Assembly (NCBI GenBank): GCA_026393535.1
Contig: JAPKZY010000037.1
Span: 1-64,000, forward strand
Direction of reading: 5' to 3'
From: Actinomycetota bacterium
GTDB taxonomy: Bacteria > Actinomycetota > Acidimicrobiia > Acidimicrobiales > Ilumatobacteraceae
DNA length: 64,000 nt
Shown one piece after another: positions 1 through 64,000 of the stretch. The position numbers were made by a program, and so were the translations under genes. Each line of letters begins with the position of its first letter. Within the stretch, counting starts at the first letter, position 1. The notes beneath the pieces are model-generated. The model did no database searches. It was not told where the DNA came from and saw only the letters and a list, made by a program, of their open reading frames with translations.

Positions 1-742
1 GTCAATGCACTGTCTACTGCGCTTCTGGCACGTCTTCATGATGTTGCACGTGAACTCACTAGTAATCCGGCAGGTGCTGTTGTGATCACGGGTGGCGACC
101 GTTTGTTTGCTGCTGGCGCAGATATTTCAGAGTTCGGTGGTCCATCTGAAGCCAAAACAATCGGTGCAGCTTTTCACGCCGCATTGAATGCAGTTGCAGC
201 AATTCCTTCGTTCACCATTGCTGCCGTAAGCGGTTATGCGCTTGGTGGCGGTTGCGAATTGTCAATGTCATGCGATTATCGCATTGCGTCAACGAAAGCA
301 GTCTTCGGACAACCTGAGATTCTGCTTGGCATTATTCCGGGCGGTGGTGGAACACAACGTCTTCCACGGTTGGTGGGCGCAAGTAGGGCCAAAGAAATCA
401 TGGCGACAGGTCGGCAAGTAAAGGCCGAAGAAGCACTTGCTATCGGACTAGCTAATGAACTGGTGGAACCAGATGCGCTGATGACGCGCGCACTTGAACT
501 GGCAAGCACAATTGCATCTGGCGCAACAGTCGCAACAGGCAAGCACAATTGCATCTGGCGCAACAGTCGCAACACGACTAATCAAACAGGCAGTTGACCA
601 GGGTATTGAAACTGATCTGGCATCAGGTCTTTCACTAGAACTGCAGTTGTTTGAAGAGGTATTTCATTCTGACGATAGTCACATTGGCGTCGCCAGCTTC
701 CTCGAACACGGACCAGGCAAAGCCACCTTCACTGGCAAATAG
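1..742 (+). pseudogene. Enoyl-CoA hydratase/isomerase (crotonase), 5' partial, frame broken by a 37-bp duplication
   Basis: The open frame runs in from the window edge, so the N-terminus is missing. The visible part has crotonase hallmarks: the oxyanion-hole segment GADISEF, the second segment ALGGGCELSMSCD, and PEILLGIIPGGGGTQRLPR with the usual catalytic Glu region. Such enzymes hydrate or isomerise enoyl-CoA esters in beta-oxidation. At 501-574 a 37-bp unit occurs twice in tandem; 37 is not a multiple of three, so the frame shifts and stops at 597. Removing one copy joins ...SGATVAT directly to RLIKQAVDQG and restores one frame to the TAG at 742 with a normal crotonase C-terminus. Called as a broken gene; it may be intact in the organism if the duplication is an assembly error. 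azlC starts 3 bp later. Confidence 0.88.
501..574 (+). repeat. Perfect 37-bp tandem duplication inside the crotonase gene
   Basis: Bases 501-537 and 538-574 are identical (unit begins ggcaagcacaattgcatctg). The duplication adds one base modulo three and is the sole cause of the frameshift in the crotonase gene. Both copies are perfect, so it is either very recent or artificial. Confidence 0.95.
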
Positions 743-745
743 TTC

Positions 746-1450
746 ATGCATCATTTTCGTGCACCGGATGCGCGTCGTTTCATCTCGGCATCATTAATGA
801 TCGGCATTGCATTCGTAATTTTTGGTGCTTCATTCGGCGTGTTGTCAGTTTCTGCAGGCGCATCTGTTGCCCAAACGTGCGCGATGTCTTTGCTTGTTTT
901 TACTGGTGCATCACAAATGTCTGCGGTTAGCGTTCTTGCTTCAGGCGGAACAGTTGCGAGTGCATTTGGTGGGGCTGTGTTGTTGTCAGGTCGTAATGCG
1001 GTGTACGGATTAGCAATGTCACCTGTGTTGAAAGAGGGAAGCTTTGCTTCTCGTTTGCTTGGTGCCCAATGGGTAATCGATGAAACAACTGCGGTGGTAT
1101 CTGCAGAAACAGATCCAGCTACTCGGCGAACTGCGTTCTGGATTTCTGGCGCGATTCTGTACGCCAGTTGGAATATCGGAACATTGCTTGGTGCGTTAGT
1201 AGGTTCCAGCATTAACCCCAGCGATTTCGGACTTGATGCAGCATTCCCTGTGATGTTCACCGCAATGATTGCGCCACATTTGCGCACCTCTGCTGGTCGC
1301 AAAGCTGCTTTATTTGGTGCTGTTGCCGCCGTGGCATTGGCGCCGTTCATGCCGATTGGTTTGCCAATTCTTGTGTCAGCGCTTGGAATGTTGTTCGGCT
1401 TGTCACCGACTTCAAGCGAGCCAACTTCGTTGACGGACGGTGCAACATGA
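746..1450 (+). CDS. azlC: AzlC family branched-chain amino acid exporter, large subunit
   Basis: A 234-residue polytopic membrane protein with the AzlC pattern: an early helix IGIAFVIFGASFGVLSVSAG, the conserved FTGASQMSAVSVLASGG, the SGRNAVYGLAMSP segment and the WVIDETTAVVSAE loop. AzlC pairs with the small AzlD protein encoded next to it to export branched-chain amino acids and their analogues. The ATG lies 3 bp after the preceding crotonase stop and the gene overlaps azlD by 4 bp (ATGA), so the two are translationally coupled. The substrate is inferred from the family; the many leu/ile genes in this window fit it. Confidence 0.9.
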   Translation: MHHFRAPDARRFISASLMIGIAFVIFGASFGVLSVSAGASVAQTCAMSLLVFTGASQMSAVSVLASGGTVASAFGGAVLLSGRNAVYGLAMSPVLKEGSFASRLLGAQWVIDETTAVVSAETDPATRRTAFWISGAILYASWNIGTLLGALVGSSINPSDFGLDAAFPVMFTAMIAPHLRTSAGRKAALFGAVAAVALAPFMPIGLPILVSALGMLFGLSPTSSEPTSLTDGAT

Positions 1451-1749
1451 GTTGGACGTTTGTATTGTCTTTGGCTGCATGTGCGTATGGGTTGAAACTT
1501 CTTGGTGCTGTCATTATTGGCCAGCGTGAGATGCCGCTGGTGCTGCAGCGGTGTTTGTTGCTAATTCCGGCCGCATTACTTGCTGGGCTGATTGCGAAAG
1601 ACACGTTTACGACTGGTCAGAGTTATGCCATTGATGCGAGAGCCGCCGGCTTAGCGGTAGCGGTGCTTGCTACGTGGCGTAAGTTGCCGTTTGTTGTAGT
1701 GATTGTTGCTGGAGTAGGCACTACGGCACTCATTCGTGTATTCGTCTAG
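1447..1749 (+). CDS. azlD: AzlD family branched-chain amino acid exporter, small subunit
   Basis: A 100-residue hydrophobic protein with about four membrane segments, the normal size for AzlD, starting in a 4-bp ATGA overlap with azlC. The segment MPLVLQRCLLLIPAALLAGL matches the usual AzlD arrangement. It is the obligate partner of AzlC. Identification rests largely on size, hydrophobicity and its place after azlC. Confidence 0.87.
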   Translation: MSWTFVLSLAACAYGLKLLGAVIIGQREMPLVLQRCLLLIPAALLAGLIAKDTFTTGQSYAIDARAAGLAVAVLATWRKLPFVVVIVAGVGTTALIRVFV

Positions 1750-1779
1750 TGCAATCAGTAATTCTGCGAGACTGAGAGT

Positions 1780-2391
1780 ATGAGTACTACAACCCTTCTG
1801 CTGGTCCTCGACTTGGTCGGTATTGCCGTGTTTGCGTTATCTGGCGGCTTGGTTGGCGTGGAAAAGAAGCTTGACCTTTTTGGTGTGCTTGCATTGGCGG
1901 CCACGTCTGCTTTGGGCGGTGGAATCATTCGTGATCTGTTGCTGGGGATTGCGCCACCTGCCACATTTACCGATGCTCGATACTTGGTCGTGCCTGTCGT
2001 GTGTGGTGTTTTTGTCTTCTATGTTCACCCCGCTATTTCTAGGTTGCAAAAACCACTCATCGTTCTTGATGCTGCAGGACTGGGCTTATTTGCTGTTGCG
2101 GGTACACAGAAGGCGTTAAACGCAGGCCTCAATGCTTCTGCGTCTGTGGGTATCGGAATGCTTACTGCAATTGGGGGAGGAGTAGCGCGCGATGTATTGG
2201 TGCGTGAAATTCCTGTGGTGTTGCACCGAGAGATCTATGCGACTGCAGCGATAGCTGCAGCGATTGTTGTTGTCGTCGGCGATGAGCTTGAATTCAATCA
2301 ATCAGCAGTGGCCATTGCAGGAATTGTCCTGGCGTTCTCAATACGGGTGATTTCAAAGTGGCGCGGCTGGTCCGCGCCACGTCCCGCGTAG
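1780..2391 (+). CDS. TRIC/UPF0126 family membrane protein (glycine-transporter-like repeats)
   Basis: A 203-residue membrane protein with two repeats of the same fold: residues near 8-80 contain GIAVFALSGGLVGVEKKLDL and TSALGGGIIRDLLLG, and residues near 92-165 repeat the pattern as GLGLFAVAGTQKAL and MLTAIGGGVARDVLVRE. The GGGxxRD motif in each half is the mark of bacterial TRIC-type (YadS/UPF0126) proteins, trimeric cation channels in the cases studied. The physiological ion here is unknown. It follows azlD by 30 bp on the same strand, and its stop directly abuts the convergent SRPBCC gene. Confidence 0.85.
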   Translation: MSTTTLLLVLDLVGIAVFALSGGLVGVEKKLDLFGVLALAATSALGGGIIRDLLLGIAPPATFTDARYLVVPVVCGVFVFYVHPAISRLQKPLIVLDAAGLGLFAVAGTQKALNAGLNASASVGIGMLTAIGGGVARDVLVREIPVVLHREIYATAAIAAAIVVVVGDELEFNQSAVAIAGIVLAFSIRVISKWRGWSAPRPA

Positions 2392-2832
2392 TTATTGCTC
2401 AGCGAGTTTTTTGAGAATGCGTAAGTTCTTACGCCAAATTGCTTTCATCACAATTTGACCGCCAACAAGAGAGCCAAGTTTTCCACCGAGCCACCATGGG
2501 AACACCAAGACTTCAGTCCATACAAATCGAGTAGTGGTTGGCGTGAGGGCTTCGAGTGTGAATTCACCAGTGCCGGTAACAACGCCGGTGTGAGTGACAC
2601 CCATGGCCTTTTCTGGAACCCATGAAGTGATTTTCATTTCGTCGACAAGCTTGATAGGGCCGACTTTGGTGTCGCAGTAAAACTCGGTGCCAGTGCCACG
2701 TGTTTGATCTGTCTTGAAACGGATTGCGACGGCATCGGCCATCCAATCAATGTGACGCTCGATTGGTTCGACGACTTCCCAAACACGCTGAGTGCTTGCG
2801 TTGATATCAATTGCTACGCGAATGCTTCCCAT
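2392..2832 (-). CDS. SRPBCC (START-like) domain protein
   Basis: A 146-residue protein beginning MGSIRVAIDINASTQRVWEV, the usual first strand and helix of the SRPBCC/polyketide-cyclase fold, followed by a central cavity segment and a C-terminal long helix (IVMKAIWRKNLRILKKLAEQ). Such proteins bind hydrophobic ligands in a deep pocket. It lies 3 bp after galT on the same strand, so the two are probably co-transcribed, but no functional link is evident. The ligand cannot be told from sequence. Confidence 0.82.
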   Translation of the reverse strand: MGSIRVAIDINASTQRVWEVVEPIERHIDWMADAVAIRFKTDQTRGTGTEFYCDTKVGPIKLVDEMKITSWVPEKAMGVTHTGVVTGTGEFTLEALTPTTTRFVWTEVLVFPWWLGGKLGSLVGGQIVMKAIWRKNLRILKKLAEQ

Positions 2833-2835
2833 GGA

Positions 2836-3759
2836 TTAGGCGTTCACTGCGGCACTGCGAAGTGCATCTGCTGCAAATTCAGGAGCGATGATATTGATCA
2901 TTACGCCTGTGCCGCGTTCGAAACCGGCTGTGGTGGTGAGCTTCGGAAACAAGTGTGCATGCCAGTGGTATGTGCCTTCGTGGTGCGATGGCGCTGTATG
3001 GAACACAAGGTTGAATGCAATGTCACCAAGCGTGGCCACAAGATGTTTCAGAGCATCACGAACTGCGATGCCAACGCCAGTGAGTGCTTCATCTGAGGAA
3101 TCAGTGAGATGTTCCATGGCGTGATCGTTTTCTAGAACGAAACGCTCGTTGTTTGACTCTGCTTCAGTGGTGGTGCACACAATGCATCCGCCTTTGAAAC
3201 GTTCGAATGCGCGTTCTTCTTCAAGAATTTCACCAGGTACAAACGGCAGTCCGAGCAACTGTCCGTGCGGGTGAGCAAGTGATGCGCCAGCTTCACGACC
3301 GTGATTCACAATTGCTTGTGTGTAACGAATGTTTGGTGTGTTGGCATGCGCAATAAAACGAGTTTTCAGTGCTGCCATAAGTTGCGAGATTTGAGCATCA
3401 GACAGTTGGTCGAGACGCACTTCATGGTCTGGTGAGTACACAAACACTTCGTGTGTGCCGCTGGCTTCAGCCATGACATGCACAGGGCCCAGATTGCGTA
3501 CTGCAAGTGACTCGTCTCCTTCGAATGCGGGGTAGCGGTTCGCGATTACGCGCAATTGCCAATTGCCTGCTGCGTCAACATTTTCCAATAACGGAACGTC
3601 TGCATGTGAATGTGCGCTGTCGGGACAAAATGGGCATTCGCGATCAGGATCATTTTCAACTTTTTGTGCGCGCGGAGCAAAGTCACTCGTGCGTTGAGCT
3701 CGAGATGGCACCACCGTGACCCATCGGCCGGTGAGAAGATTGAGACGAAGTTGACTCAT
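2836..3759 (-). CDS. galT: Galactose-1-phosphate uridylyltransferase
   Basis: A 307-residue GalT. It has the N-terminal zinc motif CPFC, the NHGREAGASLAHPHGQ segment whose HPHGQ contains the nucleophilic His that is uridylylated, and the C-terminal FHTAP...YHWHAHLFPKL zinc/substrate region. It exchanges UDP-glucose and galactose-1-phosphate in the Leloir pathway. It is somewhat shorter than the E. coli enzyme (about 350 residues) but both catalytic halves are present. Its start is preceded by GAAGGAGCA, a good ribosome binding site. UDP-galactose made here could feed the UDP-galactopyranose mutase at 57.5 kb. Confidence 0.92.
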   Translation of the reverse strand: MSQLRLNLLTGRWVTVVPSRAQRTSDFAPRAQKVENDPDRECPFCPDSAHSHADVPLLENVDAAGNWQLRVIANRYPAFEGDESLAVRNLGPVHVMAEASGTHEVFVYSPDHEVRLDQLSDAQISQLMAALKTRFIAHANTPNIRYTQAIVNHGREAGASLAHPHGQLLGLPFVPGEILEEERAFERFKGGCIVCTTTEAESNNERFVLENDHAMEHLTDSSDEALTGVGIAVRDALKHLVATLGDIAFNLVFHTAPSHHEGTYHWHAHLFPKLTTTAGFERGTGVMINIIAPEFAADALRSAAVNA

Positions 3760-3819
3760 TGCTCCTTCAGGATAGGGCGAAATACCTTGTTTTCGGTGGA
3801 CTATCGGCTCGCAAAGGAG

Positions 3820-4599
3820 TCACATAGTGGGTGAATACCGACTGATATGACGATGTGAATCTGAAGTAAACGCCGTCTGACGCCCGTCGGCATATCGAGA
3901 GAACAAAGCCAGTCCAGACTGTTCGGCAATTGCATCGAGTTGGGGTGGGGTGAAGTAACGAACAGCCCATGACCGAATGTGTGCACCGTGTTCCGGACCA
4001 GGGTGAGTGAATGTGCCTGTGATGCGCTGAGACAGCGGGTCATGGTGGCTGGTGGCGAGTACTTCTTCCCCTGTGGCCATGGTTTGCATGGATTCATGTG
4101 TTGAGGCTTCTGTTGAATTCGGAATGACGGCGTCGATATACAGCGACCCAGTCGAAGTAAGGGCGTGTGCAACGTTTCTGATGCAGGCCTGCAGGGCTGC
4201 CTCGTCTGGCACATTGAACAGCGTGTTGTATCCGATGAATACAACATCGAACGGGCCGTTTGGTAGTTGTTCTGAAAAGTCACCTCGCATGAAGGAGACG
4301 GAAGCTGGGAAGTTCTTTTCTTGCGCAATCTGCAACATTGCTGCCGATGAATCAATGCCAATGATGGTGTCGCCAGAGGCGGGCCGCAATGACAGCCATT
4401 GCGCTACAAGTCGTCCTGTGCCGACTCCGAGTTCAAGAACGCGAACCGACTGAGGGGGTAGGGAACTGACGACGGATTCGAGAAAATCGGCATCGTCGAG
4501 GTCTGCGTACCACTGGTCGTACACCTCGGCAAAGGAATCGCCATAGGTCGTTGCGTCATATCCTTCAATGCCATAGTGGTTCGCTTCATGGTGGCTCAT
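3820..4599 (-). CDS. Class I SAM-dependent methyltransferase
   Basis: A 259-residue protein with the SAM-binding Rossmann signature VRVLELGVGTGRL near residue 54, an acidic end of strand 2 (IIGIDSSAAML), and motif FDVVFIGYNTLFN in the strand 4 region. The N-terminus has the YDATTYGDSFAEVYDQWY pattern common to small-molecule methyltransferases. The target is unknown. The gene stands alone between galT and the divergent cysteine desulfurase; a shared intergenic region of about 55 bp holds both promoters. Confidence 0.82.
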   Translation of the reverse strand: MSHHEANHYGIEGYDATTYGDSFAEVYDQWYADLDDADFLESVVSSLPPQSVRVLELGVGTGRLVAQWLSLRPASGDTIIGIDSSAAMLQIAQEKNFPASVSFMRGDFSEQLPNGPFDVVFIGYNTLFNVPDEAALQACIRNVAHALTSTGSLYIDAVIPNSTEASTHESMQTMATGEEVLATSHHDPLSQRITGTFTHPGPEHGAHIRSWAVRYFTPPQLDAIAEQSGLALFSRYADGRQTAFTSDSHRHISRYSPTM

Positions 4600-4642
4600 C
4601 AGGTACTAGTCCACCACGACCATGTGTGAGGGGACGCATCGG

Positions 4643-4648
4643 TAGCCT
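4643..4648 (+). promoter_or_regulatory. Putative -10 element of a leaderless transcript for the cysteine desulfurase
   Basis: TAGCCT fits the actinobacterial -10 pattern TANNNT and lies 6 bp before the ATG at 4655, with no Shine-Dalgarno sequence between. This geometry puts the transcription start at or next to the A of the start codon. Confidence 0.5.
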
Positions 4649-4654
4649 GATCAG

Positions 4655-5815
4655 ATGACCGAGATCACCAATTTGCCACGTTCGTACGTGTATCTCGATC
4701 ATGCTGCAACGTCTCCGTTGCGCTCAGAGGCTCGAGATGCCATGAGCAAGTACGGCGATGTGATGTACGCAAACCCATCGGGCTCGCATCGATTTGCGCG
4801 AGAAGCCCGTCAGGTCATTGATGAAGCACGAGATGTGGTGGCTGAAGTAATCGGATGTCGTCCTGGTGAAGTGATTTTCACGAGCGGTGGAACCGAAGGT
4901 GCTAACGCAGCAGTTCTTGGTGCTACTCGTCGAACTGGTGGTACCGCGGTATGTGGCTCAACTGAACATCATGCTGTGTTGCATTGTGTCGAGCACATTG
5001 AAGGCGCCGTGGTGCCTGTTACTTCAGCTGGGACAGTTGACCCTGATGTCATGCGGGCAGTACTAACAGACCTCGACAATGTTGCTGTGGTGTCAGTAAT
5101 GGCAGTGAATAACGAGACCGGTGCAATTTCAGATTTAGAGCACATCTCACATGCTGTGCGTCGGCAGGCACCTAATGCGTTGTTTCACACAGATGCTGTG
5201 CAGGCGGCGTGTTGGATTGACTTGCGAACTGTGTGGTCACATGTTGATGTGCTGACATTGTCTGCCCATAAATTTGGCGGACCAAAAGGAATGGGAATCA
5301 TGGTGCTGCGTGAAGGCGCAACACTGGAACCACTAATTTTGGGTGGAGGACAAGAACGTGATCGTCGCAGTGGCACACACAACGTTGCGGGCATTGTGGG
5401 CACTTCTATTGCGCTGTCGTTGACTGATCAGAATCGCACATCTGAAGTGGCCAGGCTTGGTGCGTTACGTAATCAGCTGATTGACGGAATCACATCACGT
5501 ATTGAATGCGCCACAGCCACTTTGGCGCCATGTACTGGTATTGCGGGAACTGCCCATGTGTGCTTAGAGAATCTTGAAAGCGAATCATTGTTGTATCTGT
5601 TAGATGAGGCGAGTGTCTGTGTGTCAGCTGCATCGGCGTGTGCAAGCGGGGCCATGGAGCCATCACACGTTCTGGCAGCCATGGGTGTTTCACGTGAACG
5701 CATTAAAGGCTCATTGCGTTTCAGTCTCGGACACACCACCACCGAAAGCGATGTTTGTGCTGCAATCGATGCAACAATTGCTGCAGCAGCACGACTGGGG
5801 GCGGTGACATCATGA
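4655..5815 (+). CDS. Cysteine desulfurase (NifS/IscS class)
   Basis: A 386-residue PLP enzyme. It opens with YLDHAATSPLRSEARDAM, contains SGGTEGANAAVLG, the PLP-lysine motif LSAHKFGGPKGMG near residue 207, the RSGTHNVAGIVG stretch, and the catalytic-cysteine loop SAASACASGAMEPSHVL near residue 324. It takes sulfur from cysteine as an enzyme-bound persulfide. It overlaps mnmA by 4 bp, so the persulfide is very probably passed to MnmA for tRNA thiolation; it may also serve Fe-S assembly. The gene appears leaderless. Confidence 0.93.
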   Translation: MTEITNLPRSYVYLDHAATSPLRSEARDAMSKYGDVMYANPSGSHRFAREARQVIDEARDVVAEVIGCRPGEVIFTSGGTEGANAAVLGATRRTGGTAVCGSTEHHAVLHCVEHIEGAVVPVTSAGTVDPDVMRAVLTDLDNVAVVSVMAVNNETGAISDLEHISHAVRRQAPNALFHTDAVQAACWIDLRTVWSHVDVLTLSAHKFGGPKGMGIMVLREGATLEPLILGGGQERDRRSGTHNVAGIVGTSIALSLTDQNRTSEVARLGALRNQLIDGITSRIECATATLAPCTGIAGTAHVCLENLESESLLYLLDEASVCVSAASACASGAMEPSHVLAAMGVSRERIKGSLRFSLGHTTTESDVCAAIDATIAAAARLGAVTS

Positions 5816-6867
5816 AAGTTCTTTTAGCTATGTCTGGTGGCGTTGACTCGTCGGCCGCAGCACTTGTGTTGCGTGATCAAGGTCATGATGTTGTCGGAGT
5901 CACCATGCGTTTATGGGGTGGCGAAAGCGACACGGGTTGTTGTTCAGTATCAGACGTTGATGACGCTCGCAGAGTGGCACAACAAGTGGGCATTGACCAT
6001 CTTGTATTCAATTTTTCTGAAGAATTCAATGAACATGTAGTTGAGCCATATGTGGCATCACACGTGCAAGGCACAACCCCGAACCCGTGTATTGAATGCA
6101 ATCGCCATTTGAAATTCGACAAACTCATTGAACGCGGTCGGGCATTGGGCTTTGATGCAGTGGCTACTGGTCATCATGCGCGCGTCATTGATGTTGATGG
6201 CACCTTGCGGTTGGCGCGTGGTGCAGATGCTGCGAAAGATCAGAGCTATGTGGTGCATATGTTGTCTGCTGAAGATCTGGCCTATGTCATGTTCCCCGTT
6301 GGTCATATGCAGAAATCAGATGTGCGTGAATTAGCTACATCTGGTGGTCTTCGCACTGCAGCAAAACCTGACAGTCAAGATGTGTGCTTTATTGGTACCA
6401 CCATTGGCCGTGCTGGTTTCTTGGAACCACGGCTTACGTTTAACGCGGCAACAGTTGTTGATTCGACTGGTACGCAAGTGGGTGAAGTGCCAGCTGTTGA
6501 GTTAGTAACACTTGGTCAAAGACGTGGTCTCGGACTTGGCGGTGGCGACAAACGATATGTGGTGGCAGTTGATGTGCCATTGCGCCGTGTTGTTGTTGGT
6601 GATGAATCTGAATTGTTCATTTCCCATACATCCATCGGCACATTGTCATGGCCGTATTCAACTGATGTGTCCACAATTTCATCTCGTGAAATTCTTGTGC
6701 AGGGAAGTGCCCACGGTGAACGCTCTGCTGGCACTCTCACGGTCACCGGCGGTACTGCTGTTATTGCTTGGTCGCGACCAACTCGCCGTATTTCACCGGG
6801 ACAAACAGTGGTCTTTTACGATTCCGCCGACATGGTCGTACTTGGCGGCGGAATAGTTACTGAGTAA
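5812..6867 (+). CDS. mnmA: tRNA-specific 2-thiouridylase MnmA
   Basis: A 351-residue enzyme. The start ATG at 5812 sits in the ATGA overlap with the cysteine desulfurase and gives MKVLLAMSGGVDSSAAA, the PP-loop; an upstream ATG at 5755 in the same frame would add 19 non-conserved residues and is rejected. The two catalytic cysteines are visible in NPCIECNRHLKFD and in KPDSQDVCFIG, followed by the beta-barrel C-terminal domain (TLGQRRGLGLGGG). MnmA thiolates U34 of tRNA-Lys, -Glu and -Gln; genes for tRNA-Gln and tRNA-Glu are also in this window. Its end overlaps the convergent membrane-protein gene by 11 bp. Confidence 0.95.
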   Translation: MKVLLAMSGGVDSSAAALVLRDQGHDVVGVTMRLWGGESDTGCCSVSDVDDARRVAQQVGIDHLVFNFSEEFNEHVVEPYVASHVQGTTPNPCIECNRHLKFDKLIERGRALGFDAVATGHHARVIDVDGTLRLARGADAAKDQSYVVHMLSAEDLAYVMFPVGHMQKSDVRELATSGGLRTAAKPDSQDVCFIGTTIGRAGFLEPRLTFNAATVVDSTGTQVGEVPAVELVTLGQRRGLGLGGGDKRYVVAVDVPLRRVVVGDESELFISHTSIGTLSWPYSTDVSTISSREILVQGSAHGERSAGTLTVTGGTAVIAWSRPTRRISPGQTVVFYDSADMVVLGGGIVTE

Positions 6868-7708
6868 TTGCCGAAAGCGCAGCAGTTAGTCTGCGTGGAG
6901 CAATACAGAACATCTTCACGTGTAACGCTTCTGTTGTGCCTAATGCTTTTGCAGTAATTGCAGACAGAACTACTTTGTCAGCTTCTGTTAACGCGATAGT
7001 GATGCGATCGCCGACAACTCCGCCTGTTAGGTCTGCTGCTTCGCCGATATCAGACGTACGAGTAACTGACAATATTTTCCCTGAATGCGCCATGATTGTT
7101 TCGTGTAACACCAAATGATCATGCACCACGATGCCAACAGGAACCAGAACTAGCCATCGGCGGGCAAGACGGTGTAGTCGTCGTGGAATAGTTCGTGACA
7201 AAAGGATTCCAATGGCGACGAGAACTGCCCCAACTATGTATTGATGAGCGGCAAGAAGAAGGCTTCCGCCAATAAGTGCTGCGGTGTACAGCAGCCAGGC
7301 AACAACTGCAGGCACAACATAGGGAAGAGGCGTGCGTAGTGCAAAGCGTGTCTCGTCGCCGTAAGCGCCACCTTGCACCATGACGTCCACGAACACCGGC
7401 GACGCACACACAATGAGTGCAACAACAGAACAGAAAACCGCCAACGGCTGGCTGGCAACAACAGATACGACAACCGACAATGGAACCACCGTGCGCGAGA
7501 TGGTAAGAGATATCGGCGATGGAACAAGCAGTGAAGCTCCAACACCTGTCCACAAGAACCATCCCCACGTAAGAACGACCCATGCCACTGAACGAGATGC
7601 ATCATCGGCAATGGTCTGCCACGGTGATGACAGGACAAGGGCCACCCACGCCAACAGAACCACCGACACCACAATGCGCTCTGGGCGAAGCAAGGGGTGT
7701 TGAGCCAT
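6857..7708 (-). CDS. Polytopic membrane protein of unknown function
   Basis: A 283-residue protein with about six hydrophobic segments in the N-terminal 190 residues (for example VVSVVLLAWVALVLSS, VVPLSVVVSVVASQPLAVF, YIVGAVLVAIGILLS) followed by a soluble C-terminal tail of roughly 90 residues (HDHLVLHETIMAHSGKILSV...). I do not recognise a family. The tail looks like a regulatory or membrane-proximal beta domain. The gene is convergent with mnmA and divergent from the MetE-like gene. Confidence 0.72.
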   Translation of the reverse strand: MAQHPLLRPERIVVSVVLLAWVALVLSSPWQTIADDASRSVAWVVLTWGWFLWTGVGASLLVPSPISLTISRTVVPLSVVVSVVASQPLAVFCSVVALIVCASPVFVDVMVQGGAYGDETRFALRTPLPYVVPAVVAWLLYTAALIGGSLLLAAHQYIVGAVLVAIGILLSRTIPRRLHRLARRWLVLVPVGIVVHDHLVLHETIMAHSGKILSVTRTSDIGEAADLTGGVVGDRITIALTEADKVVLSAITAKALGTTEALHVKMFCIAPRRLTAALSAITQ

Positions 7709-7824
7709 ATCTCTAGCCTTGCCTGCGGGTGCTCCTTGAGGAGAATTTCCCGATTCGTTTCCTAGTAAGCACTACTGATACCAATGGGTAAGAGCTTTTC
7801 TGCTCGTATGCCATCGGAGGACAG

Positions 7825-8868
7825 GTGAATTCAGACAACAGCCGTTCGCCACGTCCTGGCGCCACCTTCGGCGTTGGCAGTTTGCCGCACCGCAGTGTGT
7901 CAGCTGCGCTTGATTTCGTGTGGCGCACGACCGACGTTGTGACTATTCCGTCCCTTCCTCGACGGTCTCCTGCAGAGGGAATGATTGCTCAGGCACTTGT
8001 AGGTATTGAAGGTGTCTCTGTTGGTCAATACGGAGGTATCAGTGTTGACGTGTCATCGCTCGACATTGATCAATTTATTACGACTGATTTGAATTCTGAT
8101 GCGTACGGATCATTCCTTGCGTTCCTCGAAACTTTTCCTGTTCGCAATCCCGGCATACACACAGTGAAGTGGCAATTCGTCGGGCCAGTGACGTTGGGTA
8201 TTGCGCTAGTACGTATTGGGCTTGAGCCTCGTATTGCATTTCCACTCGCACTTCAAGCAGTGCGTGCGCACGTCAGTGCTTTGCAAGAAGAAGTTGCTCG
8301 TGTGTGCAACGGCGTCACTCAGATCATCATGCTTGATGAACCATCAATGTCCGAAGCGCTGGAACCTGGGTTTTCCATTTCGACAGAAGAAGTTATCGAT
8401 TATATTTCTGGCGCATTGGCCGCAGTAACAAGTGGCAATATCAGTGGTCTGCATTGTTGTGGCAGAACAGACTGGGGCGCAATGCTTGCAACTGGCGCAA
8501 ATGTTTTGTCTGTCCCCGTGCCGTCGCCTTCACATGACGAAGAAATGGGGGAGATGTTGGTGGCAGCAAGCCGCATTTCAGATCATCTTGATCACGGCGG
8601 CCGCATTGCGTGGGGCGCTGTACGCACGGATGGGCCTATTGCAATCAGTGCTGAGCGCCCCTGGAAATCTCTCATGGAAGTCATGTGTGCATTAGTCAAA
8701 GCCGGTGTTGACCCGCTGCTTGTTCGCCGGATGAGCTACATCACTCCAGCCTGTGGACTTGGCTCACACACTGATGGCGTCGCGGAACGAGTGTTTTCTC
8801 ATGTTCGCAATGTGTCCATGAAGGTGGGCGAACAAGCCACGGCCTCTCGTTTGACACTTGGCTCATAG
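7825..8868 (+). CDS. Cobalamin-independent methionine synthase-like (MetE/UROD fold) protein
   Basis: A 347-residue protein beginning with GTG, chosen because GGAGG lies at 7816-7820, 4 bp before it. The N-terminal PGATFGVGSLPHRSVSAAL, the central KWQFVGPVTLG and the C-terminal SYITPACGLG resemble the C-terminal catalytic half of MetE-type proteins, including the metal-ligand pattern LHCCGRTDWG (His-Cys) and the late Cys. The large N-terminal half of true MetE is absent, as in archaeal MetE-like and several actinobacterial proteins. Methyl transfer to a thiol is a likely chemistry; the actual acceptor is uncertain. Confidence 0.75.
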   Translation: MNSDNSRSPRPGATFGVGSLPHRSVSAALDFVWRTTDVVTIPSLPRRSPAEGMIAQALVGIEGVSVGQYGGISVDVSSLDIDQFITTDLNSDAYGSFLAFLETFPVRNPGIHTVKWQFVGPVTLGIALVRIGLEPRIAFPLALQAVRAHVSALQEEVARVCNGVTQIIMLDEPSMSEALEPGFSISTEEVIDYISGALAAVTSGNISGLHCCGRTDWGAMLATGANVLSVPVPSPSHDEEMGEMLVAASRISDHLDHGGRIAWGAVRTDGPIAISAERPWKSLMEVMCALVKAGVDPLLVRRMSYITPACGLGSHTDGVAERVFSHVRNVSMKVGEQATASRLTLGS

Positions 8869-8904
8869 CCCACCTCAGTGCGGTACCCCTTTAGTAGTTT
8901 GTAG

Positions 8905-11314
<2,410 letters not shown>

Positions 11315-11382
11315 GGTTCTATTCTCCCTGAAAAAGGCTCCGAATCCCCTCTCCATGGCATACACGGTAGGTTCTATGGGTC

Positions 11383-13476
11383 ATGAGCGAGCCACAGAAC
11401 ATGCCAGGCACAGTGCTGTCCGGGAGATACCAAGTCGACCAACTGCGTCTCGAGTCCGTAGGTTCATCTTCGGGAGCCCTGCAGTACGACGCAACTGACC
11501 TGTCTTCGCTTGAAGCAATCTCAGTGCGCATTGTTGCGCTCAGCCAATTGATTGACACTGCTCTTGGGTCCACCACTTCTGATGACGCCCTTGCCGCCTT
11601 TGAGCAGCAGTTCGATATCGCTTCCAGTCTTCGCCACCCATGCATCGAGTCGGTACTTGACCATGGAGAGGTCACCCTCGACGGCGAGCGGTACGTCTTT
11701 GTGGTGGGCGAGCGTCTTGCCGGTGGATCACTACGTGAATTCCTTGACCGTGGCCGACGCCTCACCCCGTCTCAGGCCTTGATTGTCGGAATCGATATTT
11801 GTCGTGCCCTCGATGCGGCCGCAAAGCAGGGCATCAGCCATAGCGACCTGCGTCCTTCTCGGTTGGTCTTTGGTCTTGACCGTCGCGTGCGCCTTGTCGG
11901 ATTCGGAGCCCCGCTTCGTCCGCTTGATGCTCTTGGTCTCGAGCAAGCCACATACAGCGCACCCGAATTGGCAGAGGGCGGAGCACGCAGCGCGTCGTCC
12001 GACGTATATTCGCTAGCACTCATTCTTGTCGAGTCGATGACAGGCGATGTTCCGTTTGCCGGAGAAACTGTCGCTGCAGCGTTTGCAAATCGTTCCGGCA
12101 AGTTATTGCCAGTCAATGCAGATTTTGGTGCGTTGGCACAAGTGCTTGAACACGCGGGTCGACCAACTGCAGCAGAGAGATTTTCTCCGCGTGAATTCGG
12201 ACAAGCACTTGTTCAGTCTGCTGAAAATTTGCCACGCCCTACTCCGATTGATGTTGTCGGTACCGGATTGTTCGATGCAGAAGTTGCAGTGACGGATCCG
12301 TCACAACCAGTTGTGCGCCCTGACCTTTCAATGATGCCACCAGTGGAAAATGTTGCACCGAACGAACCGATTCTTATTCGCACAACACCGAAGTTCGGTG
12401 GCAGTGAAGTAATTGATCCACCAACTGCATTGATTGCCACCGATGGTTCTGCTGGAACTCCACTCACTATTGGCGGCGACGACACCGGCCCAATTGCAAT
12501 GGATGCTGATTCATTGCAAGTTCTTGCTGCAGAAGACCCAACATCTCAGGTGGTTCGGCCAAAGAAGCGTTGGGGTCGCCGTATTGCAATTGGCGTTGTA
12601 GTTGTTGCTCTTATTGCTGGTGCAGGCGTTGGCGCATACTTCACTGTTCTGAACCCTAAAAACCCTGTTCCTGCGCTTGTGGGTTTAACGGAAGCTGAAG
12701 CACGTAACCAAGTGTCACCATTCGGATGGGGAATCACCGTCGTGAAAGAGCGCAGTGACAGCGTGCAAGCCGGACAAATTATTCGCACAGATCCAGTGCT
12801 GGGCGCCAACCTTGCAAAGCGTGACGGAATCACAATGGTGGTTTCTGAAGGGCCAACACTTTCTGTTCTGATTGAACTCGCTGGTCTTACAGCAGATGAT
12901 GCAAAAGCAAAATTGGCAGAGCTGGGTCTTGAGGCTGCGCCTATCGACACAGCTGATGAAGCAGTCGCCATTGGCTCAGTTGTGTCGTGGACTGTCCCAG
13001 ATCAACCAACGTTGAAAGTTGGCGATTCAGTCGTCAAGGGCACCACTGTTGCAATCAATGTCTCTACAGGTCCAGCAATGCGCGAAGTTCCGAACCTTCT
13101 CGGAATGACGCTTGAAGCAGCAACCGCAAAACTGACAGAACTTGGTCTCGTTGTTGTCGAAGCTCCGACAATGGGAAGTCCTGATGTTCCTGCCGGACAA
13201 ATTTCTGTGCAAGTACCTGTTGCTGCCGAAAAGTTGGCAAAGGGTGGCACCGTCACAATCACGGTGTCGAAGGGTCAAACCACCACATTGATCCCCACGA
13301 TTTACGGCAGAGACCTCGCCTCCGTGAAAGAACGCCTGCTGAAGTACGGAATGGTCATCGGCAAAGTCACCGGAAACACAAAGCGCGGCCTGAAGAGTGC
13401 CCTTGTTGACGGCAAAGTCGTCAAGAACTACGCCCGCGTCATCGTCGGTAAGACCGTCGACCTCGTCTTCCCCTAA
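11383..13476 (+). CDS. PASTA-domain transmembrane pseudokinase (PknB-like architecture)
   Basis: A 697-residue protein with the architecture of cell-wall-sensing Ser/Thr kinases: a kinase-like domain (about 10-275), a linker, one membrane segment (IAIGVVVVALIAGAGVGAYF, about 398-420) and four extracellular PASTA repeats. The kinase fold is recognisable (YSAPEL in the activation segment, later SSDVYSLALILVESMTGDVPF), but key residues are altered: the ATP-binding Lys position is Arg49, the catalytic loop reads HSDLRPSR (Asp145 kept, Lys and Asn lost), and DFG is GFG (163-165). The glycine loop is also degenerate. I infer a pseudokinase that binds muropeptides or lipid II through PASTA and partners, rather than a phosphotransferase. 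The real cell-division kinase may lie elsewhere. Confidence 0.85.
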   Translation: MSEPQNMPGTVLSGRYQVDQLRLESVGSSSGALQYDATDLSSLEAISVRIVALSQLIDTALGSTTSDDALAAFEQQFDIASSLRHPCIESVLDHGEVTLDGERYVFVVGERLAGGSLREFLDRGRRLTPSQALIVGIDICRALDAAAKQGISHSDLRPSRLVFGLDRRVRLVGFGAPLRPLDALGLEQATYSAPELAEGGARSASSDVYSLALILVESMTGDVPFAGETVAAAFANRSGKLLPVNADFGALAQVLEHAGRPTAAERFSPREFGQALVQSAENLPRPTPIDVVGTGLFDAEVAVTDPSQPVVRPDLSMMPPVENVAPNEPILIRTTPKFGGSEVIDPPTALIATDGSAGTPLTIGGDDTGPIAMDADSLQVLAAEDPTSQVVRPKKRWGRRIAIGVVVVALIAGAGVGAYFTVLNPKNPVPALVGLTEAEARNQVSPFGWGITVVKERSDSVQAGQIIRTDPVLGANLAKRDGITMVVSEGPTLSVLIELAGLTADDAKAKLAELGLEAAPIDTADEAVAIGSVVSWTVPDQPTLKVGDSVVKGTTVAINVSTGPAMREVPNLLGMTLEAATAKLTELGLVVVEAPTMGSPDVPAGQISVQVPVAAEKLAKGGTVTITVSKGQTTTLIPTIYGRDLASVKERLLKYGMVIGKVTGNTKRGLKSALVDGKVVKNYARVIVGKTVDLVFP

Positions 13477-13522
13477 TCTCGGTTCTGTCGGCGTTGTGCC
13501 GATTCTCAACGAGGGGGTTTCC

Positions 13523-14413
13523 ATGGGAGCACTAGACGGACGCGTAGCGATAATTACCGGAGCAGGACGCGGCATTGGCCGTGAACATGCGCTTCTGTTT
13601 GCAGCAGAGGGCGCAAAAGTGGTTGTCAATGACCTGGGCGGCGCGAATGATGGTTCGGGCGAAGATGCAGCACCTGCACAACAAGTCGTGAATGAAATCA
13701 AAGCCATGGGCGGCGAAGCTATTGCAAACTTCGACAACGTTGCCGATTGGGAAGGTGCACAGCGCATGATCAATGCTGCTGTCGAAACATTCGGAGACCT
13801 TGACATCTTGGTGAACAATGCGGGCATATTGCGCGACCGCGTGTTGGTCAACATGACTGAAAGCGAATGGGACGCAGTTATTGCTGTTCACCTCAAAGGA
13901 CATTTTGCACCGTCCCGTTGGGCAGCTGCATATTGGCGTGAGCAATTCAAATCAGGTGTAACGAAGCAACGCCATATCGTTCATACATCATCTACATCTG
14001 GATTGTTTTCAAACCCTGGACAGTCAAACTATGGCGCAGCGAAAACTGGAATCGCGACATTCTCGCAAATTCTTGCGAAGGAACTAGTTCGATACAACGT
14101 AAAAAGCAACTCCATTGCACCAGGTGCACGTACGCGTTTGACTCTTGCGACTCCAGGTCTTGGCGATCGAATTGGTGCACCTACCGATGCAGCAAAGTTT
14201 GACGAGTGGGACCCAGCAAACATTTCACCGTTGGTCTGCTATCTATCATCTGAAGCATGTGAATTCACAGGCGAAACGTTCTATGTTGCTGCTGGCGAGG
14301 TCACTCGTATCAAATCGTGGGAACGAGCAGAGACCGTCAATCAAAATGATCGTTGGGAAGTGTCAAAACTCACAGAGGCACTGAAGGCTATGGCCGCTGA
14401 GGTGAAGAAGTAA
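13523..14413 (+). CDS. Short-chain dehydrogenase, hydroxyacyl-CoA dehydrogenase type
   Basis: The start at 13523 has GAGGGGG at 13511-13517; longer in-frame extensions overlap the pseudokinase gene. The 296-residue product has the NAD(P) motif ITGAGRGIGREHAL, VVNDLGG, LVNNAGILRD, the catalytic Ser in HTSSTSG and the YGAAK active-site Tyr and Lys. NDLGG after strand 2 and the insert GANDGSGEDAAPAQQV are typical of the SDRs related to the dehydrogenase part of peroxisomal multifunctional enzyme 2, which oxidise 3-hydroxyacyl-CoA. This fits the crotonase and acyl-CoA dehydrogenase genes in the window. The exact substrate is not known. Confidence 0.88.
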   Translation: MGALDGRVAIITGAGRGIGREHALLFAAEGAKVVVNDLGGANDGSGEDAAPAQQVVNEIKAMGGEAIANFDNVADWEGAQRMINAAVETFGDLDILVNNAGILRDRVLVNMTESEWDAVIAVHLKGHFAPSRWAAAYWREQFKSGVTKQRHIVHTSSTSGLFSNPGQSNYGAAKTGIATFSQILAKELVRYNVKSNSIAPGARTRLTLATPGLGDRIGAPTDAAKFDEWDPANISPLVCYLSSEACEFTGETFYVAAGEVTRIKSWERAETVNQNDRWEVSKLTEALKAMAAEVKK

Positions 14414-14436
14414 CGAACTAAACTGGAGTTCCCCCC

Positions 14437-15951
14437 ATGAATTCCCGCAACGACAAATACGAAGAGCTCGCCCCGCACGGGAAAGCAACAATCACCTTTG
14501 AACAAGGTGGTGTTGACGAAGTATCGGTTGTTCCATGGACACAAATGATTCCGCGCAAGCTTGCACGGAAAGTCGGCCTTACTAAAAAATGGGCAACGCT
14601 TTTTGTAGTCCTCGCTGGTCTATTTACAACTAGTGCCACCATCACAATCTTGGTGGTGTCCTTAGAGACCATTGCAACTGACTTGAACTCATCGGTCAGT
14701 GTCTTGAACTGGTCAATTACAGGGCCTATGTTGGCGTTCGGTGTTGTGGGTCCGGCGTACGGAAAAATTGGTGACCTCTACGGACACAAAAAGGTCTACG
14801 TCTTTGGACTGTTGTTCGCCGGAATCTTTGCGGGCTTAACTGCCTTTGCATGGAATGCAGTGTCCATGGTGGTGTTTCGATTGTTATCAGCAACAGCAGG
14901 GTCTGCCACGGGCCCGGCCGCAATGGCCTATGTCAACAGGTTGTTTGAGCCGAACGAACGGGTTCGCCCGCTTGGGTTATGGAGTTTTGTTACTGCAGGT
15001 GCGCCGGTCCTAGGCGTTGTCATTGGCGGCCCCGTTATATCGGCCATTGGGTGGCGGATGATTTTTGTGGTGCAGGCACCGCTGTTGCTTGGCGCAGCTT
15101 TGTTGGCATGGAATCTGTTGCCGCAAACTACGCGATCGAAAAATGTGAAATTTGATGTAAAGGGTTCTGTCACCCTTGGCTTCGGTGCCACATTATTTCT
15201 ACTCACAATAAATCGCGGACATAGTTGGGGTTGGACCTCGCCAGCCATTCTTATTTTTGCTGTTGCGTCGTTGACATCATTGTGGTTGTTCATTCGTACT
15301 GAACGAGTTGCAGAAGCGCCTTTGATGCCGTTGCACTGGTTACGCACGCCAAACATAATTTTGCCAATCGCGATTCAGTCGCTCATTAACTTTGCCTATA
15401 TGGGTGGGTTTATTGTGGTGCCACAAATGCTGGAAAGAGGTTTGGGTTACTCTGCATCCCACGTGGGATGGTTGATCATTGCTCGACCATTGACATTTTC
15501 TATAACTGCTCCTCTTGCTAGTTTTTTCACCATGCGAGCAGGGGAACGAAAGTCTGGGGTTATTGGTGCATGCGCGGTCATTGCATCCATGTTGATTTTG
15601 TCCAGCCTTGCTAGTGGATCTTCAGATTTGCTCGTTGTTCTTGGGCTCGGACTATCGGGAATCGGTTTTGGTATTGCAGCACCGGCACTCACTGCACTTG
15701 TCGCTAATGCTGTTGATGATGAAACAATTGGTGTTGCAGGTGCAATGCAACAACTGCTGTCGCAAATGGGGGCAGTACTTGGTTCCACAGTCATGATTTC
15801 AGTGCATGAAATGACAGTGGGGTCTACGTCAGTGGTCCGCAGTTATGGAATCGCTTTGTTATTTGGTGCCGGCACGGCAACTGCTGCTGCATTGCTTGCA
15901 ACTCGTCTGACACCCACCGACAGGTCGGCCGAGGCGATGGCTAACACTTAA
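14437..15951 (+). CDS. MFS transporter, DHA2 (EmrB/QacA) drug-export type
   Basis: A 504-residue protein with a cytoplasmic N-terminal extension of about 50 residues and then roughly 14 membrane segments. The first helix region ends with the DHA2-like SSVSVLNWSITGPMLAFGVVG, followed by the MFS motif A region GKIGDLYGHKKVYVFG and motif C-like GAPVLGVVIGGPV. Members use the proton gradient to export lipophilic compounds. GGAG lies 8 bp before the ATG. It follows the SDR by 23 bp, possibly in one transcript, and overlaps the convergent SCP2 gene by 4 bp. Substrate unknown. Confidence 0.87.
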   Translation: MNSRNDKYEELAPHGKATITFEQGGVDEVSVVPWTQMIPRKLARKVGLTKKWATLFVVLAGLFTTSATITILVVSLETIATDLNSSVSVLNWSITGPMLAFGVVGPAYGKIGDLYGHKKVYVFGLLFAGIFAGLTAFAWNAVSMVVFRLLSATAGSATGPAAMAYVNRLFEPNERVRPLGLWSFVTAGAPVLGVVIGGPVISAIGWRMIFVVQAPLLLGAALLAWNLLPQTTRSKNVKFDVKGSVTLGFGATLFLLTINRGHSWGWTSPAILIFAVASLTSLWLFIRTERVAEAPLMPLHWLRTPNIILPIAIQSLINFAYMGGFIVVPQMLERGLGYSASHVGWLIIARPLTFSITAPLASFFTMRAGERKSGVIGACAVIASMLILSSLASGSSDLLVVLGLGLSGIGFGIAAPALTALVANAVDDETIGVAGAMQQLLSQMGAVLGSTVMISVHEMTVGSTSVVRSYGIALLFGAGTATAAALLATRLTPTDRSAEAMANT

Positions 15952-16355
15952 GCAGTAATTGCTTTTATCTCAGCAGCCACAGCGTCTGTTTTGTCGGTTT
16001 GTGGCAACGATGTTTGCATCACCATTAACCGAGTGATGTCACCTTCAACTTTGATACGACCTGCCATGAACGCTTGCATGCTTGCCGTGGGGTCTTGCTC
16101 TACAAATAACTTGCGAGCTGTTTCATAATCAGTTGTCACTGTGAGATCCGAGTCTTCTAAGGAGCCCAATTCCATTTCCAGACTGCCGTTTGATGTATCG
16201 ATATAGGCCGAGATAGAGCCATCGCCAAATGGGACTTTGGTAGTGATCATGTTGATACGGACAACGACATCAATGACCGGCACATCGCCCGAATACCTGT
16301 GACGTATGTCGCGAGCAGCCTCAATCCATGATTCTGAGAGAAATTGATGGCTCAT
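15948..16355 (-). CDS. SCP2 sterol-carrier-like domain protein
   Basis: A 135-residue single-domain protein. The order VIDVVVRINMITTKVPFGDG, YIDTSNGSLEMELG, DLTVTTDYETARKLFVEQDP and FMAGRIKVEGDITRLMVMQ is the SCP2 lipid-binding fold, the last segment holding the conserved G-R-I/K-G-D pattern. It likely binds fatty acyl-CoA or a sterol-like ligand. It is divergent from serA, with 81 bp between, and convergent with the MFS gene. A role in lipid handling is inferred from the fold only. Confidence 0.85.
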   Translation of the reverse strand: MSHQFLSESWIEAARDIRHRYSGDVPVIDVVVRINMITTKVPFGDGSISAYIDTSNGSLEMELGSLEDSDLTVTTDYETARKLFVEQDPTASMQAFMAGRIKVEGDITRLMVMQTSLPQTDKTDAVAAEIKAITA

Positions 16356-16436
16356 ATTGGGTCCTGTCGGGAAAGAAACTTTACGGATTGTTCAATCCAT
16401 GTCATAAACCACGACGCTAGCGATAAGAATTGACAA

Positions 16437-18011
16437 ATGTCCAGAATATTGGTGTCAGAAGAATTAGCCGAAAGCGGACTCAGCAAATTGCGCGCCGCTG
16501 GTCACGAAGTAGACGTGCAGGTCGGGCTCACCCCCGAACAATTGCAGGTTGCAATAAAAGGCGCACATGCCCTCATCGTGCGCTCAGCCACGCAAGTAGA
16601 CGATGCGCTTCTTGCGGCCGCTGACGACCTTATTGTCGTCGGACGTGCCGGTGTTGGTCTTGACAATGTGGATGTCGAATCTGCCACCCGTCGTGGTGTC
16701 ATGGTGTCGAATGCCCCCGAGTCGAACATCGTCTCTGCAGCTGAGCACACCATGGCCATGTTGTTGGCAGTTGCTCGTAATGTGCCCCAAGCCCACGCAG
16801 CGTTGGTGCTGGGTCGTTGGGAACGTAGCAAGTGGGAAGGTGTCGAATTGTTCGACAAGACTCTCGGAGTTGTTGGCCTTGGACGTATTGGCAAATTAGT
16901 AGCGCAACGTGCAGCGGCCTTTGGTATGCGTGTTATCGCATTTGATCCGTTCGTCTCTGAAGAGCGTGCTCGTGCGATGAATGTTGAACTGGCTGAACTA
17001 AATGATCTTGTCAAGCGATCAGACTTCATCACCGTTCATTTGCCTAAGAATAAAGACACTGTCAACTTGTTCGATGCAAAGATGCTTGCAACTGCAAAAC
17101 CATCGTTGCGCATCATCAACGTTGCACGTGGCGGAATTATTAATGAGGCTGATCTTGCTGAAGCAGTCAAGAATGGTGTCATTGCTGGCGCAGCGCTTGA
17201 CGTATTCGACAAAGAGCCAACCACTGAGTCGCCGTTGTTTCAAGTTCCAGGCATTGTTGTAACTCCGCACCTTGGTGCAAGTACAACTGAGGCGCAAGAC
17301 CGCGCAGGCGACCACATTGCGGATCAGATTCTTCTTGCACTTGCTGGTGATTTCGTTCCATACGCCGTCAATATCTCTGCTGCTGATGCGAATGAAACCT
17401 TGAAGCCATACTTGCCACTGGCAGAGCGCCTTGGTCGTCTCTTTTCATCAGCAGCTGGAGCAAATATTTCTGAACTGGAAATCATCGCCACCGGAGAAAT
17501 CGCTGGCTATGACACGCGCATTCTTACGTTGAGCGCACTGAAGGGCTTCTTCTCGGCCCGCCATGATGACGCCGTTACGTATGTGAATGCTCCACAAATT
17601 GCTGCAGCCCAGAACATAACAATCAAGGAAAACAAAGTGACGAACTCTGGTTCAAACAGTGATTATGTCAACCTCATCACATTGCGTGCAGGAACACACA
17701 GCATCGCCGCAACTCTTGTTGGCCCTCGTCGTCAAGCGCGCATTGTCATGGTCGATGACCACATGACAGACGTTCCGCCGTCTGATTACATGCTCGTCGT
17801 TCGCAATGATGACCGCCCGGGAGTTATTGGACTTGTCGGGACACTCTTGGGTGCCCACAACGTGAACATTGCAGACATGGATGTGGGTCGGGCACTCACG
17901 CCAGGAACAGCCTTGATGGTGATTGCAACTACCGATGAAACTCCGGATGCCGTAATTGAAGAACTTCGCGCCAAGCCGGGAATTATTGAAGTAACTGCTC
18001 TACACAGTTAA
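16437..18011 (+). CDS. serA: D-3-phosphoglycerate dehydrogenase
   Basis: A 524-residue long-form SerA. It has the N-terminal ILVSEELAESGLSKL, the NAD motif GVVGLGRIGKLVAQRAAAFG, the catalytic Arg/Glu/His set (NVARGGIINEADL, DVFDKEP, TPHLGASTTEAQ), an intervening ASB-type regulatory domain and a C-terminal ACT domain (MLVVRNDDRPGVIGLVGTLL). It carries out the first step of serine synthesis; the ACT domain usually binds serine for feedback inhibition. No Shine-Dalgarno is evident before the ATG, so it may be leaderless. Its 3' end overlaps the convergent nucleotidyltransferase gene by 4 bp. Confidence 0.95.
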   Translation: MSRILVSEELAESGLSKLRAAGHEVDVQVGLTPEQLQVAIKGAHALIVRSATQVDDALLAAADDLIVVGRAGVGLDNVDVESATRRGVMVSNAPESNIVSAAEHTMAMLLAVARNVPQAHAALVLGRWERSKWEGVELFDKTLGVVGLGRIGKLVAQRAAAFGMRVIAFDPFVSEERARAMNVELAELNDLVKRSDFITVHLPKNKDTVNLFDAKMLATAKPSLRIINVARGGIINEADLAEAVKNGVIAGAALDVFDKEPTTESPLFQVPGIVVTPHLGASTTEAQDRAGDHIADQILLALAGDFVPYAVNISAADANETLKPYLPLAERLGRLFSSAAGANISELEIIATGEIAGYDTRILTLSALKGFFSARHDDAVTYVNAPQIAAAQNITIKENKVTNSGSNSDYVNLITLRAGTHSIAATLVGPRRQARIVMVDDHMTDVPPSDYMLVVRNDDRPGVIGLVGTLLGAHNVNIADMDVGRALTPGTALMVIATTDETPDAVIEELRAKPGIIEVTALHS

Positions 18012-18574
18012 CTGGCGGAATCAACTTGGTCGAGAAGTCGCTCGAGGTCAGGTAAAAGTCCCAATCGACTTGCCCAATTACGCAGGTACGCACGATCCAA
18101 ACTATTTCTGGCCACCAAATCTGCGCAGTCTGACCATTGCCGTTCTGAACTGGTGGTCAGACGCCAACGAAGTTTTGCGAGCACTATGTCCTCTGCGGTA
18201 GCAACGTAAGCGGGTATGCCATGAATAAGAGATTGAACGCGTCGTGATAGTCGTATTTGGGCAAATTCATCATTTAGTGGTGCCACGAAGACGTCAACTT
18301 TTGTTCCGTGTTCAGGATGCAGAACATTAAATGAGCCCCCGTGAGTTAGAGCGAAGCGCGCATCAGATTCAGGAACATAGAAAGCTTCATTACCAAGAAG
18401 TGAAATGATTTCGTCTGCATGCTCGCCGTCGACGAGTGTGATCATGTCTATATCGCTTGTAGAGCGGTCGAGTCCCCACGTGCTTGCACCGGTGGAACCG
18501 ACTATTGCATAGGGAATTGAGTACTTTTCTAAGGCATCAATAACTCGTTGAAGGACTTGGCTCTCTATGTTCAT
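18008..18574 (-). CDS. Nucleotidyltransferase-fold protein (AbiEii/MNT-like)
   Basis: A 188-residue protein with a complete nucleotidyltransferase active-site pattern: IVGSTGASTWGLDRSTSDID near residues 24-43 (GS motif and D-x-D) and a third acidic residue in GTKVDVFVAP. The C-terminal half (EDIVLAKLRWRLTTSSERQW) resembles the helical part of AbiEii-type and DUF6036-type proteins. Its start overlaps the upstream 92-residue gene by 4 bp (ATGA), so the two are coupled. The pair has the layout of a toxin-antitoxin or RNA-modification module; no activity can be assigned from sequence alone. Confidence 0.75.
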   Translation of the reverse strand: MNIESQVLQRVIDALEKYSIPYAIVGSTGASTWGLDRSTSDIDMITLVDGEHADEIISLLGNEAFYVPESDARFALTHGGSFNVLHPEHGTKVDVFVAPLNDEFAQIRLSRRVQSLIHGIPAYVATAEDIVLAKLRWRLTTSSERQWSDCADLVARNSLDRAYLRNWASRLGLLPDLERLLDQVDSAS

Positions 18575-18849
18575 GGAAAGATGCGACGTAAGTATGCTTC
18601 GGCAGCAGTTGCAAGTGCATCGCCATGACGGCGACGAATATATTCACGTCGTATGTCATATTCGGAAAACTCTGGGTGTGTGCGCCGGATGGTTTGGTCG
18701 ACCGTCTGAGCCATTTGTCGAGTTTTCTCTTCAGCTCGTTGCGAACGTTCTTGCATGCTGAGCGAGCGACTGTGGCTTACTTGCATACGCCACACGTCAG
18801 TTGAGGTGTCAAGCGGGATCACTGGCGGATAGTGGTTCACATCAGCCAT
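18571..18849 (-). CDS. Small helical partner of the nucleotidyltransferase
   Basis: A 92-residue charged, mostly helical protein. Its central part MSxQERSQRAEEKTRQMAQT (written with x at the Ser-Met junction) and the later RRTHPEFSEYDIRREYIRRR followed by GDALATAAEAYL match, as far as I recall, the small proteins that often precede AbiEii-like nucleotidyltransferases: a first helix, a HP-x-hydrophobic-S/T motif and a final GDxLA helix. It overlaps the next gene by 4 bp. By analogy it could be the antitoxin or specificity partner; this is inference. Confidence 0.62.
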   Translation of the reverse strand: MADVNHYPPVIPLDTSTDVWRMQVSHSRSLSMQERSQRAEEKTRQMAQTVDQTIRRTHPEFSEYDIRREYIRRRHGDALATAAEAYLRRIFP

Positions 18850-18866
18850 GGTACTGAATGGGTGAG

Positions 18867-19676
18867 TTACCGTGCGGCGCGAAGTGCGTCGCGGGTTTCG
18901 CGAGCAACGCGAGCCGCTGCGGGCATTGGGTCAACCGAATCCGCATACAAGATTGCGCGTGATGAGTTCACTATAAGGCCAGTGCCGTGCGAGTTGGCAC
19001 CGTTCTTCACTACTTCTTCTGGGCTGCCGCCTTGCGCGCCGACACCAGGAACAAGTAACGGCATGTCGCCAACGATTGCGCGTACTTCAGCAAGTTCTGC
19101 TGGGTATGTAGCGCCAACCACCAAGGCAATTTCACCTTTGTGTGACCATTCGTCTGCAGCGCGACGTGCGACATGCTGATACAACGGAATGCCATCGATG
19201 AGTTGCGATTGAAATTCACCGCTGCCTGCATTTGACGTGCGACACAACACGATTGCTGCACCCTTCGGATGTACCAAGTACGGCTCGATGGTGTCGCCGC
19301 CCATGTATGGGTTCACGGTGACTGCATGCGCACCGTAACGATCGAATGCTTCGTGTGCATACATGGTTGCGGTGTCGCCAATGTCGCCGCGCTTTGCATC
19401 AAGAATGATGGGAATCGTCGGGTAGTTGGTACGAATGTAGGCACAAATGCGTTCAAGGTGCGCTTCTGCTCGCGCTGCAGCAAAGTATGCAATCTGCGGT
19501 TTGAAGGCACATGCATATTGTGCGGTGGCGTCAATAATGTCGATGCAAAAGTATTCAATGCCGTCTGCATCAGGCGAATAGTGATGCGTGAGCCGATGTG
19601 GATCTGGATCTAAGCCAACGCACAGTAATGAATCAGCTTCCTTCCAGCGTGCTGTTAGTAGCGACGTGAAAGACAA
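18867..19676 (-). CDS. pyrF: Orotidine-5'-phosphate decarboxylase
   Basis: A 269-residue type 2 PyrF. LLCVGLDPDPHRL opens the TIM barrel, FKPQIAYFAA supplies the substrate-binding Lys, and PIILDAKRGDIGDTATMYA contains the DxKxxD catalytic set. The C-terminal LVPGVGAQGGSPEEVV is the phosphate-binding loop. It makes UMP, the last step of pyrimidine synthesis. It starts 3 bp after the ferredoxin stop and is followed by the nucleotidyltransferase module 17 bp away, so these genes may be one transcript. Confidence 0.94.
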   Translation of the reverse strand: MSFTSLLTARWKEADSLLCVGLDPDPHRLTHHYSPDADGIEYFCIDIIDATAQYACAFKPQIAYFAAARAEAHLERICAYIRTNYPTIPIILDAKRGDIGDTATMYAHEAFDRYGAHAVTVNPYMGGDTIEPYLVHPKGAAIVLCRTSNAGSGEFQSQLIDGIPLYQHVARRAADEWSHKGEIALVVGATYPAELAEVRAIVGDMPLLVPGVGAQGGSPEEVVKNGANSHGTGLIVNSSRAILYADSVDPMPAAARVARETRDALRAAR

Positions 19677-19679
19677 TGG

Positions 19680-19871
19680 TCAGCCTTCGATGGTGATGGC
19701 AGCAGTGGGGCAGAGGTCTGCAGCTTGTGTGACCTTTTCCCGCAACTCTTCACCTGGTGATTCAATCAACACGTAGAGATAGCCGTCTGAGCGGACTTCA
19801 AATACTTCGGGGCAAACTTGTGTGCAGGCACCTGTCGATGCACAAATGTCATAGTCAACGACGACTTTCAT
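19680..19871 (-). CDS. Single-cluster [3Fe-4S]/[4Fe-4S] ferredoxin
   Basis: A 63-residue acidic ferredoxin with CASTGACTQVCPEVF (C-x5-C-x2-C-P) and a distal DLCPTAAI Cys. This spacing, with Ala or Gly in place of the second cysteine of the classic four-Cys motif, is typical of [3Fe-4S] ferredoxins that feed cytochromes P450 in actinobacteria. AAGGAG lies 6-7 bp before the ATG. It sits between leuA and pyrF; no P450 gene is in the window, so the partner is unknown. Confidence 0.9.
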   Translation of the reverse strand: MKVVVDYDICASTGACTQVCPEVFEVRSDGYLYVLIESPGEELREKVTQAADLCPTAAITIEG

Positions 19872-19916
19872 ATTGGGCTCCTTTGTTCTGTACCGAACTT
19901 AGTCGGAACAGACCGC

Positions 19917-21608
19917 TTACGAGTCCTTTAGGTGGCGTTCGTATGCGGCAAGGACCGCACGGAGAACCGCTGATGTGGTGTTCGGGTCTGTACCGAGGCC
20001 CCACAATGCGTCGCTATTGCCATTCTTCATTTCCACGTAGGCGACGGCCGTGGCTTCGGAACCTTGGCCCATTGCATGTTCGCTGTAATCAACAACGTCA
20101 ATCTTGGCGTTCAGTCCTTGGTTCACAGCATGGACAAATGCATCAACTGGTCCGTTTCCTTCGCCAGACACTGTGGTGTGAACGCCATCAATAACTAGCT
20201 GGGCGGTAATGGTGGTACGTGATGTGGCAGAGTCGCTGCGCATCTCGTGGCTATCAAGTTTGATGCGCGGCTCTTCTGGCAAATACTCAGCGCTAAATGC
20301 ATCCCAAATTGCAGTGGGGCTTACAACTGTTCCGGAATCTTCCGTGATGTGCTGAATGGTTTGTGAGAATTCAATCTGAAGCCGACGCGGCAGATCGAAA
20401 CCGTGTTCTTCTTTCATGATGTACGCAACGCCACCCTTGCCTGACTGGCTGTTGACGCGAATCACGGCTTCGTAGCTACGACCAACATGCTTCGGATCAA
20501 TTGGCAAGTAGGGAACTCCCCATTTGTCGTAGTCCTTTGAAAGCGCAGTAAGACCCTTCTTAATTGCATCTTGATGGCTTCCAGAAAACGAGGTGTACAC
20601 CAGATCGCCAACGTACGGATGACGTGCAGAGATATCCAAACGATTGCAGAATTCAGTTACTCGACGCAGTGAATCGATATCGGTGATATCAAGTTCGGGG
20701 TCAACGCCATTCATGAACATATTCATTGCGATATTGATGATGTCAACGTTTCCGGTGCGCTCACCGTTGCCGAACAATGTGCCTTCCACGCGGTCTGCGC
20801 CGGCCATGATGCCAAATTCTGCAGCAGCGGTAGCGGTACCACGGTCGTTATGGGGGTGCAGTGAAATCACAACAGTCTCGCGACGTGGAATATTGCGAAT
20901 GAACCATTCAATAACATCGCCGTACACGTTTGGTGTGTAGCACTCCACTGTTGCAGGCAAGTTCAACACCAACGGGTTCTCTTTTGTGGGCTTCAGTACA
21001 TCCATGACGGCTGTACAAATCTCAATGGCATATTCAGGTTCCGTCAGTGTGAAACTTTCGGGCGAATACTCATAGCGCACGTTGGTGCCGGCCAACATTG
21101 GTTCGAATCCCTGGCACAGTTTTGCTGCATCAACAGCAATTTTCGTGATCCCTGCTTTGTCCAATCCGAATACAACGTCACGTTGCAACGGATTTGTTGA
21201 GTTATAGAAATGGACAATGGCGTTCTTTGCGCCTTTCAGGCATTCGTAGGTGCGTTCAATCAATTCTGCTCGGCACTGAACCAATACTTGGATTGTGACG
21301 TCATCAGGAATGAGGTCTTCTTCAATAATCTGGCGAACGAAATCAAAGTCAGGCTGGCTCGCTGCCGGGAATCCGACTTCAATTTCCTTGAAGCCCATGT
21401 TGACAAGTGTTTTGAACATGCGCATCTTGCGCTCTGGGTCCATCGGGTCAATGAGGGCTTGGTTGCCGTCGCGCAAGTCAACACTGCACCACAACGGCGC
21501 CTTGGTGATGGTGGTGTTTGGCCATGTGCGGTCAGTGAGTACAACCGGAATGAAGGGGGTGTACTTGGCGAAAGCCATTTGTTTTGGTGTCACATTTTGT
21601 GGAGGCAT
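19917..21608 (-). CDS. leuA: 2-isopropylmalate synthase
   Basis: A 563-residue long LeuA of the actinobacterial/LeuA2 class. The start at 21608 (MPPQNVTPKQMAFAKYTPF) follows AAGGA; an upstream in-frame start would run into the attenuator hairpin. It has WCSVDLRDGNQALIDPMDPE (metal-binding Asp and the DGNQ motif), SLHPHNDRGTATAA (two metal His), GTLFGNGERTGNVD, and a C-terminal LeuA dimer domain (TTVSGEGNGPVDAFVHAVNQ) that binds leucine for feedback inhibition. It condenses acetyl-CoA with 2-ketoisovalerate, the first committed leucine step. Expression is predicted to be leucine-attenuated through the leader just upstream. Confidence 0.95.
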   Translation of the reverse strand: MPPQNVTPKQMAFAKYTPFIPVVLTDRTWPNTTITKAPLWCSVDLRDGNQALIDPMDPERKMRMFKTLVNMGFKEIEVGFPAASQPDFDFVRQIIEEDLIPDDVTIQVLVQCRAELIERTYECLKGAKNAIVHFYNSTNPLQRDVVFGLDKAGITKIAVDAAKLCQGFEPMLAGTNVRYEYSPESFTLTEPEYAIEICTAVMDVLKPTKENPLVLNLPATVECYTPNVYGDVIEWFIRNIPRRETVVISLHPHNDRGTATAAAEFGIMAGADRVEGTLFGNGERTGNVDIINIAMNMFMNGVDPELDITDIDSLRRVTEFCNRLDISARHPYVGDLVYTSFSGSHQDAIKKGLTALSKDYDKWGVPYLPIDPKHVGRSYEAVIRVNSQSGKGGVAYIMKEEHGFDLPRRLQIEFSQTIQHITEDSGTVVSPTAIWDAFSAEYLPEEPRIKLDSHEMRSDSATSRTTITAQLVIDGVHTTVSGEGNGPVDAFVHAVNQGLNAKIDVVDYSEHAMGQGSEATAVAYVEMKNGNSDALWGLGTDPNTTSAVLRAVLAAYERHLKDS

Positions 21609-21654
21609 TGTGGGTTCCTTGGATAGGGGTGGTGAGAAGAGAACTGTTCTGGAC

Positions 21655-21689
21655 AAAGAAAAAACCCCCTGACCAGAGGCAGGAGGTTT
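21655..21689 (-). terminator. leuA attenuator (intrinsic terminator in the leader)
   Basis: On the minus strand AAACCTCCTG (21689-21680) pairs with CAGGGGGTTT (21671-21662) over 10 bp with one G-U pair and an 8-nt loop, and six T residues begin within the right arm and run past it. It lies between the leucine leader peptide stop and the leuA start, 47 bp before leuA. This is the classic position of an attenuator: termination when leucyl-tRNA is plentiful, read-through when the ribosome stalls on the leader Leu codons. Confidence 0.8.
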
Positions 21690-21717
21690 CGACAGCAACG
21701 ATATGCGGCTGCTGCCG

Positions 21718-21750
21718 TTACATAAGGAGGAGCAGGTTCGTGCAAGTCAT
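21718..21750 (-). CDS. leuL: leu operon leader peptide
   Basis: A 10-codon ORF, ATG at 21750 and TAA at 21718-21720, coding MTCTNLLLLM with four consecutive Leu codons of three kinds (CTG CTC CTC CTT). It is followed 28 bp later by the terminator hairpin and then leuA. No Shine-Dalgarno is visible, but TAACCT lies 8 bp before the ATG, so the transcript is probably leaderless. The peptide has no expected function of its own; ribosome position over the Leu codons is the sensor. Confidence 0.82.
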   Translation of the reverse strand: MTCTNLLLLM

Positions 21751-21758
21751 TACGGCAA

Positions 21759-21764
21759 AGGTTA
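21759..21764 (-). promoter_or_regulatory. Putative -10 element for the leuL-leuA transcript
   Basis: On the minus strand TAACCT (21764-21759) fits TANNNT and ends 8 bp before the leuL ATG. No convincing -35 is present; a short GC-rich inverted stretch (ccccgacatcgggc) precedes it. Confidence 0.5.
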
Positions 21765-21855
21765 GCCCGATGTCGGGGCGTGCGCTACCCCCAAAGGGGC
21801 CTTGTATTGGTTGCTCAACCCAAAGGGGAGCTAGGAAGTCTGTGAAAAGACTGTG

Positions 21856-22008
21856 TTAGGAGCCGAGATCAGCAGAGACGGTATCGTCGTTGATGATGTC
21901 GTTCAGCTGTTTGCTGAACTCCGGTTCGGCTGGCACGAGCAGTGACTGCCAGTCGTATGAAAATCCTTTACGTCCATGCGTTTGCATGCCGTTTGGTTGT
22001 GCGTCCAT
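21856..22008 (-). CDS. Small 50-residue protein of unknown function
   Basis: ATG at 22006-22008 is preceded by a strong GGGAGGAG ribosome site (5 bp gap), and the frame runs to TAA at 21856-21858. The acidic product starts MDAQPNGMQTHGRKGFS, has a central YDWQSLLVPAEPEFSKQ and ends NDDTVSADLGS. It has no membrane segment and only one aromatic cluster (FSYDW). I do not recognise it. It lies on the same strand upstream of the leu leader but is separated by its own 92-bp spacer. The strong ribosome site and clean frame make a real protein likely; it could also be an unusual precursor or regulator peptide. Confidence 0.58.
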   Translation of the reverse strand: MDAQPNGMQTHGRKGFSYDWQSLLVPAEPEFSKQLNDIINDDTVSADLGS

Positions 22009-22281
22009 GAGAACTCCTCCCGTGAGGGTTGGGGGTTCGCCCGTGGCGGGTGGCGCACGCCGTTGTCAATGACCCGGTTCGTACGACTTTGCTCGGTGCT
22101 ATCCGTTAGTGGTTGGTCCTTTCTGTACGAGTATTTCTCGCATCAGGAATGGAAAAACTAACGCATAAAGGACTTTCTCACACCATTATTGACAAAAAAA
22201 TAAAGAAACTTTGAAGGCAATTGGTCAGTACTGGCGAGTAACCGTCTCAATTGGGCATATCGCGAGTACTGTGACCGCAAC
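22009..22281. other. Divergent intergenic region between the 50-residue protein and the DEAD-box helicase
   Basis: About 270 bp without an ORF I can support. The half nearest the small gene is GC-rich with short inverted stretches; the half nearest the helicase is A-rich (a run ttgacaaaaaaataaagaaac near 22188-22208). TACTGT at 22266-22271 lies 10 bp before the helicase ATG and could be its -10. A long untranslated leader for the helicase, as in cold-inducible RNA helicase genes, is possible but not shown. Confidence 0.4.
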
Positions 22282-23472
22282 ATGTCGATATCCCCAACGA
22301 CCAAACCCCGTATCTCAACCCCCACAGGCTTTGCCGCACTCGGCGTGCCAGACAATGTGGACCAGGGTTTAGCGGCAGCTGGTTTCTCCGCCCCATTTGC
22401 CATCCAAACCGAAGCCATCCCCGTAGCAATGCGCGGGCTTGATGTGTGCGGCCGAGCCAGAACAGGTTCAGGCAAGACGCTCGCGTTTGGTGTTCCGATG
22501 TTGGCACGTGCCGACAAATACGCACGCGTACGTGCACCACGTGGCCTTGTATTGGTACCAACTCGCGAACTTGCGTTACAAGTTGCTGAAGTGTTGCAAC
22601 CAATTGGCAAGGAATGTGACCGTGTCATTTTGCCGGTGTACGGCGGTGCTTCACGTGACGACCAAATTGATGCATTAGAAAAAGGCGTTGACATGATTGT
22701 TGCAACGCCATTGCGATTGATTGACCTTATGAAGGCCGGCGAACTTGTTCTTGACGATATTCAAGTAGTCACTCTTGACGAAGCTGACCGTATGGCAGAC
22801 GATGGGTTTACACCGCAAGTTGAGTGGATTCTTCGCCATGTCACAGGTGATCATCAGACCATGTTGTTCTCAGCAACTCTTGATGGCCAGGTAGGCAACT
22901 TAGTGAAGCGATACATGAAATCGCCTGAAGAAGTGTCTATTGACTCACCAACAGACACGGTCGGCACAATGCACCACTTGTTCCTTGGTGTTCACAAACT
23001 CGACAAAGACAAAGTCATCTCTGCGATTGCAACTTCTGCAGGGAAAACTGTGGTGTTCTGCGATACAAAGCGTTTATGCGACCGCGTGACTGAACACCTG
23101 CAAGATCTCGGTATCAATGCTCTCGCAATTCACGGAGATCTCACACAAGCAGCGCGTGAAAAAGCAATTGTCCGTTTCACGAATAATGAGCTGCTTGTTT
23201 TGGTTGCAACTGATGTTGCTGCACGCGGAATTGACATTGACGATGTCGCAGTAGTTATTCACTATGTACCACCGATTGATTCAAAGACGTACTTGCATCG
23301 CTCTGGTCGTACGGCACGTGCCGGACGTGATGGGTGGGCTGTCACTCTCGCTGAATACAACCAGCACACAACATGCCGCATTATCCAGCGTGCATTGCGT
23401 TTAGAAACGAACCCACCGATCGAGATCTTCTCGAACGACCATCGTCTCAAAACCCTCGACTCTTTCCTGTAG
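22282..23472 (+). CDS. DEAD-box ATP-dependent RNA helicase
   Basis: A 396-residue protein with all core motifs: Q motif region (GFAALGVPD...PFAIQTEAIP), motif I ARTGSGKT, Ia PTREL, GG, TPLRLIDLM, motif II DEAD, motif III SAT, then the second RecA domain with VATDVAARGIDI and motif VI HRSGRTARAGRDG. There is almost no C-terminal extension beyond the core, so it resembles the short RhlE-like class. It unwinds short RNA duplexes, typically in ribosome assembly or mRNA decay. It is divergent from the 50-residue gene. Confidence 0.92.
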   Translation: MSISPTTKPRISTPTGFAALGVPDNVDQGLAAAGFSAPFAIQTEAIPVAMRGLDVCGRARTGSGKTLAFGVPMLARADKYARVRAPRGLVLVPTRELALQVAEVLQPIGKECDRVILPVYGGASRDDQIDALEKGVDMIVATPLRLIDLMKAGELVLDDIQVVTLDEADRMADDGFTPQVEWILRHVTGDHQTMLFSATLDGQVGNLVKRYMKSPEEVSIDSPTDTVGTMHHLFLGVHKLDKDKVISAIATSAGKTVVFCDTKRLCDRVTEHLQDLGINALAIHGDLTQAAREKAIVRFTNNELLVLVATDVAARGIDIDDVAVVIHYVPPIDSKTYLHRSGRTARAGRDGWAVTLAEYNQHTTCRIIQRALRLETNPPIEIFSNDHRLKTLDSFL

Positions 23473-23625
23473 TCCTTCCACATCGCCTTAGTTGCGGTGC
23501 ACATCTCAGTGAGTTCTGGTTATCGAAACCAGTACAGAATGGAGATGTATGGTGGTGAACGAACGCGACAGACTCAAATTGGCGCATCGATTACAAGGTC
23601 TAATAGGCGAGGAGGCAACATTCTG

Positions 23626-23922
23626 ATGGAACATCTTCCGTATGGCGGCATTGCCGGCATCGTTTCCAAGGATGATCTGGTGATCTTTCAAGTCGCGATG
23701 CATACCGACATGGCTGAACTGCGTACAGAATTGCGGTCAGAGATGGCTGAATTACGTACAGAATTGCGGTCAGAGATGGCTGAATTACGTAGCGATCTAC
23801 GACTCGAAATGGCCGAACTTCGCACTGAGATATACAAGGCCTTGAATTCGCAAACCTTGAAGATCATCACGGTGATGACAGCCCTCAATGGCTTGATGTT
23901 TGCCGGACTCAAATGGGGCTGA
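23626..23922 (+). CDS. Small coiled-coil protein with hendecad repeats and a C-terminal membrane segment
   Basis: The start at 23626 is chosen because GGAGG lies 10 bp upstream; longer in-frame starts lack a ribosome site. The 98-residue product has a short N-terminal part (MEHLPYGGIAGIVSKDDL), then four near-identical 11-residue repeats of the form MAELRTELRSE (residues about 29-72), and a C-terminal hydrophobic segment (TLKIITVMTALNGLMFAGL). It resembles DUF1640/CCDC90-like membrane-anchored coiled coils in layout. Function unknown; an oligomeric membrane protein is the reasonable guess. Confidence 0.7.
   Translation: MEHLPYGGIAGIVSKDDLVIFQVAMHTDMAELRTELRSEMAELRTELRSEMAELRSDLRLEMAELRTEIYKALNSQTLKIITVMTALNGLMFAGLKWG
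23710..23841 (+). repeat. Four tandem 33-bp units coding an 11-residue coiled-coil repeat
   Basis: Units start at 23710, 23743, 23776 and 23809. The first two differ at two bases only and are identical in protein; the third and fourth diverge. This suggests recent in-frame expansion of a hendecad coil. Confidence 0.85.
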
Positions 23923-23936
23923 GCCCCACGTGACAG

Positions 23937-24524
23937 TTATTTGTTCAGCCAGGCTGGGCGATTTTTTTCATATGAGGTGATGTCGTCTGCGTGCGTCATG
24001 GTGATGCCGATGTCATCAAGACCATTCAAGAAACGGTGCTGAGTAGGCGCGTCCATTGGGAAGCTCTCTTTGAAACCGGCTGATGGAACTTCAACTGTGA
24101 GGCGTTCCATGTCAACAGTAATTTCCGTTGTGGAATCAGCTTCGATGAGTTCCCACAGTTTTTCTACTGCTGCCTGAGGCAGGATGACAGGCGCGAGACC
24201 ATTCTTTGTGCAGTTATTGCGAAAGATGTCGGAGAAGCTCGGTGCAATCACTGCGTCAAATCCGTATTGCTGAATTGCCCACACCGCGTGTTCGCGTGAA
24301 GAACCAACTCCGAAGCTTGGGCCTGCTACAAGAATGGTTGCGCCTGAATACTTTTCGTCGTTCAATACGAAATTGCGATCATCGCGCCACGTAGAAAACA
24401 AACCGGCTTCAAAGCCGGTGCGCTCAACGCGCTTCAGCCACTCTGCAGGAATGATTTGGTCGGTATCAACGTCGCTTCGCTTTAGGGGAACACCACGGCC
24501 GGTGACTATATGTACTGATTTCAT
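23937..24524 (-). CDS. leuD: 3-isopropylmalate dehydratase, small subunit
   Basis: A 195-residue swivelling-domain subunit. [20 protein letters not shown] at residues about 10-29 is the N-terminal substrate loop, and [17 protein letters not shown] carries the conserved GSSREH. With LeuC it isomerises 2- to 3-isopropylmalate. The gene overlaps leuC by 4 bp and follows it on the same strand, so the complex is translated in a coupled way. Confidence 0.95.
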
Positions 24525-25924
24525 TTCAAATCTCCTGGGCTTGCGAAGTGTCCGGCAATAGCGGTTGCTGCAGCGACGGCGGGGGAGACAAGGTGTGTGC
24601 GGCCACCGCGACCCTGACGTCCTTCAAAGTTTCTGTTGCTTGTGCTGGCGGCGCGTTCGCCTGGTTCCAACTTGTCGGGGTTCATGGCAAGACACATACT
24701 GCATCCTGGCTCGCGAAAATCAACACCTGCTGCGATGAGAATCTTGTCGAGCCCTTCAGCAATTGCTTGGTTTCGCACGGCATGACTACCTGGCACCACC
24801 ATGGCGCGCTTCACGGTGACAGTGCGTCCCTTGAATACAGCTGCTGCTGCACGGATGTCTTCGATACGGCCATTGGTGCATGAACCAATGAACACTGTGT
24901 CAACAGGAACATCGCGCATGTTCATACCAGCAGTGAGTCCCATGTATTCGAGTGCACGACTGATGGTGTTTGCACTTGTTTCGTCTGGTGCATCTGCTGG
25001 CGATGGAATGATGCCATTGATCGGAAGAACTTGAGCGGGGTTTGTTCCCCAGCTGACGTGCGGAGACAATGTGGTTGCATCGATGACGACTTCAACGTCA
25101 AATTTTGCACCATCGTCTGTACGAAGGTTCTTCCATGCTGCGACTGCTGCATCCCAATCGGCACCTTTCGGTGCATGTTCACGACCTTTGAGATATTCAA
25201 ATGTGGTGTCGTCAGGTGCAATAAGACCAGCCTTTGCGCCTGCTTCAATACTCATGTTGCAGACCGTCATGCGGCCTTCCATTGAAAGCGCACGAATTGC
25301 TGAACCGCGATATTCGATGACGTGTCCAATGCCGCCGCCAGTTCCAATTTTTCCGATGATGGCAAGAATGATGTCTTTGGCGGTCACGCCTTCTGGCACG
25401 TCACCTTCAACAGTGATTGACATCCACTTTGGACGTGATTGCGGAAGTGTTTGTGTTGCAAGTACATGTTCCACTTCGCTGGTACCGATTCCGAATGCCA
25501 GTGCACCAAATGCGCCGTGAGTTGCTGTGTGGCTATCTCCGCAGACGATTGTCATGCCGGGAAGTGTGCGGCCTTGTTCTGGTCCGATGACATGAACGAT
25601 GCCCTGATTCGGGTCTCCCATAGGAAACAGTGTGAAACCGTATTCAGCAGCGTTGTCGCGAAGAACTTGCACTTGCTTTGCTGAGATCGGGTCTGCGATT
25701 GGCAAATGGATATCAGCTGTCGGAACGTTGTGGTCTTCGGTTGCAATAGTCAGGTCGGGACGGCGCAGTGGGCGACCGGTCAGACGTAAACCGTCAAAAG
25801 CCTGCGGGCTTGTTACTTCATGAACAAGGTGAAGATCGATGTAGAGCAGGTCTGCATCTCCGGCAGCGCTGTGCACGACATGTTGGTCCCATACTTTTTG
25901 CGCGAGGGTCATTGGATTCGACAT
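24521..25924 (-). CDS. leuC: 3-isopropylmalate dehydratase, large subunit
   Basis: A 467-residue aconitase-family protein. It begins [17 protein letters not shown], has [38 protein letters not shown], and the three [4Fe-4S] ligands in FIGSCTNGR and [13 protein letters not shown]. It forms the catalytic subunit with LeuD. Its start lies 47 bp from the divergent IclR gene; GGAA and inverted repeats in that gap suggest direct control by the neighbour, as for NdgR/LtbR of other actinobacteria. Confidence 0.95.
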
Positions 25925-25951
25925 AGGGGTTCCTTTCGGAATCTCAATATA

Positions 25952-25967
25952 TGGGATACAGTTCCCA
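25952..25967. promoter_or_regulatory. Candidate IclR-type operator between leuC and its regulator
   Basis: TGGGATACAGTTCCCA is a perfect 5-bp inverted repeat (TGGGA/TCCCA) with a 6-bp centre. It is close in size and ends to the E. coli IclR box (TGGAAATNATTTCCA). A second short palindrome, TTCCtttcGGAA, lies at 25930-25941 next to the leuC start. Both sit in the only space available for leuCD and regulator promoters. Confidence 0.5.
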
Positions 25968-25971
25968 AGTA

Positions 25972-26622
25972 ATGGAAAGCGTATCAGGAGTCGGAGTTCT
26001 CGACAAGGCCTTTGTGGTGTTGAATGCGCTTGTCACGCGACCATTGAGTTTGGCTGAAGTCATTGACGCCACTGATATTCCAAGAGCCACCTGTCATCGT
26101 TTGTTGTCAGCGCTTGAACATCATGGCGCTGTGCGTCGTAATAGCGACGGCTTGTACTGCTTGGGGCCAACGCTGCTTGGTCTCGGGCGTGGAGCAGCAG
26201 TGCAGTTTCCGTTCTTAGAAAGGGCACGTGAAGTTGCAACCGAGTTGCGCGATCGCACGGGGGAAAGCGTTCAAGTTTTTGTGGTTGAAACCGATGGACG
26301 ACGATGCGTGGTGTCTCTTGAATCTCCGAATGGTTTGAGGTGGATTGTGCCAGAGGGTGCATTGTTCCCGTTGGCTCGTGGGTCAGCTGGCCGGGTTCTT
26401 ACCGGTTCTCGTCTCAGTTCTGCTGGTTGGGTTGAATCAGTTGAAGAACGGGTGAAAGGTGTTGCGTCGGTGAGTGCTCCGATTATTGATATTGGTGGAA
26501 CAGTGATTGCTGCTCTTTCCGTATCAGGACCTCTTGAGCGCATGAGTACGAGTCCTGGAGCAAAATTTGGTTCGATTGTCGTACGGGGCGCAAAAACTTT
26601 GTCGGATTTTTTGGCGTCGTAA
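25972..26622 (+). CDS. IclR family regulator, probable leuCD regulator (NdgR/LtbR-like)
   Basis: A 216-residue regulator with an N-terminal winged helix ([38 protein letters not shown]) and the IclR effector domain ([49 protein letters not shown]). I place the start at 25972 because an ATG 7 codons upstream would put the TGGGA-N6-TCCCA operator inside the gene. In Streptomyces and Corynebacterium the equivalent gene (ndgR/ltbR) is divergent from leuCD and controls it; the same layout here is the basis for the assignment. Confidence 0.87.
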
Positions 26623-26659
26623 TTGCCAATGTGTGGGAATAGATCCACACATTGCAGTT

Positions 26660-27160
26660 ATGGATACAGATTTACCAGAACCAATTCACAGTCTTCCTGA
26701 CATCACAGATGTAGCAGTGGGGGTGGAACAAAAATTACACACCATGATCGATTCGTTTGAATTACCTGGTGCTCGTTTGTATGGCGTGAACTGCGCATCG
26801 CGACCAACAACTGAACCAAACATGTGCCTACTGGCACAACATCCCGATGTCTATGAACTACTCGATGCGCCGTCGAGTGCGTTGGCGCGAATGTTTGATG
26901 CAGCAGCAATCGTAACTACAGGTTGGGCTGCGCCATTGCGGCCTGATGGCACCATTGAGGGCGCTCCTAGCGAACATGCGCTACGTAGACGTGTACGTCT
27001 TGTTGTTGTAGTTGCAGATAACGGAGTAGCTAGTGCATTGCGGTTTGCAGATGAGCCAGACGAAGTGGTCACAGACCCCGGTTCAGCAACGGGCTCACTG
27101 GCAGAGGCGATTACTCGATTCTGGTTTGATCCACCCATTACGTTGGCAGTCAACTCATAG
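26660..27160 (+). CDS. Conserved-type actinobacterial protein of unknown function
   Basis: A 166-residue soluble protein, acidic, starting MDTDLPEPIHSLPDITDVAV. It contains MIDSFELPGARLYGVNCAS, MCLLAQHPDVYELLDAPSS and a beta-strand-rich C-terminal part (RVRLVVVVADNGVASALRFA). No family is recognised with confidence. It follows the IclR gene by 37 bp and precedes nadA by 58 bp on the same strand. An in-frame ATG at 26567 lies inside the IclR gene and is less likely. Confidence 0.68.
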   Translation: MDTDLPEPIHSLPDITDVAVGVEQKLHTMIDSFELPGARLYGVNCASRPTTEPNMCLLAQHPDVYELLDAPSSALARMFDAAAIVTTGWAAPLRPDGTIEGAPSEHALRRRVRLVVVVADNGVASALRFADEPDEVVTDPGSATGSLAEAITRFWFDPPITLAVNS

Positions 27161-27206
27161 AGAACGTGCGCCGTTTCACAAGGGCGCAAATACGCAAAGT
27201 GCCTCC

Positions 27207-27212
27207 TAACCT
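27207..27212 (+). promoter_or_regulatory. Putative -10 element for leaderless nadA
   Basis: TAACCT, identical to the leuL -10, ends 6 bp before the GTG start of nadA, with no ribosome binding site between. An inverted repeat TGCGCC-N10-GGCGCA lies upstream at 27168-27189 and may be a weak terminator or an operator for the NAD genes. Confidence 0.5.
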
Positions 27213-27218
27213 TGATGC

Positions 27219-28193
27219 GTGACCGAGTACAGCACAGCATGGGCCGAACGAATCAGGGCATTGGCGGCCGAAAAGGACGTAGTCATTCTGGCGCACAACT
27301 ATCAAGTGCCAGAGATTCAAGATGTTGCTCATCACGTTGGTGATTCACTAGCTCTCTCACGCATAGCTGCAACAGTTCCTGAGTCCACCATTATTTTTTG
27401 TGGCGTTCACTTCATGGCAGAGACCGCAAAGATTTTGTCGTATGACAAGACAATTCTTATTCCTGATGAGCGAGCTGGTTGTTCGTTGGCCGACACGATT
27501 ACCGCAGATCAATTACGTGAATGGAAAGCGCAATATCCTGGCGCGGTCGTTGTCAGTTATGTCAATACAACAGCCGCAGTAAAAGCTGAGACAGATATTT
27601 GTTGCACCAGTTCAAACGCGGTGGAAGTGGTCGCGTCAATTCCTGCTGATACGCCAATCTTGTTTTGTCCTGACCAATTTTTAGGTGCCCATGTGCAACG
27701 CCAAACAAAGCGGTCCAATATGCATATCTGGATGGGCGAGTGTCATGTGCATGCCGGAATCAACGGTCAAGACCTGAAGGCCATGGTGGAAGCTGAACCT
27801 GATGCTGAACTGTATGTTCACCCTGAGTGCGGATGCGCCACGAGTGCTTTGTATTTGGCAAGCGAAGGGGTAGTGCCTGCGGAACGCACACATATTCTTT
27901 CCACCGGTGCAATGTTGGATGCTGCTCGTACTACTACGGCGCGAAAAGTTCTTGTCGCAACAGAGACCGGAATGCTTCACCAATTACGCAAAGTTAATGT
28001 CACGACTGAATTTCAAGCCGTCAATCGTGCCGCTGTTTGTAAATACATGAAGATGATTACACCTGAGAAACTTGAACATTCTTTGATATATGGAAATGAT
28101 GTTGTTGATATTCCACGTGACATTGCAGACAAAGCTCGTCTGTCTGTTGAGCGCATGATCGCAATTGGCACACCATCTCGTGTCGGCGAATAA
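27219..28193 (+). CDS. nadA: Quinolinate synthase
   Basis: A 324-residue NadA. It has [27 protein letters not shown], and the three [4Fe-4S] cysteines in [28 protein letters not shown] and [10 protein letters not shown]. It condenses iminoaspartate with dihydroxyacetone phosphate to quinolinate. GTG start with a -10-like hexamer 6 bp upstream, so probably leaderless. It is the first gene of nadA-nadB-nadC, all overlapping, giving the whole de novo route from aspartate to nicotinate mononucleotide. Confidence 0.95.
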
Positions 28194-29817
28194 TCGCGTT
28201 CCCAGCCAACTGGCAGCTCCCGAACCAACATGGTCGGTTGAGACTGATGTTGTCGTTCTAGGTTCTGGCGCTGCCGGATTATCAGCGGCGCTTGCAATGC
28301 GTCCTGTACGTGATGTTCTTCTCATAACTAAAGACACTCTTGATGCTGGCAGTACAAACTGGGCGCAAGGCGGGCTGGCAGCAGTGCTTGACCCAAATGA
28401 CTCTATTGAAAATCATGTGCAAGACACACTTGATGCGGGTGCTGGCTTATGTGATGAACAAGCCGTGCGCACGTTGGCCACTGAGGCACCCACCGCGATT
28501 CGTTATCTCATGGAATTGGGCGCATCATTTGATCCGGGTTTGCATGAAGGAGTAGCACTCACGCGAGAAGGTGGACATTCACACCGACGTATTGTTCATG
28601 CCGGTGGTGACCAATCGGGCGCCGAGGTACAACGAACCCTTGACGAATCGGTGCGCCTAGCAGGTGTGCACGTGGTGGAACGCGCTTTTGGTCTTGATCT
28701 TGTAATCGGCCATACATCTGACGGCACGCGTGCGGTGACTGGAGTAAAAGTCGCGATGCTTGACAGCAGCGGTGGCGTACAAAGCGTTGGCATAGTGAAC
28801 GCTCGCGCAGTCATTATCGCTACCGGCGGATACGGACAGGTGTATGCATCAACTTCAAATCCGTCTGCTGTTACGGGTGATGGCATTGCGCTTGCTTTGC
28901 GCGCAGGGTTAGAGGCAAGCGGTCTTGAATTTATTCAGTTTCACCCCACAGTTTTGTGGCGCGGTAGCAAGGCAACAGGCCAGCAAGCACTCATCAGTGA
29001 AGCAGTGCGCGGAGAAGGCGGCATTCTTTTAGATGCAGCCGGGCAGCGCGTGATGAAAGGTGTGCATCCGCAAGAAGATCTTGCGCCGCGGGACATTGTT
29101 GCTGCTGCAATCAGTGAACGCATGGCGCAAGCACCTGCTGGTGTAGATGACCACGTGTATCTGGACGCTCGCCATATCGAAAAATTTGATGAACGGTTTC
29201 CTTCCATCACTGCCTCGTGTCTTGACGCAGGCATCGACCCGCGAACTGAATTAATTCCTGTTGCGCCTGCTGCTCATTACGTGTGTGGTGGTGTTCGCGC
29301 CACGCTTAATGGCACAACGGCGTTACAAGGGCTGTATGTCGTTGGCGAAGCCGCATGCACAGGGGTGCATGGCGCAAACAGACTTGCTTCCAACAGTCTT
29401 ACTGAAGGCGTAGTAGCCGGAACGCGCGTTGGTCGAGCATTGAGCTGGACGTTGCCACCAGTCGCTACTCCCGATGAAACAGAGACTCCTGGAGCATTGA
29501 TTGATTCGTATCACCGCACAGCATTGCGTTCAGCAATGTCTAAGTATGTGGGCGTGTTGCGCACTCCGGAAGGACTCAACTCGGCTTCACGCATTTTGAA
29601 CACGCTGTCATCAAATATGTCGGCATCAGTTGTGCCTACTCGTAAAGCCTTTGAAGCCACCAACATGCTTACTATTGCAATGGCGGTAGTGGAAGCGGCA
29701 AAGACGCGTACTGAAAGTCGTGGTTGTCACAGGCGTACAGATTTTGATGCACCAAGTGATTCATGGAATCATCATTTGTCGTCCCGCATTGTTGATGGCC
29801 AGATTGAGGTGATGTAA
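28165..29817 (+). CDS. nadB: L-aspartate oxidase
   Basis: A flavoprotein of about 545-550 residues. The FAD-binding motif [17 protein letters not shown] begins near residue 29, followed by [30 protein letters not shown] and [20 protein letters not shown], all typical of NadB. It oxidises aspartate to iminoaspartate for NadA. There is no ATG: TTG at 28165 or GTG at 28180 are the candidates, both inside the 3' end of nadA; GTG gives a shorter overlap. The last base of its TAA stop is the first base of the nadC ATG. Confidence 0.94.
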
Positions 29818-30737
29818 TGGATATGTATTCACTCACAACTGAAACTGGTGCCTTGTTAGTTGCCGGTGGTCTGAATCCCTTGTACATCGAAGATGTCATT
29901 GAGAACACAATCTTGGAAGACCTCGACGGCGGTATTGATGTCACCTCAGTTGCCACTGTCCCTTTTGAACAACGCAGTATTGCCACATTCGGAACACGCG
30001 CCGATGGTTGTGTATCTGGTTTAGTCATCGCAGCCGCAGTAATCGAAATGGTGTGTGGGCCCCATGCAAGCTCCATTGATTATTTTCATAATGATGGTGA
30101 ACGGGTGCAAGTAGGCGATGTGCTGATGAAAATTGAAGCGCCGACTCAATTGTTGTTGACAGCAGAGCGCACCGCACTGAATTTGTTGTGCCATTTGTCG
30201 GGCATTGCTACGGCTACAGCTGCGTGGGTAGATGCAGTGTCTAGCACAGGCGCAATTATTCGAGATACACGTAAGACAACACCTGGTCTACGGGCACTTG
30301 AGAAGTATGCAGTGCGTTGTGGCGGGGGTCAGAACCACCGAATGAGTCTCAGTGATGCTGCCCTGGTGAAGGACAACCACATTGTGGCTGCAGGTGGAGT
30401 GGCTGAAGCCTTCGCCAAGGTGCGTGCTCTTGCAGATACTTTGCCGATTGAGATTGAAGTAGACACTCTTGAGCAATTACAAGTTGCGCTTGATGCTGGT
30501 GCAAATGTTGTGTTGTTAGACAACATGCCACCAGATGTGATGAAAGAGGCTGTGGCGATTTCGCAGCGTCACACTGCAAACACAGGACATGCTGTGCTGT
30601 TGGAGGCGAGCGGCGGACTCACTATTGCTACTGCTCGATCAGTTGCTGAAACTGGCGTTCATTTCATCAGTGTTGGCGGACTCACTCATTCATCGCCAAT
30701 TCTTGATATTGGCCTTGACCTTCAAACGATTATCTAA
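29817..30737 (+). CDS. nadC: Nicotinate-nucleotide diphosphorylase (carboxylating)
   Basis: A 306-residue quinolinate phosphoribosyltransferase. It has LEDLDGGIDVTSVATVP, ERTALNLLCHLSGIATATAAWV, the PRPP/quinolinate site RDTRKTTPGLRALEKYAVRC with GGGQNHR, the DAALVKDNHI Lys, and IEVDTLEQLQVALDAG. It closes the NadA-NadB-NadC route. Start and nadB stop share one base; its stop overlaps the convergent ABC1 kinase gene by 4 bp. Confidence 0.95.
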   Translation: MDMYSLTTETGALLVAGGLNPLYIEDVIENTILEDLDGGIDVTSVATVPFEQRSIATFGTRADGCVSGLVIAAAVIEMVCGPHASSIDYFHNDGERVQVGDVLMKIEAPTQLLLTAERTALNLLCHLSGIATATAAWVDAVSSTGAIIRDTRKTTPGLRALEKYAVRCGGGQNHRMSLSDAALVKDNHIVAAGGVAEAFAKVRALADTLPIEIEVDTLEQLQVALDAGANVVLLDNMPPDVMKEAVAISQRHTANTGHAVLLEASGGLTIATARSVAETGVHFISVGGLTHSSPILDIGLDLQTII

Positions 30738-32113
30738 TCGCGCGACACAAGCCATTTCGCTTCCGCTTCACCCATAGAGGTGGACGGCGCTGCATTGGTC
30801 ATGGGCCATAGTTCTTCTGAGATACGACGGAAATTGCCACTGGAGCGCAACTGGCCAAGAAGTGCATAGAGACCTAAGTTGATGCGTTGGATAAACACGA
30901 ACGACTTTGGAACCGTCGCGTATTGGGCGATAGCCGACGTGCGGTCAAATGTGTGACGCACGATTGAAGTTGCATATGAACTCGTCCACTCCATCACGCG
31001 CGATTCACGTACTGGCTCGTAGAAATGGGAGAAGTATTCACCACATTCCTGAGTAGTGAATGGTGCGTCAAGTTGCAACATGCCTGCACCTTCAATTACT
31101 TGACGGTATGTATCCATGTCGTCGTCGATGACGGCAGCCTTGACCATTGACTGGAACATCAACATTTCTTCTTGAGTGAAATGTTTAATCAGTCCGAAGT
31201 CGAGAAATGTAACCCTGCCATCTCCGTGAAAGATGTAATTGCCGGGGTGAGGATCGCCGTTGAACGCACGGAAGCGATACAAACTGCGAAATACAAACCG
31301 AAAGATTGCTTCACCGGCCATATCGCGCTGTTCTTGTGACCATTCACATACTTCTGCAAACGTGTGGCCAGTGACTAACTCGGTGACCAGAATGTTCTTC
31401 GTGGAATATTCGTGAAGAACTTCAGGAACATGAATAAACGGGTGGTTCCTATAAAAGTCCGCGAACATCTGCTGATTTGCAGCTTCGTTTTTGTAGTCGA
31501 GTTCTTCACGAAGGCGGTCCTTGATTTCTGCAACCATGTCTTCTGGATTTAATGACTTGAATCCGAAGGCAAGCATGGCACCCAACAGGTCTGCAGTGCG
31601 TAGATCAGAATCAATTGCTTCTCCGACGCCTGGGTATTGCACTTTCACCGCGACTGCCTTTTCGGTGCCATCGGCGAGACGAATAATTGCACGGTGTACT
31701 TGACCAATAGATGCTGAGGCGATTGGCTCGTCATCAAACTCAACAAATATGTCTTTGATAGAGCGTCCAAGTTCGCGTTCAATTTCAATGTGGACGAGTT
31801 CGACTGCCATGGGAGGAGCATTTGATTGCAATTGTGACAATGCAATACGCATGGGCTCTGGTAAACCGTCGTCAAGGTAACTGGCCATCTGGCCCACCTT
31901 CATGAGGGCACCTTTCATGTTTCCCAATTCATCGGCCACCTGTTGTGCCGATTTCAATTCTCGCGAACGAGACAATTGCTCTTTGCGCTCTGCGCCTGCA
32001 AATATCTTTCGGGCTGATGTACCAGCATGTCCGAGTCCGACGCGCGCCCCAAGACGAAGAAGTCGACTATTGCGGCGCCAACGCGAGCGCAGTTGAATTG
32101 CTTTTGAACTCAT
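30734..32113 (-). CDS. ABC1/UbiB family atypical kinase
   Basis: A 459-residue protein. The start at 32113 (MSSKAIQLRSRWRRNSRLL) has GGGAG 4 bp upstream and sits in an ATGA overlap with the hydrolase gene; an in-frame start 18 codons earlier is less likely. ABC1 hallmarks are present: the KxGQ motif ALMKVGQMASYLDDGLP, the alanine-rich loop EPIASASIGQVHRA, the Lys in VAVKVQYPG, FNGDPHPGNY and the metal-binding TFLDFG. Such proteins are ATPases or kinases linked to isoprenoid quinone and lipid metabolism. The substrate is unknown. Confidence 0.9.
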   Translation of the reverse strand: MSSKAIQLRSRWRRNSRLLRLGARVGLGHAGTSARKIFAGAERKEQLSRSRELKSAQQVADELGNMKGALMKVGQMASYLDDGLPEPMRIALSQLQSNAPPMAVELVHIEIERELGRSIKDIFVEFDDEPIASASIGQVHRAIIRLADGTEKAVAVKVQYPGVGEAIDSDLRTADLLGAMLAFGFKSLNPEDMVAEIKDRLREELDYKNEAANQQMFADFYRNHPFIHVPEVLHEYSTKNILVTELVTGHTFAEVCEWSQEQRDMAGEAIFRFVFRSLYRFRAFNGDPHPGNYIFHGDGRVTFLDFGLIKHFTQEEMLMFQSMVKAAVIDDDMDTYRQVIEGAGMLQLDAPFTTQECGEYFSHFYEPVRESRVMEWTSSYATSIVRHTFDRTSAIAQYATVPKSFVFIQRINLGLYALLGQLRSSGNFRRISEELWPMTNAAPSTSMGEAEAKWLVSRD

Positions 32114-32961
32114 ATATCTCCCAGAATTCCCGGTTTGTTTAGTGCGTCGTGATGCACTGCGAGGCACGCGTTGACAAGTAGCGGCACGAATTCAGAAGCC
32201 CGTGCATACACAGCGTCATGGTTTCCCGATATCTCAAAAACATGAGTGTCAGGAATCAGACTTGCAAGTGTTCGTTGTCGTCTGAGTGAAACAACTTGAT
32301 CTTCAGTAGTGATGACAACAGATGTGGGTACGTCAACTTCTGAGAGCCATTTCCGCGAATCAAATCGACCAAGCGCAGAACCCGCCTCAAGAATGCTGCG
32401 CCAGTCATGGCTTGCAATTTGGAGCGCAGCCCATGGTTCCCATGTCATTGTCTTTCGTGATAGGTACATGCGCTCGCTGATTGCTTGTTGAATTGATCGG
32501 GGAGTGATGCGCGCAAGTCCACCAAATCCGGTGAGCAGAGAAAACATGAATCGTTCTTGACGCGACGTCGCCCAATATCCCGCAGTTGCTGCAAGAACTA
32601 ACCCACGCACTCGGTGCTCGTGGCGTTTCCACATCAATTGGGCAATGGTGCCGCCCATGGAGTATCCGACAGGAATGAAAGTGGCGATTCCCAATTGATC
32701 CATCAGTGCCGCAACATCATCAGCACAATCAGAGAGACGAAACGACTGTGAAGATCTGATGCCACGTCCATGGCCACGATGGTCAAGAGCAATAACGCGA
32801 AAGTGTTTGCCGAGTTCTTCGTAACACATGTAGAAATTCAAGTCAGCAGTTGCTGTCCAGCCATGCAAGAGCACGACCGTCGGTGCGCCGGCTGGTCCCG
32901 TTATCTCTCGATAAAACGTGGTGCCTCTTCCGGGAAGAGACAATGTGTGGCCGGGGGGCAA
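32110..32961 (-). CDS. Alpha/beta hydrolase
   Basis: A protein of about 283 residues with the alpha/beta hydrolase signature: oxyanion VVLLHGWTATADLN, DHRGHGRG, nucleophile elbow PVGYSMGGTIAQL with Ser, a late Asp (TTEDQVVS) and the catalytic His in SGNHDAVYA. The TTG start at 32961 is the first usable codon, but the frame is open upstream and codes SDHSIPYL just before, which reads like genuine protein; the true start could be a rare codon near 32985. It lies 20 bp after greA and overlaps the ABC1 gene by 4 bp. Substrate unknown. Confidence 0.85.
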   Translation of the reverse strand: MPPGHTLSLPGRGTTFYREITGPAGAPTVVLLHGWTATADLNFYMCYEELGKHFRVIALDHRGHGRGIRSSQSFRLSDCADDVAALMDQLGIATFIPVGYSMGGTIAQLMWKRHEHRVRGLVLAATAGYWATSRQERFMFSLLTGFGGLARITPRSIQQAISERMYLSRKTMTWEPWAALQIASHDWRSILEAGSALGRFDSRKWLSEVDVPTSVVITTEDQVVSLRRQRTLASLIPDTHVFEISGNHDAVYARASEFVPLLVNACLAVHHDALNKPGILGDI

Positions 32962-32981
32962 ATATGGAATGGAATGATCGC

Positions 32982-33461
32982 TCAGTTGGCAACCTTCAGA
33001 ATGGTGACGGAAATTTTTGCGCCGTTCTCGAGAGTGATATTGACTTCGTCACTTTCTTTGTGACCAAGAAGTGCAGACCCAATAGGCGAGACAGGACTCA
33101 TCACTTCGATGCCTTGCTCGGTTCGCTTTTCTTCGATGTGTCCAATGAGGTACGTCTCGGCATCGTCTTCGTCATCGCCATCAAACAAAATGGTGACGGT
33201 TGAAAGGACTCCCACTTCGCCATCTGCGGGCGGAGTTGCAAGTTCCGAATCCTCTAAAATGGACAAGAGAAGGTTCTTGCGGTCATTAAACATGCCGTAT
33301 TCGTCTTTGGCTGCGTGATAGTCGCCATTTTCCTTTAAGTCGCCCATTTCGCGGGCCCGACCAATTTTGTCGGCCACTTCGGGAAGGACTTCATGTTCCA
33401 GGTGGACAATTTCGGTCTCGAGTCGGGAATATGTGGCTTGAGAGAGGAGGTGCTTTGCCAT
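32982..33461 (-). CDS. greA: Transcription elongation factor GreA
   Basis: A 159-residue GreA: an N-terminal coiled-coil hairpin with the acidic tip [20 protein letters not shown], which enters the RNA polymerase secondary channel, and a C-terminal FKBP-like domain ending [20 protein letters not shown]. It rescues backtracked polymerase by stimulating transcript cleavage. It is divergent from leuB, with 39 bp between the two start codons. Confidence 0.95.
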
Positions 33462-33500
33462 GAGGAGAAGGCTACCTGTGCCTTCTACGATGGTCTCCTT

Positions 33501-34496
33501 ATGTCACATCGCATCGCACTCATTGGCGGAGACGGAATTGGTCCCGAAGTTACGGCCGAGGCCGTGAAAGTGGTGCGCGCCACTGGGGTGGCAATCAAGA
33601 CCACAGATTTCGACCTGGGTGGCATGCGCTACCTGCGCGACGGCGAGATCTTGTCGGACGACGTGTTGAATCAGCTGCGCGGTTTTGACGCCATTTTGTT
33701 GGGGGCTGTCGGTACGCCAGACGTTCCTCCCGGCATTATCGAGCGCGGGCTTCTGTTGAAGATGCGTTTTGACCTTGACCTCTATGTCAACCAGCGCCCG
33801 TTTGTGGGTACTGCACCTGGCCACGTGACTGCGCACGACTTTGTTGTCATTCGTGAAAACACAGAAGGGCCGTATGTCGGTGAAGGCGGCGTTTTGCGTC
33901 GCGGTACTCCTCATGAAATTGCAACCCAAGGAAGTGTGAATACACGGCACGGCGTTGAGCGTTGTATTCGGTACGCATTTGAACTTGCAGCACAGCGCGA
34001 ACGTAAGCACGTCACTTTGGTGCACAAAACGAATGTGCTCACATTTGCTGGTGATCTGTGGCAGCGCGCATTCAATGAAGTTGCAGCACAATTTCCTCAC
34101 GTCGGTACTGCCTACAACCATGTTGATGCTGCGTGTATCTATTTTGTTGAAGATCCACACCGTTACGACGTCATCGTGACAGACAACTTGTTCGGCGACA
34201 TACTTACCGACCTCGGCGGCGCAGTCAGTGGCGGCATTGGTCTTGCATCATCTGCCAACTTGAACCCAGCTCGTACCGGCCCATCAATGTTCGAACCATC
34301 CCATGGGTCGGCACCAGACATCGTGGGCACAGGCAAGGCAAACCCCACAGCAGCAATCCTGTCTGCAGCGCTCATGCTTGATTTCCTGAATGAATCAGCG
34401 GCAGCTGATCGTATTCGTGCAGCATGTGGCACTGCGCCAACAGGGTCAACCGTCGACATCGGAAATGCCATCGCAGCAATCGTTGCCGGCAAGTAA
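33501..34496 (+). CDS. leuB: 3-isopropylmalate dehydrogenase
   Basis: A 331-residue enzyme starting [20 protein letters not shown], the conserved N-terminus of LeuB; an in-frame ATG at 33393 lies inside greA and is rejected. It has [17 protein letters not shown], the Lys of [21 protein letters not shown], and the NAD site [19 protein letters not shown]. It oxidatively decarboxylates 3-isopropylmalate. TACGAT (33486-33491) lies 9 bp before the ATG, without a ribosome site, so it is probably leaderless. ilvE follows by 27 bp. Confidence 0.94.
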
Positions 34497-34523
34497 TCTT
34501 TCACCACATCACTTAGGAGCAAT

Positions 34524-35441
34524 ATGCCTACTCTCGTACCTACACCGAAAATCTGGATGAACGGAACACTTGTCGATTGGGACAAGGCTCAAGTGCATGT
34601 CCTGACACACACCCTTCACTACGGCACTGGCGTGTTCGAAGGTATTCGGGCATATGAAACCTCCGAAGGTCCAGCAGTGTTCCGTCTGACTGAACACATC
34701 AATCGGATGTTCAAGAGCGCAAAAATTCTTGGAATGGATATTCCCTACACACCAGAAGAACTCATTACTGCTACGAAAGAAGTGGTTCGTTCAACAGGTC
34801 TTCCTTCTTGCTACGTGCGTCCGCTTGCGTATTACGGATACGGCGAGATGGGCCTCAACCCATTGCCATGTGTTGTTGACGTTGCCATTGCTTGCTGGCC
34901 GTGGGGTGCATATTTGGGTGAAGACGCTTTAACAAAAGGTGTACGCATGAAGATTTCTTCGTGGACGCGTCTTGACCACAACACCATGCCACCTGCTGCG
35001 AAAACCGTTGGTAACTACGTGAACTCTTCTCTTGCCAAAGTAGAGGCGTTGAAGGCCGGATACGACGAAGCAATCATGCTGAACCCGCAAGGCTTTGTCA
35101 GCGAGTGCACCGGAGAAAATATCTTTGTCGTGCGAAATGGCGTCATCCTGACCCCGCCCCTTTCTGCAGGCGCTCTCGAGGGCATCACACAGGACTGCGT
35201 GGCCCAGATTGCCGCCGAGCTTGGCTATGAAATGCGGGTGGAGAACATTGTCCGCTCAGACCTGTATATTGCGGAAGAGATTTTTTGCTGCGGAACAGCC
35301 GCGGAAGTCAGTGCTATCAACTCGGTCGATGACCGTGAAGTGCCCTGCCCAGGACCTATCACCACTGCAATTGCAGGGCTCTACGCCAAGGCAGTTCGTG
35401 GACAAGTTGCACACTACAAACATTGGTGCGAACTGGCCTAA
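34524..35441 (+). CDS. ilvE: Branched-chain amino acid aminotransferase
   Basis: A 305-residue fold-type IV PLP enzyme. VLTHTLHYGTGVFEGIRAY is the conserved N-terminal segment, KTVGNYVNSSLAKVEALKAG follows with the substrate region, and GYDEAIMLNPQGFVSECTGE matches IlvE. TTAGGAGCAAT precedes the ATG, a proper ribosome site. It carries out the last step for leucine, isoleucine and valine. It is downstream of leuB in one likely operon. D-amino-acid transaminase is a related alternative but the motifs favour IlvE. Confidence 0.93.
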   Translation: MPTLVPTPKIWMNGTLVDWDKAQVHVLTHTLHYGTGVFEGIRAYETSEGPAVFRLTEHINRMFKSAKILGMDIPYTPEELITATKEVVRSTGLPSCYVRPLAYYGYGEMGLNPLPCVVDVAIACWPWGAYLGEDALTKGVRMKISSWTRLDHNTMPPAAKTVGNYVNSSLAKVEALKAGYDEAIMLNPQGFVSECTGENIFVVRNGVILTPPLSAGALEGITQDCVAQIAAELGYEMRVENIVRSDLYIAEEIFCCGTAAEVSAINSVDDREVPCPGPITTAIAGLYAKAVRGQVAHYKHWCELA

Positions 35442-35563
35442 GACGGCCCCAAAACCACCCCTCATCTGAGAAGATTTCAATGCTGGGGGTCGGCAATTAG
35501 GTGTGCTACTTTTTTTGAGTACTAGGGAGTAGGACTCTTGGGTAATCCTTTTAAGGGGGGAAA

Positions 35564-36283
35564 ATGGAAATGAAAACGGTTTTAAATGACCCGGATCTCA
35601 ATCGGCTTGTCTACAACGCGCTGTCCTTTGGAACAGCAGTTATGTTGGGCGCGTTTGTTTACTTTTTGACACAGATGAAGAGTGTTGCGAAGCAGTACCA
35701 AAACGGCGTTGCAGTATCTGCAGTTGTTGTAGGTATCGCGGGCTATCACTACTACAGAATGTGGAGCGGATGGGCAGCAGGAACGGTAAATGAGGGGTAC
35801 CGCTATGCGGACTGGCTCATTACAGTGCCATTGCTGGTTATCGAACTATTGATTGTCCTCGGAGTAACTGCCGATCGTCGCAAGAAGTTGATGACAACTT
35901 TGGTTCCTGCCACTGTTTTGATGATTGGCTTGGGTTACCCAGGTGAAGTCTCGAAGAATGACAACACAAAGTGGTTGTTCTGGGTGTTGGCAATGTTGCC
36001 ATTCGCCTACATCCTCTTGACACTGTCAAAAGAGTTGAAGTCAGCTGGAAGTCGGGAAACCGGTGCGGTTAGTGCATCAATCAAAAATGCAGCAACAATT
36101 CTGTTGGTGACATGGATGGTGTACCCAATCGGTTACTTGTTCCCAGTGATTTTTGCAGTTGGTAACGAAGGAGCTGAAGCTGCTCGTCAGGTGGCCTACA
36201 CCATTGCTGACATAACGGCAAAGGCACTGTACGGAATAATGATTCTGAATATTGCGAAAGCTCGTTCGGGCGACTCGCACTAG
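35564..36283 (+). CDS. Light-driven proton pump, proteorhodopsin-type microbial rhodopsin
   Basis: A 239-residue seven-helix rhodopsin. Helix C reads RYADWLITVPLLVIELLIV, which gives the proton-pump DTE set (Asp83, Thr87, Glu94). Leu91 occupies the spectral-tuning position of green-absorbing proteorhodopsin. Helix B keeps the His (YHYYRM, His62) that pairs with the acceptor Asp, and helix G has IADITAK with Asp216 and the retinal Lys220. It pumps protons outward in light. Spacing from AGGGGGG (35554-35560) is 3 bp to this ATG and 9 bp to ATG 35570, so the second may be used. No carotene oxygenase or carotenoid gene is in the window, so retinal is made elsewhere. A strong terminator follows: single-gene transcript. 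Confidence 0.96.
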   Translation: MEMKTVLNDPDLNRLVYNALSFGTAVMLGAFVYFLTQMKSVAKQYQNGVAVSAVVVGIAGYHYYRMWSGWAAGTVNEGYRYADWLITVPLLVIELLIVLGVTADRRKKLMTTLVPATVLMIGLGYPGEVSKNDNTKWLFWVLAMLPFAYILLTLSKELKSAGSRETGAVSASIKNAATILLVTWMVYPIGYLFPVIFAVGNEGAEAARQVAYTIADITAKALYGIMILNIAKARSGDSH

Positions 36284-36296
36284 TTAGTTCACATTG

Positions 36297-36337
36297 AAAA
36301 GGCGGGCATGATCTTTAGTGATCATGCCCGCCTTTTT
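36297..36337 (+). terminator. Strong intrinsic terminator after the rhodopsin gene
   Basis: GGCGGGCATGATC (36301-36313) pairs perfectly with GATCATGCCCGCC (36320-36332), loop TTTAGT, followed by TTTTT and preceded by AAAA. It begins 14 bp after the rhodopsin stop. Confidence 0.93.
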
Positions 36338-36350
36338 CAATTGGGTGGGG

Positions 36351-36356
36351 TAAGGT
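36351..36356 (+). promoter_or_regulatory. Putative -10 element for the two small membrane-protein genes
   Basis: TAAGGT ends 6 bp before the ATG at 36363, with no ribosome binding site between, as at other probable leaderless starts in this window. Confidence 0.45.
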
Positions 36357-36362
36357 TTGCTC

Positions 36363-36551
36363 ATGAAACCAAAAGTTATTCTGCAAGCCTCAGTACTCAT
36401 TTCTGCTGCAGCAAGCCTTGCATTAAGTATTTCGTTGTATTTTTCTGGTAGCGAACAGACCGACAAACTCAATGGAATTTATGTAGGAGTCTGGGTGCCA
36501 TCAATCCTGGCGCTGGGTGCTTTTCTTCTTGCTGGGAAAAAGGAATCGTAA
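36363..36551 (+). CDS. 62-residue protein with two membrane segments, unknown function
   Basis: The product starts MKPKVILQASVLISAAASLA. It has two hydrophobic segments (about 5-29 and 40-58) joined by a short loop SGSEQTDKLNGIY, and a basic end GKKES. The segment VGVWVPSILALGAFLL is the most distinctive part. I do not recognise a family. It probably starts a leaderless transcript just after the rhodopsin terminator and runs without a gap into the next tiny gene (TAA then ATG). A subunit of a membrane complex is plausible. Confidence 0.65.
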   Translation: MKPKVILQASVLISAAASLALSISLYFSGSEQTDKLNGIYVGVWVPSILALGAFLLAGKKES

Positions 36552-36665
36552 ATGTCTGAAGCAACTCTTTTTTCGTTTGGTGCGGTGATTTTTGTCATCG
36601 TGTTTACCGGAGCAACCCTTTTTGGCATGGCTTCTTTGAAAGAGTACCAAGACCGGACTAAGTAG
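36552..36665 (+). CDS. 37-residue single-pass membrane protein
   Basis: ATG at 36552 directly follows the preceding stop, and TAG ends it at 36663-36665. The product starts MSEATLFSFGAVIFVIVFTG, continues ATLFGMASLKEYQDRTK: one membrane segment with a short acidic N-terminus and a charged C-terminal tail. The size and layout resemble small accessory subunits of transporters or respiratory complexes. Coupling to the upstream 62-residue gene supports a real two-gene unit. The SDR gene begins 7 bp later and may share the transcript. Confidence 0.55.
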   Translation: MSEATLFSFGAVIFVIVFTGATLFGMASLKEYQDRTK

Positions 36666-36672
36666 TCCTGAA

Positions 36673-37434
36673 GTGTCTCGTCAAATTGCTCTAATTACTG
36701 GCGCATCGTCGGGCATTGGAAAAGCATTCGCTCAGTACTACGCAGCAGCAGGATTTCATCTTGTGCTTATTGGGCGTGATATCGATCAACTGACGTTAGT
36801 AAGCGAAGAAATAGTTGCTACTGGTGCAAGCTGCCAGATCTGTGTGGCAGATTTATCGGAGTCAAGTGGCGTGGAAATCGTTCTGGCCTGTTGTTCGGAA
36901 CCGGATGTTGTCGTTGCAAATGCTGGTGTCACTATGGCTGGTCGAGTGGGCACGAGAGACTGGACAGATCTCGAACAGATGAGTTACCTGCTTGGGGTTG
37001 GAGTTGCGCAATTGCTTGAGGGAATTGTTCCCGCAATGACGCAACGAGGGTCAGGAGACATTCTGATCGTGTCCAGTATCGCTTCGTTAATCACAATGCC
37101 AAATTCTGCAATGTATGCAGCTTCTAAGTCGTTCGTCACGGCCTATGGACGGAGTGTGGCTGCAGAAACCGAACGATTCGGTGTTCGCGTGTGTGTGCTG
37201 TGTCCCGGCTATGTCCATACAAACTTGCATGAACGAGCCGGATTGTCCCACCTTGAAAAGCAAGTCCCACGGTGGATGTGGATCTCGTCAGACACGGTGG
37301 TGCAGGCAGGAATTAGGGGTCTTCGGCGCAAAAAGGTGGTGGTCGTACCTGGTCTTGTCTATCGCTCAGTTCGCCCCTTTCTGAATTCCCGCGCCGCCCA
37401 GCGCATATGGAGACAACTGACAAAACGGCGTTGA
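36673..37434 (+). CDS. Short-chain dehydrogenase/reductase
   Basis: A 253-residue SDR with GTG start. It has the NADP motif ALITGASSGIGKAFAQYYAA, VVVANAGVTMAGRVG, catalytic Ser in IVSSIAS, and Tyr/Lys in YAASKSF. The late segment VLCPGYVHTNLHERAG and the basic C-terminus (LRRKKVVVVPG, RIWRQLTKRR) are typical of the DltE/YqjQ-like class with a hydrophobic tail. Likely an oxidoreductase acting on lipids or sugars; substrate unknown. Confidence 0.85.
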   Translation: MSRQIALITGASSGIGKAFAQYYAAAGFHLVLIGRDIDQLTLVSEEIVATGASCQICVADLSESSGVEIVLACCSEPDVVVANAGVTMAGRVGTRDWTDLEQMSYLLGVGVAQLLEGIVPAMTQRGSGDILIVSSIASLITMPNSAMYAASKSFVTAYGRSVAAETERFGVRVCVLCPGYVHTNLHERAGLSHLEKQVPRWMWISSDTVVQAGIRGLRRKKVVVVPGLVYRSVRPFLNSRAAQRIWRQLTKRR

Positions 37435-37516
37435 GTTTCTTGCCCCCAATGTGGGTCTGTCAATAAGTTGGGCTTGGGGGTTGACGAACGGCATGGGAAG
37501 GCGCGAGACTGTGTGG

Positions 37517-37582
37517 ATGTCAATCGCCAGCACTTCTCGCCGCCTCGTCGGCATCGCTGTCGCGATCATCATTATTCGTTAG
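37517..37582 (+). CDS. Isoleucine-rich leader peptide of cimA
   Basis: A 21-codon ORF: ATG 37517, TAG 37580-37582. It starts MSIASTSRRLVG and ends AVAIIIIR, with four consecutive Ile codons (ATC ATC ATT ATT) three codons from its stop and six Ile codons in all. A 7-bp hairpin begins at the stop codon (GCGCACG 37582-37588 with CGTGCGC 37600-37606), then comes a terminator and, 99 bp after the stop, cimA. TTGACG at 37481-37486 and GAGACT at 37505-37510 could be -35 and -10; the start of RNA would then be at the ATG. This is the arrangement of an amino-acid attenuator. Confidence 0.8.
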   Translation: MSIASTSRRLVGIAVAIIIIR

Positions 37583-37611
37583 CGCACGCCGGTTTCCGAC
37601 GTGCGCGTTTC

Positions 37612-37634
37612 AGCCGCCTCTAGGGCGGCTTTTT
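37612..37634 (+). terminator. cimA attenuator (intrinsic terminator in the leader)
   Basis: AGCCGCC (37612-37618) pairs with GGCGGCT (37624-37630), 5-nt loop TCTAG, then a run of T. It lies between the Ile leader peptide and cimA, 46 bp before the cimA ATG. Confidence 0.82.
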
Positions 37635-37680
37635 CATTCACCAAATTTTGATCCAGACGACCCCAAAGAAGAACACTCAC

Positions 37681-39267
37681 ATGAACACACAACACACAAA
37701 AGAACTAGTCGAAGCATTTGACACCACCTTGCGCGACGGCATGCAAGTAGAAGGTGTCTCTGCAACTGTCGAAGACAAGCTTCGTATTGCTGAACAACTT
37801 GATTACCTCGGTGTGCAATTCATTGAAGGCGGTTGGCCAGGGGCGAATCCGAAAGACATCGAGTTCTTTGCGCGCGCGGCAACAGAACTGAAATTGAAGC
37901 ATTCAACATTGGTTGCATTCGGTTCAACCCGTCGTCCGAAGGGCAAAGTTGACGACGATGCAACATTGCGCAACTTGCTTGATGCCAATACTTCGGCAGT
38001 ATGCATCGTTGCGAAGTCATGGGACTATCACGTCATAGAGGCGTTGCAGACAACTCTTGATGAAGGCGAACTAATGGTTGCTGATTCTGTCGAATTCTTG
38101 ACCGGCAATGGCCGTCAAGTAATGGTTGACCTTGAGCACTTCTTCGACGGATACAAGAACAATCCGGAATTCGCAATGCGTGTTGTTTCTGCTGCAGTGA
38201 TGAAGGGCGCAACTCACTTGGTGATGTGCGATACAAATGGTGGTTCATTGCCTCATGAGATTGCTGAAATTGTTACAAAGGTCAAGGCGTTTGTCGGCAA
38301 CGATGCGACATTAGGAATTCATTGCCACGACGACACTGGTTGTGCTGTTGCGAACTCAATGGCTGCAGTAATGGCTGGTGTTCGCCACGTACAAGGCACA
38401 TTGAATGGGCTGGGGGAGCGCACGGGTAATACCAACCTCACAACCGTTATCCCGAATCTTGAATTGAAGATGGGCTTTCGTTGTTTGCCAGAAGGAAACC
38501 TTGACCGATTAACAGCTGTTAGCAACCATGTGGCTGAAGTTCTGAATCGGCCATTGAATCCTCAGGCTCCATACGTTGGTTTTTCGGCATTTGCACATAA
38601 GGCCGGTCTACACGTATCAGCTATCAAGCGTGCGAAAGATGCATACGAGCACATCGACCCAGTCGTTGTCGGTAATGGCACGCGCTTTGTTGTTAGTGAA
38701 ATGGCTGGCCGTGCAACTATTGAAGTAAAAGCTGAAGAACTTGGTTTGCAAATGGACGGAGCCGCAATCGGTTCAGTCATTGATGATTTGAAACGTCTCG
38801 AGCACGAGGGGTACCACTTCGAAGCAGCTGATGCGTCGCTGGAATTATTGATGCGTCGGGCAAGTGGCTGGAAGCATGATGCATTTCATGTGGAATCAAT
38901 GCGTGTCGTCACTGATGAAGCAGAAGATGGTGAATTCACAACCGAAGCCACTGTCAAGGTGCGCATCGCAGATCAGAGCTATGCACACACTGCAGACGGC
39001 AATGGTCCGGTGAATGCAATTGACGCTGCGCTGCGCGCATCGTTATTGCCTCACTATCCAGTCCTGGCCAAAGTGCACCTGACTGACTACAAGGTGCGCA
39101 TCTTGGACGGCGCAACCGCCACTGGAGCAATTACTCGTGTGCTTCTTGATGCCACAAACGGTGATCGGTCATGGACCACCATCGGAGTCTCGGCAAATAT
39201 CATCGAAGCCTCATGGAATGCCCTGGAAGAGTCATTGATCTATGGACTACTCCACGCTTCGGCGTAG
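37681..39267 (+). CDS. cimA: (R)-citramalate synthase
   Basis: A 528-residue enzyme of the IPMS/CMS family. DTTLRDGMQVEGVS opens the TIM barrel with the metal Asp; FIEGGWPGANPKDIEFF, GIHCHDDTGCAVANS and GTLNGLGERTGNTNL are the citramalate-synthase type of the usual motifs, and GFSAFAHKAGLHVSAI distinguishes CimA from LeuA. The C-terminal LeuA-type dimer domain (HTADGNGPVNAIDAALRASL) should bind isoleucine. It condenses pyruvate and acetyl-CoA, giving 2-ketobutyrate without threonine deaminase. ATG 37681 is preferred to a TTG at 37648. The Ile-codon leader supports the isoleucine role. Confidence 0.94.
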   Translation: MNTQHTKELVEAFDTTLRDGMQVEGVSATVEDKLRIAEQLDYLGVQFIEGGWPGANPKDIEFFARAATELKLKHSTLVAFGSTRRPKGKVDDDATLRNLLDANTSAVCIVAKSWDYHVIEALQTTLDEGELMVADSVEFLTGNGRQVMVDLEHFFDGYKNNPEFAMRVVSAAVMKGATHLVMCDTNGGSLPHEIAEIVTKVKAFVGNDATLGIHCHDDTGCAVANSMAAVMAGVRHVQGTLNGLGERTGNTNLTTVIPNLELKMGFRCLPEGNLDRLTAVSNHVAEVLNRPLNPQAPYVGFSAFAHKAGLHVSAIKRAKDAYEHIDPVVVGNGTRFVVSEMAGRATIEVKAEELGLQMDGAAIGSVIDDLKRLEHEGYHFEAADASLELLMRRASGWKHDAFHVESMRVVTDEAEDGEFTTEATVKVRIADQSYAHTADGNGPVNAIDAALRASLLPHYPVLAKVHLTDYKVRILDGATATGAITRVLLDATNGDRSWTTIGVSANIIEASWNALEESLIYGLLHASA

Positions 39268-39278
39268 AGTTTTAGTTC

Positions 39279-39809
39279 ATGTCGGCTCCCCGCTTTTCTC
39301 CAGTTCCTCCGGTTGAACCGGTTCGCTACTACGAGTCTCCCGATTCGGTCCCTGAATCGTGGTCACCTGGTCGTCCCGGAGAAATCCAAGGTCGTCAGCC
39401 AGAAGGTGAGCGCCTCGGGTATCAAGGTCCTGATCAGGGGTACATCATTGGTTTAGCCAAACGTGCACGTGCTCGCGTTCGTGTCACTGCAGGCGAAGAC
39501 ATGGATGATGTGTTGCGCGGCTGTTCTCTCATTGCCTTGCGACGTGCGTCTCTGTTTGGCCGTGCGCCAGTGGTGCATGACTTGAATGTTGCATTGGGTA
39601 TGTGGGGCTTCTTGTCTGACACGCCTCCAGCAGACTTGGTCTCAGTACGCCGCGAATTATTTGTTGGTGTTGGCAATGATGCTCATCACTACAAAGAGGG
39701 CCGCGCAATTGCTGACATGGCCCCAAATGAAACCTTGAAGATGTCGCCATCAGAAGTGGTGACTCAATTTTCCACGCAGTGGCGCACGCTCACAGGCTTT
39801 TCTGAATGA
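39279..39809 (+). CDS. Conserved-type protein of unknown function
   Basis: A 176-residue soluble protein. The first 50 residues are proline-rich and probably disordered (SPVPPVEPVRYYESPDSVPE). The rest is helical, with YIIGLAKRARARVRVTAGED, CSLIALRRASLFGRAPVVHD and MWGFLSDTPPADLVSVRREL. I do not recognise a family, though the even codon use and exact 4-bp overlap (ATGA) with the acyl-CoA dehydrogenase gene show that it is real. It starts 11 bp after cimA. Confidence 0.72.
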   Translation: MSAPRFSPVPPVEPVRYYESPDSVPESWSPGRPGEIQGRQPEGERLGYQGPDQGYIIGLAKRARARVRVTAGEDMDDVLRGCSLIALRRASLFGRAPVVHDLNVALGMWGFLSDTPPADLVSVRRELFVGVGNDAHHYKEGRAIADMAPNETLKMSPSEVVTQFSTQWRTLTGFSE

Positions 39810-41590
39810 CCATCTACTCGGCTCCACTGTCTGACATCGAGTTTTCACTCAACTCTTTCGTTGACCTTCCCTCCATCATGAAGTTTGACCACTTTGGTGA
39901 AGCAGACCACAGCATGGTTTCCGACTTGCTCGCTGAAGCAGGGCGCTTTATGGCTGACATCTTTGCTCCACTGAACAAATCAGGTGACAATGAAGGCGCG
40001 AAGCGAAATGCTGACGGAACTGTCTCAACGCCAGAAGGTTTTATCGAGGCATATCACGCATATGTCGAAGCCGGATGGGGTGCTGTTTCCTTTGATACTG
40101 GTTTTGGTGGCGGGGGATTTCCTTTTGTTGTCGGTATCGCGATTCAAGAAATGATGAACTCTGCAAACATGGCGCTCAGCATGGCGCCACTTTTGACGCA
40201 AGGTGCAATTGATGCCATTCGTCATCACGGTGACGAGATTCAAAAAATGACATACCTGCCAAAGATGATTACGGGCGAGTGGACAGGAACCATGAATCTC
40301 ACCGAGCCAGATGCCGGTAGTGATGTCGGTTCTGTTCGTACCAAGGCAGTCCCACAGTCAGACGGCACGTATCGCATTCATGGCACGAAGATCTACATCA
40401 CCTTTGGTGAACACGACATGGCCGACAACATCATTCACTTGGTGTTAGCGCGTACGCCAGATGCTCCAGCAGGAACAAAAGGAATTTCGTGCTTCATAGT
40501 TCCGAAATTCCTTGTGGGCGCAGATGGTTCCCTTGGTGCAAAGAATGATGTCTCGTGTATTTCTATCGAGCACAAACTAGGCATTAAGGCCAGTCCCACT
40601 TGCGTGTTGTCGTTTGGCGACAATGACGGAGCCATCGGTTATCTCATCGGTGAAGAAAACCATGGCATGCAATACATGTTCACCATGATGAACCAGGCAC
40701 GACTGTCAGTGGGCCTTGAAGGACTATCGCTTGCAGAGCGCGCATATCAACAGTCGCTTGAGTATTCAGTGCTTCGTCACCAAGGTCGTGCACCGGGGGC
40801 ACCTGCAGGTGAAGCATCCTCCATCATTGATCACCCCGATGTGAAGCGAATGCTTGTCACTATGAAGTCAACGATTGAAGCGCTTCGTCGTTTGTTGTAC
40901 TGGAACGCTGCGTGCATCGATATTGCGGCACATCACCCCGATGCAACGGAACGTGAAAAGGCAGAAGACTTGGCAGCACTGCTAACTCCGCTGTCAAAGG
41001 GGTGGGGCACCGACATGGGTGTTGCACTCACGGGTATCGCAATTCAAATTCATGGTGGCATGGGATTCATTGAAGAGACCGGCGTAGCACAGCATTATCG
41101 CGATGCTCGCATCACCACCATTTATGAAGGAACAAATGGCATTCAAGCGATGGACTTGGTTGGCCGCAAAATGGGACTTAAGGGCGGCGCCGTTCTTGGC
41201 GGCCTACTTGACGACATTGATGCGCTCGATGCCAAACTCATCAAACATCCTGAGCTTGTCTCGCTCGCATCTGCATTGCAGTCAGCATTGAAGTCTGTGC
41301 GCGGCACGACGGAATGGTTGCAACGCAATGGCACGAATCAAGTTGCTGTGTTGTCTGGTGCAACGCCGTACCTAACCCAACTATCAACACTGGTTGGTGG
41401 TTATGTGATGGCTCGATCAGCGCATCTAGCCGTTCATTCGGAAATGGCGTCCGATGAAATTGCAGCAAAAGTCGCTACAGCACGATTCTTTTGCGAACAA
41501 CTTCTTCCTGTTGTTCATGGTTTGAGTTCATCAATCACTGGTGACGGTGATTTGTTGATGAGCTTCACTCACGACACGTTGTCGCGTTAA
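39806..41590 (+). CDS. Acyl-CoA dehydrogenase, long form with C-terminal extension
   Basis: A 594-residue flavoenzyme. It has the middle-domain motif TGTMNLTEPDAGSDVGSVRT, IHGTKIYITFGEHD, ARLSVGLEGLSLAERAYQQS, and the C-terminal FAD/dimer segment QIHGGMGFIEETGVAQHYRD followed by ITTIYEGTNGIQAMDLVGRK with the catalytic Glu. The extra 130 residues at the end are usual for the DmdC/FadE5-like group that acts on DMSP-derived or medium acyl-CoAs. The substrate is not fixed by sequence. Coupled to the preceding gene by ATGA and convergent with the DUF2237 gene (4-bp overlap). Confidence 0.92.
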   Translation: MTIYSAPLSDIEFSLNSFVDLPSIMKFDHFGEADHSMVSDLLAEAGRFMADIFAPLNKSGDNEGAKRNADGTVSTPEGFIEAYHAYVEAGWGAVSFDTGFGGGGFPFVVGIAIQEMMNSANMALSMAPLLTQGAIDAIRHHGDEIQKMTYLPKMITGEWTGTMNLTEPDAGSDVGSVRTKAVPQSDGTYRIHGTKIYITFGEHDMADNIIHLVLARTPDAPAGTKGISCFIVPKFLVGADGSLGAKNDVSCISIEHKLGIKASPTCVLSFGDNDGAIGYLIGEENHGMQYMFTMMNQARLSVGLEGLSLAERAYQQSLEYSVLRHQGRAPGAPAGEASSIIDHPDVKRMLVTMKSTIEALRRLLYWNAACIDIAAHHPDATEREKAEDLAALLTPLSKGWGTDMGVALTGIAIQIHGGMGFIEETGVAQHYRDARITTIYEGTNGIQAMDLVGRKMGLKGGAVLGGLLDDIDALDAKLIKHPELVSLASALQSALKSVRGTTEWLQRNGTNQVAVLSGATPYLTQLSTLVGGYVMARSAHLAVHSEMASDEIAAKVATARFFCEQLLPVVHGLSSSITGDGDLLMSFTHDTLSR

Positions 41591-41970
41591 AGATCAATTG
41601 CGTGGGCGTGTAGTCCTTCGACATCACAGAATTCTGTGGCTGCCATATGTGTTGAATGCAGTTTCACTTGAGGTGCTTTGCCTTCTTCGAAAGCTTCCTG
41701 CCAACGCGGTGCGCACAAGCACCATTGGTCTCCAGCCTTCAGGCCTGCGAAGCCGTACTGAGGCATTGGGGTTGAGAGATCATTGCCCGCAGCCTTCGAG
41801 AACTCAAGGAACTCATCAGTCATGATGGCGCACACGGCATGAACCCCAACATCGTCACCACCCACTTCACAGCAGCCAGTTCTGTAGAAACCTGTTACTG
41901 GTGATGTGCAGCATGTGCGTAAGCGCTCTCCGAGCACATTGAGTTGTTCTGTCTCTGTAAAGCCATCCAT
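41587..41970 (-). CDS. DUF2237 family protein
   Basis: A 127-residue protein matching the DUF2237 pattern along its length: LNVLGERLRTCCTSPVTGFY, CCEVGGDDVGVHAVCAIMTD, EFLEFSKAAGNDLSTPMPQY, GFAGLKAGDQWCLCAPRWQE. The many conserved cysteines and the closing HATEF-like region (HMAATEFCDVEGL) suggest a metal or redox role, but no function is known for the family. It stands alone between the acyl-CoA dehydrogenase and gltX. Confidence 0.87.
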   Translation of the reverse strand: MDGFTETEQLNVLGERLRTCCTSPVTGFYRTGCCEVGGDDVGVHAVCAIMTDEFLEFSKAAGNDLSTPMPQYGFAGLKAGDQWCLCAPRWQEAFEEGKAPQVKLHSTHMAATEFCDVEGLHAHAIDL

Positions 41971-42027
41971 CTCTTCAAACTACCGTTGACTGCTGTTCAA
42001 TCGCTGTGCCACTAACCTTTAAGAGTC

Positions 42028-43394
42028 ATGTCTGATTCTCCTCGCTATCGCTTCGCCCCCTCACCAACTGGCTTTTTCCACGTTGGGGGAGCGCGCACTG
42101 CTCTCTATAACTGGGCGCTTGCGTTACGTACTGGCGGAACATTTGTCCTTCGTATCGAAGACACTGATGAATCTCGAAATAGCCCTGAATGGACCCAAGG
42201 CATCATCGACGCTCTGTCATGGCTGGGAATTGATTCACAGTCGCCACGATTCGAAGGGCCGTACTTTCAGTCGCAGAATGCAGAACTACATATTGCTGCT
42301 GCCATGAAATTGCACACTATGGGTAAGGCATATTGGTGTGATCTCACGGCCGACCAAATTCAGGAACGTGCAAAGTCTTCAGGCAAGCAGGGTTACGACG
42401 GTTACTCGCGTGACCGCGGACTTGCTGGTGGCCCAGGGCACGTATTGCGGTTCCGTGTGCCAGAAGGCGCAACCATCGTGTCTGACCTTGTTCGCGGTGA
42501 AGTGGAATTTGCAAACGAGACAATTGAAGATTTCGTGCTGTTGCGCAGTAATGGCAGCCCCATGTTCTTGCTCGCCAATGTGGTTGACGATATTGAGATG
42601 CGCATCACGCATGTGGTGCGGGCTGAAGAGCACTTACCAAATACACCGAAGCAACAAATGTTGTGGGAAGCACTAGGCGTGACGCCACCAATCTGGGCAC
42701 ACGTGCCCGTCCTCGTGAATGAACAGCGCAAGAAGTTGTCAAAGCGCCGCGACAAAGTTGCTCTTGAGCAGTATCGCGAAGAGGGAATTCTTCCCGATGC
42801 AATGATACGGAAATCGTTCCGTGGGCTTCAATGGTGGAAGAGTTCCGTCTGGAAGATGTCAATCATTCACCAGCTTTCTTTGACATTAAAAAGTTGGCCT
42901 CATTCAATGGTGATTACATTCGCGCTATGTCGCTAGATGAATTCATTCAGGCAGCAGCTCCCGTACTTGCTTCTACCGAAGCATGGCCTGCAGATCGGTT
43001 TAGCACGGACGTGTTTACTCAAGCAGCACCTCTTGTGCAAACTCGAGTTGTCACATTGTCAGAGATTCCAACGATGGTTGATTTCTTGTTCCTAGAGAAC
43101 CCTGCAATTGATAACGACGCATGGAACAAAACAATGAGTGCAGATTTTGCTCGCGAAGTACTTACAGACTTCACTACAGCAATCGCGACAGCTGAATGGA
43201 ACCACGACAGTCTCAAGGGAATCCTTGAAACCTGGACAGAAGCACACGGCTTGAAGTTGGGAAAGACACAAGCGCCGATTCGTGTTGCAATTACTGGTCG
43301 AACAGTTGGCCCTCCATTGTTTGAGAGTCTTGAAATTCTTGGTCGTGATGAAACAGTTCGTCGCCTCGCTGCCGGCATTGCACGGCTGGGATAA
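42028..43394 (+). pseudogene. gltX: Glutamyl-tRNA synthetase, frame broken by a short deletion
   Basis: The first frame codes the class I catalytic domain: [20 protein letters not shown] (HIGH-type), [28 protein letters not shown] and [14 protein letters not shown] (KMSKS-type). After EEGILPDAM at 42804 the reading changes; the correct continuation [19 protein letters not shown] begins at 42804 in another frame and runs to 43394 with the anticodon-binding domain. The usual segment between (RNFLxLLGWSPG-like, about 13-15 residues) is absent, so some 40 bases are lost at the join. TAACCT lies 9 bp before the ATG. GltX is normally essential, so an assembly or consensus error is likely. Confidence 0.9.
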
Positions 43395-43402
43395 TTCCTG
43401 AC

Positions 43403-44020
43403 ATGCGCGCTTTTGTGCGTTCTGCATTAGTTCTCACGTTCGGAGCATGTATAGCTCTCGTCTCGTACGTCGGAATTGCTGCAGTATCAGTTACGTGGGC
43501 TGGCACACACAGCGAGACCGAAGTTGTTGATGCAATTGTCGTAATGGGGGCAGCACAATACGACGGTGTACCTTCGCCATTGCTTGCGTCGCGATTGCAG
43601 CATGCACTTGATCTGTGGAAGCAAAAACAGGCTCCGCTTATTGCAGTGACCGGAGGAAAACGACCGGGAGATCGTTTTACCGAAGGCGATACGTCGCGAC
43701 GGTGGCTGACCGACAGGGGAGTGCCATCTACTGACATCGTTGTTGAATCATCTGGTCGTTCTACATGGGAATCCATTAAGAACCTCGCCCCACTGTTGAC
43801 CCAAGCAAATGTTCATTCGGTGGTGGTTGTCAGTAGTTCATGGCATGTGCAGCGCACCGCGTTGTCACTGGAAGAATTGGGCTTCCGTGCCCACAGCTCG
43901 GCTTCGCCTGATGGAGTCCTTTCAGGGTCATCTGAAAAATCGAAACTGACTCGTGAAATTGCTGGTGTTTCCCTTGGTCGAATCATTGGATTTGGCACTT
44001 TGTTTGACATCACGGGCTAA
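43403..44020 (+). CDS. YdcF/SanA-like DUF218 membrane protein
   Basis: A 205-residue protein with one N-terminal membrane segment (SALVLTFGACIALVSYVGIA) and a DUF218 domain: AIVVMGAAQYDGVPSPLLAS, IAVTGGKRPGDRFTEGDT, IVVESSGRSTWESIKNLAPL, VVVSSSWHVQRT. This family includes SanA and ElyC, linked to envelope and undecaprenyl-carrier homeostasis in Gram-negatives; the role in actinobacteria is unknown. It follows gltX by 8 bp. Confidence 0.87.
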   Translation: MRAFVRSALVLTFGACIALVSYVGIAAVSVTWAGTHSETEVVDAIVVMGAAQYDGVPSPLLASRLQHALDLWKQKQAPLIAVTGGKRPGDRFTEGDTSRRWLTDRGVPSTDIVVESSGRSTWESIKNLAPLLTQANVHSVVVVSSSWHVQRTALSLEELGFRAHSSASPDGVLSGSSEKSKLTREIAGVSLGRIIGFGTLFDITG

Positions 44021-44068
44021 GTCCACGGTGGTGGTCACGGCGAGTCACCGCTAAACTGGTGCACGCAC

Positions 44069-44143
44069 TGGGGAATGGTGTAATTGGCAACACAGCAGTT
44101 TCTGGAACTGTTATTCAGGGTTCGAGTCCTTGTTCCCCAACCA
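44069..44143 (+). tRNA. tRNA-Gln (CUG anticodon) with encoded CCA
   Basis: The cloverleaf folds fully: acceptor TGGGGAA/TTCCCCA, D stem GTGT/ACAC, anticodon stem GCAGT/ACTGT with loop TTCTGGA (anticodon CTG), and T arm AGGG-TTCGAGT-CCTT. The discriminator is A at 44140 and CCA is encoded at 44141-44143. The start codon of the next gene follows one base later. Confidence 0.94.
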
Positions 44144-44144
44144 C

Positions 44145-44975
44145 ATGGACGTTGACATCAACTCCCTTGAAACGGTTTCGTACCGTGTTCATCAGCCAGG
44201 CGATCAGGGCATCGCCGTTATTGCGCTGAATCGTGACAGCAAGCGCAATGCGCAGAACAATCAGATGACCTACGAACTCAATGCGTGTTACGACGCTGCG
44301 GCTCGTGATTCCAATGTCAAGGTCATTGTTCTTCGTGCAGAGGGCAAACATTTCTCTGCTGGCCATGACCTACGCGACAAATCGAACCATCTTGATTTCC
44401 CACAAGTGTTTCCTCAATCAGGTTTCACGGGTGAGGGCCAAGAAGGAATGATGGCTCATGAAGAAGAGGTGTACTTCAACATGTGTTGGCGTTGGCGCAA
44501 TATTCCAAAGCCTGTCATTGCTGCCGCACAAGGAATGACAATTGCTGGCGGTCTCATGCTGTTGTGGGTTGCAGACATCATCATCGCTGCAGACGATGCC
44601 ACTTTTTCTGACCCTGTTGTTGCCTTCGGAGTCAATGGTGTTGAGTACTTTGCTCACCCATGGGAATTTGGTGCCCGTAAAGCAAAAGAACTTCTTTTCA
44701 CTGGTGACACGTTCACTGCGCAGGAAGCAATGGATGCAGGCATGATCAACAGAGTTGTGCCGGCAGCAGACCTTGAGTCAGCCACAATGGCTATGGCCGC
44801 AAAGATTGCAACGAAGCCCGGGTTTGCGTTAAAGCTTGCCAAAGAATCGGTGAATCAGACACTTGAAGCACAAGGGCAATACAACGCATTCCGTGCTGCG
44901 TTTTCTTTGCAGCATCTCGGACACGCCAATAACAAATTGCGTTTTGGCATGGCAATTGATCCATCCGGGCTGTAA
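44145..44975 (+). CDS. Enoyl-CoA hydratase/isomerase family protein
   Basis: A 276-residue crotonase. It has VIALNRDSKRNAQNNQMTYE, the oxyanion loop HFSAGHDLRDKS and a second oxyanion segment GMTIAGGLMLLWVADIIIA; the usual catalytic Glu region is replaced by DPVVAFGVNGVEYFAHPWEF, so the chemistry may differ from plain hydration. The ATG at 44145 lies one base after the CCA of tRNA-Gln; an in-frame ATG at 44130 would be inside the tRNA and is rejected. There is no space for a promoter or ribosome site, so tRNA 3' processing may create a leaderless mRNA. An acyl-CoA dehydrogenase gene follows 8 bp later. Confidence 0.9.
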   Translation: MDVDINSLETVSYRVHQPGDQGIAVIALNRDSKRNAQNNQMTYELNACYDAAARDSNVKVIVLRAEGKHFSAGHDLRDKSNHLDFPQVFPQSGFTGEGQEGMMAHEEEVYFNMCWRWRNIPKPVIAAAQGMTIAGGLMLLWVADIIIAADDATFSDPVVAFGVNGVEYFAHPWEFGARKAKELLFTGDTFTAQEAMDAGMINRVVPAADLESATMAMAAKIATKPGFALKLAKESVNQTLEAQGQYNAFRAAFSLQHLGHANNKLRFGMAIDPSGL

Positions 44976-44983
44976 TTCCCAAC

Positions 44984-46189
44984 ATGTCAACTGTGCCTAC
45001 TCCTGAAGCGGTACACGATGAATGCACAGTGTGGTTACACGACAATTGGAATCAGGAACTGTCGCTACTCGAATGGCGCGAGCGACTTGTTGATTCGGGG
45101 TGGGCTGTTCCACATTGGCCAACGCAATGGATGGGCAAAGGCCTTCCTGCATGGAGCGAACGCACTGTGTCGCTTGCGCTGAACGCAATCGGCGCACCCG
45201 GCCTACCTACTGGTGTTGGTATGTCATTAGCCGCTCCCACGATTCTTGAACATGGTTCGCCAGACATGAAGACACGGTTCCTGCGTCCCACACTGACGGG
45301 GGAATACTCATGGTGCCAGCTGTTCAGCGAACCAGGCGCAGGTTCTGACCTTGCTGGTCTTTCAGCAAAAGCCGTACTTGACGGCGACGAATGGATCATC
45401 AATGGCCAAAAGGTCTGGAACACCAGTGCGCACCATGCCGATTATGGCATCTTGCTTGCACGAACAGATTCCTCAGTGTCGAAACACCATGGCATCACAT
45501 ATTTTGTCCTACCAATGAAGCAAGACGGGGTAATGGTTCGTCCACTTGCGCAGATGAATTATCACTCGTCGTTCAACGAAGTGTTTATGACAGATGCGCG
45601 CCTTCCAAAAGATTTTGTGGTCGGTGATGTGAATGCAGGCTGGACTGTTGCGTTGGCAACCCTTGCGCATGAACGACGTTTCGGCAATATCGTGTCGCGA
45701 CCAAAAGTAAACACCGGTGGGCGAGCAGTGCAAGAAGCACTTATTGAATACACCGAATACATGGAGACCTACAAGTGGTATCCACAACGTGCTGGAAGAG
45801 TTGATCTCTTGGTTCCGCAACTGACCGAACGCAATCTCAATGCCGACCCATCGCTGCGTCAAGAAGTTGCGCGCATTCTGGCAATGCAAAAAGTAAGTGG
45901 TTGGACCGCAGACCGTGCGCGAGCAGCGCGCGAGCTAGGCAAACCACCGGGCGCTGAAGGCTCTGTTGGCAAATTAGCAATGAGCACTATTGCGCGCCTC
46001 GCATCACTTGCACACGGCCATATTGCCGGTGCTGACGGAATGTTGATGGGTCCTGACTCTCCAGCTGTTGGAATGGTGGCAGAAGTTCTTGTATCTGTCC
46101 CTGGGCAATCAATTGCCGGGGGAACTGATGAGATTCAGCACAACATTCTTGGCGAACGCGTGCTTGGCCTGCCTCGCGAACCGCAGTGA
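44984..46189 (+). CDS. Acyl-CoA dehydrogenase
   Basis: A 401-residue enzyme with the actinobacterial FadE pattern: WCQLFSEPGAGSDLAGLSAK, WIINGQKVWNTSAHHADYGI, GWTVALATLAHERRFGN and a C-terminal VPGQSIAGGTDEIQHNILGE with ER in the final GERVLGLPREP. This PGxSIAGGTDEIQ type is common among dehydrogenases acting on steroid side-chain or branched CoA esters. It likely works with the crotonase 8 bp upstream on the same pathway. Substrate uncertain. Confidence 0.91.
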   Translation: MSTVPTPEAVHDECTVWLHDNWNQELSLLEWRERLVDSGWAVPHWPTQWMGKGLPAWSERTVSLALNAIGAPGLPTGVGMSLAAPTILEHGSPDMKTRFLRPTLTGEYSWCQLFSEPGAGSDLAGLSAKAVLDGDEWIINGQKVWNTSAHHADYGILLARTDSSVSKHHGITYFVLPMKQDGVMVRPLAQMNYHSSFNEVFMTDARLPKDFVVGDVNAGWTVALATLAHERRFGNIVSRPKVNTGGRAVQEALIEYTEYMETYKWYPQRAGRVDLLVPQLTERNLNADPSLRQEVARILAMQKVSGWTADRARAARELGKPPGAEGSVGKLAMSTIARLASLAHGHIAGADGMLMGPDSPAVGMVAEVLVSVPGQSIAGGTDEIQHNILGERVLGLPREPQ

Positions 46190-46217
46190 GATGTTTTTAA
46201 TAGAAGAGGATTGCTAA

Positions 46218-46322
46218 ATGTTGACAGTTGACAACTTTATTTTTTTCACTGCGTATGGTCTTGTCGCATTTGGCGCGTACCTAGTCGTCAAACATTTAGC
46301 CGAGGGCAAAAAGGACAAATAG
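46218..46322 (+). CDS. 34-residue single-pass membrane protein, faintly CcmD-like
   Basis: ATG 46218 to TAG 46320-46322, with AGAGGA 7 bp before the start. The product MLTVDNFIFFTAYGLVAFGA continues with YLVVKHLAEGKKDK: one membrane helix with an aromatic FxxxAYGL motif and a basic tail. The pattern resembles the heme-export accessory protein CcmD, but no ccm genes are nearby, so this is only a resemblance. The ribosome site and the tight frame support a real gene. Confidence 0.55.
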   Translation: MLTVDNFIFFTAYGLVAFGAYLVVKHLAEGKKDK

Positions 46323-46361
46323 AAAGAAGGGACTTTTGGTCGTCACCAATTTTCCCTGTTG

Positions 46362-46907
46362 TTAGTTGTTGACTGATCCGTCAGGCATTGTGGCGCCATT
46401 CAAGATTGTGCCCGACTGGTTTGTATTTGTCATATCTGAACCCATCAAATTGGCGCAAAATAGATCTGCGCCTGTGAGGTTTACACCTGTCAAGTTGGCG
46501 TTTTCCAAATGTGACATTGATAGATCTGTTCCTGTCAGGTTTGCATCTCGTAAATCAGCGTGTGAAAGCCACGCGCCAGACATGTTGGCGCCGCAAAGGT
46601 TTGCACCACACAGAATTGTATGTTGAAAATCGGATCGGTACAGCAGTGCGCCAAATAAATTGGCGTTAGTTAGATCTGCTCCGGAAAAGTCTGCAGTTGC
46701 AGACATCGCACGAAACAAAGTTGCGCCGGCCAAATTTGCACTCGAGAGATTTGCGCGAAACAAAGTTGCGTTGGTCAGATTTGCGCCGCTCAGATTTGCA
46801 CCAGAAAGATTTGCCTCTTTCAAGTACGCATCGGTCAAATCAGCATGAGAAAGGTCAGCCCCAGCCAGATCTGCCCTGGGTTCAATGGAATAACCTTTAA
46901 CCATCAC
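46362..46907 (-). CDS. Pentapeptide-repeat protein
   Basis: A 181-residue protein built almost wholly of A(D/N)LxX pentapeptides, for example DLAGADLSHADLTDAYLKEA and NLSGANLSGANLTNATLFRA, about 30 repeats forming a right-handed quadrilateral beta-helix. Some repeats carry Cys (ILCGANLCGANM). Members such as MfpA and Qnr mimic DNA and protect gyrase, others are of unknown role. A function here cannot be assigned. It stands alone, opposite to its neighbours. Confidence 0.9.
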   Translation of the reverse strand: MMVKGYSIEPRADLAGADLSHADLTDAYLKEANLSGANLSGANLTNATLFRANLSSANLAGATLFRAMSATADFSGADLTNANLFGALLYRSDFQHTILCGANLCGANMSGAWLSHADLRDANLTGTDLSMSHLENANLTGVNLTGADLFCANLMGSDMTNTNQSGTILNGATMPDGSVNN

Positions 46908-47012
46908 GTTGTAGAGGCTATCGGGGGACGTTATTTACAAAAATCTGTGAATTCCCACATTGCGGGGTCGTTCGCAATCTGGGACTCGCTCGGTAGAGTT
47001 CTATCGCTACTT

Positions 47013-47088
47013 GGCCCCATCGTCTAGTGGCCTAGGACACCACCCTCTCAAGGTGGCGGCACGGGTTCGAATCCCGTTGGGGCTGCCA
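47013..47088 (+). tRNA. tRNA-Glu (CUC anticodon) with encoded CCA
   Basis: Acceptor GGCCCCA pairs with TGGGGCT (first pair G-U); anticodon stem CCACC/GGTGG with loop CTCTCAA gives anticodon CTC; the T arm is CGGG-TTCGAAT-CCCG. Discriminator G at 47085 and CCA at 47086-47088. The upstream TAGAGT (46994-46999) may be the -10. Confidence 0.93.
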
Positions 47089-47110
47089 GGCAATGGGTTA
47101 GTTTTTATAG

Positions 47111-47899
47111 GTGCAAAAAACTAAAACCCTTCAGATCTTGTTGAATCGTTTTCGCTTGGCGGTGCTGGCAATGCCGGCCGTTGTAGCGGTACTGGTGCTT
47201 CGGTACTTCTTGCAGGAAGTGTTCGAGGTCGGCGAGGTAGCCACATTTGGTGAAATCGGTTCTGTGATTACTGGCGTGACCCTGATTCTTGGTTTCATGC
47301 TCGGTGGAGTCCTTTCTGACTACAAAGAATCAGAAAAATTGCCTGCATCTGTCGCTGTTGCCCTTTCCGGATTTCGTTCCACAGCACATTCTGGTTTATT
47401 GGCAAAAGATCTCGACGTATCACTGGTTAATGCGCGCATTTCAAAAGTGGCAAATGCGATTGCAGGGTGGTTTGTCGGAACGAATTCAGAAGAAGAGATG
47501 TGGAACTCACTGTCAGATTTTCCGGCGCTAATTGTTGATCTCGAAAAAGCAGGAATGGCGTCACATTATGTTGGGCGTTTGATGGTGCTCAATGGTGAGA
47601 TAAATACAACCTTGAACAGAGTTGCGGTGGTTCGCAACACGTCATTCGTTCAATCTGGTTATGTATTGATGTCGATTTTGGTGCTGGTGCTACAAGGGTC
47701 TCTGGCAATTGTGAGCTTTCCGTCATCAATCATGTCGTGGATTGCACCTTCAGTTCTTAGCCTTGCCTACGCCTACTTATGGCTACTAGTGCGCGATCTT
47801 GATAATCCATTTGGCCACGGTGAAAACGACGGCAAGGGCAGCGGGGCCGACGTTGATATCACGCCATTGTTGAACACTGTGCGAGCATTGAATTCGTGA
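47111..47899 (+). CDS. Bestrophin/DUF4239-like membrane protein of uncertain function
   Basis: A 262-residue protein with GTG start and about four membrane segments: two in the first 70 residues (AVLAMPAVVAVLVLRYFLQE and GEIGSVITGVTLILGFMLGG) and two near 180-225 (SGYVLMSILVLVLQGSLAIV, WIAPSVLSLAYAYLWLLVRD). Between them lies a soluble helical part. DNPFG after the last helix and the YKESEKLP loop resemble bestrophin- and DUF4239-type proteins, some of which are anion channels. The assignment is tentative. Confidence 0.6.
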   Translation: MQKTKTLQILLNRFRLAVLAMPAVVAVLVLRYFLQEVFEVGEVATFGEIGSVITGVTLILGFMLGGVLSDYKESEKLPASVAVALSGFRSTAHSGLLAKDLDVSLVNARISKVANAIAGWFVGTNSEEEMWNSLSDFPALIVDLEKAGMASHYVGRLMVLNGEINTTLNRVAVVRNTSFVQSGYVLMSILVLVLQGSLAIVSFPSSIMSWIAPSVLSLAYAYLWLLVRDLDNPFGHGENDGKGSGADVDITPLLNTVRALNS

Positions 47900-47945
47900 T
47901 GGCGCACACCGATAGTCGGCTATTGATTTTAGTTACGCTGAAGGA

Positions 47946-50414
47946 ATGAAAAGGTTTCAAGCAACGTGGTTGCTGTTTCCCGTAGTCGTGGCAAGCGCGG
48001 CGGTCTGGAGCGCGCCTGCCGATGCTGCAATGCGGGCTGCCCCCAAAGGCATGAACGGGGTGTTGCGCAAACTTGCGTCGAATGACGGGCGGTTTGAAGC
48101 TTCCGGAAATTCTGTGTGGGCAATCAACAATGGCTCCAGACTCACGCCTGTTGATGCTTCTGTAGTTGTAGACAGGGTCAGCGGATCAGTTCTTGAATTT
48201 CCTACTGCGTTAGGTGATGAAGTTTCAGCTTCCTCGATGTCAACTGCAGTCGAAGTGAGACAGCCCGTGAAGACGACTGGAGTCACAGCGTCTCGGACTG
48301 TGACGGTGATTCCGCTGCAGTGGCCTGGTGCAACATGGAAAACCTCAGATCGCACAATGGCGAATTCAATTGTTAGCAAATTGACGCCGTGGTGGCGTGC
48401 AATGTCAGCGAACCAAGAGGCGTTAAACATTCGGTTTGCAGCAGTTCTTGACGTGTCGTCAGTCAACGGCATCGGTCAGTGTGATTTCTATGCAATGTCA
48501 GACTTGGCTGTTGCATTTGCGAAGGAGAAAGGCCTGTATGACACCTCAAACCACCTGATGATGACATTCACAGGTGAAAACGAGGATTGTGGTTTCGGTG
48601 GACTCGGTGAAGTGGGTGGGAACCTGACCTGGACCTACACAGCTCCTGGTTATGAAGGAATTTGGGCTCACGAATTGGGTCACAACATGGGCTTACCGCA
48701 TGCGAATGCGTGTAATGCCGGAGTCACACTGACCTATCTGAAACCGTGCGAAGAAGTTGAGTATGGAGACGTCACAGGCACCATGGGCATGGGTGGGCCG
48801 TCTGGCTTTTATGCGCCAACGTTTCTTGCCAGCGTCGGTTGGTTGCCAGAAGCTAATCGTGCAGTGTGGGCGAGAACATCTGCAACGTATTCATTGAATC
48901 GTCCTGACCGTTCCGACCTCGGGGTGACAGCAATCAACATTCCCGGCTTAGATGGAACATTGGGTGACAATTCATACTGGGTGCAGTACAACCCGAACGC
49001 TCTCACGTATGTGACTGACCCCAATCGAGCAGAGCACGGTGGATTAGTAATTACGTTTGAACCTTCAAAGGAATTTGCAGAACATCGCATCAGTCTTGGT
49101 GGAGTTCTTGGTTCTCCTACTAGTACTAGTTATCTCTGTGACCTGACGCCGCCGACTACATTATTGACTGGAATTGATTACGCGACTGATCCGCGTTTGT
49201 TGCCGCTTCGATCATGGACCGACCCCCGTAATCGATTCAAAATCACCTTGGCATCAGTAGACGGAACGGCGGCTTCAGTACAGATTGAGCCGTTGATTAA
49301 TTCGGCTGTTACTGCACCTGCGACGGTTTCGGCAACACCAAACCCCTCGGGAGCAACGAGCCTCTTAGTTTCTTGGCAGATTGCAGCCGATGCATACGGT
49401 GTGAATGAGCCAACAACATGGAATGTTGACTTTGGTGAAGATGCCACGAAGAGTTGTATTGCGTTGGTATGGGAATTGTCATGCACCGTTTCAGACATCA
49501 GCAGAACTCAGACCTATACACCCGGAGTCTCTGGCACTAATGGTCTTTCACGTTCAACCAGGGTCACTTCAACTGCTGAACTGCTTGGAAACTCGCCGCC
49601 CGTATTCACTGCATCATTTACAAACACTTCAGATGAAATTGTGGCCAAGATTCATGTAGACAGCGGAGGTTCACCTCTTATCGGAAACCCAACTGTGGAA
49701 ATTGAGGGTAGTCAATCATGCACAATTGAGCCTGAAGGTGATTCAACGTGCACATTCTTTGGACTGCAACGCAAAACGGCACATACGTTGATTGCTAAGG
49801 GAACAAATGCAATCGGAACCCGCGAAACAAGATTTACCGCTCGAACGCTTGCGGGTACACCTGAAAATCCAACAATCTCAGGAAAATTTGTCGGCTCTGA
49901 ATTGGTTGCCACTGTTTTTGCTGATGCTGCGGACCAGAACAACGTTGATGTTTTCGAAATGTATTGCATTGCACAGAAGGGTGTAAAGAGCGTCTACGGA
50001 TTTGGCGAAGGAACATCGCCAAACTCTAAAACCTTTCGCCTACCGAAGATGAAGGGCAAAGCTAATTACTGTTATGGCCGCGTTATGTCGACCGGTACCG
50101 TAAAGATTTATTCAAGTGGGTACGAGCTCTTGCGAATTGCAGCTAACGGTAAAATCACCTCGGGCAAACTTGTTATCACGCCGACTATTTCGTCCAATGT
50201 CGCAGGCATTGTCAATGTGAAGTGGAAAGCAACAGATTCACTTGGAAAAGTTCAGTCTGTAACTGCTAAATCTTCTACGGGCTCTTGCAAAAAAACCACG
50301 GCAACTAGTTGTGTGATTAAGGGCCTAACAAGCGGTTCAGTTATAAGCATTGTGTTGTCAGGCCGTGGAACATCAGGGTCTGAAACTGTCCGATCGAACA
50401 TCGTAGTGAAATGA
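47946..50414 (+). CDS. Secreted zinc metalloprotease (metzincin, gametolysin/M11-like) with C-terminal Ig/FnIII-like domains
   Basis: An 822-residue protein with a signal peptide (MKRFQATWLLFPVVVASAAV ending near APADA). The catalytic domain (about 120-430) has WAHELGHNMGLPHANA, the HExxHxxGxxH zinc motif of metzincins, and a later MGMGGPSGFYAP Met-turn candidate. Residues about 445-820 hold several beta-rich modules of about 90 residues (TNGLSRSTRV, NAIGTRETRF and GRGTSGSETV) like fibronectin III. It probably cleaves extracellular protein or glycoprotein. TACGCT lies 6 bp before the ATG and GAAGGA directly before it. Its stop overlaps the lipoprotein gene by 4 bp. Confidence 0.85.
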   Translation: MKRFQATWLLFPVVVASAAVWSAPADAAMRAAPKGMNGVLRKLASNDGRFEASGNSVWAINNGSRLTPVDASVVVDRVSGSVLEFPTALGDEVSASSMSTAVEVRQPVKTTGVTASRTVTVIPLQWPGATWKTSDRTMANSIVSKLTPWWRAMSANQEALNIRFAAVLDVSSVNGIGQCDFYAMSDLAVAFAKEKGLYDTSNHLMMTFTGENEDCGFGGLGEVGGNLTWTYTAPGYEGIWAHELGHNMGLPHANACNAGVTLTYLKPCEEVEYGDVTGTMGMGGPSGFYAPTFLASVGWLPEANRAVWARTSATYSLNRPDRSDLGVTAINIPGLDGTLGDNSYWVQYNPNALTYVTDPNRAEHGGLVITFEPSKEFAEHRISLGGVLGSPTSTSYLCDLTPPTTLLTGIDYATDPRLLPLRSWTDPRNRFKITLASVDGTAASVQIEPLINSAVTAPATVSATPNPSGATSLLVSWQIAADAYGVNEPTTWNVDFGEDATKSCIALVWELSCTVSDISRTQTYTPGVSGTNGLSRSTRVTSTAELLGNSPPVFTASFTNTSDEIVAKIHVDSGGSPLIGNPTVEIEGSQSCTIEPEGDSTCTFFGLQRKTAHTLIAKGTNAIGTRETRFTARTLAGTPENPTISGKFVGSELVATVFADAADQNNVDVFEMYCIAQKGVKSVYGFGEGTSPNSKTFRLPKMKGKANYCYGRVMSTGTVKIYSSGYELLRIAANGKITSGKLVITPTISSNVAGIVNVKWKATDSLGKVQSVTAKSSTGSCKKTTATSCVIKGLTSGSVISIVLSGRGTSGSETVRSNIVVK

Positions 50415-51148
50415 GAAGTATGTCAAAAAAAGTATTCATGATGGCGGGGTTGTTGATTCTTTTAGCTGCGTGCTCGGGCAAGGGCAGCACGCCCACCACA
50501 ACTTCGTCAACCAGCACGACAACGTCGACAACTACAACGTCGACAACGACTACCTCCACAACAACGATTCCTGTAGCGCCAGAGATTTCAACTCCTGCTG
50601 AGACAATTCCAGTAATAAAGACAGAAGGACGCAAAACAGCTGGGCCATGTGTTGGTGTCAGTGATGCCGACTATTGCGTATGGGGAACTCGGCCAGTTGA
50701 TAAGACAATTACGAATAGTCGAAGCGTTGCATTCGACTCGTTGATCGAACAGGGTTTCACATCGATGTCGGATTCAATGGAAACTGTTGAAATGGAATTT
50801 GAGAGCCGAACAATTGGAAAGTTCATTGCGGCTACGGAAGCAACAGACCCCAATGCGATTTGCATGCAGGTTTCGATTGCTTCCAGCCAAGGACTTCCAC
50901 TGTCGACAATGTCGTACACAGACAAGGACGGAACTGGAGTTCGGCAACGTGTCACTATGCCTGTTGTGAACGCTCTTATTCCTGGCACCAAACATGCACT
51001 CAAGATTCAGAAAGGGCCAGCATGTCTCATACATGATCTTTCAGTGATGGTGGCAATGTCGTCTGAGTACAAGTATCCGTCAAAATATGGCACGCTGAAG
51101 ATTGATGGCCGTAAGTCAACTGGCTCTCTCTGGGCATTGATTGACTGA
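50411..51148 (+). CDS. Lipoprotein with Thr-rich linker, unknown function
   Basis: A 245-residue protein with an N-terminal signal and lipobox LLAAC, so lipid-anchored outside the cell membrane. Residues about 27-55 are a Thr/Ser-rich low-complexity linker likely to be glycosylated or extended. The soluble domain begins GRKTAGPCVGVSDADYCVWG and ends DGRKSTGSLWALID. Four cysteines could form two disulfides. No family recognised. It overlaps the metalloprotease gene by ATGA, so the two are probably made together; it might anchor, inhibit or assist the protease, which is inference. Confidence 0.75.
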   Translation: MRSMSKKVFMMAGLLILLAACSGKGSTPTTTSSTSTTTSTTTTSTTTTSTTTIPVAPEISTPAETIPVIKTEGRKTAGPCVGVSDADYCVWGTRPVDKTITNSRSVAFDSLIEQGFTSMSDSMETVEMEFESRTIGKFIAATEATDPNAICMQVSIASSQGLPLSTMSYTDKDGTGVRQRVTMPVVNALIPGTKHALKIQKGPACLIHDLSVMVAMSSEYKYPSKYGTLKIDGRKSTGSLWALID

Positions 51149-51181
51149 TCTTTAGATCTGTCGAGTGCCAGACTGGACTCC

Positions 51182-52006
51182 ATGTTCTCTGGTCTTTTAT
51201 CCATCCCGCAAGCGGTGCTTCTGGGAATTGTTGAAGGAATCACAGAATTCCTGCCTGTGTCATCTACTGGACATCTTCTTGTAGTGGGTGAGCTCATCGG
51301 ATTCGGATCTGGATCATCAAGCTCTGCTGCAGACACCTATTCCATCGCGATTCAATTCGGAGCAATTCTTGCTGTATTGCTTTTGTATCGCCACCGTGTG
51401 TGGTCCGCCCTGCGAGGTCTTGTCGGGGCTGATGCAGACGGTCGAGCTTTTCTGATTCGTTTGATCGTTGCTTTCTTGCCCGCAGCATTCATTGGTGTAG
51501 TCGCTGGCGATGCAATGAAGACTGCACTATTCGGCCCAGTGCCAGTAACCATCGCATGGATAGTTGGAGGAGTGGTCCTTCTCAGATGGAAACCAACAGT
51601 CGGATCGGTGGCACTTCACGAAATGCCAATACGTTCTGCATTCATCATCGGATGCGCGCAAAGTCTCGCATTGTGGCCAGGAGTCAGCCGAAGTCTGGTC
51701 ACACTTATTGCTGCTCTTGCAGTGGGCTTATCGATGTCGGCCGCAATCGAGTTCAGCTTCTTGCTTGGTCTCGTCACTTTGTCATCTGCAACGGCACTCG
51801 ACGTAACAAAACACGGAAGTGAGTTGGTTGATCAATTCGGATTACTTGCCCCGGCAATTGGTCTCGTCTGTGCGTTCATTACTGCTGTGATTGCAGTGAA
51901 GTGGATGGTGGGGTACTTAGAGTCGCATTCTCTTCGGGTATTCGGTTGGTACCGCCTTGCAATAGGTGCGGTTTCTATCATCCTTCTTGCCACAAATGTC
52001 TTGTAG
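51182..52006 (+). CDS. uppP: Undecaprenyl-diphosphate phosphatase
   Basis: A 274-residue polytopic membrane protein with both BacA/UppP signatures: the Glu-rich GIVEGITEFLPVSSTGHLLV near the N-terminus and the phosphate-binding WPGVSRSLVTLIAALAVG, in the second inverted repeat. It dephosphorylates undecaprenyl pyrophosphate so the carrier can be reused for peptidoglycan and arabinogalactan-type polymers, and gives bacitracin resistance when overproduced. It follows the lipoprotein gene by 33 bp and precedes melA by 28 bp. Confidence 0.94.
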   Translation: MFSGLLSIPQAVLLGIVEGITEFLPVSSTGHLLVVGELIGFGSGSSSSAADTYSIAIQFGAILAVLLLYRHRVWSALRGLVGADADGRAFLIRLIVAFLPAAFIGVVAGDAMKTALFGPVPVTIAWIVGGVVLLRWKPTVGSVALHEMPIRSAFIIGCAQSLALWPGVSRSLVTLIAALAVGLSMSAAIEFSFLLGLVTLSSATALDVTKHGSELVDQFGLLAPAIGLVCAFITAVIAVKWMVGYLESHSLRVFGWYRLAIGAVSIILLATNVL

Positions 52007-52034
52007 GTAACAGCGGGGCGCCTACCATGGGCAA

Positions 52035-53393
52035 ATGGCACGCATCGTATTCATAGGCGCTGGAAGCACAGTATTTGCGCGAAATCTCATGGGCGACATT
52101 CTCAGTTTTCCTGAACTGTCTTCAAGCACGATTGTTTTGCACGACATCAATGAAGAGCGACTTCGTACATCAGAGATTGTTGGGCACAAGATTGTTGAAA
52201 CACTTGGTGTGCAAGCAACAATTGAAGCAACTACTGATCGACGCGCAGCTTTGGCTGGCGCGAATTATGTCATCACGATGTTTCAAGTTGGCGGATACAA
52301 GCCCTCGACTGTGATCGATTTTGAAATTCCAAAGAAGTTCGGATTGGAACAGACAATCGCGGACACATTGGGAGTCGGTGGAATTATGCGTGGTCTTCGC
52401 ACTATTCCAGTAATCCTCGATATTTGTCGTGATATGGAAGAACTGTGTCCTGATGCGCTCTTACTGAATTACGTGAATCCGATGAGCATGTTATGTTGGG
52501 CAATTTCTCGCTCATCGACAATCAAAACAATTGGCCTGTGCCACAGCGTGCAACACACTGCACATCAGTTGGCCGAAGATTTGGGTATCGATGCAGACAC
52601 GGTTGAGTATCGGTGTGCCGGAATCAATCACATGGCCTTTTATCTGAATTTTCAGCAACGCCAAGGAAATGACCTGGTTGATCTGTATCCACGCATCGCA
52701 GAGCGTGCAAACATTTTTCCGATGCCAACTCGTGGCGACGTGGAGCGCAGCGATGGTGGAATTGACGGGCTATCAGATGCTGTGCGGTACGAAATGTTCA
52801 AGCGTCTTGGTTACTTCGTAACTGAATCTAGTGAACACTTCAGTGAGTATGTCCCGTGGTTCATTAAGAGTGGTCGTTCTGATTTGTTAGACAAGTTCGG
52901 TATTCCACTTGATGAGTACCCACGCCGGTGTGAGCGCCAGATTGAGGGTTGGGAGACGTTGAGGACCCGGCTAGAGAATCCGGATGCACGCGTGCGTGTG
53001 GTGCAAAGTATGGAATACGGCAGCGGAATTATTCACAGCATGGAAACTGGTCAATCTCGAGTCGTGTACGGCAATGTGCCGAACAGGGGAATCATCAGCA
53101 ATCTTCCGGACGATTGTTGTGTTGAAGTTCCATGCGTAGTTGACTCTTCCGGCATTACGCCTACGCATATTGGGGCATTGCCTCCACATCTTGCAGCATT
53201 GATGCAAACCAATATCAATGTTCAGTCACTGACGGTGGAAGCAGCGCTAACTGGAAAGCGGGAGCATGTGTATCACGCAGCGATGTTTGACCCGCACACT
53301 GCGGCAGAACTTGACTTAGATCAGATCTGGGCCCTCGTTGATGAATTACTCACTGCGCATCGGGGAATGATCCCTGAAGCCCTGTTTTCGTAA
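52035..53393 (+). CDS. melA: Family 4 glycosidase, alpha-galactosidase (MelA-type)
   Basis: A 452-residue NAD+-dependent glycosidase closely like E. coli MelA. IVFIGAGSTVFARNLMGDIL is the NAD site, FQVGGYKPSTVIDFEIPKKF and LEQTIADTLGVGGIMRGLRT follow, and the metal ligands lie in GLCHSVQHTA (Cys) and CAGINHMAFY (His). FVTESSEHFSEYVPWFIKSG matches MelA of enterobacteria nearly residue by residue. It uses Mn2+ and NAD+ to cleave alpha-galactosides such as melibiose or galactosylglycerol. TACCAT lies 6 bp before the ATG, so it is probably leaderless. No sugar transporter is adjacent. Confidence 0.91.
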   Translation: MARIVFIGAGSTVFARNLMGDILSFPELSSSTIVLHDINEERLRTSEIVGHKIVETLGVQATIEATTDRRAALAGANYVITMFQVGGYKPSTVIDFEIPKKFGLEQTIADTLGVGGIMRGLRTIPVILDICRDMEELCPDALLLNYVNPMSMLCWAISRSSTIKTIGLCHSVQHTAHQLAEDLGIDADTVEYRCAGINHMAFYLNFQQRQGNDLVDLYPRIAERANIFPMPTRGDVERSDGGIDGLSDAVRYEMFKRLGYFVTESSEHFSEYVPWFIKSGRSDLLDKFGIPLDEYPRRCERQIEGWETLRTRLENPDARVRVVQSMEYGSGIIHSMETGQSRVVYGNVPNRGIISNLPDDCCVEVPCVVDSSGITPTHIGALPPHLAALMQTNINVQSLTVEAALTGKREHVYHAAMFDPHTAAELDLDQIWALVDELLTAHRGMIPEALFS

Positions 53394-53397
53394 TTGT

Positions 53398-54327
53398 TTA
53401 TACGAAGGGCATTACTTCTTCGGCGACAAGATCTAAGTGCTCAAGGTCGCTGAGGTCAAGAAACTGCACATACATACGTTGCGCACCTGCAGCGCTCCAT
53501 TGTGTCAGTCGTTCAATGGCTTCAGCTGGTGTGCCACATAATCCGTTGAGACGAAGTTCTTCTACCTCGCGTCCAATTGCAGCTGCGCGGCGAGCAATGT
53601 CTGCATCATTCTTTCCGACGCACACAACCAAGGCTGACGAATACTGCAAGCTCAGCGGGTCACGTCCGATGGAAGTACAAGCTGCTCGTACTCGTTCACA
53701 CTGTTCGGAGAATCGTTCAATACTTGAGAAAGGAATGTTGAACTCTGCTGCATAACGCGCGGCCAACATAGGCGTGCGCTTTGGTCCACCTCCACCAACG
53801 ATGATTGGAGGGGGAGACTGCACAGGCTTTGGCAGTGCAGGTGAATTTTTAATTGTGTAGTGCTTGCCTGAGTAGTTGAACTGTTCGCCATTAGGTGTGT
53901 TCCATAGGCCGGTAATCACTGCAAGCTGCTCGGTCAAAATGTCGAATCGTTCACCCAGTGGTTCAAAGGGAATGCCATATGACGAATGCTCGATGCCGTA
54001 CCAGCCTGCGCCAAGACCAAGTTCGACTCGACCATTCGACATGTCGTCAACGTTGGCAACACTGATTGCAAGTACGCCGGGATTACGAAATGTTGCGGAG
54101 TTCACCAGCGTGCCGAGACGAATGGTGGATGTCTCGCGTGCGATACCGGCAAGTGTGATCCACGCATCAGAAGGGCCTGGCAGGCCCGAGAAATGATCGC
54201 CCATCACTTGGTAGTGGTCACTGCGAAAGAATGCGTCGAAGCCGAGGCGTTCAGTACGTTGTGCGACTGCGAGAAGTTGGGCGTAACTAGCGCCCTGTTG
54301 TGGTTCGGTAAAGATGCGTAGTTTCAC
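53398..54327 (-). CDS. LLM-class F420-dependent oxidoreductase
   Basis: A 309-residue luciferase-like TIM-barrel enzyme. It starts MKLRIFTEPQQGASYAQLLA, has FDAFFRSDHYQVMGDHFSG, RLGTLVNSATFRNPGVLAIS, RVELGLGAGWYGIEHSSYGI and PPPIIVGGGGPKRTPMLAAR, the F420 type of the family seen in actinobacteria. It probably oxidises or reduces a small molecule with coenzyme F420; FMN is an alternative. It lies convergent with melA and is preceded by an SGNH hydrolase on the same strand. Confidence 0.88.
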   Translation of the reverse strand: MKLRIFTEPQQGASYAQLLAVAQRTERLGFDAFFRSDHYQVMGDHFSGLPGPSDAWITLAGIARETSTIRLGTLVNSATFRNPGVLAISVANVDDMSNGRVELGLGAGWYGIEHSSYGIPFEPLGERFDILTEQLAVITGLWNTPNGEQFNYSGKHYTIKNSPALPKPVQSPPPIIVGGGGPKRTPMLAARYAAEFNIPFSSIERFSEQCERVRAACTSIGRDPLSLQYSSALVVCVGKNDADIARRAAAIGREVEELRLNGLCGTPAEAIERLTQWSAAGAQRMYVQFLDLSDLEHLDLVAEEVMPFV

Positions 54328-54339
54328 GCACTTAATCTA

Positions 54340-55044
54340 TTACCCAATAACTGTGGTGGTTGTAGTTGGATCTGTGGTTGATGTGGTTGTTGTCGTGGAA
54401 GTAGTGCTGGAAGCGCCCCGACCGTAATGGGCATCGAGAGCCTTCTTAATGTGTCGGGCTAACTGCAATCCGCCGAACCGGTTCATATGCACTGAATCAC
54501 CAGAAAACCAGTGTTTGTTATTGCGGGAAATCTTGTCCCAGTCGAGCAGTTCCATTTTGTTCTTGTTTTGCTTAGTGCGAAGCACTGCATTGAAGGAACG
54601 ACTTTTTATTTTCACATTTGCGTTTTCTTGGTATGTGAGCCAGATAAGCGAAGCACCTTGTTTTTTAACTTCTCTGTTGATTGCATCGATAGCTTTTGCT
54701 AAATAGGTAGGGCCCGTATCGTTGTAGCCCGTTGCAACGATATAGACATCAATATTGTCGTGGCGGTGATTGACAATTCTTTGTAATGAACTGAGGTCTG
54801 ACGATTGACTACACCCCTTATCAATGAGTTGTTGACAGCCCCATGTCTCAAGAACTGCGTTGTATTGGCTACTCCATAGAGGTTTCATTGATTCAGGAGC
54901 CCACCGAAGGACATTGGCGACTGAATCACCGACAATGACAACATTGCTGGTCTTGCGGGTTGCATGTGCCGCGGTCGGTAAACACATTGCGACGATAAGC
55001 GAGAGAACTATTGCACCAATTCGAAGTCGCGCGAAAGTTGGCAT
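54340..55044 (-). CDS. Secreted SGNH hydrolase with Thr-rich tail
   Basis: The start at 55044 gives MPTFARLRIGAIVLSLIVAM, a signal peptide; an in-frame ATG near 55410 would run through the preceding gene and is rejected. The 234-residue product has an SGNH core: VVIVGDSVANVLRW (Ser), the VATGYNDTGPTYL Asn block and SGDSVHMNRFG (Asp-x-x-His). The last 25 residues are a Thr/Ser-rich tail, as in the lipoprotein at 50.4 kb. It is probably an extracellular esterase or acetylxylan-type deacylase; target unknown. Confidence 0.82.
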   Translation of the reverse strand: MPTFARLRIGAIVLSLIVAMCLPTAAHATRKTSNVVIVGDSVANVLRWAPESMKPLWSSQYNAVLETWGCQQLIDKGCSQSSDLSSLQRIVNHRHDNIDVYIVATGYNDTGPTYLAKAIDAINREVKKQGASLIWLTYQENANVKIKSRSFNAVLRTKQNKNKMELLDWDKISRNNKHWFSGDSVHMNRFGGLQLARHIKKALDAHYGRGASSTTSTTTTTSTTDPTTTTTVIG

Positions 55045-55054
55045 AGCTGTAACT

Positions 55055-55489
55055 CTATGCGGTGATGGCAGACCAGTTGTGATGAAGGTTTTGAAGTTGC
55101 TCGGGAAGCCGTATGACGTGACGTTGTGAGATAGGTGGCAAGACGGTTCGCACTGCAATTGCATTATTGAGCGCAGAGGGAACTTGGTGGCTGACTCCAA
55201 ACATGATGCAACGTTGCATGGCCCGAGTAAATGGATTATGGCGTCCTTCTGTGCACGCCACCCCAATGCATCGCGCCAATTCGTACATATCGGTGGCGTA
55301 ACCCTGAGGTTCATGTTCAAGACCAGTCGCGAGACGACGCAATAGCCAGGTGGCTGTTGGTCCGAGTACCGGCAGCCAGAACATTTCGACGTACGGATCA
55401 CCAATGGCATAACCGGTCGCCTCGATTATGGGGTCGTGCCATGGGCGAACCTCGAGCTGGCCGTTCGTCTGCAAAGTGGATGGTTTCAT
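55055..55489 (-). CDS. Conserved-type actinobacterial protein of unknown function
   Basis: A 144-residue helical protein with GDPYVEMFWLPVLGPTATWL and LRRLATGLEHEPQGYATDMY, which I recall as a conserved core in small actinobacterial proteins of unknown role, often with a winged-helix-like C-terminus. Here the latter half includes GRHNPFTRAMQRCIMFGVSH. It lies 10 bp upstream of the SGNH gene on the same strand and 60 bp from the divergent sirtuin. A DNA-binding role is only a guess. Confidence 0.7.
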   Translation of the reverse strand: MKPSTLQTNGQLEVRPWHDPIIEATGYAIGDPYVEMFWLPVLGPTATWLLRRLATGLEHEPQGYATDMYELARCIGVACTEGRHNPFTRAMQRCIMFGVSHQVPSALNNAIAVRTVLPPISQRHVIRLPEQLQNLHHNWSAITA

Positions 55490-55548
55490 GATTCCTCAAA
55501 TTTGTGTTGGTACTTCTCTATGTGTGCGCATCAGGCAGAATAAGGACA

Positions 55549-56334
55549 ATGAAAGATGAACAAATTTCTGCGGCGGACCTTGAGCAGGTTTCGCAATGGC
55601 TGAAAGATGCGGAACGAATCGTCGTGTTTACCGGGGCTGGTATCTCTACTGATTCAGGCATCCCTGATTTTCGAGGCCCGAATGGTTTATGGACTCAGAA
55701 TCCGTTGGCGGAAAAGACTTCTACGTTGAGTTATTACCTAAACGACCCAGAAGTGCGCAAAGTTGCATGGGAAGGTCGTGTACGAAACTTCAATGGCACA
55801 GCACAACCAAATGATGGTCACCGCGCTCTCGTTAATATGCAACGCGCTGGAAAATTGACAGCAGTGATTACCCAAAATGTTGATGGGTTGCATCAGGACT
55901 CGGGAATTGAGCCGATCAATGTTGTGGAAGTGCACGGCACAATAAAGTTTGGTCGTTGTTGGGAATGCAAAGACCGCCGACCAATGAAGTATTTCATTGA
56001 GCGTGTGATTGCCGGCGAAGAAGACCCGCATTGCGAACTGTGTGGCGGGGTAGTCAAGAGCGATGCAATTTTGTTTGAACAAGCTCTTGTGCCTGAGGTA
56101 ATTGACAGGGCATTTGATGAAGCAGGACGGTGCGACGTGCTGCTCGCGGTGGGTTCTACGTTGGCCGTTGGTCCGGCGAACCAAGTGGTTCCGCGCGCTA
56201 AGGCAAGCGGCGCCAAGGTGGTCATTGTGAACGGTGATACCACCCAGATGGACGGCTATGCGCACATGCTCTTGCGCGGCAGTATTAGCCCCATTTTGCA
56301 GGCTCTGGTCGCCGGTGCTGGATTCCTGACTTAG
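55549..56334 (+). CDS. SIR2 family NAD+-dependent protein deacylase (sirtuin)
   Basis: A 261-residue sirtuin starting MKDEQISAADLEQVSQWLKD after AAGGA. It has IVVFTGAGISTDSGIPDFRG, VITQNVDGLHQDSG, the catalytic His in NVVEVHGTIKFGRC, the four zinc cysteines (CWEC and CELC), and FEQALVPEVIDRAFDEAGRC with VGSTLAVGPA. It removes acyl groups from lysine using NAD+; which acyl group cannot be told. Between the ATG and the divergent gene are about 60 bp. It is followed by a rhodanese-MoeB gene 18 bp later. Confidence 0.93.
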   Translation: MKDEQISAADLEQVSQWLKDAERIVVFTGAGISTDSGIPDFRGPNGLWTQNPLAEKTSTLSYYLNDPEVRKVAWEGRVRNFNGTAQPNDGHRALVNMQRAGKLTAVITQNVDGLHQDSGIEPINVVEVHGTIKFGRCWECKDRRPMKYFIERVIAGEEDPHCELCGGVVKSDAILFEQALVPEVIDRAFDEAGRCDVLLAVGSTLAVGPANQVVPRAKASGAKVVIVNGDTTQMDGYAHMLLRGSISPILQALVAGAGFLT

Positions 56335-56352
56335 TCGGTAGGGTTTTGGGTC

Positions 56353-57519
56353 ATGGCAACCTTTCGTGACCTCTTGGCTAACGCCAAATCCCAAATAGTC
56401 GAAATTGATACAGCAACTGCCGAGGCACGTATTGAAGCTGGCAATGTCTTTGTCCTTGACGTTCGTGAACCAGATGAATACGACGAAGGTGCGCTTGCAG
56501 ATGCAGTCCACATTCCTCGTGGCCACCTTGAAGCCCAAATCGAAGGCCGTGCTCTTGATCGTGATCAGACAATTGTTGTGTATTGCGCAGGGGGAGTGCG
56601 TAGCGCTTTTGCTGCTCGCACGTTGCAAGAACTTGGGTACAGCGATGTGTTGTCGATGGCTGGTGGTTTTGGCAAATGGAAAGACGAAGGTCGTACATGG
56701 CGTCAGCCAGTCACGTTGACTGCTGACCAACGCAATCGCTATCAACGCCATTTATTGTTGCCTGAAGTGGGCATCGAAGGCCAGGCCAAATTATTGGGTG
56801 CAAAAGTACTAATGCTTGGCGCTGGTGGTCTTGGGTCACCCGCCGCGTTGTATTTGGCCGCAGCAGGAATTGGCACGCTCGGCATTGTTGACATGGACGA
56901 TGTTGATGCATCGAACTTGCAACGTCAGATCTTGCACAACATGGATCGCATTGGTCAACGCAAGGTTGATTCAGCACGTCAGACACTTGAAAAATTGAAC
57001 CCTGATGTCACTGTCAAGACCTATGACGTGCGTTTGTCTGCAGAGAACATTATGGAAATCATGAGTGAATACGACATCGTGGTCGACGGCGCTGATAATT
57101 TTCCTAGCCGCTATTTGTTGAATGATGCCAGCGTGAAACTTGGAATTCCTGTTGTGCACGGAAGCATCTTTCGCTTTGAAGGAATGGTCTCGGTGTTCCA
57201 CCCATTGCGTGGGCCCACCTATCGCGACATGGTTCCCGAACCGCCACCAGCAGAATTCGCACCCTCATGTGCAGAAGCTGGTGTTCTTGGCGTGTTGCCA
57301 GGAATCATTGGTTCCATTCAGGCGCTTGAAACCATCAAGGTTCTCCTTGACCTAGGTGAGTCTTTAATTGGGCGCATACTTACTATTGACACCACCGAGA
57401 TGTCATTCCATGTTTTCAAGCTTCGTGCTGACCCACAAAACCAAGTTGTATGGGAAAATCGCGATCGTATTGAAGTGCGCGACCTTGATGGTCTCTGCGC
57501 CCCATGGCTCAGCCACTAG
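56353..57519 (+). CDS. Rhodanese-MoeB/ThiF fusion, adenylyltransferase/sulfurtransferase
   Basis: A 388-residue fusion. The N-terminal 115 residues are a rhodanese domain (FVLDVREPDEYDEGALADAV, active-site Cys in VVYCAGGVRSAF), the rest an E1-like ThiF/MoeB domain (NRYQRHLLLPEVGIEGQAKL, VLMLGAGGLGSPAALYLAAA, the Arg of LQRQILHNMD, VDGADNFPSRYLLND, SCAEAGVLGVLPG). The zinc cysteines of E. coli MoeB are missing, as in mycobacterial MoeZ, but the domain order is reversed relative to MoeZ. It likely charges a ubiquitin-like sulfur carrier (MoaD, ThiS or CysO). TAGGGT lies 8 bp before the ATG. Confidence 0.9.
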   Translation: MATFRDLLANAKSQIVEIDTATAEARIEAGNVFVLDVREPDEYDEGALADAVHIPRGHLEAQIEGRALDRDQTIVVYCAGGVRSAFAARTLQELGYSDVLSMAGGFGKWKDEGRTWRQPVTLTADQRNRYQRHLLLPEVGIEGQAKLLGAKVLMLGAGGLGSPAALYLAAAGIGTLGIVDMDDVDASNLQRQILHNMDRIGQRKVDSARQTLEKLNPDVTVKTYDVRLSAENIMEIMSEYDIVVDGADNFPSRYLLNDASVKLGIPVVHGSIFRFEGMVSVFHPLRGPTYRDMVPEPPPAEFAPSCAEAGVLGVLPGIIGSIQALETIKVLLDLGESLIGRILTIDTTEMSFHVFKLRADPQNQVVWENRDRIEVRDLDGLCAPWLSH

Positions 57520-57529
57520 CGTTTACTAA

Positions 57530-58678
57530 ATGACAGCACGCATCGTTATTGTCGGTGCCGGATTTTCCGGTGCTGTTATTGCACGTGAATTAGCAGAGGC
57601 AGGCATCGCTACATGGGTGGTTGATGGCCGCTCACATGTTGCCGGAAACGCCCACACCGAACGTCGCACCAATGGCGTCATGGTGCATGTGTATGGGCCC
57701 CATATTTTTCATACAGGTGACAAACATGTGTGGGATTACATCAACAAGTACGGCGACATGGTGCCGTACAACCACCGCGTGAAGGCAACGTCTGGCGGGC
57801 ATGTGTATTCGCTGCCGGTGAACCTGCACACCATTAACCAATTTTTTGATACCACCATGTCGCCTGCTGAAGCTGAACAGTTCATGACTGAACGTGCCGA
57901 TTCCAGTATTGGAACACCTGTCAGTTTTGAAGATCAGGCCTTGAAATTCGTGGGCAGAGATCTGTATGAAGCCTTTTTCAAGGGATACACCCAGAAGCAA
58001 TGGGGAGTTTCGCCAACAGAATTACCAGCCTCCATTTTGGCTCGGTTGCCAGTGAGATTTTCCTACGAGGACAGCTATTTCAATCACCCGTACCAAGCGA
58101 TTCCTCGTGATGGTTACACACCAATCGTGGAAGCAATTCTTGATCACCCCCTGATTGAAGTCACTCTTGGTCGCACGGTTGCGCCACAAGAACTCGCCGA
58201 TGCAGAACACGTATTTTGGTCTGGGCCCATTGATGGATTTTTTTCCAGCAAGTTTGGAAAACTCGGATACCGCACGCTTGATTTTGTTGAGACTGAAGAA
58301 GTCGGTGACGTGCAGGGATGTCCTGTCATGAACTATTGCGACGTTGATGTGCCCTACACACGTATTACTGAACACAAACATTTTGCACCGTGGGAAACCC
58401 ACGAGGGCAGCACGATCTACACCGAATACAGTCGCCTCGCAGAAGATGGGGATATTGCGTATTACCCCATTCGCCAAGTGAAGGAAAAAGAGCAGTTGAT
58501 GCAATACATCGAAGCGGCGAATCAGGCGACAGGTGTGACTTTTGTCGGACGTCTCGGCACCTACCGGTATCTCGACATGGACGTCACCATCAAGGAAGCG
58601 CTTGAGGTGGCAAATCTTTACCTCTCAAATCGGCGAGAAAATCGCCCAATGCCACCGTTCGTGGTCAATCCTCTGTGA
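57530..58678 (+). CDS. glf: UDP-galactopyranose mutase
   Basis: A 382-residue flavoenzyme with IVIVGAGFSGAVIARELAEA (FAD site), GNAHTERRTNGVMVHVYGPH, IFHTGDKHVWDYINKY, FKGYTQKQWGVSPTELPASI, FSYEDSYFNHPYQAIPRDGY and the C-terminal RLGTYRYLDMD, all typical of bacterial Glf. It makes UDP-galactofuranose. glfT2 follows 10 bp later, so the pair builds a galactofuran polymer of the arabinogalactan type. Confidence 0.95.
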   Translation: MTARIVIVGAGFSGAVIARELAEAGIATWVVDGRSHVAGNAHTERRTNGVMVHVYGPHIFHTGDKHVWDYINKYGDMVPYNHRVKATSGGHVYSLPVNLHTINQFFDTTMSPAEAEQFMTERADSSIGTPVSFEDQALKFVGRDLYEAFFKGYTQKQWGVSPTELPASILARLPVRFSYEDSYFNHPYQAIPRDGYTPIVEAILDHPLIEVTLGRTVAPQELADAEHVFWSGPIDGFFSSKFGKLGYRTLDFVETEEVGDVQGCPVMNYCDVDVPYTRITEHKHFAPWETHEGSTIYTEYSRLAEDGDIAYYPIRQVKEKEQLMQYIEAANQATGVTFVGRLGTYRYLDMDVTIKEALEVANLYLSNRRENRPMPPFVVNPL

Positions 58679-58688
58679 AACTGGTCGG

Positions 58689-60437
58689 GTGAATACCCAC
58701 CTCCTTGCCCGAATTCAGATTCCGGCGTCGGGGTTCTCCGAGCCCACTTTGTATGTGCGGCACCAACATGGCGTTATTTGTGAGGCAGGACTAACTCTGT
58801 CAAAAGGTGGACGCGCAACCTTTGATACTGCGTTTGGTTCCTTTGCATCTGGTCGATGGAGTCGCCTCACGAACATCTCAGACATTGCTGTCTCGATGGA
58901 TGTATCGGGCCATTGTTTAGTTGAACTCATTGCGTATGCCAACTCATCAGAGACAGTGATTGCGTCGTCTGATGAATGCGCAACGTTGCAGTGCGACAAT
59001 ATTCGATCATTGGCCGCGGAGTCGTTATATGTTGCGGTCACTGCACTTGATGATGGTGTCGTTGTGCGGTCTGGATCGTGGTCAACCTCGCAAGCTCCAG
59101 AACGTGAAGTTCGCCTTGGCGTTTCGATCACCACCTTTAATCGCCAAGAGTATGTTCTCAAGACAATTGAACGTCTGGTTGCACTCGAATCATCAGAACC
59201 GTCCGTGCATGGGCATCTGCACGTTCTGGTTGTAGATAACGCCTGCAATCTTGAACCACAATTACCCACAGGGGCACCCGTGCGTGTATTGCCAAACCCG
59301 AACTTGGGTGGTGCCGGTGGGTTTGCTCGGGGGCTTATTGCTTTTCGTGATGAAGGGTGGAGCACGCACGTTGTCTTTATGGACGATGACATTTCGCTTG
59401 AGCCTGAATCAATCGTTCGTACAATTTCGCTTTTCTCATACGCCACTGATCCGGACCTGTGTATTCATGGTGCGATGATGAGCGAGGAATTGCCGTGGAT
59501 GCAGTTCGAAGCTGGGTCTGCATATGAATTCCGCTCCGTGTATCCATTGCGTGCTCTTGGTCGCGGCGTCGACCTTCGTAGTCGCTACGAGGTAGTGCAC
59601 GATCATCTCGAGCCGGACATTCATTATTCAGCATGGTGGTTCACCGCTTTTCCTATGCACGTTGCGCCGCAGAATCCGTTGCCCGTCTTTGTTCGCGGTG
59701 ATGATGTGGCCTTTGGTCTTATGCACACAGGTAGGCACACAGTCACGCTGAATGGCATTGCTGTGTGGCATGCAGACTTCGCACTGAAGAACAACCCAAT
59801 GTCGCTGTACTACGAAGTGCGCAACTTTGCTCTTATTGACACTTTGGTATTCGATAACCATAAGTGGCATCACCTGGCATGGCGCTTCTTGGGCTTTGGT
59901 TTCCGCAATGCCTATTCACACCGATATTTGAGCGCTGAATACATGATTCATGGAATGAAAGATTTCCTTGCTGGTCCAGAGGAATGGATGAAAATCGACC
60001 ATTCAGCAAAGCACGAAGAGGTGCGTCATGTCACCGAAGAAAAAGCTGCGCCATTGACACCAGAACTTCTCAGTCTTGGCTTCACGGCACCACGTCCGAA
60101 GATCATTCGCCTTGGCGGATTCCTTCTCTCACCATTTCTCGGGGCTGGTCAATGGGTTCCCAAGTTTTTGCGCGCTAACGAAATTGGTGTCGCTCAAATT
60201 GATGTTCGAGCTGTCGGTCTCGCCATCCGGCATAGCAAAATTTTGTATCGTCATCCTCGTTTCGACGAAGGCTTTGTCTGCGAACGTGACTACAAGCGAT
60301 TTATGGCAATCCAGCGCGACGTTTTCCGCTATTCATTGCGCATTGCACGCACCTATAAGCGTTTAAAGCGTGAATATCGCGATAGCTACATCACCATGGT
60401 GAGTGATGCATCGTGGAACGCTCGCTTTAAGGGCTAG
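58689..60437 (+). CDS. glfT2: Galactofuranosyltransferase GlfT2-like
   Basis: A 582-residue GT2-family enzyme with GTG start 10 bp after glf; in-frame ATG at 58542 lies inside glf and is rejected. An N-terminal beta domain (about 1-140) precedes the GT-A domain: SITTFNRQEYVLKTIERL, NPNLGGAGGFARGLIAFRDE, the DDD metal motif in VVFMDDDISLEP, and WWFTAFPMHVAPQNPLPVFV with RGDDVAFG. NGIAVWHADF supplies the catalytic His region, followed by a helical C-terminus. In mycobacteria GlfT2 polymerises galactofuranose. The 3' end overlaps the convergent SpoIID gene by 11 bp. Confidence 0.92.
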   Translation: MNTHLLARIQIPASGFSEPTLYVRHQHGVICEAGLTLSKGGRATFDTAFGSFASGRWSRLTNISDIAVSMDVSGHCLVELIAYANSSETVIASSDECATLQCDNIRSLAAESLYVAVTALDDGVVVRSGSWSTSQAPEREVRLGVSITTFNRQEYVLKTIERLVALESSEPSVHGHLHVLVVDNACNLEPQLPTGAPVRVLPNPNLGGAGGFARGLIAFRDEGWSTHVVFMDDDISLEPESIVRTISLFSYATDPDLCIHGAMMSEELPWMQFEAGSAYEFRSVYPLRALGRGVDLRSRYEVVHDHLEPDIHYSAWWFTAFPMHVAPQNPLPVFVRGDDVAFGLMHTGRHTVTLNGIAVWHADFALKNNPMSLYYEVRNFALIDTLVFDNHKWHHLAWRFLGFGFRNAYSHRYLSAEYMIHGMKDFLAGPEEWMKIDHSAKHEEVRHVTEEKAAPLTPELLSLGFTAPRPKIIRLGGFLLSPFLGAGQWVPKFLRANEIGVAQIDVRAVGLAIRHSKILYRHPRFDEGFVCERDYKRFMAIQRDVFRYSLRIARTYKRLKREYRDSYITMVSDASWNARFKG

Positions 60438-62841
60438 AAAGCGCAGCTGCAGCGGTCAACACTTTCCACGTGCTTGGCCCAACTCGACCACTGACCGGTA
60501 ACTTGACTCGTTTCTGAAATAGCTTCACATCGTTTGCGAGGGAAGCTGTAAATATCCCGGTGGTTGCAATCTTCTTTTTCAATACTTTTGCAAGTGCTTG
60601 CTGCAAGGAAGAGACCGCGGGGTGTCGTGATCCGACTGCAAGAACTGCAAGATCCGCGCGTCCCGCAAGACCCAATGCATCCCATGTGGCTCTATCTACG
60701 ATGCCTGACACAGGCAGAACTGAGGCAGTTTGAAAAGCTCTGACTGCACGCTCGGTACCAGAACCGAAGGAGCCATCAGTTGCGAGGCGAGCTTTGCCGA
60801 CAAGGTTCAGTGCGATATTCAGTTTCTTTTGAACAACTGTCACCATGGCGCCTGCATCCTTTTTCGCAAGGGGAAGCCCCAGCATTAGTGGCGCTACAGC
60901 AGCTGTAGTTGGCAGCGAGCCTGCAGGGCGTAATGCATCAAGCTGTTGACGCAAGAACAATGCGAACTCTGCTTGTCCTGTTGTTGACAAGTGGACGTAA
61001 CAACACAGCGAAGAGTTATCGAACCATCTCCATTGATTTGCTGCCGATGAAGCTGCATTCCAATCAAAGATGGTGATGCCCGGATTCTTTGCAGCGGCGG
61101 CAACCAATATGTCATTTGACTGTGCATAGTTTCGAGTTGTGGAGCGGGTGGACATATTTACGAATATCACTCGTTGGACCGCCTTCGAGATGAGCGCTGC
61201 CAACATCTGCTGTACTTCGCCTTCAAAAGTTGCCGGGTCGTCGTTGTAACCCAATTCAACTACCGCTATTGCGGGTGCATCAAGTGAATTGACTACACCA
61301 ACACCATCGGTATTGATTTGTGGCGTAGCAACTGTGAAGAGACAACCTGCACCAGCCATGCCTCGACCTGCGCATGATTGAAAATTCATCACTGGATATG
61401 CCGGTGTGACAATCGTGGCGAATTCGGTTGCAATGCTTTCGCCAACAGAGTCACCGACAAAGAGAATTGAACCGACTGGAGGCGAAGCGGGATCTGTGGT
61501 TGCAACGGGAAACGCTTCATACCAGGGTGAATTCAAGTCGAAGTCATTTCGGAATTGTCCGCCGGTGCGAGTGACTGAGCCAGCTGTGCCTGTGATGATT
61601 ACAGAAGTGGTGTACCCATTCCAGTCCCCACCCAGTCCATCATGTGCGGCGGTCATTGAGGTGAAGACACCGATAGCGGGAAATGCTTTTTGTAAATCAG
61701 CAGCAGACAAAAGTCGAGACCACGATTGCAATGCTGCATCGGCTGCTACATCGCCATTATCGAACTGTGCGGGAAACTGTCCACCTGCTGTTCGTCCGCC
61801 ATTTGAGGATGTGAATTCGGTACGCATAATGGCGTTTCGAGAATCTTTGATGACGTATCCCGCGGTGTCGGTAAGTGCCAGGTCGGTACGTTTGTCTTCA
61901 ATCACGCTTGCAGTTTTAGAGCCAACTGTTCGCAATCCGGCTCCGCCATACACTTGACAATCTTCGGTGTCGCATGTTTTGGCATATGAATATCGAGCCT
62001 CAGACAGTGAGTAACTTCGGGCTGCAACTGACTGTGCACGCAATGCGTTCATGCCGAGTCCGCCAGCCATGTCACCCCATCCGGCAGGAGACTCACGTGG
62101 CACTACGCCTCGCAAGTATGACTCAGCGTTGAGAAGGTTGACGGTTCGGCGATTGCCCAAAATGTCGATTGTTGCTCGAATGCTCCCGCGGTAATAACGA
62201 ATGCGGCCGGTCTTGTAGGTAGTGGACGGTGGCTCACATACGCCGAGCAGGTCTGTTGGTGCAATGGCAGTCAAAACTGAACCTTGGGCCGACACAAAAT
62301 CGATAGGACCAGCGACGTTGTCGCCAATAAGAGTAAATCCGGTGGGGTTGTCGGTATCGGCCGCACATGTGGCAGTGGGGATTCCATAAATGTCATACAC
62401 ATTGTTAGACACCATGCGAGCAACAAGCCCACCGTATGTGCCAGCAGCACCTGCCCATGATGCAGTGATGTTGTCAGAGATGACGGATGTAGGTCTTGCA
62501 TCAAGAGTTTGCAGACGAACGCTCATGATGCCGCCTGGTGTCACAGCTGCATCCGCTTCAGTGAGTGTTGCAACAGTACGACCGCTTCCGCCGTAATAGA
62601 AATTCAAAATGTCCTGCCACGATGATCCGAGTTTCGTTGCCCAGCCGAGAGCACCGTATTGGGAGAGACCGCGGCCATGTCCATTGCCATGGCCGCGAAT
62701 TATGACACCGAGTGCAGGAAGTGAAAGAAGGGAGTCAGCACGAACAGCGGTACTTGGCGCGGATGAGATAAGCGATGTAAGTAGCGATACAAACATCAGC
62801 AATATGCCGACACGGCGAAGAGGTCTTGTCGGAGATGCCAT
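60427..62841 (-). CDS. Secreted SpoIID/LytB - SGNH hydrolase - peptidoglycan-binding fusion
   Basis: An 804-residue protein with a signal peptide (ILLMFVSLLTSLISSAPSTA). Residues about 45-450 hold a SpoIID/LytB amidase-enhancer-like domain (IIRGHGNGHGRGLSQYGALG, AESYLRGVVPRESPAGWGDM, ALRAQSVAARSYSLSEARYS, YGGAGLR). Residues about 465-640 are an SGNH-like domain (ILFVGDSVGESIATEF, AIAVVELGYNDDP), whose terminal block reads CCYVHLSTTGQ, with Cys where the catalytic Asp of DxxH is expected. Two PG_binding_1 domains follow (VTVVQKKLNIALNLVGK..., HPAVSSLQQALAKVLKK...). It probably acts on or binds septal or stem peptidoglycan. The SGNH part may be inactive. Confidence 0.87.
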   Translation of the reverse strand: MASPTRPLRRVGILLMFVSLLTSLISSAPSTAVRADSLLSLPALGVIIRGHGNGHGRGLSQYGALGWATKLGSSWQDILNFYYGGSGRTVATLTEADAAVTPGGIMSVRLQTLDARPTSVISDNITASWAGAAGTYGGLVARMVSNNVYDIYGIPTATCAADTDNPTGFTLIGDNVAGPIDFVSAQGSVLTAIAPTDLLGVCEPPSTTYKTGRIRYYRGSIRATIDILGNRRTVNLLNAESYLRGVVPRESPAGWGDMAGGLGMNALRAQSVAARSYSLSEARYSYAKTCDTEDCQVYGGAGLRTVGSKTASVIEDKRTDLALTDTAGYVIKDSRNAIMRTEFTSSNGGRTAGGQFPAQFDNGDVAADAALQSWSRLLSAADLQKAFPAIGVFTSMTAAHDGLGGDWNGYTTSVIITGTAGSVTRTGGQFRNDFDLNSPWYEAFPVATTDPASPPVGSILFVGDSVGESIATEFATIVTPAYPVMNFQSCAGRGMAGAGCLFTVATPQINTDGVGVVNSLDAPAIAVVELGYNDDPATFEGEVQQMLAALISKAVQRVIFVNMSTRSTTRNYAQSNDILVAAAAKNPGITIFDWNAASSAANQWRWFDNSSLCCYVHLSTTGQAEFALFLRQQLDALRPAGSLPTTAAVAPLMLGLPLAKKDAGAMVTVVQKKLNIALNLVGKARLATDGSFGSGTERAVRAFQTASVLPVSGIVDRATWDALGLAGRADLAVLAVGSRHPAVSSLQQALAKVLKKKIATTGIFTASLANDVKLFQKRVKLPVSGRVGPSTWKVLTAAAALSSP

Positions 62842-62852
62842 GAGATACCACG

Positions 62853-63749
62853 CTAGGTGGTCTCGACCACCTCATGGTGGCGGTCGGTCTCGTCTCGCTC
62901 TTGCACTGCAACGCCTGTTAAAACTAAAGCCATTCCGAGAAGGTCGAGCACGCTGGGGGATTGATTAAGAAATGCAAATCCGAAGATTGCTGCGCAGACG
63001 GGAAGCAACGCCAACATGACAGAAAAGCGTCGAATCGGAATGCGACGAAGAGTGGCTTGATCAATTCCGTACCCAATGGCGTTTGACAGCAATCCGACGA
63101 GAATGCATCCGATCAATATTTTGCCGCTTGAAAATGCTGCACCCGCGTCACCTGCAGCAAATGGCGTGATGACGATGCCTCCGAAAAGTAAACCAAGCGC
63201 AAGGCCAGAAACGCCTCTGTCGGCAAGTGCAACACGTGAACCTATCACGATGTAGCCGGCCCACATGACTGAAGCAGCCAAGATGAAGACGAGTCCTAAT
63301 GGCTCGTTGCCAAGCTCTACGCCGCCTAAGACAACAACACCGACTGCCGCACACGACAGCGCAACTGTATTGCGGACTGAACGTGTACGAAGCGCAGCGA
63401 CAGTAATTGGTCCGATGAACTCAATGGTGACACCTTTACCCAGTGGAAGACGGTCAAGTGCTAAGTAAAAGAACAAGTTCATTAACGCAGTTGATGCACC
63501 GAACGCTGCCACCCAATACAGTTCGCGACGGCTCCAACGTCGGGGTGATTGTCGGAATGAAAACGTAAGCAGAATTAATGATGCGCTGAGAACGCGTAGC
63601 CATGCAACGGTTGCCGGTGAAATCTCATCAAATAAATTAACTGCAATGATTGCGCCCGTGTACTGCGCAACTGCAGACAGTATGAAGAAAAGTTCGGGAG
63701 GCGCGGCGTTGAAAATCCGATCAGCGCGCAACCTCTCTTGTGAGGTCAC
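62853..63749 (-). CDS. EamA-type (RhtA-like) DMT exporter
   Basis: A 298-residue protein with ten membrane segments in two EamA repeats. It has ELFFILSAVAQYTGAIIAVN, the LPLGKGVTIEFIGPITVAAL segment characteristic of the RhtA threonine/homoserine exporter class, GYIVIGSRVALADRGVSGLA and SNAIGYGIDQATLRRI in the second half. It may export an amino acid; the exact substrate is uncertain. It lies between the SpoIID gene (11 bp after its stop) and the aldolase gene (16 bp before), all on the minus strand. Confidence 0.87.
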   Translation of the reverse strand: MTSQERLRADRIFNAAPPELFFILSAVAQYTGAIIAVNLFDEISPATVAWLRVLSASLILLTFSFRQSPRRWSRRELYWVAAFGASTALMNLFFYLALDRLPLGKGVTIEFIGPITVAALRTRSVRNTVALSCAAVGVVVLGGVELGNEPLGLVFILAASVMWAGYIVIGSRVALADRGVSGLALGLLFGGIVITPFAAGDAGAAFSSGKILIGCILVGLLSNAIGYGIDQATLRRIPIRRFSVMLALLPVCAAIFGFAFLNQSPSVLDLLGMALVLTGVAVQERDETDRHHEVVETT

Positions 63750-63765
63750 GAAAGAATGTCGCTAA

Positions 63766-64000
63766 TTAATCGAAAAGATCAGGATCTGTCCGGCAGATTT
63801 CTTGCCACAGTGGCTGAAAGTGTGCCCAGCCAGTCATGGCGTTGCCAGCATTTTCACGCGTGTACACAGCTGAATCGTGCGGGATGTGCTTCGGCGTGCC
63901 TGCGGCCATGGCTGCAAGTTGTGCTTGTGCACAACGCTCGAAACAAACAAACCAGAACACCGCTTCATCAACACTTGCGCCGACTGTGAAGTGGCCATGG
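63766..64000 (-). CDS. Class II aldolase/adducin family protein, 5' part outside the window
   Basis: The frame is open to the window edge, so only the last 78 residues are seen. They include HGHFTVGASVDEAVFWFVCF, whose His-Gly-His is the end of the zinc site of class II aldolase/adducin proteins, followed by ERCAQAQLAAMAAGTPKHIP and a C-terminal WAHFQPLWQEICRTDPDLF. Family members include L-fuculose-phosphate aldolase, but decarboxylases and dehydratases share the fold. A smaller ORF call starting at 63960 would miss the conserved motif. Confidence 0.78.
   Translation of the reverse strand, partial: HGHFTVGASVDEAVFWFVCFERCAQAQLAAMAAGTPKHIPHDSAVYTRENAGNAMTGWAHFQPLWQEICRTDPDLFD

Follow-up and report, generated by a model that had tools for sequence, protein, structure and literature searches.

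The leuA gene in the window, by which we mean the whole 64,000-nucleotide stretch of DNA analysed here, is preceded by what we judge from the sequence, with a probability of roughly 0.9, to be a ribosome-mediated leucine attenuator, organised around a hairpin (P1) that begins at the stop codon of a Leu-rich leader ORF and abuts an intrinsic terminator (T). We consider it probable that this attenuator reads out the position of the ribosome through the arms of P1, whatever the last step may be; our tentative proposal for that last step is that P1 would act as a ruler, setting the distance between ribosome and T without a base-pairing antiterminator. The original prediction of a leucine attenuator with a ten-residue leader at leuA is confirmed by the anatomy of the locus, in which the -10 hexamer, leader, T and leuA can be read directly, while the placement of P1 at the stop codon, and the finding of no detectable antiterminator in most of the order, go beyond it. 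The elements are as follows, in the order of transcription.

21759-21764, minus strand: -10 promoter hexamer TAACCT, ending 8 nt 5' of the leader ATG
21718-21750, minus strand: leader ORF MTCTNLLLLM-stop, ten codons, ATG at 21750
21690-21717, minus strand: hairpin P1, CGGCAGCAGC/GTTGCTGTCG, adjoining the leader stop codon and preceding the terminator
21659-21690, minus strand: intrinsic terminator T, AAACCTCCTG/CAGGGGGTTT, 10 bp, then six T at 21664-21659
21616-21620, minus strand: leuA Shine-Dalgarno AAGGA
19917-21608, minus strand: leuA, 2-isopropylmalate synthase (TIGR00970), 563 aa, ATG at 21608

TAACCT is a weak -10, and no good -35 is evident by eye. The four Leu codons of the leader (CTG CTC CTC CTT) occupy positions 16-27 counted from the ATG. 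T has a 7-bp core, CCTCCTG/CAGGGGG (21686-21680 / 21671-21665), and the outer three A-U pairs of its stem draw on the U-run. The leuA product scores 793 bits against TIGR00970, for which the cut-off is 697. When the window was scanned for short ORFs with a homopolymer of at least four residues within two codons of the stop, followed by a terminator, two matches were returned, the leuA and cimA leaders, and the same scan of six dinucleotide-shuffled windows returned none. A search of the window with Rfam 15 recovered two tRNAs only; at the leuA leader all scores fell far under gathering, with no family match, including to the enterobacterial leucine leader. Upstream of leuA and divergent from it lies a DEAD-box RNA helicase gene (22282-23472, plus strand), which scores under the curated cut-offs of the named subfamilies, and a 50-codon ORF on the minus strand (ATG at 22010) is situated between the two genes. 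In several relatives, the DNA 5' of the leuA leader is the end of an ORF terminating in WQFGNF.

Conservation was assessed in the leuA upstream regions of the window's genus and order, restricted to genes encoding LeuA of the window's type. The set comprised 27 genes and 80 more from the order, giving 106 after exclusion of G087, which has 7 nt of upstream DNA; G285, with 48 nt, was omitted from the counts. Usable LeuA was found at 27 loci of the first set (L028 is partial, and L029 and L030 are distant), and in the order survey 112 of 198 genomes had LeuA of the window's type at the cut-off used and 86 did not, 95 of the 112 being retrieved. All 106 usable upstream regions contain a Leu-rich leader; hence the Leu codons, the feature on whose retention in relatives the original prediction had staked itself, are kept throughout. 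The 106 divide into 91 leaders with the layout of the window (type A), which are not independent, 19 of them coming from the window's genus, and 15 leaders of another kind (type B: G040, G048, G050, G051, G095, G100, G101, G130, G131, G137, G163, G169, G189, G194 and G215), of which four (G050, G051, G169 and G100), overlooked or wrongly read in the pattern search, were assigned by eye.

Among type A leaders, 84 of 91 have a stem of at least 8 bp that starts at bases -2 to +1 relative to the stop codon; dinucleotide shuffles produce one in 1.0% of cases. P1, with 7-13 bp and beginning in or beside the leader stop codon, was identified in 87 of the 91, and the four leaders without a P1 of at least 7 bp were excluded from the geometry. 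The start of P1 falls at -2 to +1 in all 87 and at -1, the third base of the stop codon, in 52; the hairpin spans 20-32 nt and its end lies 0-7 nt from the T core. T itself, defined as a stem of at least 7 bp with at least four U in the next 8 nt, is found in 90 of 91 leaders and in 8% of shuffles. Several pair types occur between families at nearly all positions of both stems and, given that the stems were selected as paired, it is only this diversity of pair types that is informative. In a test comparing native with swapped segments, P1 and T stand out, and none of the other valid segment pairs does so in the pairing direction; since the arms of P1 and T had been selected for being paired, the result is partly circular for these two. 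Of the 91 sequences, 18 were excluded from this test: the 4 without a P1 of 7 bp and 14 from the window's family, which is over-sampled. RNAalifold applied to a MAFFT alignment recovered T and nothing else. Across type A leaders the loop of P1 is often CACAUA or GCAUAUC despite a changing stem.

Further contacts were considered and rejected. The P1 loop, which is CACAUA in many families, gave z of -0.05 to +0.11 for pairing with T in the swap test. The Leu run can pair with the 3' arm of T at a mean of -9.2 kcal/mol, yet the comparison of native with swapped segments gives z -0.12, and the sign would also be wrong, because the Leu run would be hidden under a stalled ribosome. A pairing of the P1 3' arm with the apex of T (GGYGC:GYGCC), seen by eye in several families, has z -0.02 and is absent in the window's genus.

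The leader ORF is likely to be leaderless, as far as can be judged from promoter spacing. Only the 53 leaders with a single possible ATG or GTG were used here, so that starts were not picked by the promoter; 46 of these are type A, from 18 families (12 are of the window's genus), and the rest are type B. In 51 of the 53, a distance of 6-10 nt separates the end of the best -10 hexamer from the start codon; in the other two it is 4 nt and 21 nt. Transcription starts approximately 6-7 nt past the -10, and hence this spacing implies that no more than a few bases of RNA precede the start codon. Among 14 ilvB leaders that likewise offer one start, 13 have a gap of 5-10 nt. Duplex energies with the anti-Shine-Dalgarno sequence average -2.24 for 46 leaders, -2.14 for random positions and -5.31 kcal/mol for 34 leuA starts, so that the leaders resemble random positions and carry no Shine-Dalgarno signal; in the window the values are -2.1 for the leader and -5.2 for leuA. 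The leaderless layout and the missing Shine-Dalgarno had both been described in the original prediction and are borne out, but its suggestion that such initiation is a novel variant is not sustained, there being precedents in Corynebacterium glutamicum, where the ilvBNC leader peptide is described as lacking a ribosome binding site (Morbach 2000), in mycobacteria, where leaderless polycysteine attenuator ORFs are reported for cys operons (Canestrari 2020), and in Sinorhizobium meliloti, where trpL is presented as a leaderless or RBS-less leader peptide (PMC7298713).

Codon choice in the leaders differs from that of the genes they precede. CTC and CTT together supply 75% of Leu codons in 78 leaders, counted with the window's family thinned, against 30-56% in ten leuA genes, and CTT alone supplies 33%, against 0-18%. 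These two codons are decoded by the same tRNA, and the Leu run therefore probably reads the charging state of that tRNA.

Ribosome states were modelled by folding the RNA with the ribosome-covered bases barred from pairing; coverage was taken as 15 nt past the first P-site base. In the window, the probability of P1 is 1.00, 1.00, 0.99 and 0.22 with the A site on the first to the fourth Leu codon, and 0.00 once the stop codon is in the A site; T has a probability of at least 0.90 in every state modelled. The same pattern extends to the 87 leaders: P1 exceeds 0.5 in 84 when the first Leu of the run occupies the A site, in 20 when the last does and in none when the stop codon does; T is above 0.5 in each of the 87, whatever the state. 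The distance from the stop codon to the T core has a median of 29 nt and is at least 27 nt in 71 of 87 leuA, 19 of 21 ilvB and 6 of 6 cimA leaders. With P1 folded, and counted in path lengths as of zero width, the first Leu codon is 8-21 nt from the T core in 87 of 87 leuA leaders, and the corresponding distances from first control codon to T are 16-23 nt for ilvB and 15-20 nt for cimA. According to PMC4824070, a ribosome less than about 27 nt from the hairpin blocks termination at tR2 in E. coli and a terminator more than about 30 nt past a stop codon works fully. This limit of about 27 nt, which derives from a fit to one terminator in E. coli, lies between the stop-state and the Leu-stall distances and so has the right sign for a ruler, although the distance from stop codon to T is below 27 nt in 16 of 87 leaders when measured to the T core and in 34 of 87 when measured to the full T stem.

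The mechanism that we tentatively propose would run as follows. When leucine is plentiful, the first ribosome would get to the stop codon and melt P1; standing about 29 nt before T, it would leave just enough room for T to form, and transcription would end. When leucine is scarce, the ribosome would stall in the Leu run and P1 would fold, taking up about 26 nt; along the RNA path a ribosome on the first Leu codon of the run would then be 8-21 nt from T, completion of the T hairpin would be blocked, and leuA would be transcribed. The role of P1 would thus be that of a ruler and not of a base-pairing antiterminator. Since termination is normally suppressed by a ribosome that follows RNA polymerase closely, the sign of such a mechanism depends on P1: because P1 would form or not according to where the ribosome stands, and because it occupies the stretch from stop codon to T, a stall could be told from arrival at the stop. 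The nearest parallel is pyrBI of E. coli, where, as PMC4824070 and PMC5021804 present it, a terminator is blocked by the proximity of a ribosome and not by an alternative RNA fold; in pyrBI, however, it is a closely following ribosome that gives read-through, whereas here a stalled one would do so, with P1 shortening the path. If the ruler is true, ribosome position alone, relayed via one hairpin, controls an intrinsic terminator.

An antiterminator was sought as upstream pairing of the 5' arm of T. In the E. coli attenuators thrL, leuL, trpL, hisL and pheL, which like the leaders described here combine a short ORF containing control codons with an intrinsic terminator and a following biosynthetic gene, the energy of upstream pairing by this arm is -12 to -23 kcal/mol (-23.4, -12.6, -12.0, -14.7 and -18.0 respectively), with z of -5.8, -1.2, -1.3, -3.4 and -6.0, that is, below -2 in 3 of 5; as a control these have limits, two of the five z being only -1.2 to -1.3 and the mostly longer upstream stretches favouring low raw energies. 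Type A leuA leaders differ, with a mean of -7.8 kcal/mol and a family-mean z of +0.13 (n=91), as do ilvB (-5.1 kcal/mol, z +0.41, n=21) and cimA (-7.7 kcal/mol, z +0.03, n=6), where z is below -2 in 0 of 21 and 0 of 6. What the leuA leaders have of their own, relative to the E. coli attenuators, is the stop-tied hairpin abutting T and a leader without a Shine-Dalgarno. The 3' arm of T pairs upstream more strongly than the 5' arm at all three genes in raw energies, and is not enriched at leuA (-13.0 kcal/mol, z -0.26, 5% below -2) or ilvB (-12.4 kcal/mol, z -0.09); at cimA it is somewhat enriched, with -14.7 kcal/mol and z -1.18, 2 of 6 being below -2 and the window's own cimA at -2.1.

The window's genus stands apart in this search and lends itself to a more conventional reading, a classical attenuator whose short antiterminator would consist of the P1 5' arm paired to the upper part of the T 5' arm (GGCAG:CUGCC in this genus). 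Of the 19 leaders here, 13 have z under -2 for the T 5' arm, and the window offers a candidate antiterminator between GGCAG of P1 and CTGCC of T at -8.7 kcal/mol (z -2.3 to -2.5); moreover, the model for C. glutamicum ilvBNC, as set out in PMC11857589, too rests on a very short GGC/GCC contact. We nevertheless regard this as a rather unlikely account, given that z is below -2 in only 1 of 72 leuA leaders from the rest of the order, that in the swap test the P1 5' arm gives z -0.05 with the T 5' arm and +0.23 with the T apex, and that P1 is made first and T of the window stays at 0.90 or above in every folded state. A weak base-pairing switch of this kind, GGCAG(P1):CTGCC(T), may operate in the window's own lineage, and for the window itself it is a genuine rival account, while the layout common to the order needs none. 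Alternatively, P1 might be a pause hairpin holding RNA polymerase for the first ribosome, as the 1:2 hairpin of trp pauses the polymerase until the ribosome arrives, with the leucine response exerted via another, unseen step. A pyrimidine-G step follows P1 at 9 nt in 41 of 87 leaders, at 10 nt in 30 and at 11 nt in 39 (counts that come without a chance level), and 9-11 nt approximates the spacing of known hairpin pauses, but pausing alone leaves the avoidance of T on starvation unexplained and would have no need of a P1 anchored at the stop codon, so we hold it to be unlikely.

Control after the manner of the LEU element of Actinobacteria, in which Seliverstov 2005 (PMC1262725) describes a pseudoknot and a stem between the Leu run and the Shine-Dalgarno, would place regulation at translation of leuA, through pairing of the Leu run with its Shine-Dalgarno. 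The two arrangements share a Leu-rich leader 5' of leuA; by eye, CUCCUU of the window can pair with AAGGA, and type B leaders of neighbouring families resemble the element. For the window's layout such control is very improbable nonetheless, in view of the conserved terminator that intervenes and of the pairing itself, which is not borne out by coevolution (z +0.08 in the swap test). That there is no regulation at all, T simply ending upstream transcription beside an incidental Leu ORF, is least credible of all, because cognate codons are conserved at leuA (Leu), ilvB (Leu/Val/Ile) and cimA (Ile).

The layout recurs at other genes of branched-chain amino acid synthesis. The original prediction had noted that the window also holds a similarly designed leader at cimA, and there too P1 stands at the stop codon and a terminator follows.

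37517-37582, plus strand: cimA leader MSIASTSRRLVGIAVAIIIIR-stop, with four Ile codons
37517-37638, plus strand: cimA sister element, whole

P1 of this element is GCGCACG/CGTGCGC, running from the third stop base, and its terminator, AGCCGCC/GGGCGGCT with a U-run, comes 5 nt after P1. Taking P1 only near the stop codon, with a start at -3 to +2 and a link to T of at most 5 nt, we found the layout in 6 of 30 cimA loci of the order, the window's among the 6 (the best 30 of 128 genomes with a match), and in 22 of 30 ilvB loci (the best 30 of 89 genomes with a match), these being the best-scoring 30 in each case and not a random sample; 21 of the 22 ilvB loci, with a P1 of at least 6 bp, entered the statistics. 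A stem of at least 8 bp at the stop codon occurs in 19 of 25 ilvB leader candidates against 0.4% of shuffles, and in 4 of 8 cimA leader candidates against 1.6%. P1 sequences vary between leuA, ilvB and cimA. The ilvB leaders (L173-L202) contain Leu/Val/Ile runs, with GCGCACGC/GCGTGCGC a frequent P1 and CGACCTCCC/GGGAGGTCG a frequent T. In a phylum-wide search for ilvB, the layout appeared in 0 of the best-scoring 30 loci, 29 of which come from other classes.

Within the class, 13 usable leuA loci were available from other orders: a Leu-run leader with a terminator is present in 12, P1 starts at -1 to +2 relative to the stop codon in 11, and the whole layout, with P1 at the stop and T 0-4 nt later, occurs in 10, the exceptions including G228, where the script detected no short-loop P1, and G338, whose T it placed 16 nt on. 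G274, a divergent LeuA of another order, has no leader upstream. Outside the class, 10 of 12 leuA upstream regions from the phylum contain Leu-run leaders that agree with the LEU element as described, and at the 11 loci there with an LLL leader no terminator was found within 100 nt of the leader stop. We put forward with some reserve, as a possibility with the odds against it, that the class harbours a family of branched-chain amino acid attenuators without alternative RNA structure, in which a stop-anchored hairpin would serve as the ruler and be melted by a ribosome at the stop.

Leaderless or RBS-less leader peptides are already known, as are leuA leaders in Actinomycetota, such as that of C. 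glutamicum, for which PMC4046766 reports four consecutive Leu codons. The C. glutamicum ilvBNC and leuA leaders are the closest in kind, both belonging to branched-chain amino acid genes of Actinomycetota, the one with a leader peptide described as having no ribosome binding site and the other with a Leu run; unlike the layout described here, ilvBNC is portrayed in PMC11857589 with overlapping antiantiterminator, antiterminator and terminator hairpins. The mycobacterial polycysteine ORFs (Canestrari 2020) are likewise leaderless control ORFs with cognate codons, but for cysteine, and Seliverstov 2005 (PMC1262725) speaks of no obvious terminators at the mycobacterial cys operons. The stop-anchored P1 followed by T had no description that we could find in the open-licence literature, in a search that was not exhaustive, and by that literature it is a new form of ribosome-mediated attenuation. 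It is set apart from the classical three-hairpin type because an antiterminator was sought and not found in most of the order: textbook attenuation consists of two mutually exclusive folds, whereas two hairpins stand here side by side, without competition, at leuA, ilvB and cimA.

Type B leaders (loci L027, L087, L089-L092, L094, L096, L097, L099, L102, L104-L107 and L125-L130) end in LxLRLxxPA or similar, and six further genomes of the order are all of this type by eye. In several of these loci, again by eye, AAGUCG-like bases beside the leuA Shine-Dalgarno offer a pairing partner for the codons around CGACUU, and there is seemingly a hairpin across the stop codon. In some families type B thus looks like translational control replacing the terminator, and the occurrence of types A and B in different families of one order is a natural case of one gene swapping modes of RNA control. 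LeuA sequences 98-100% identical to that of the window also occur on contigs titled Bifidobacterium breve (L208, L210 and L214), titles which are probably wrong labels of metagenome bins.
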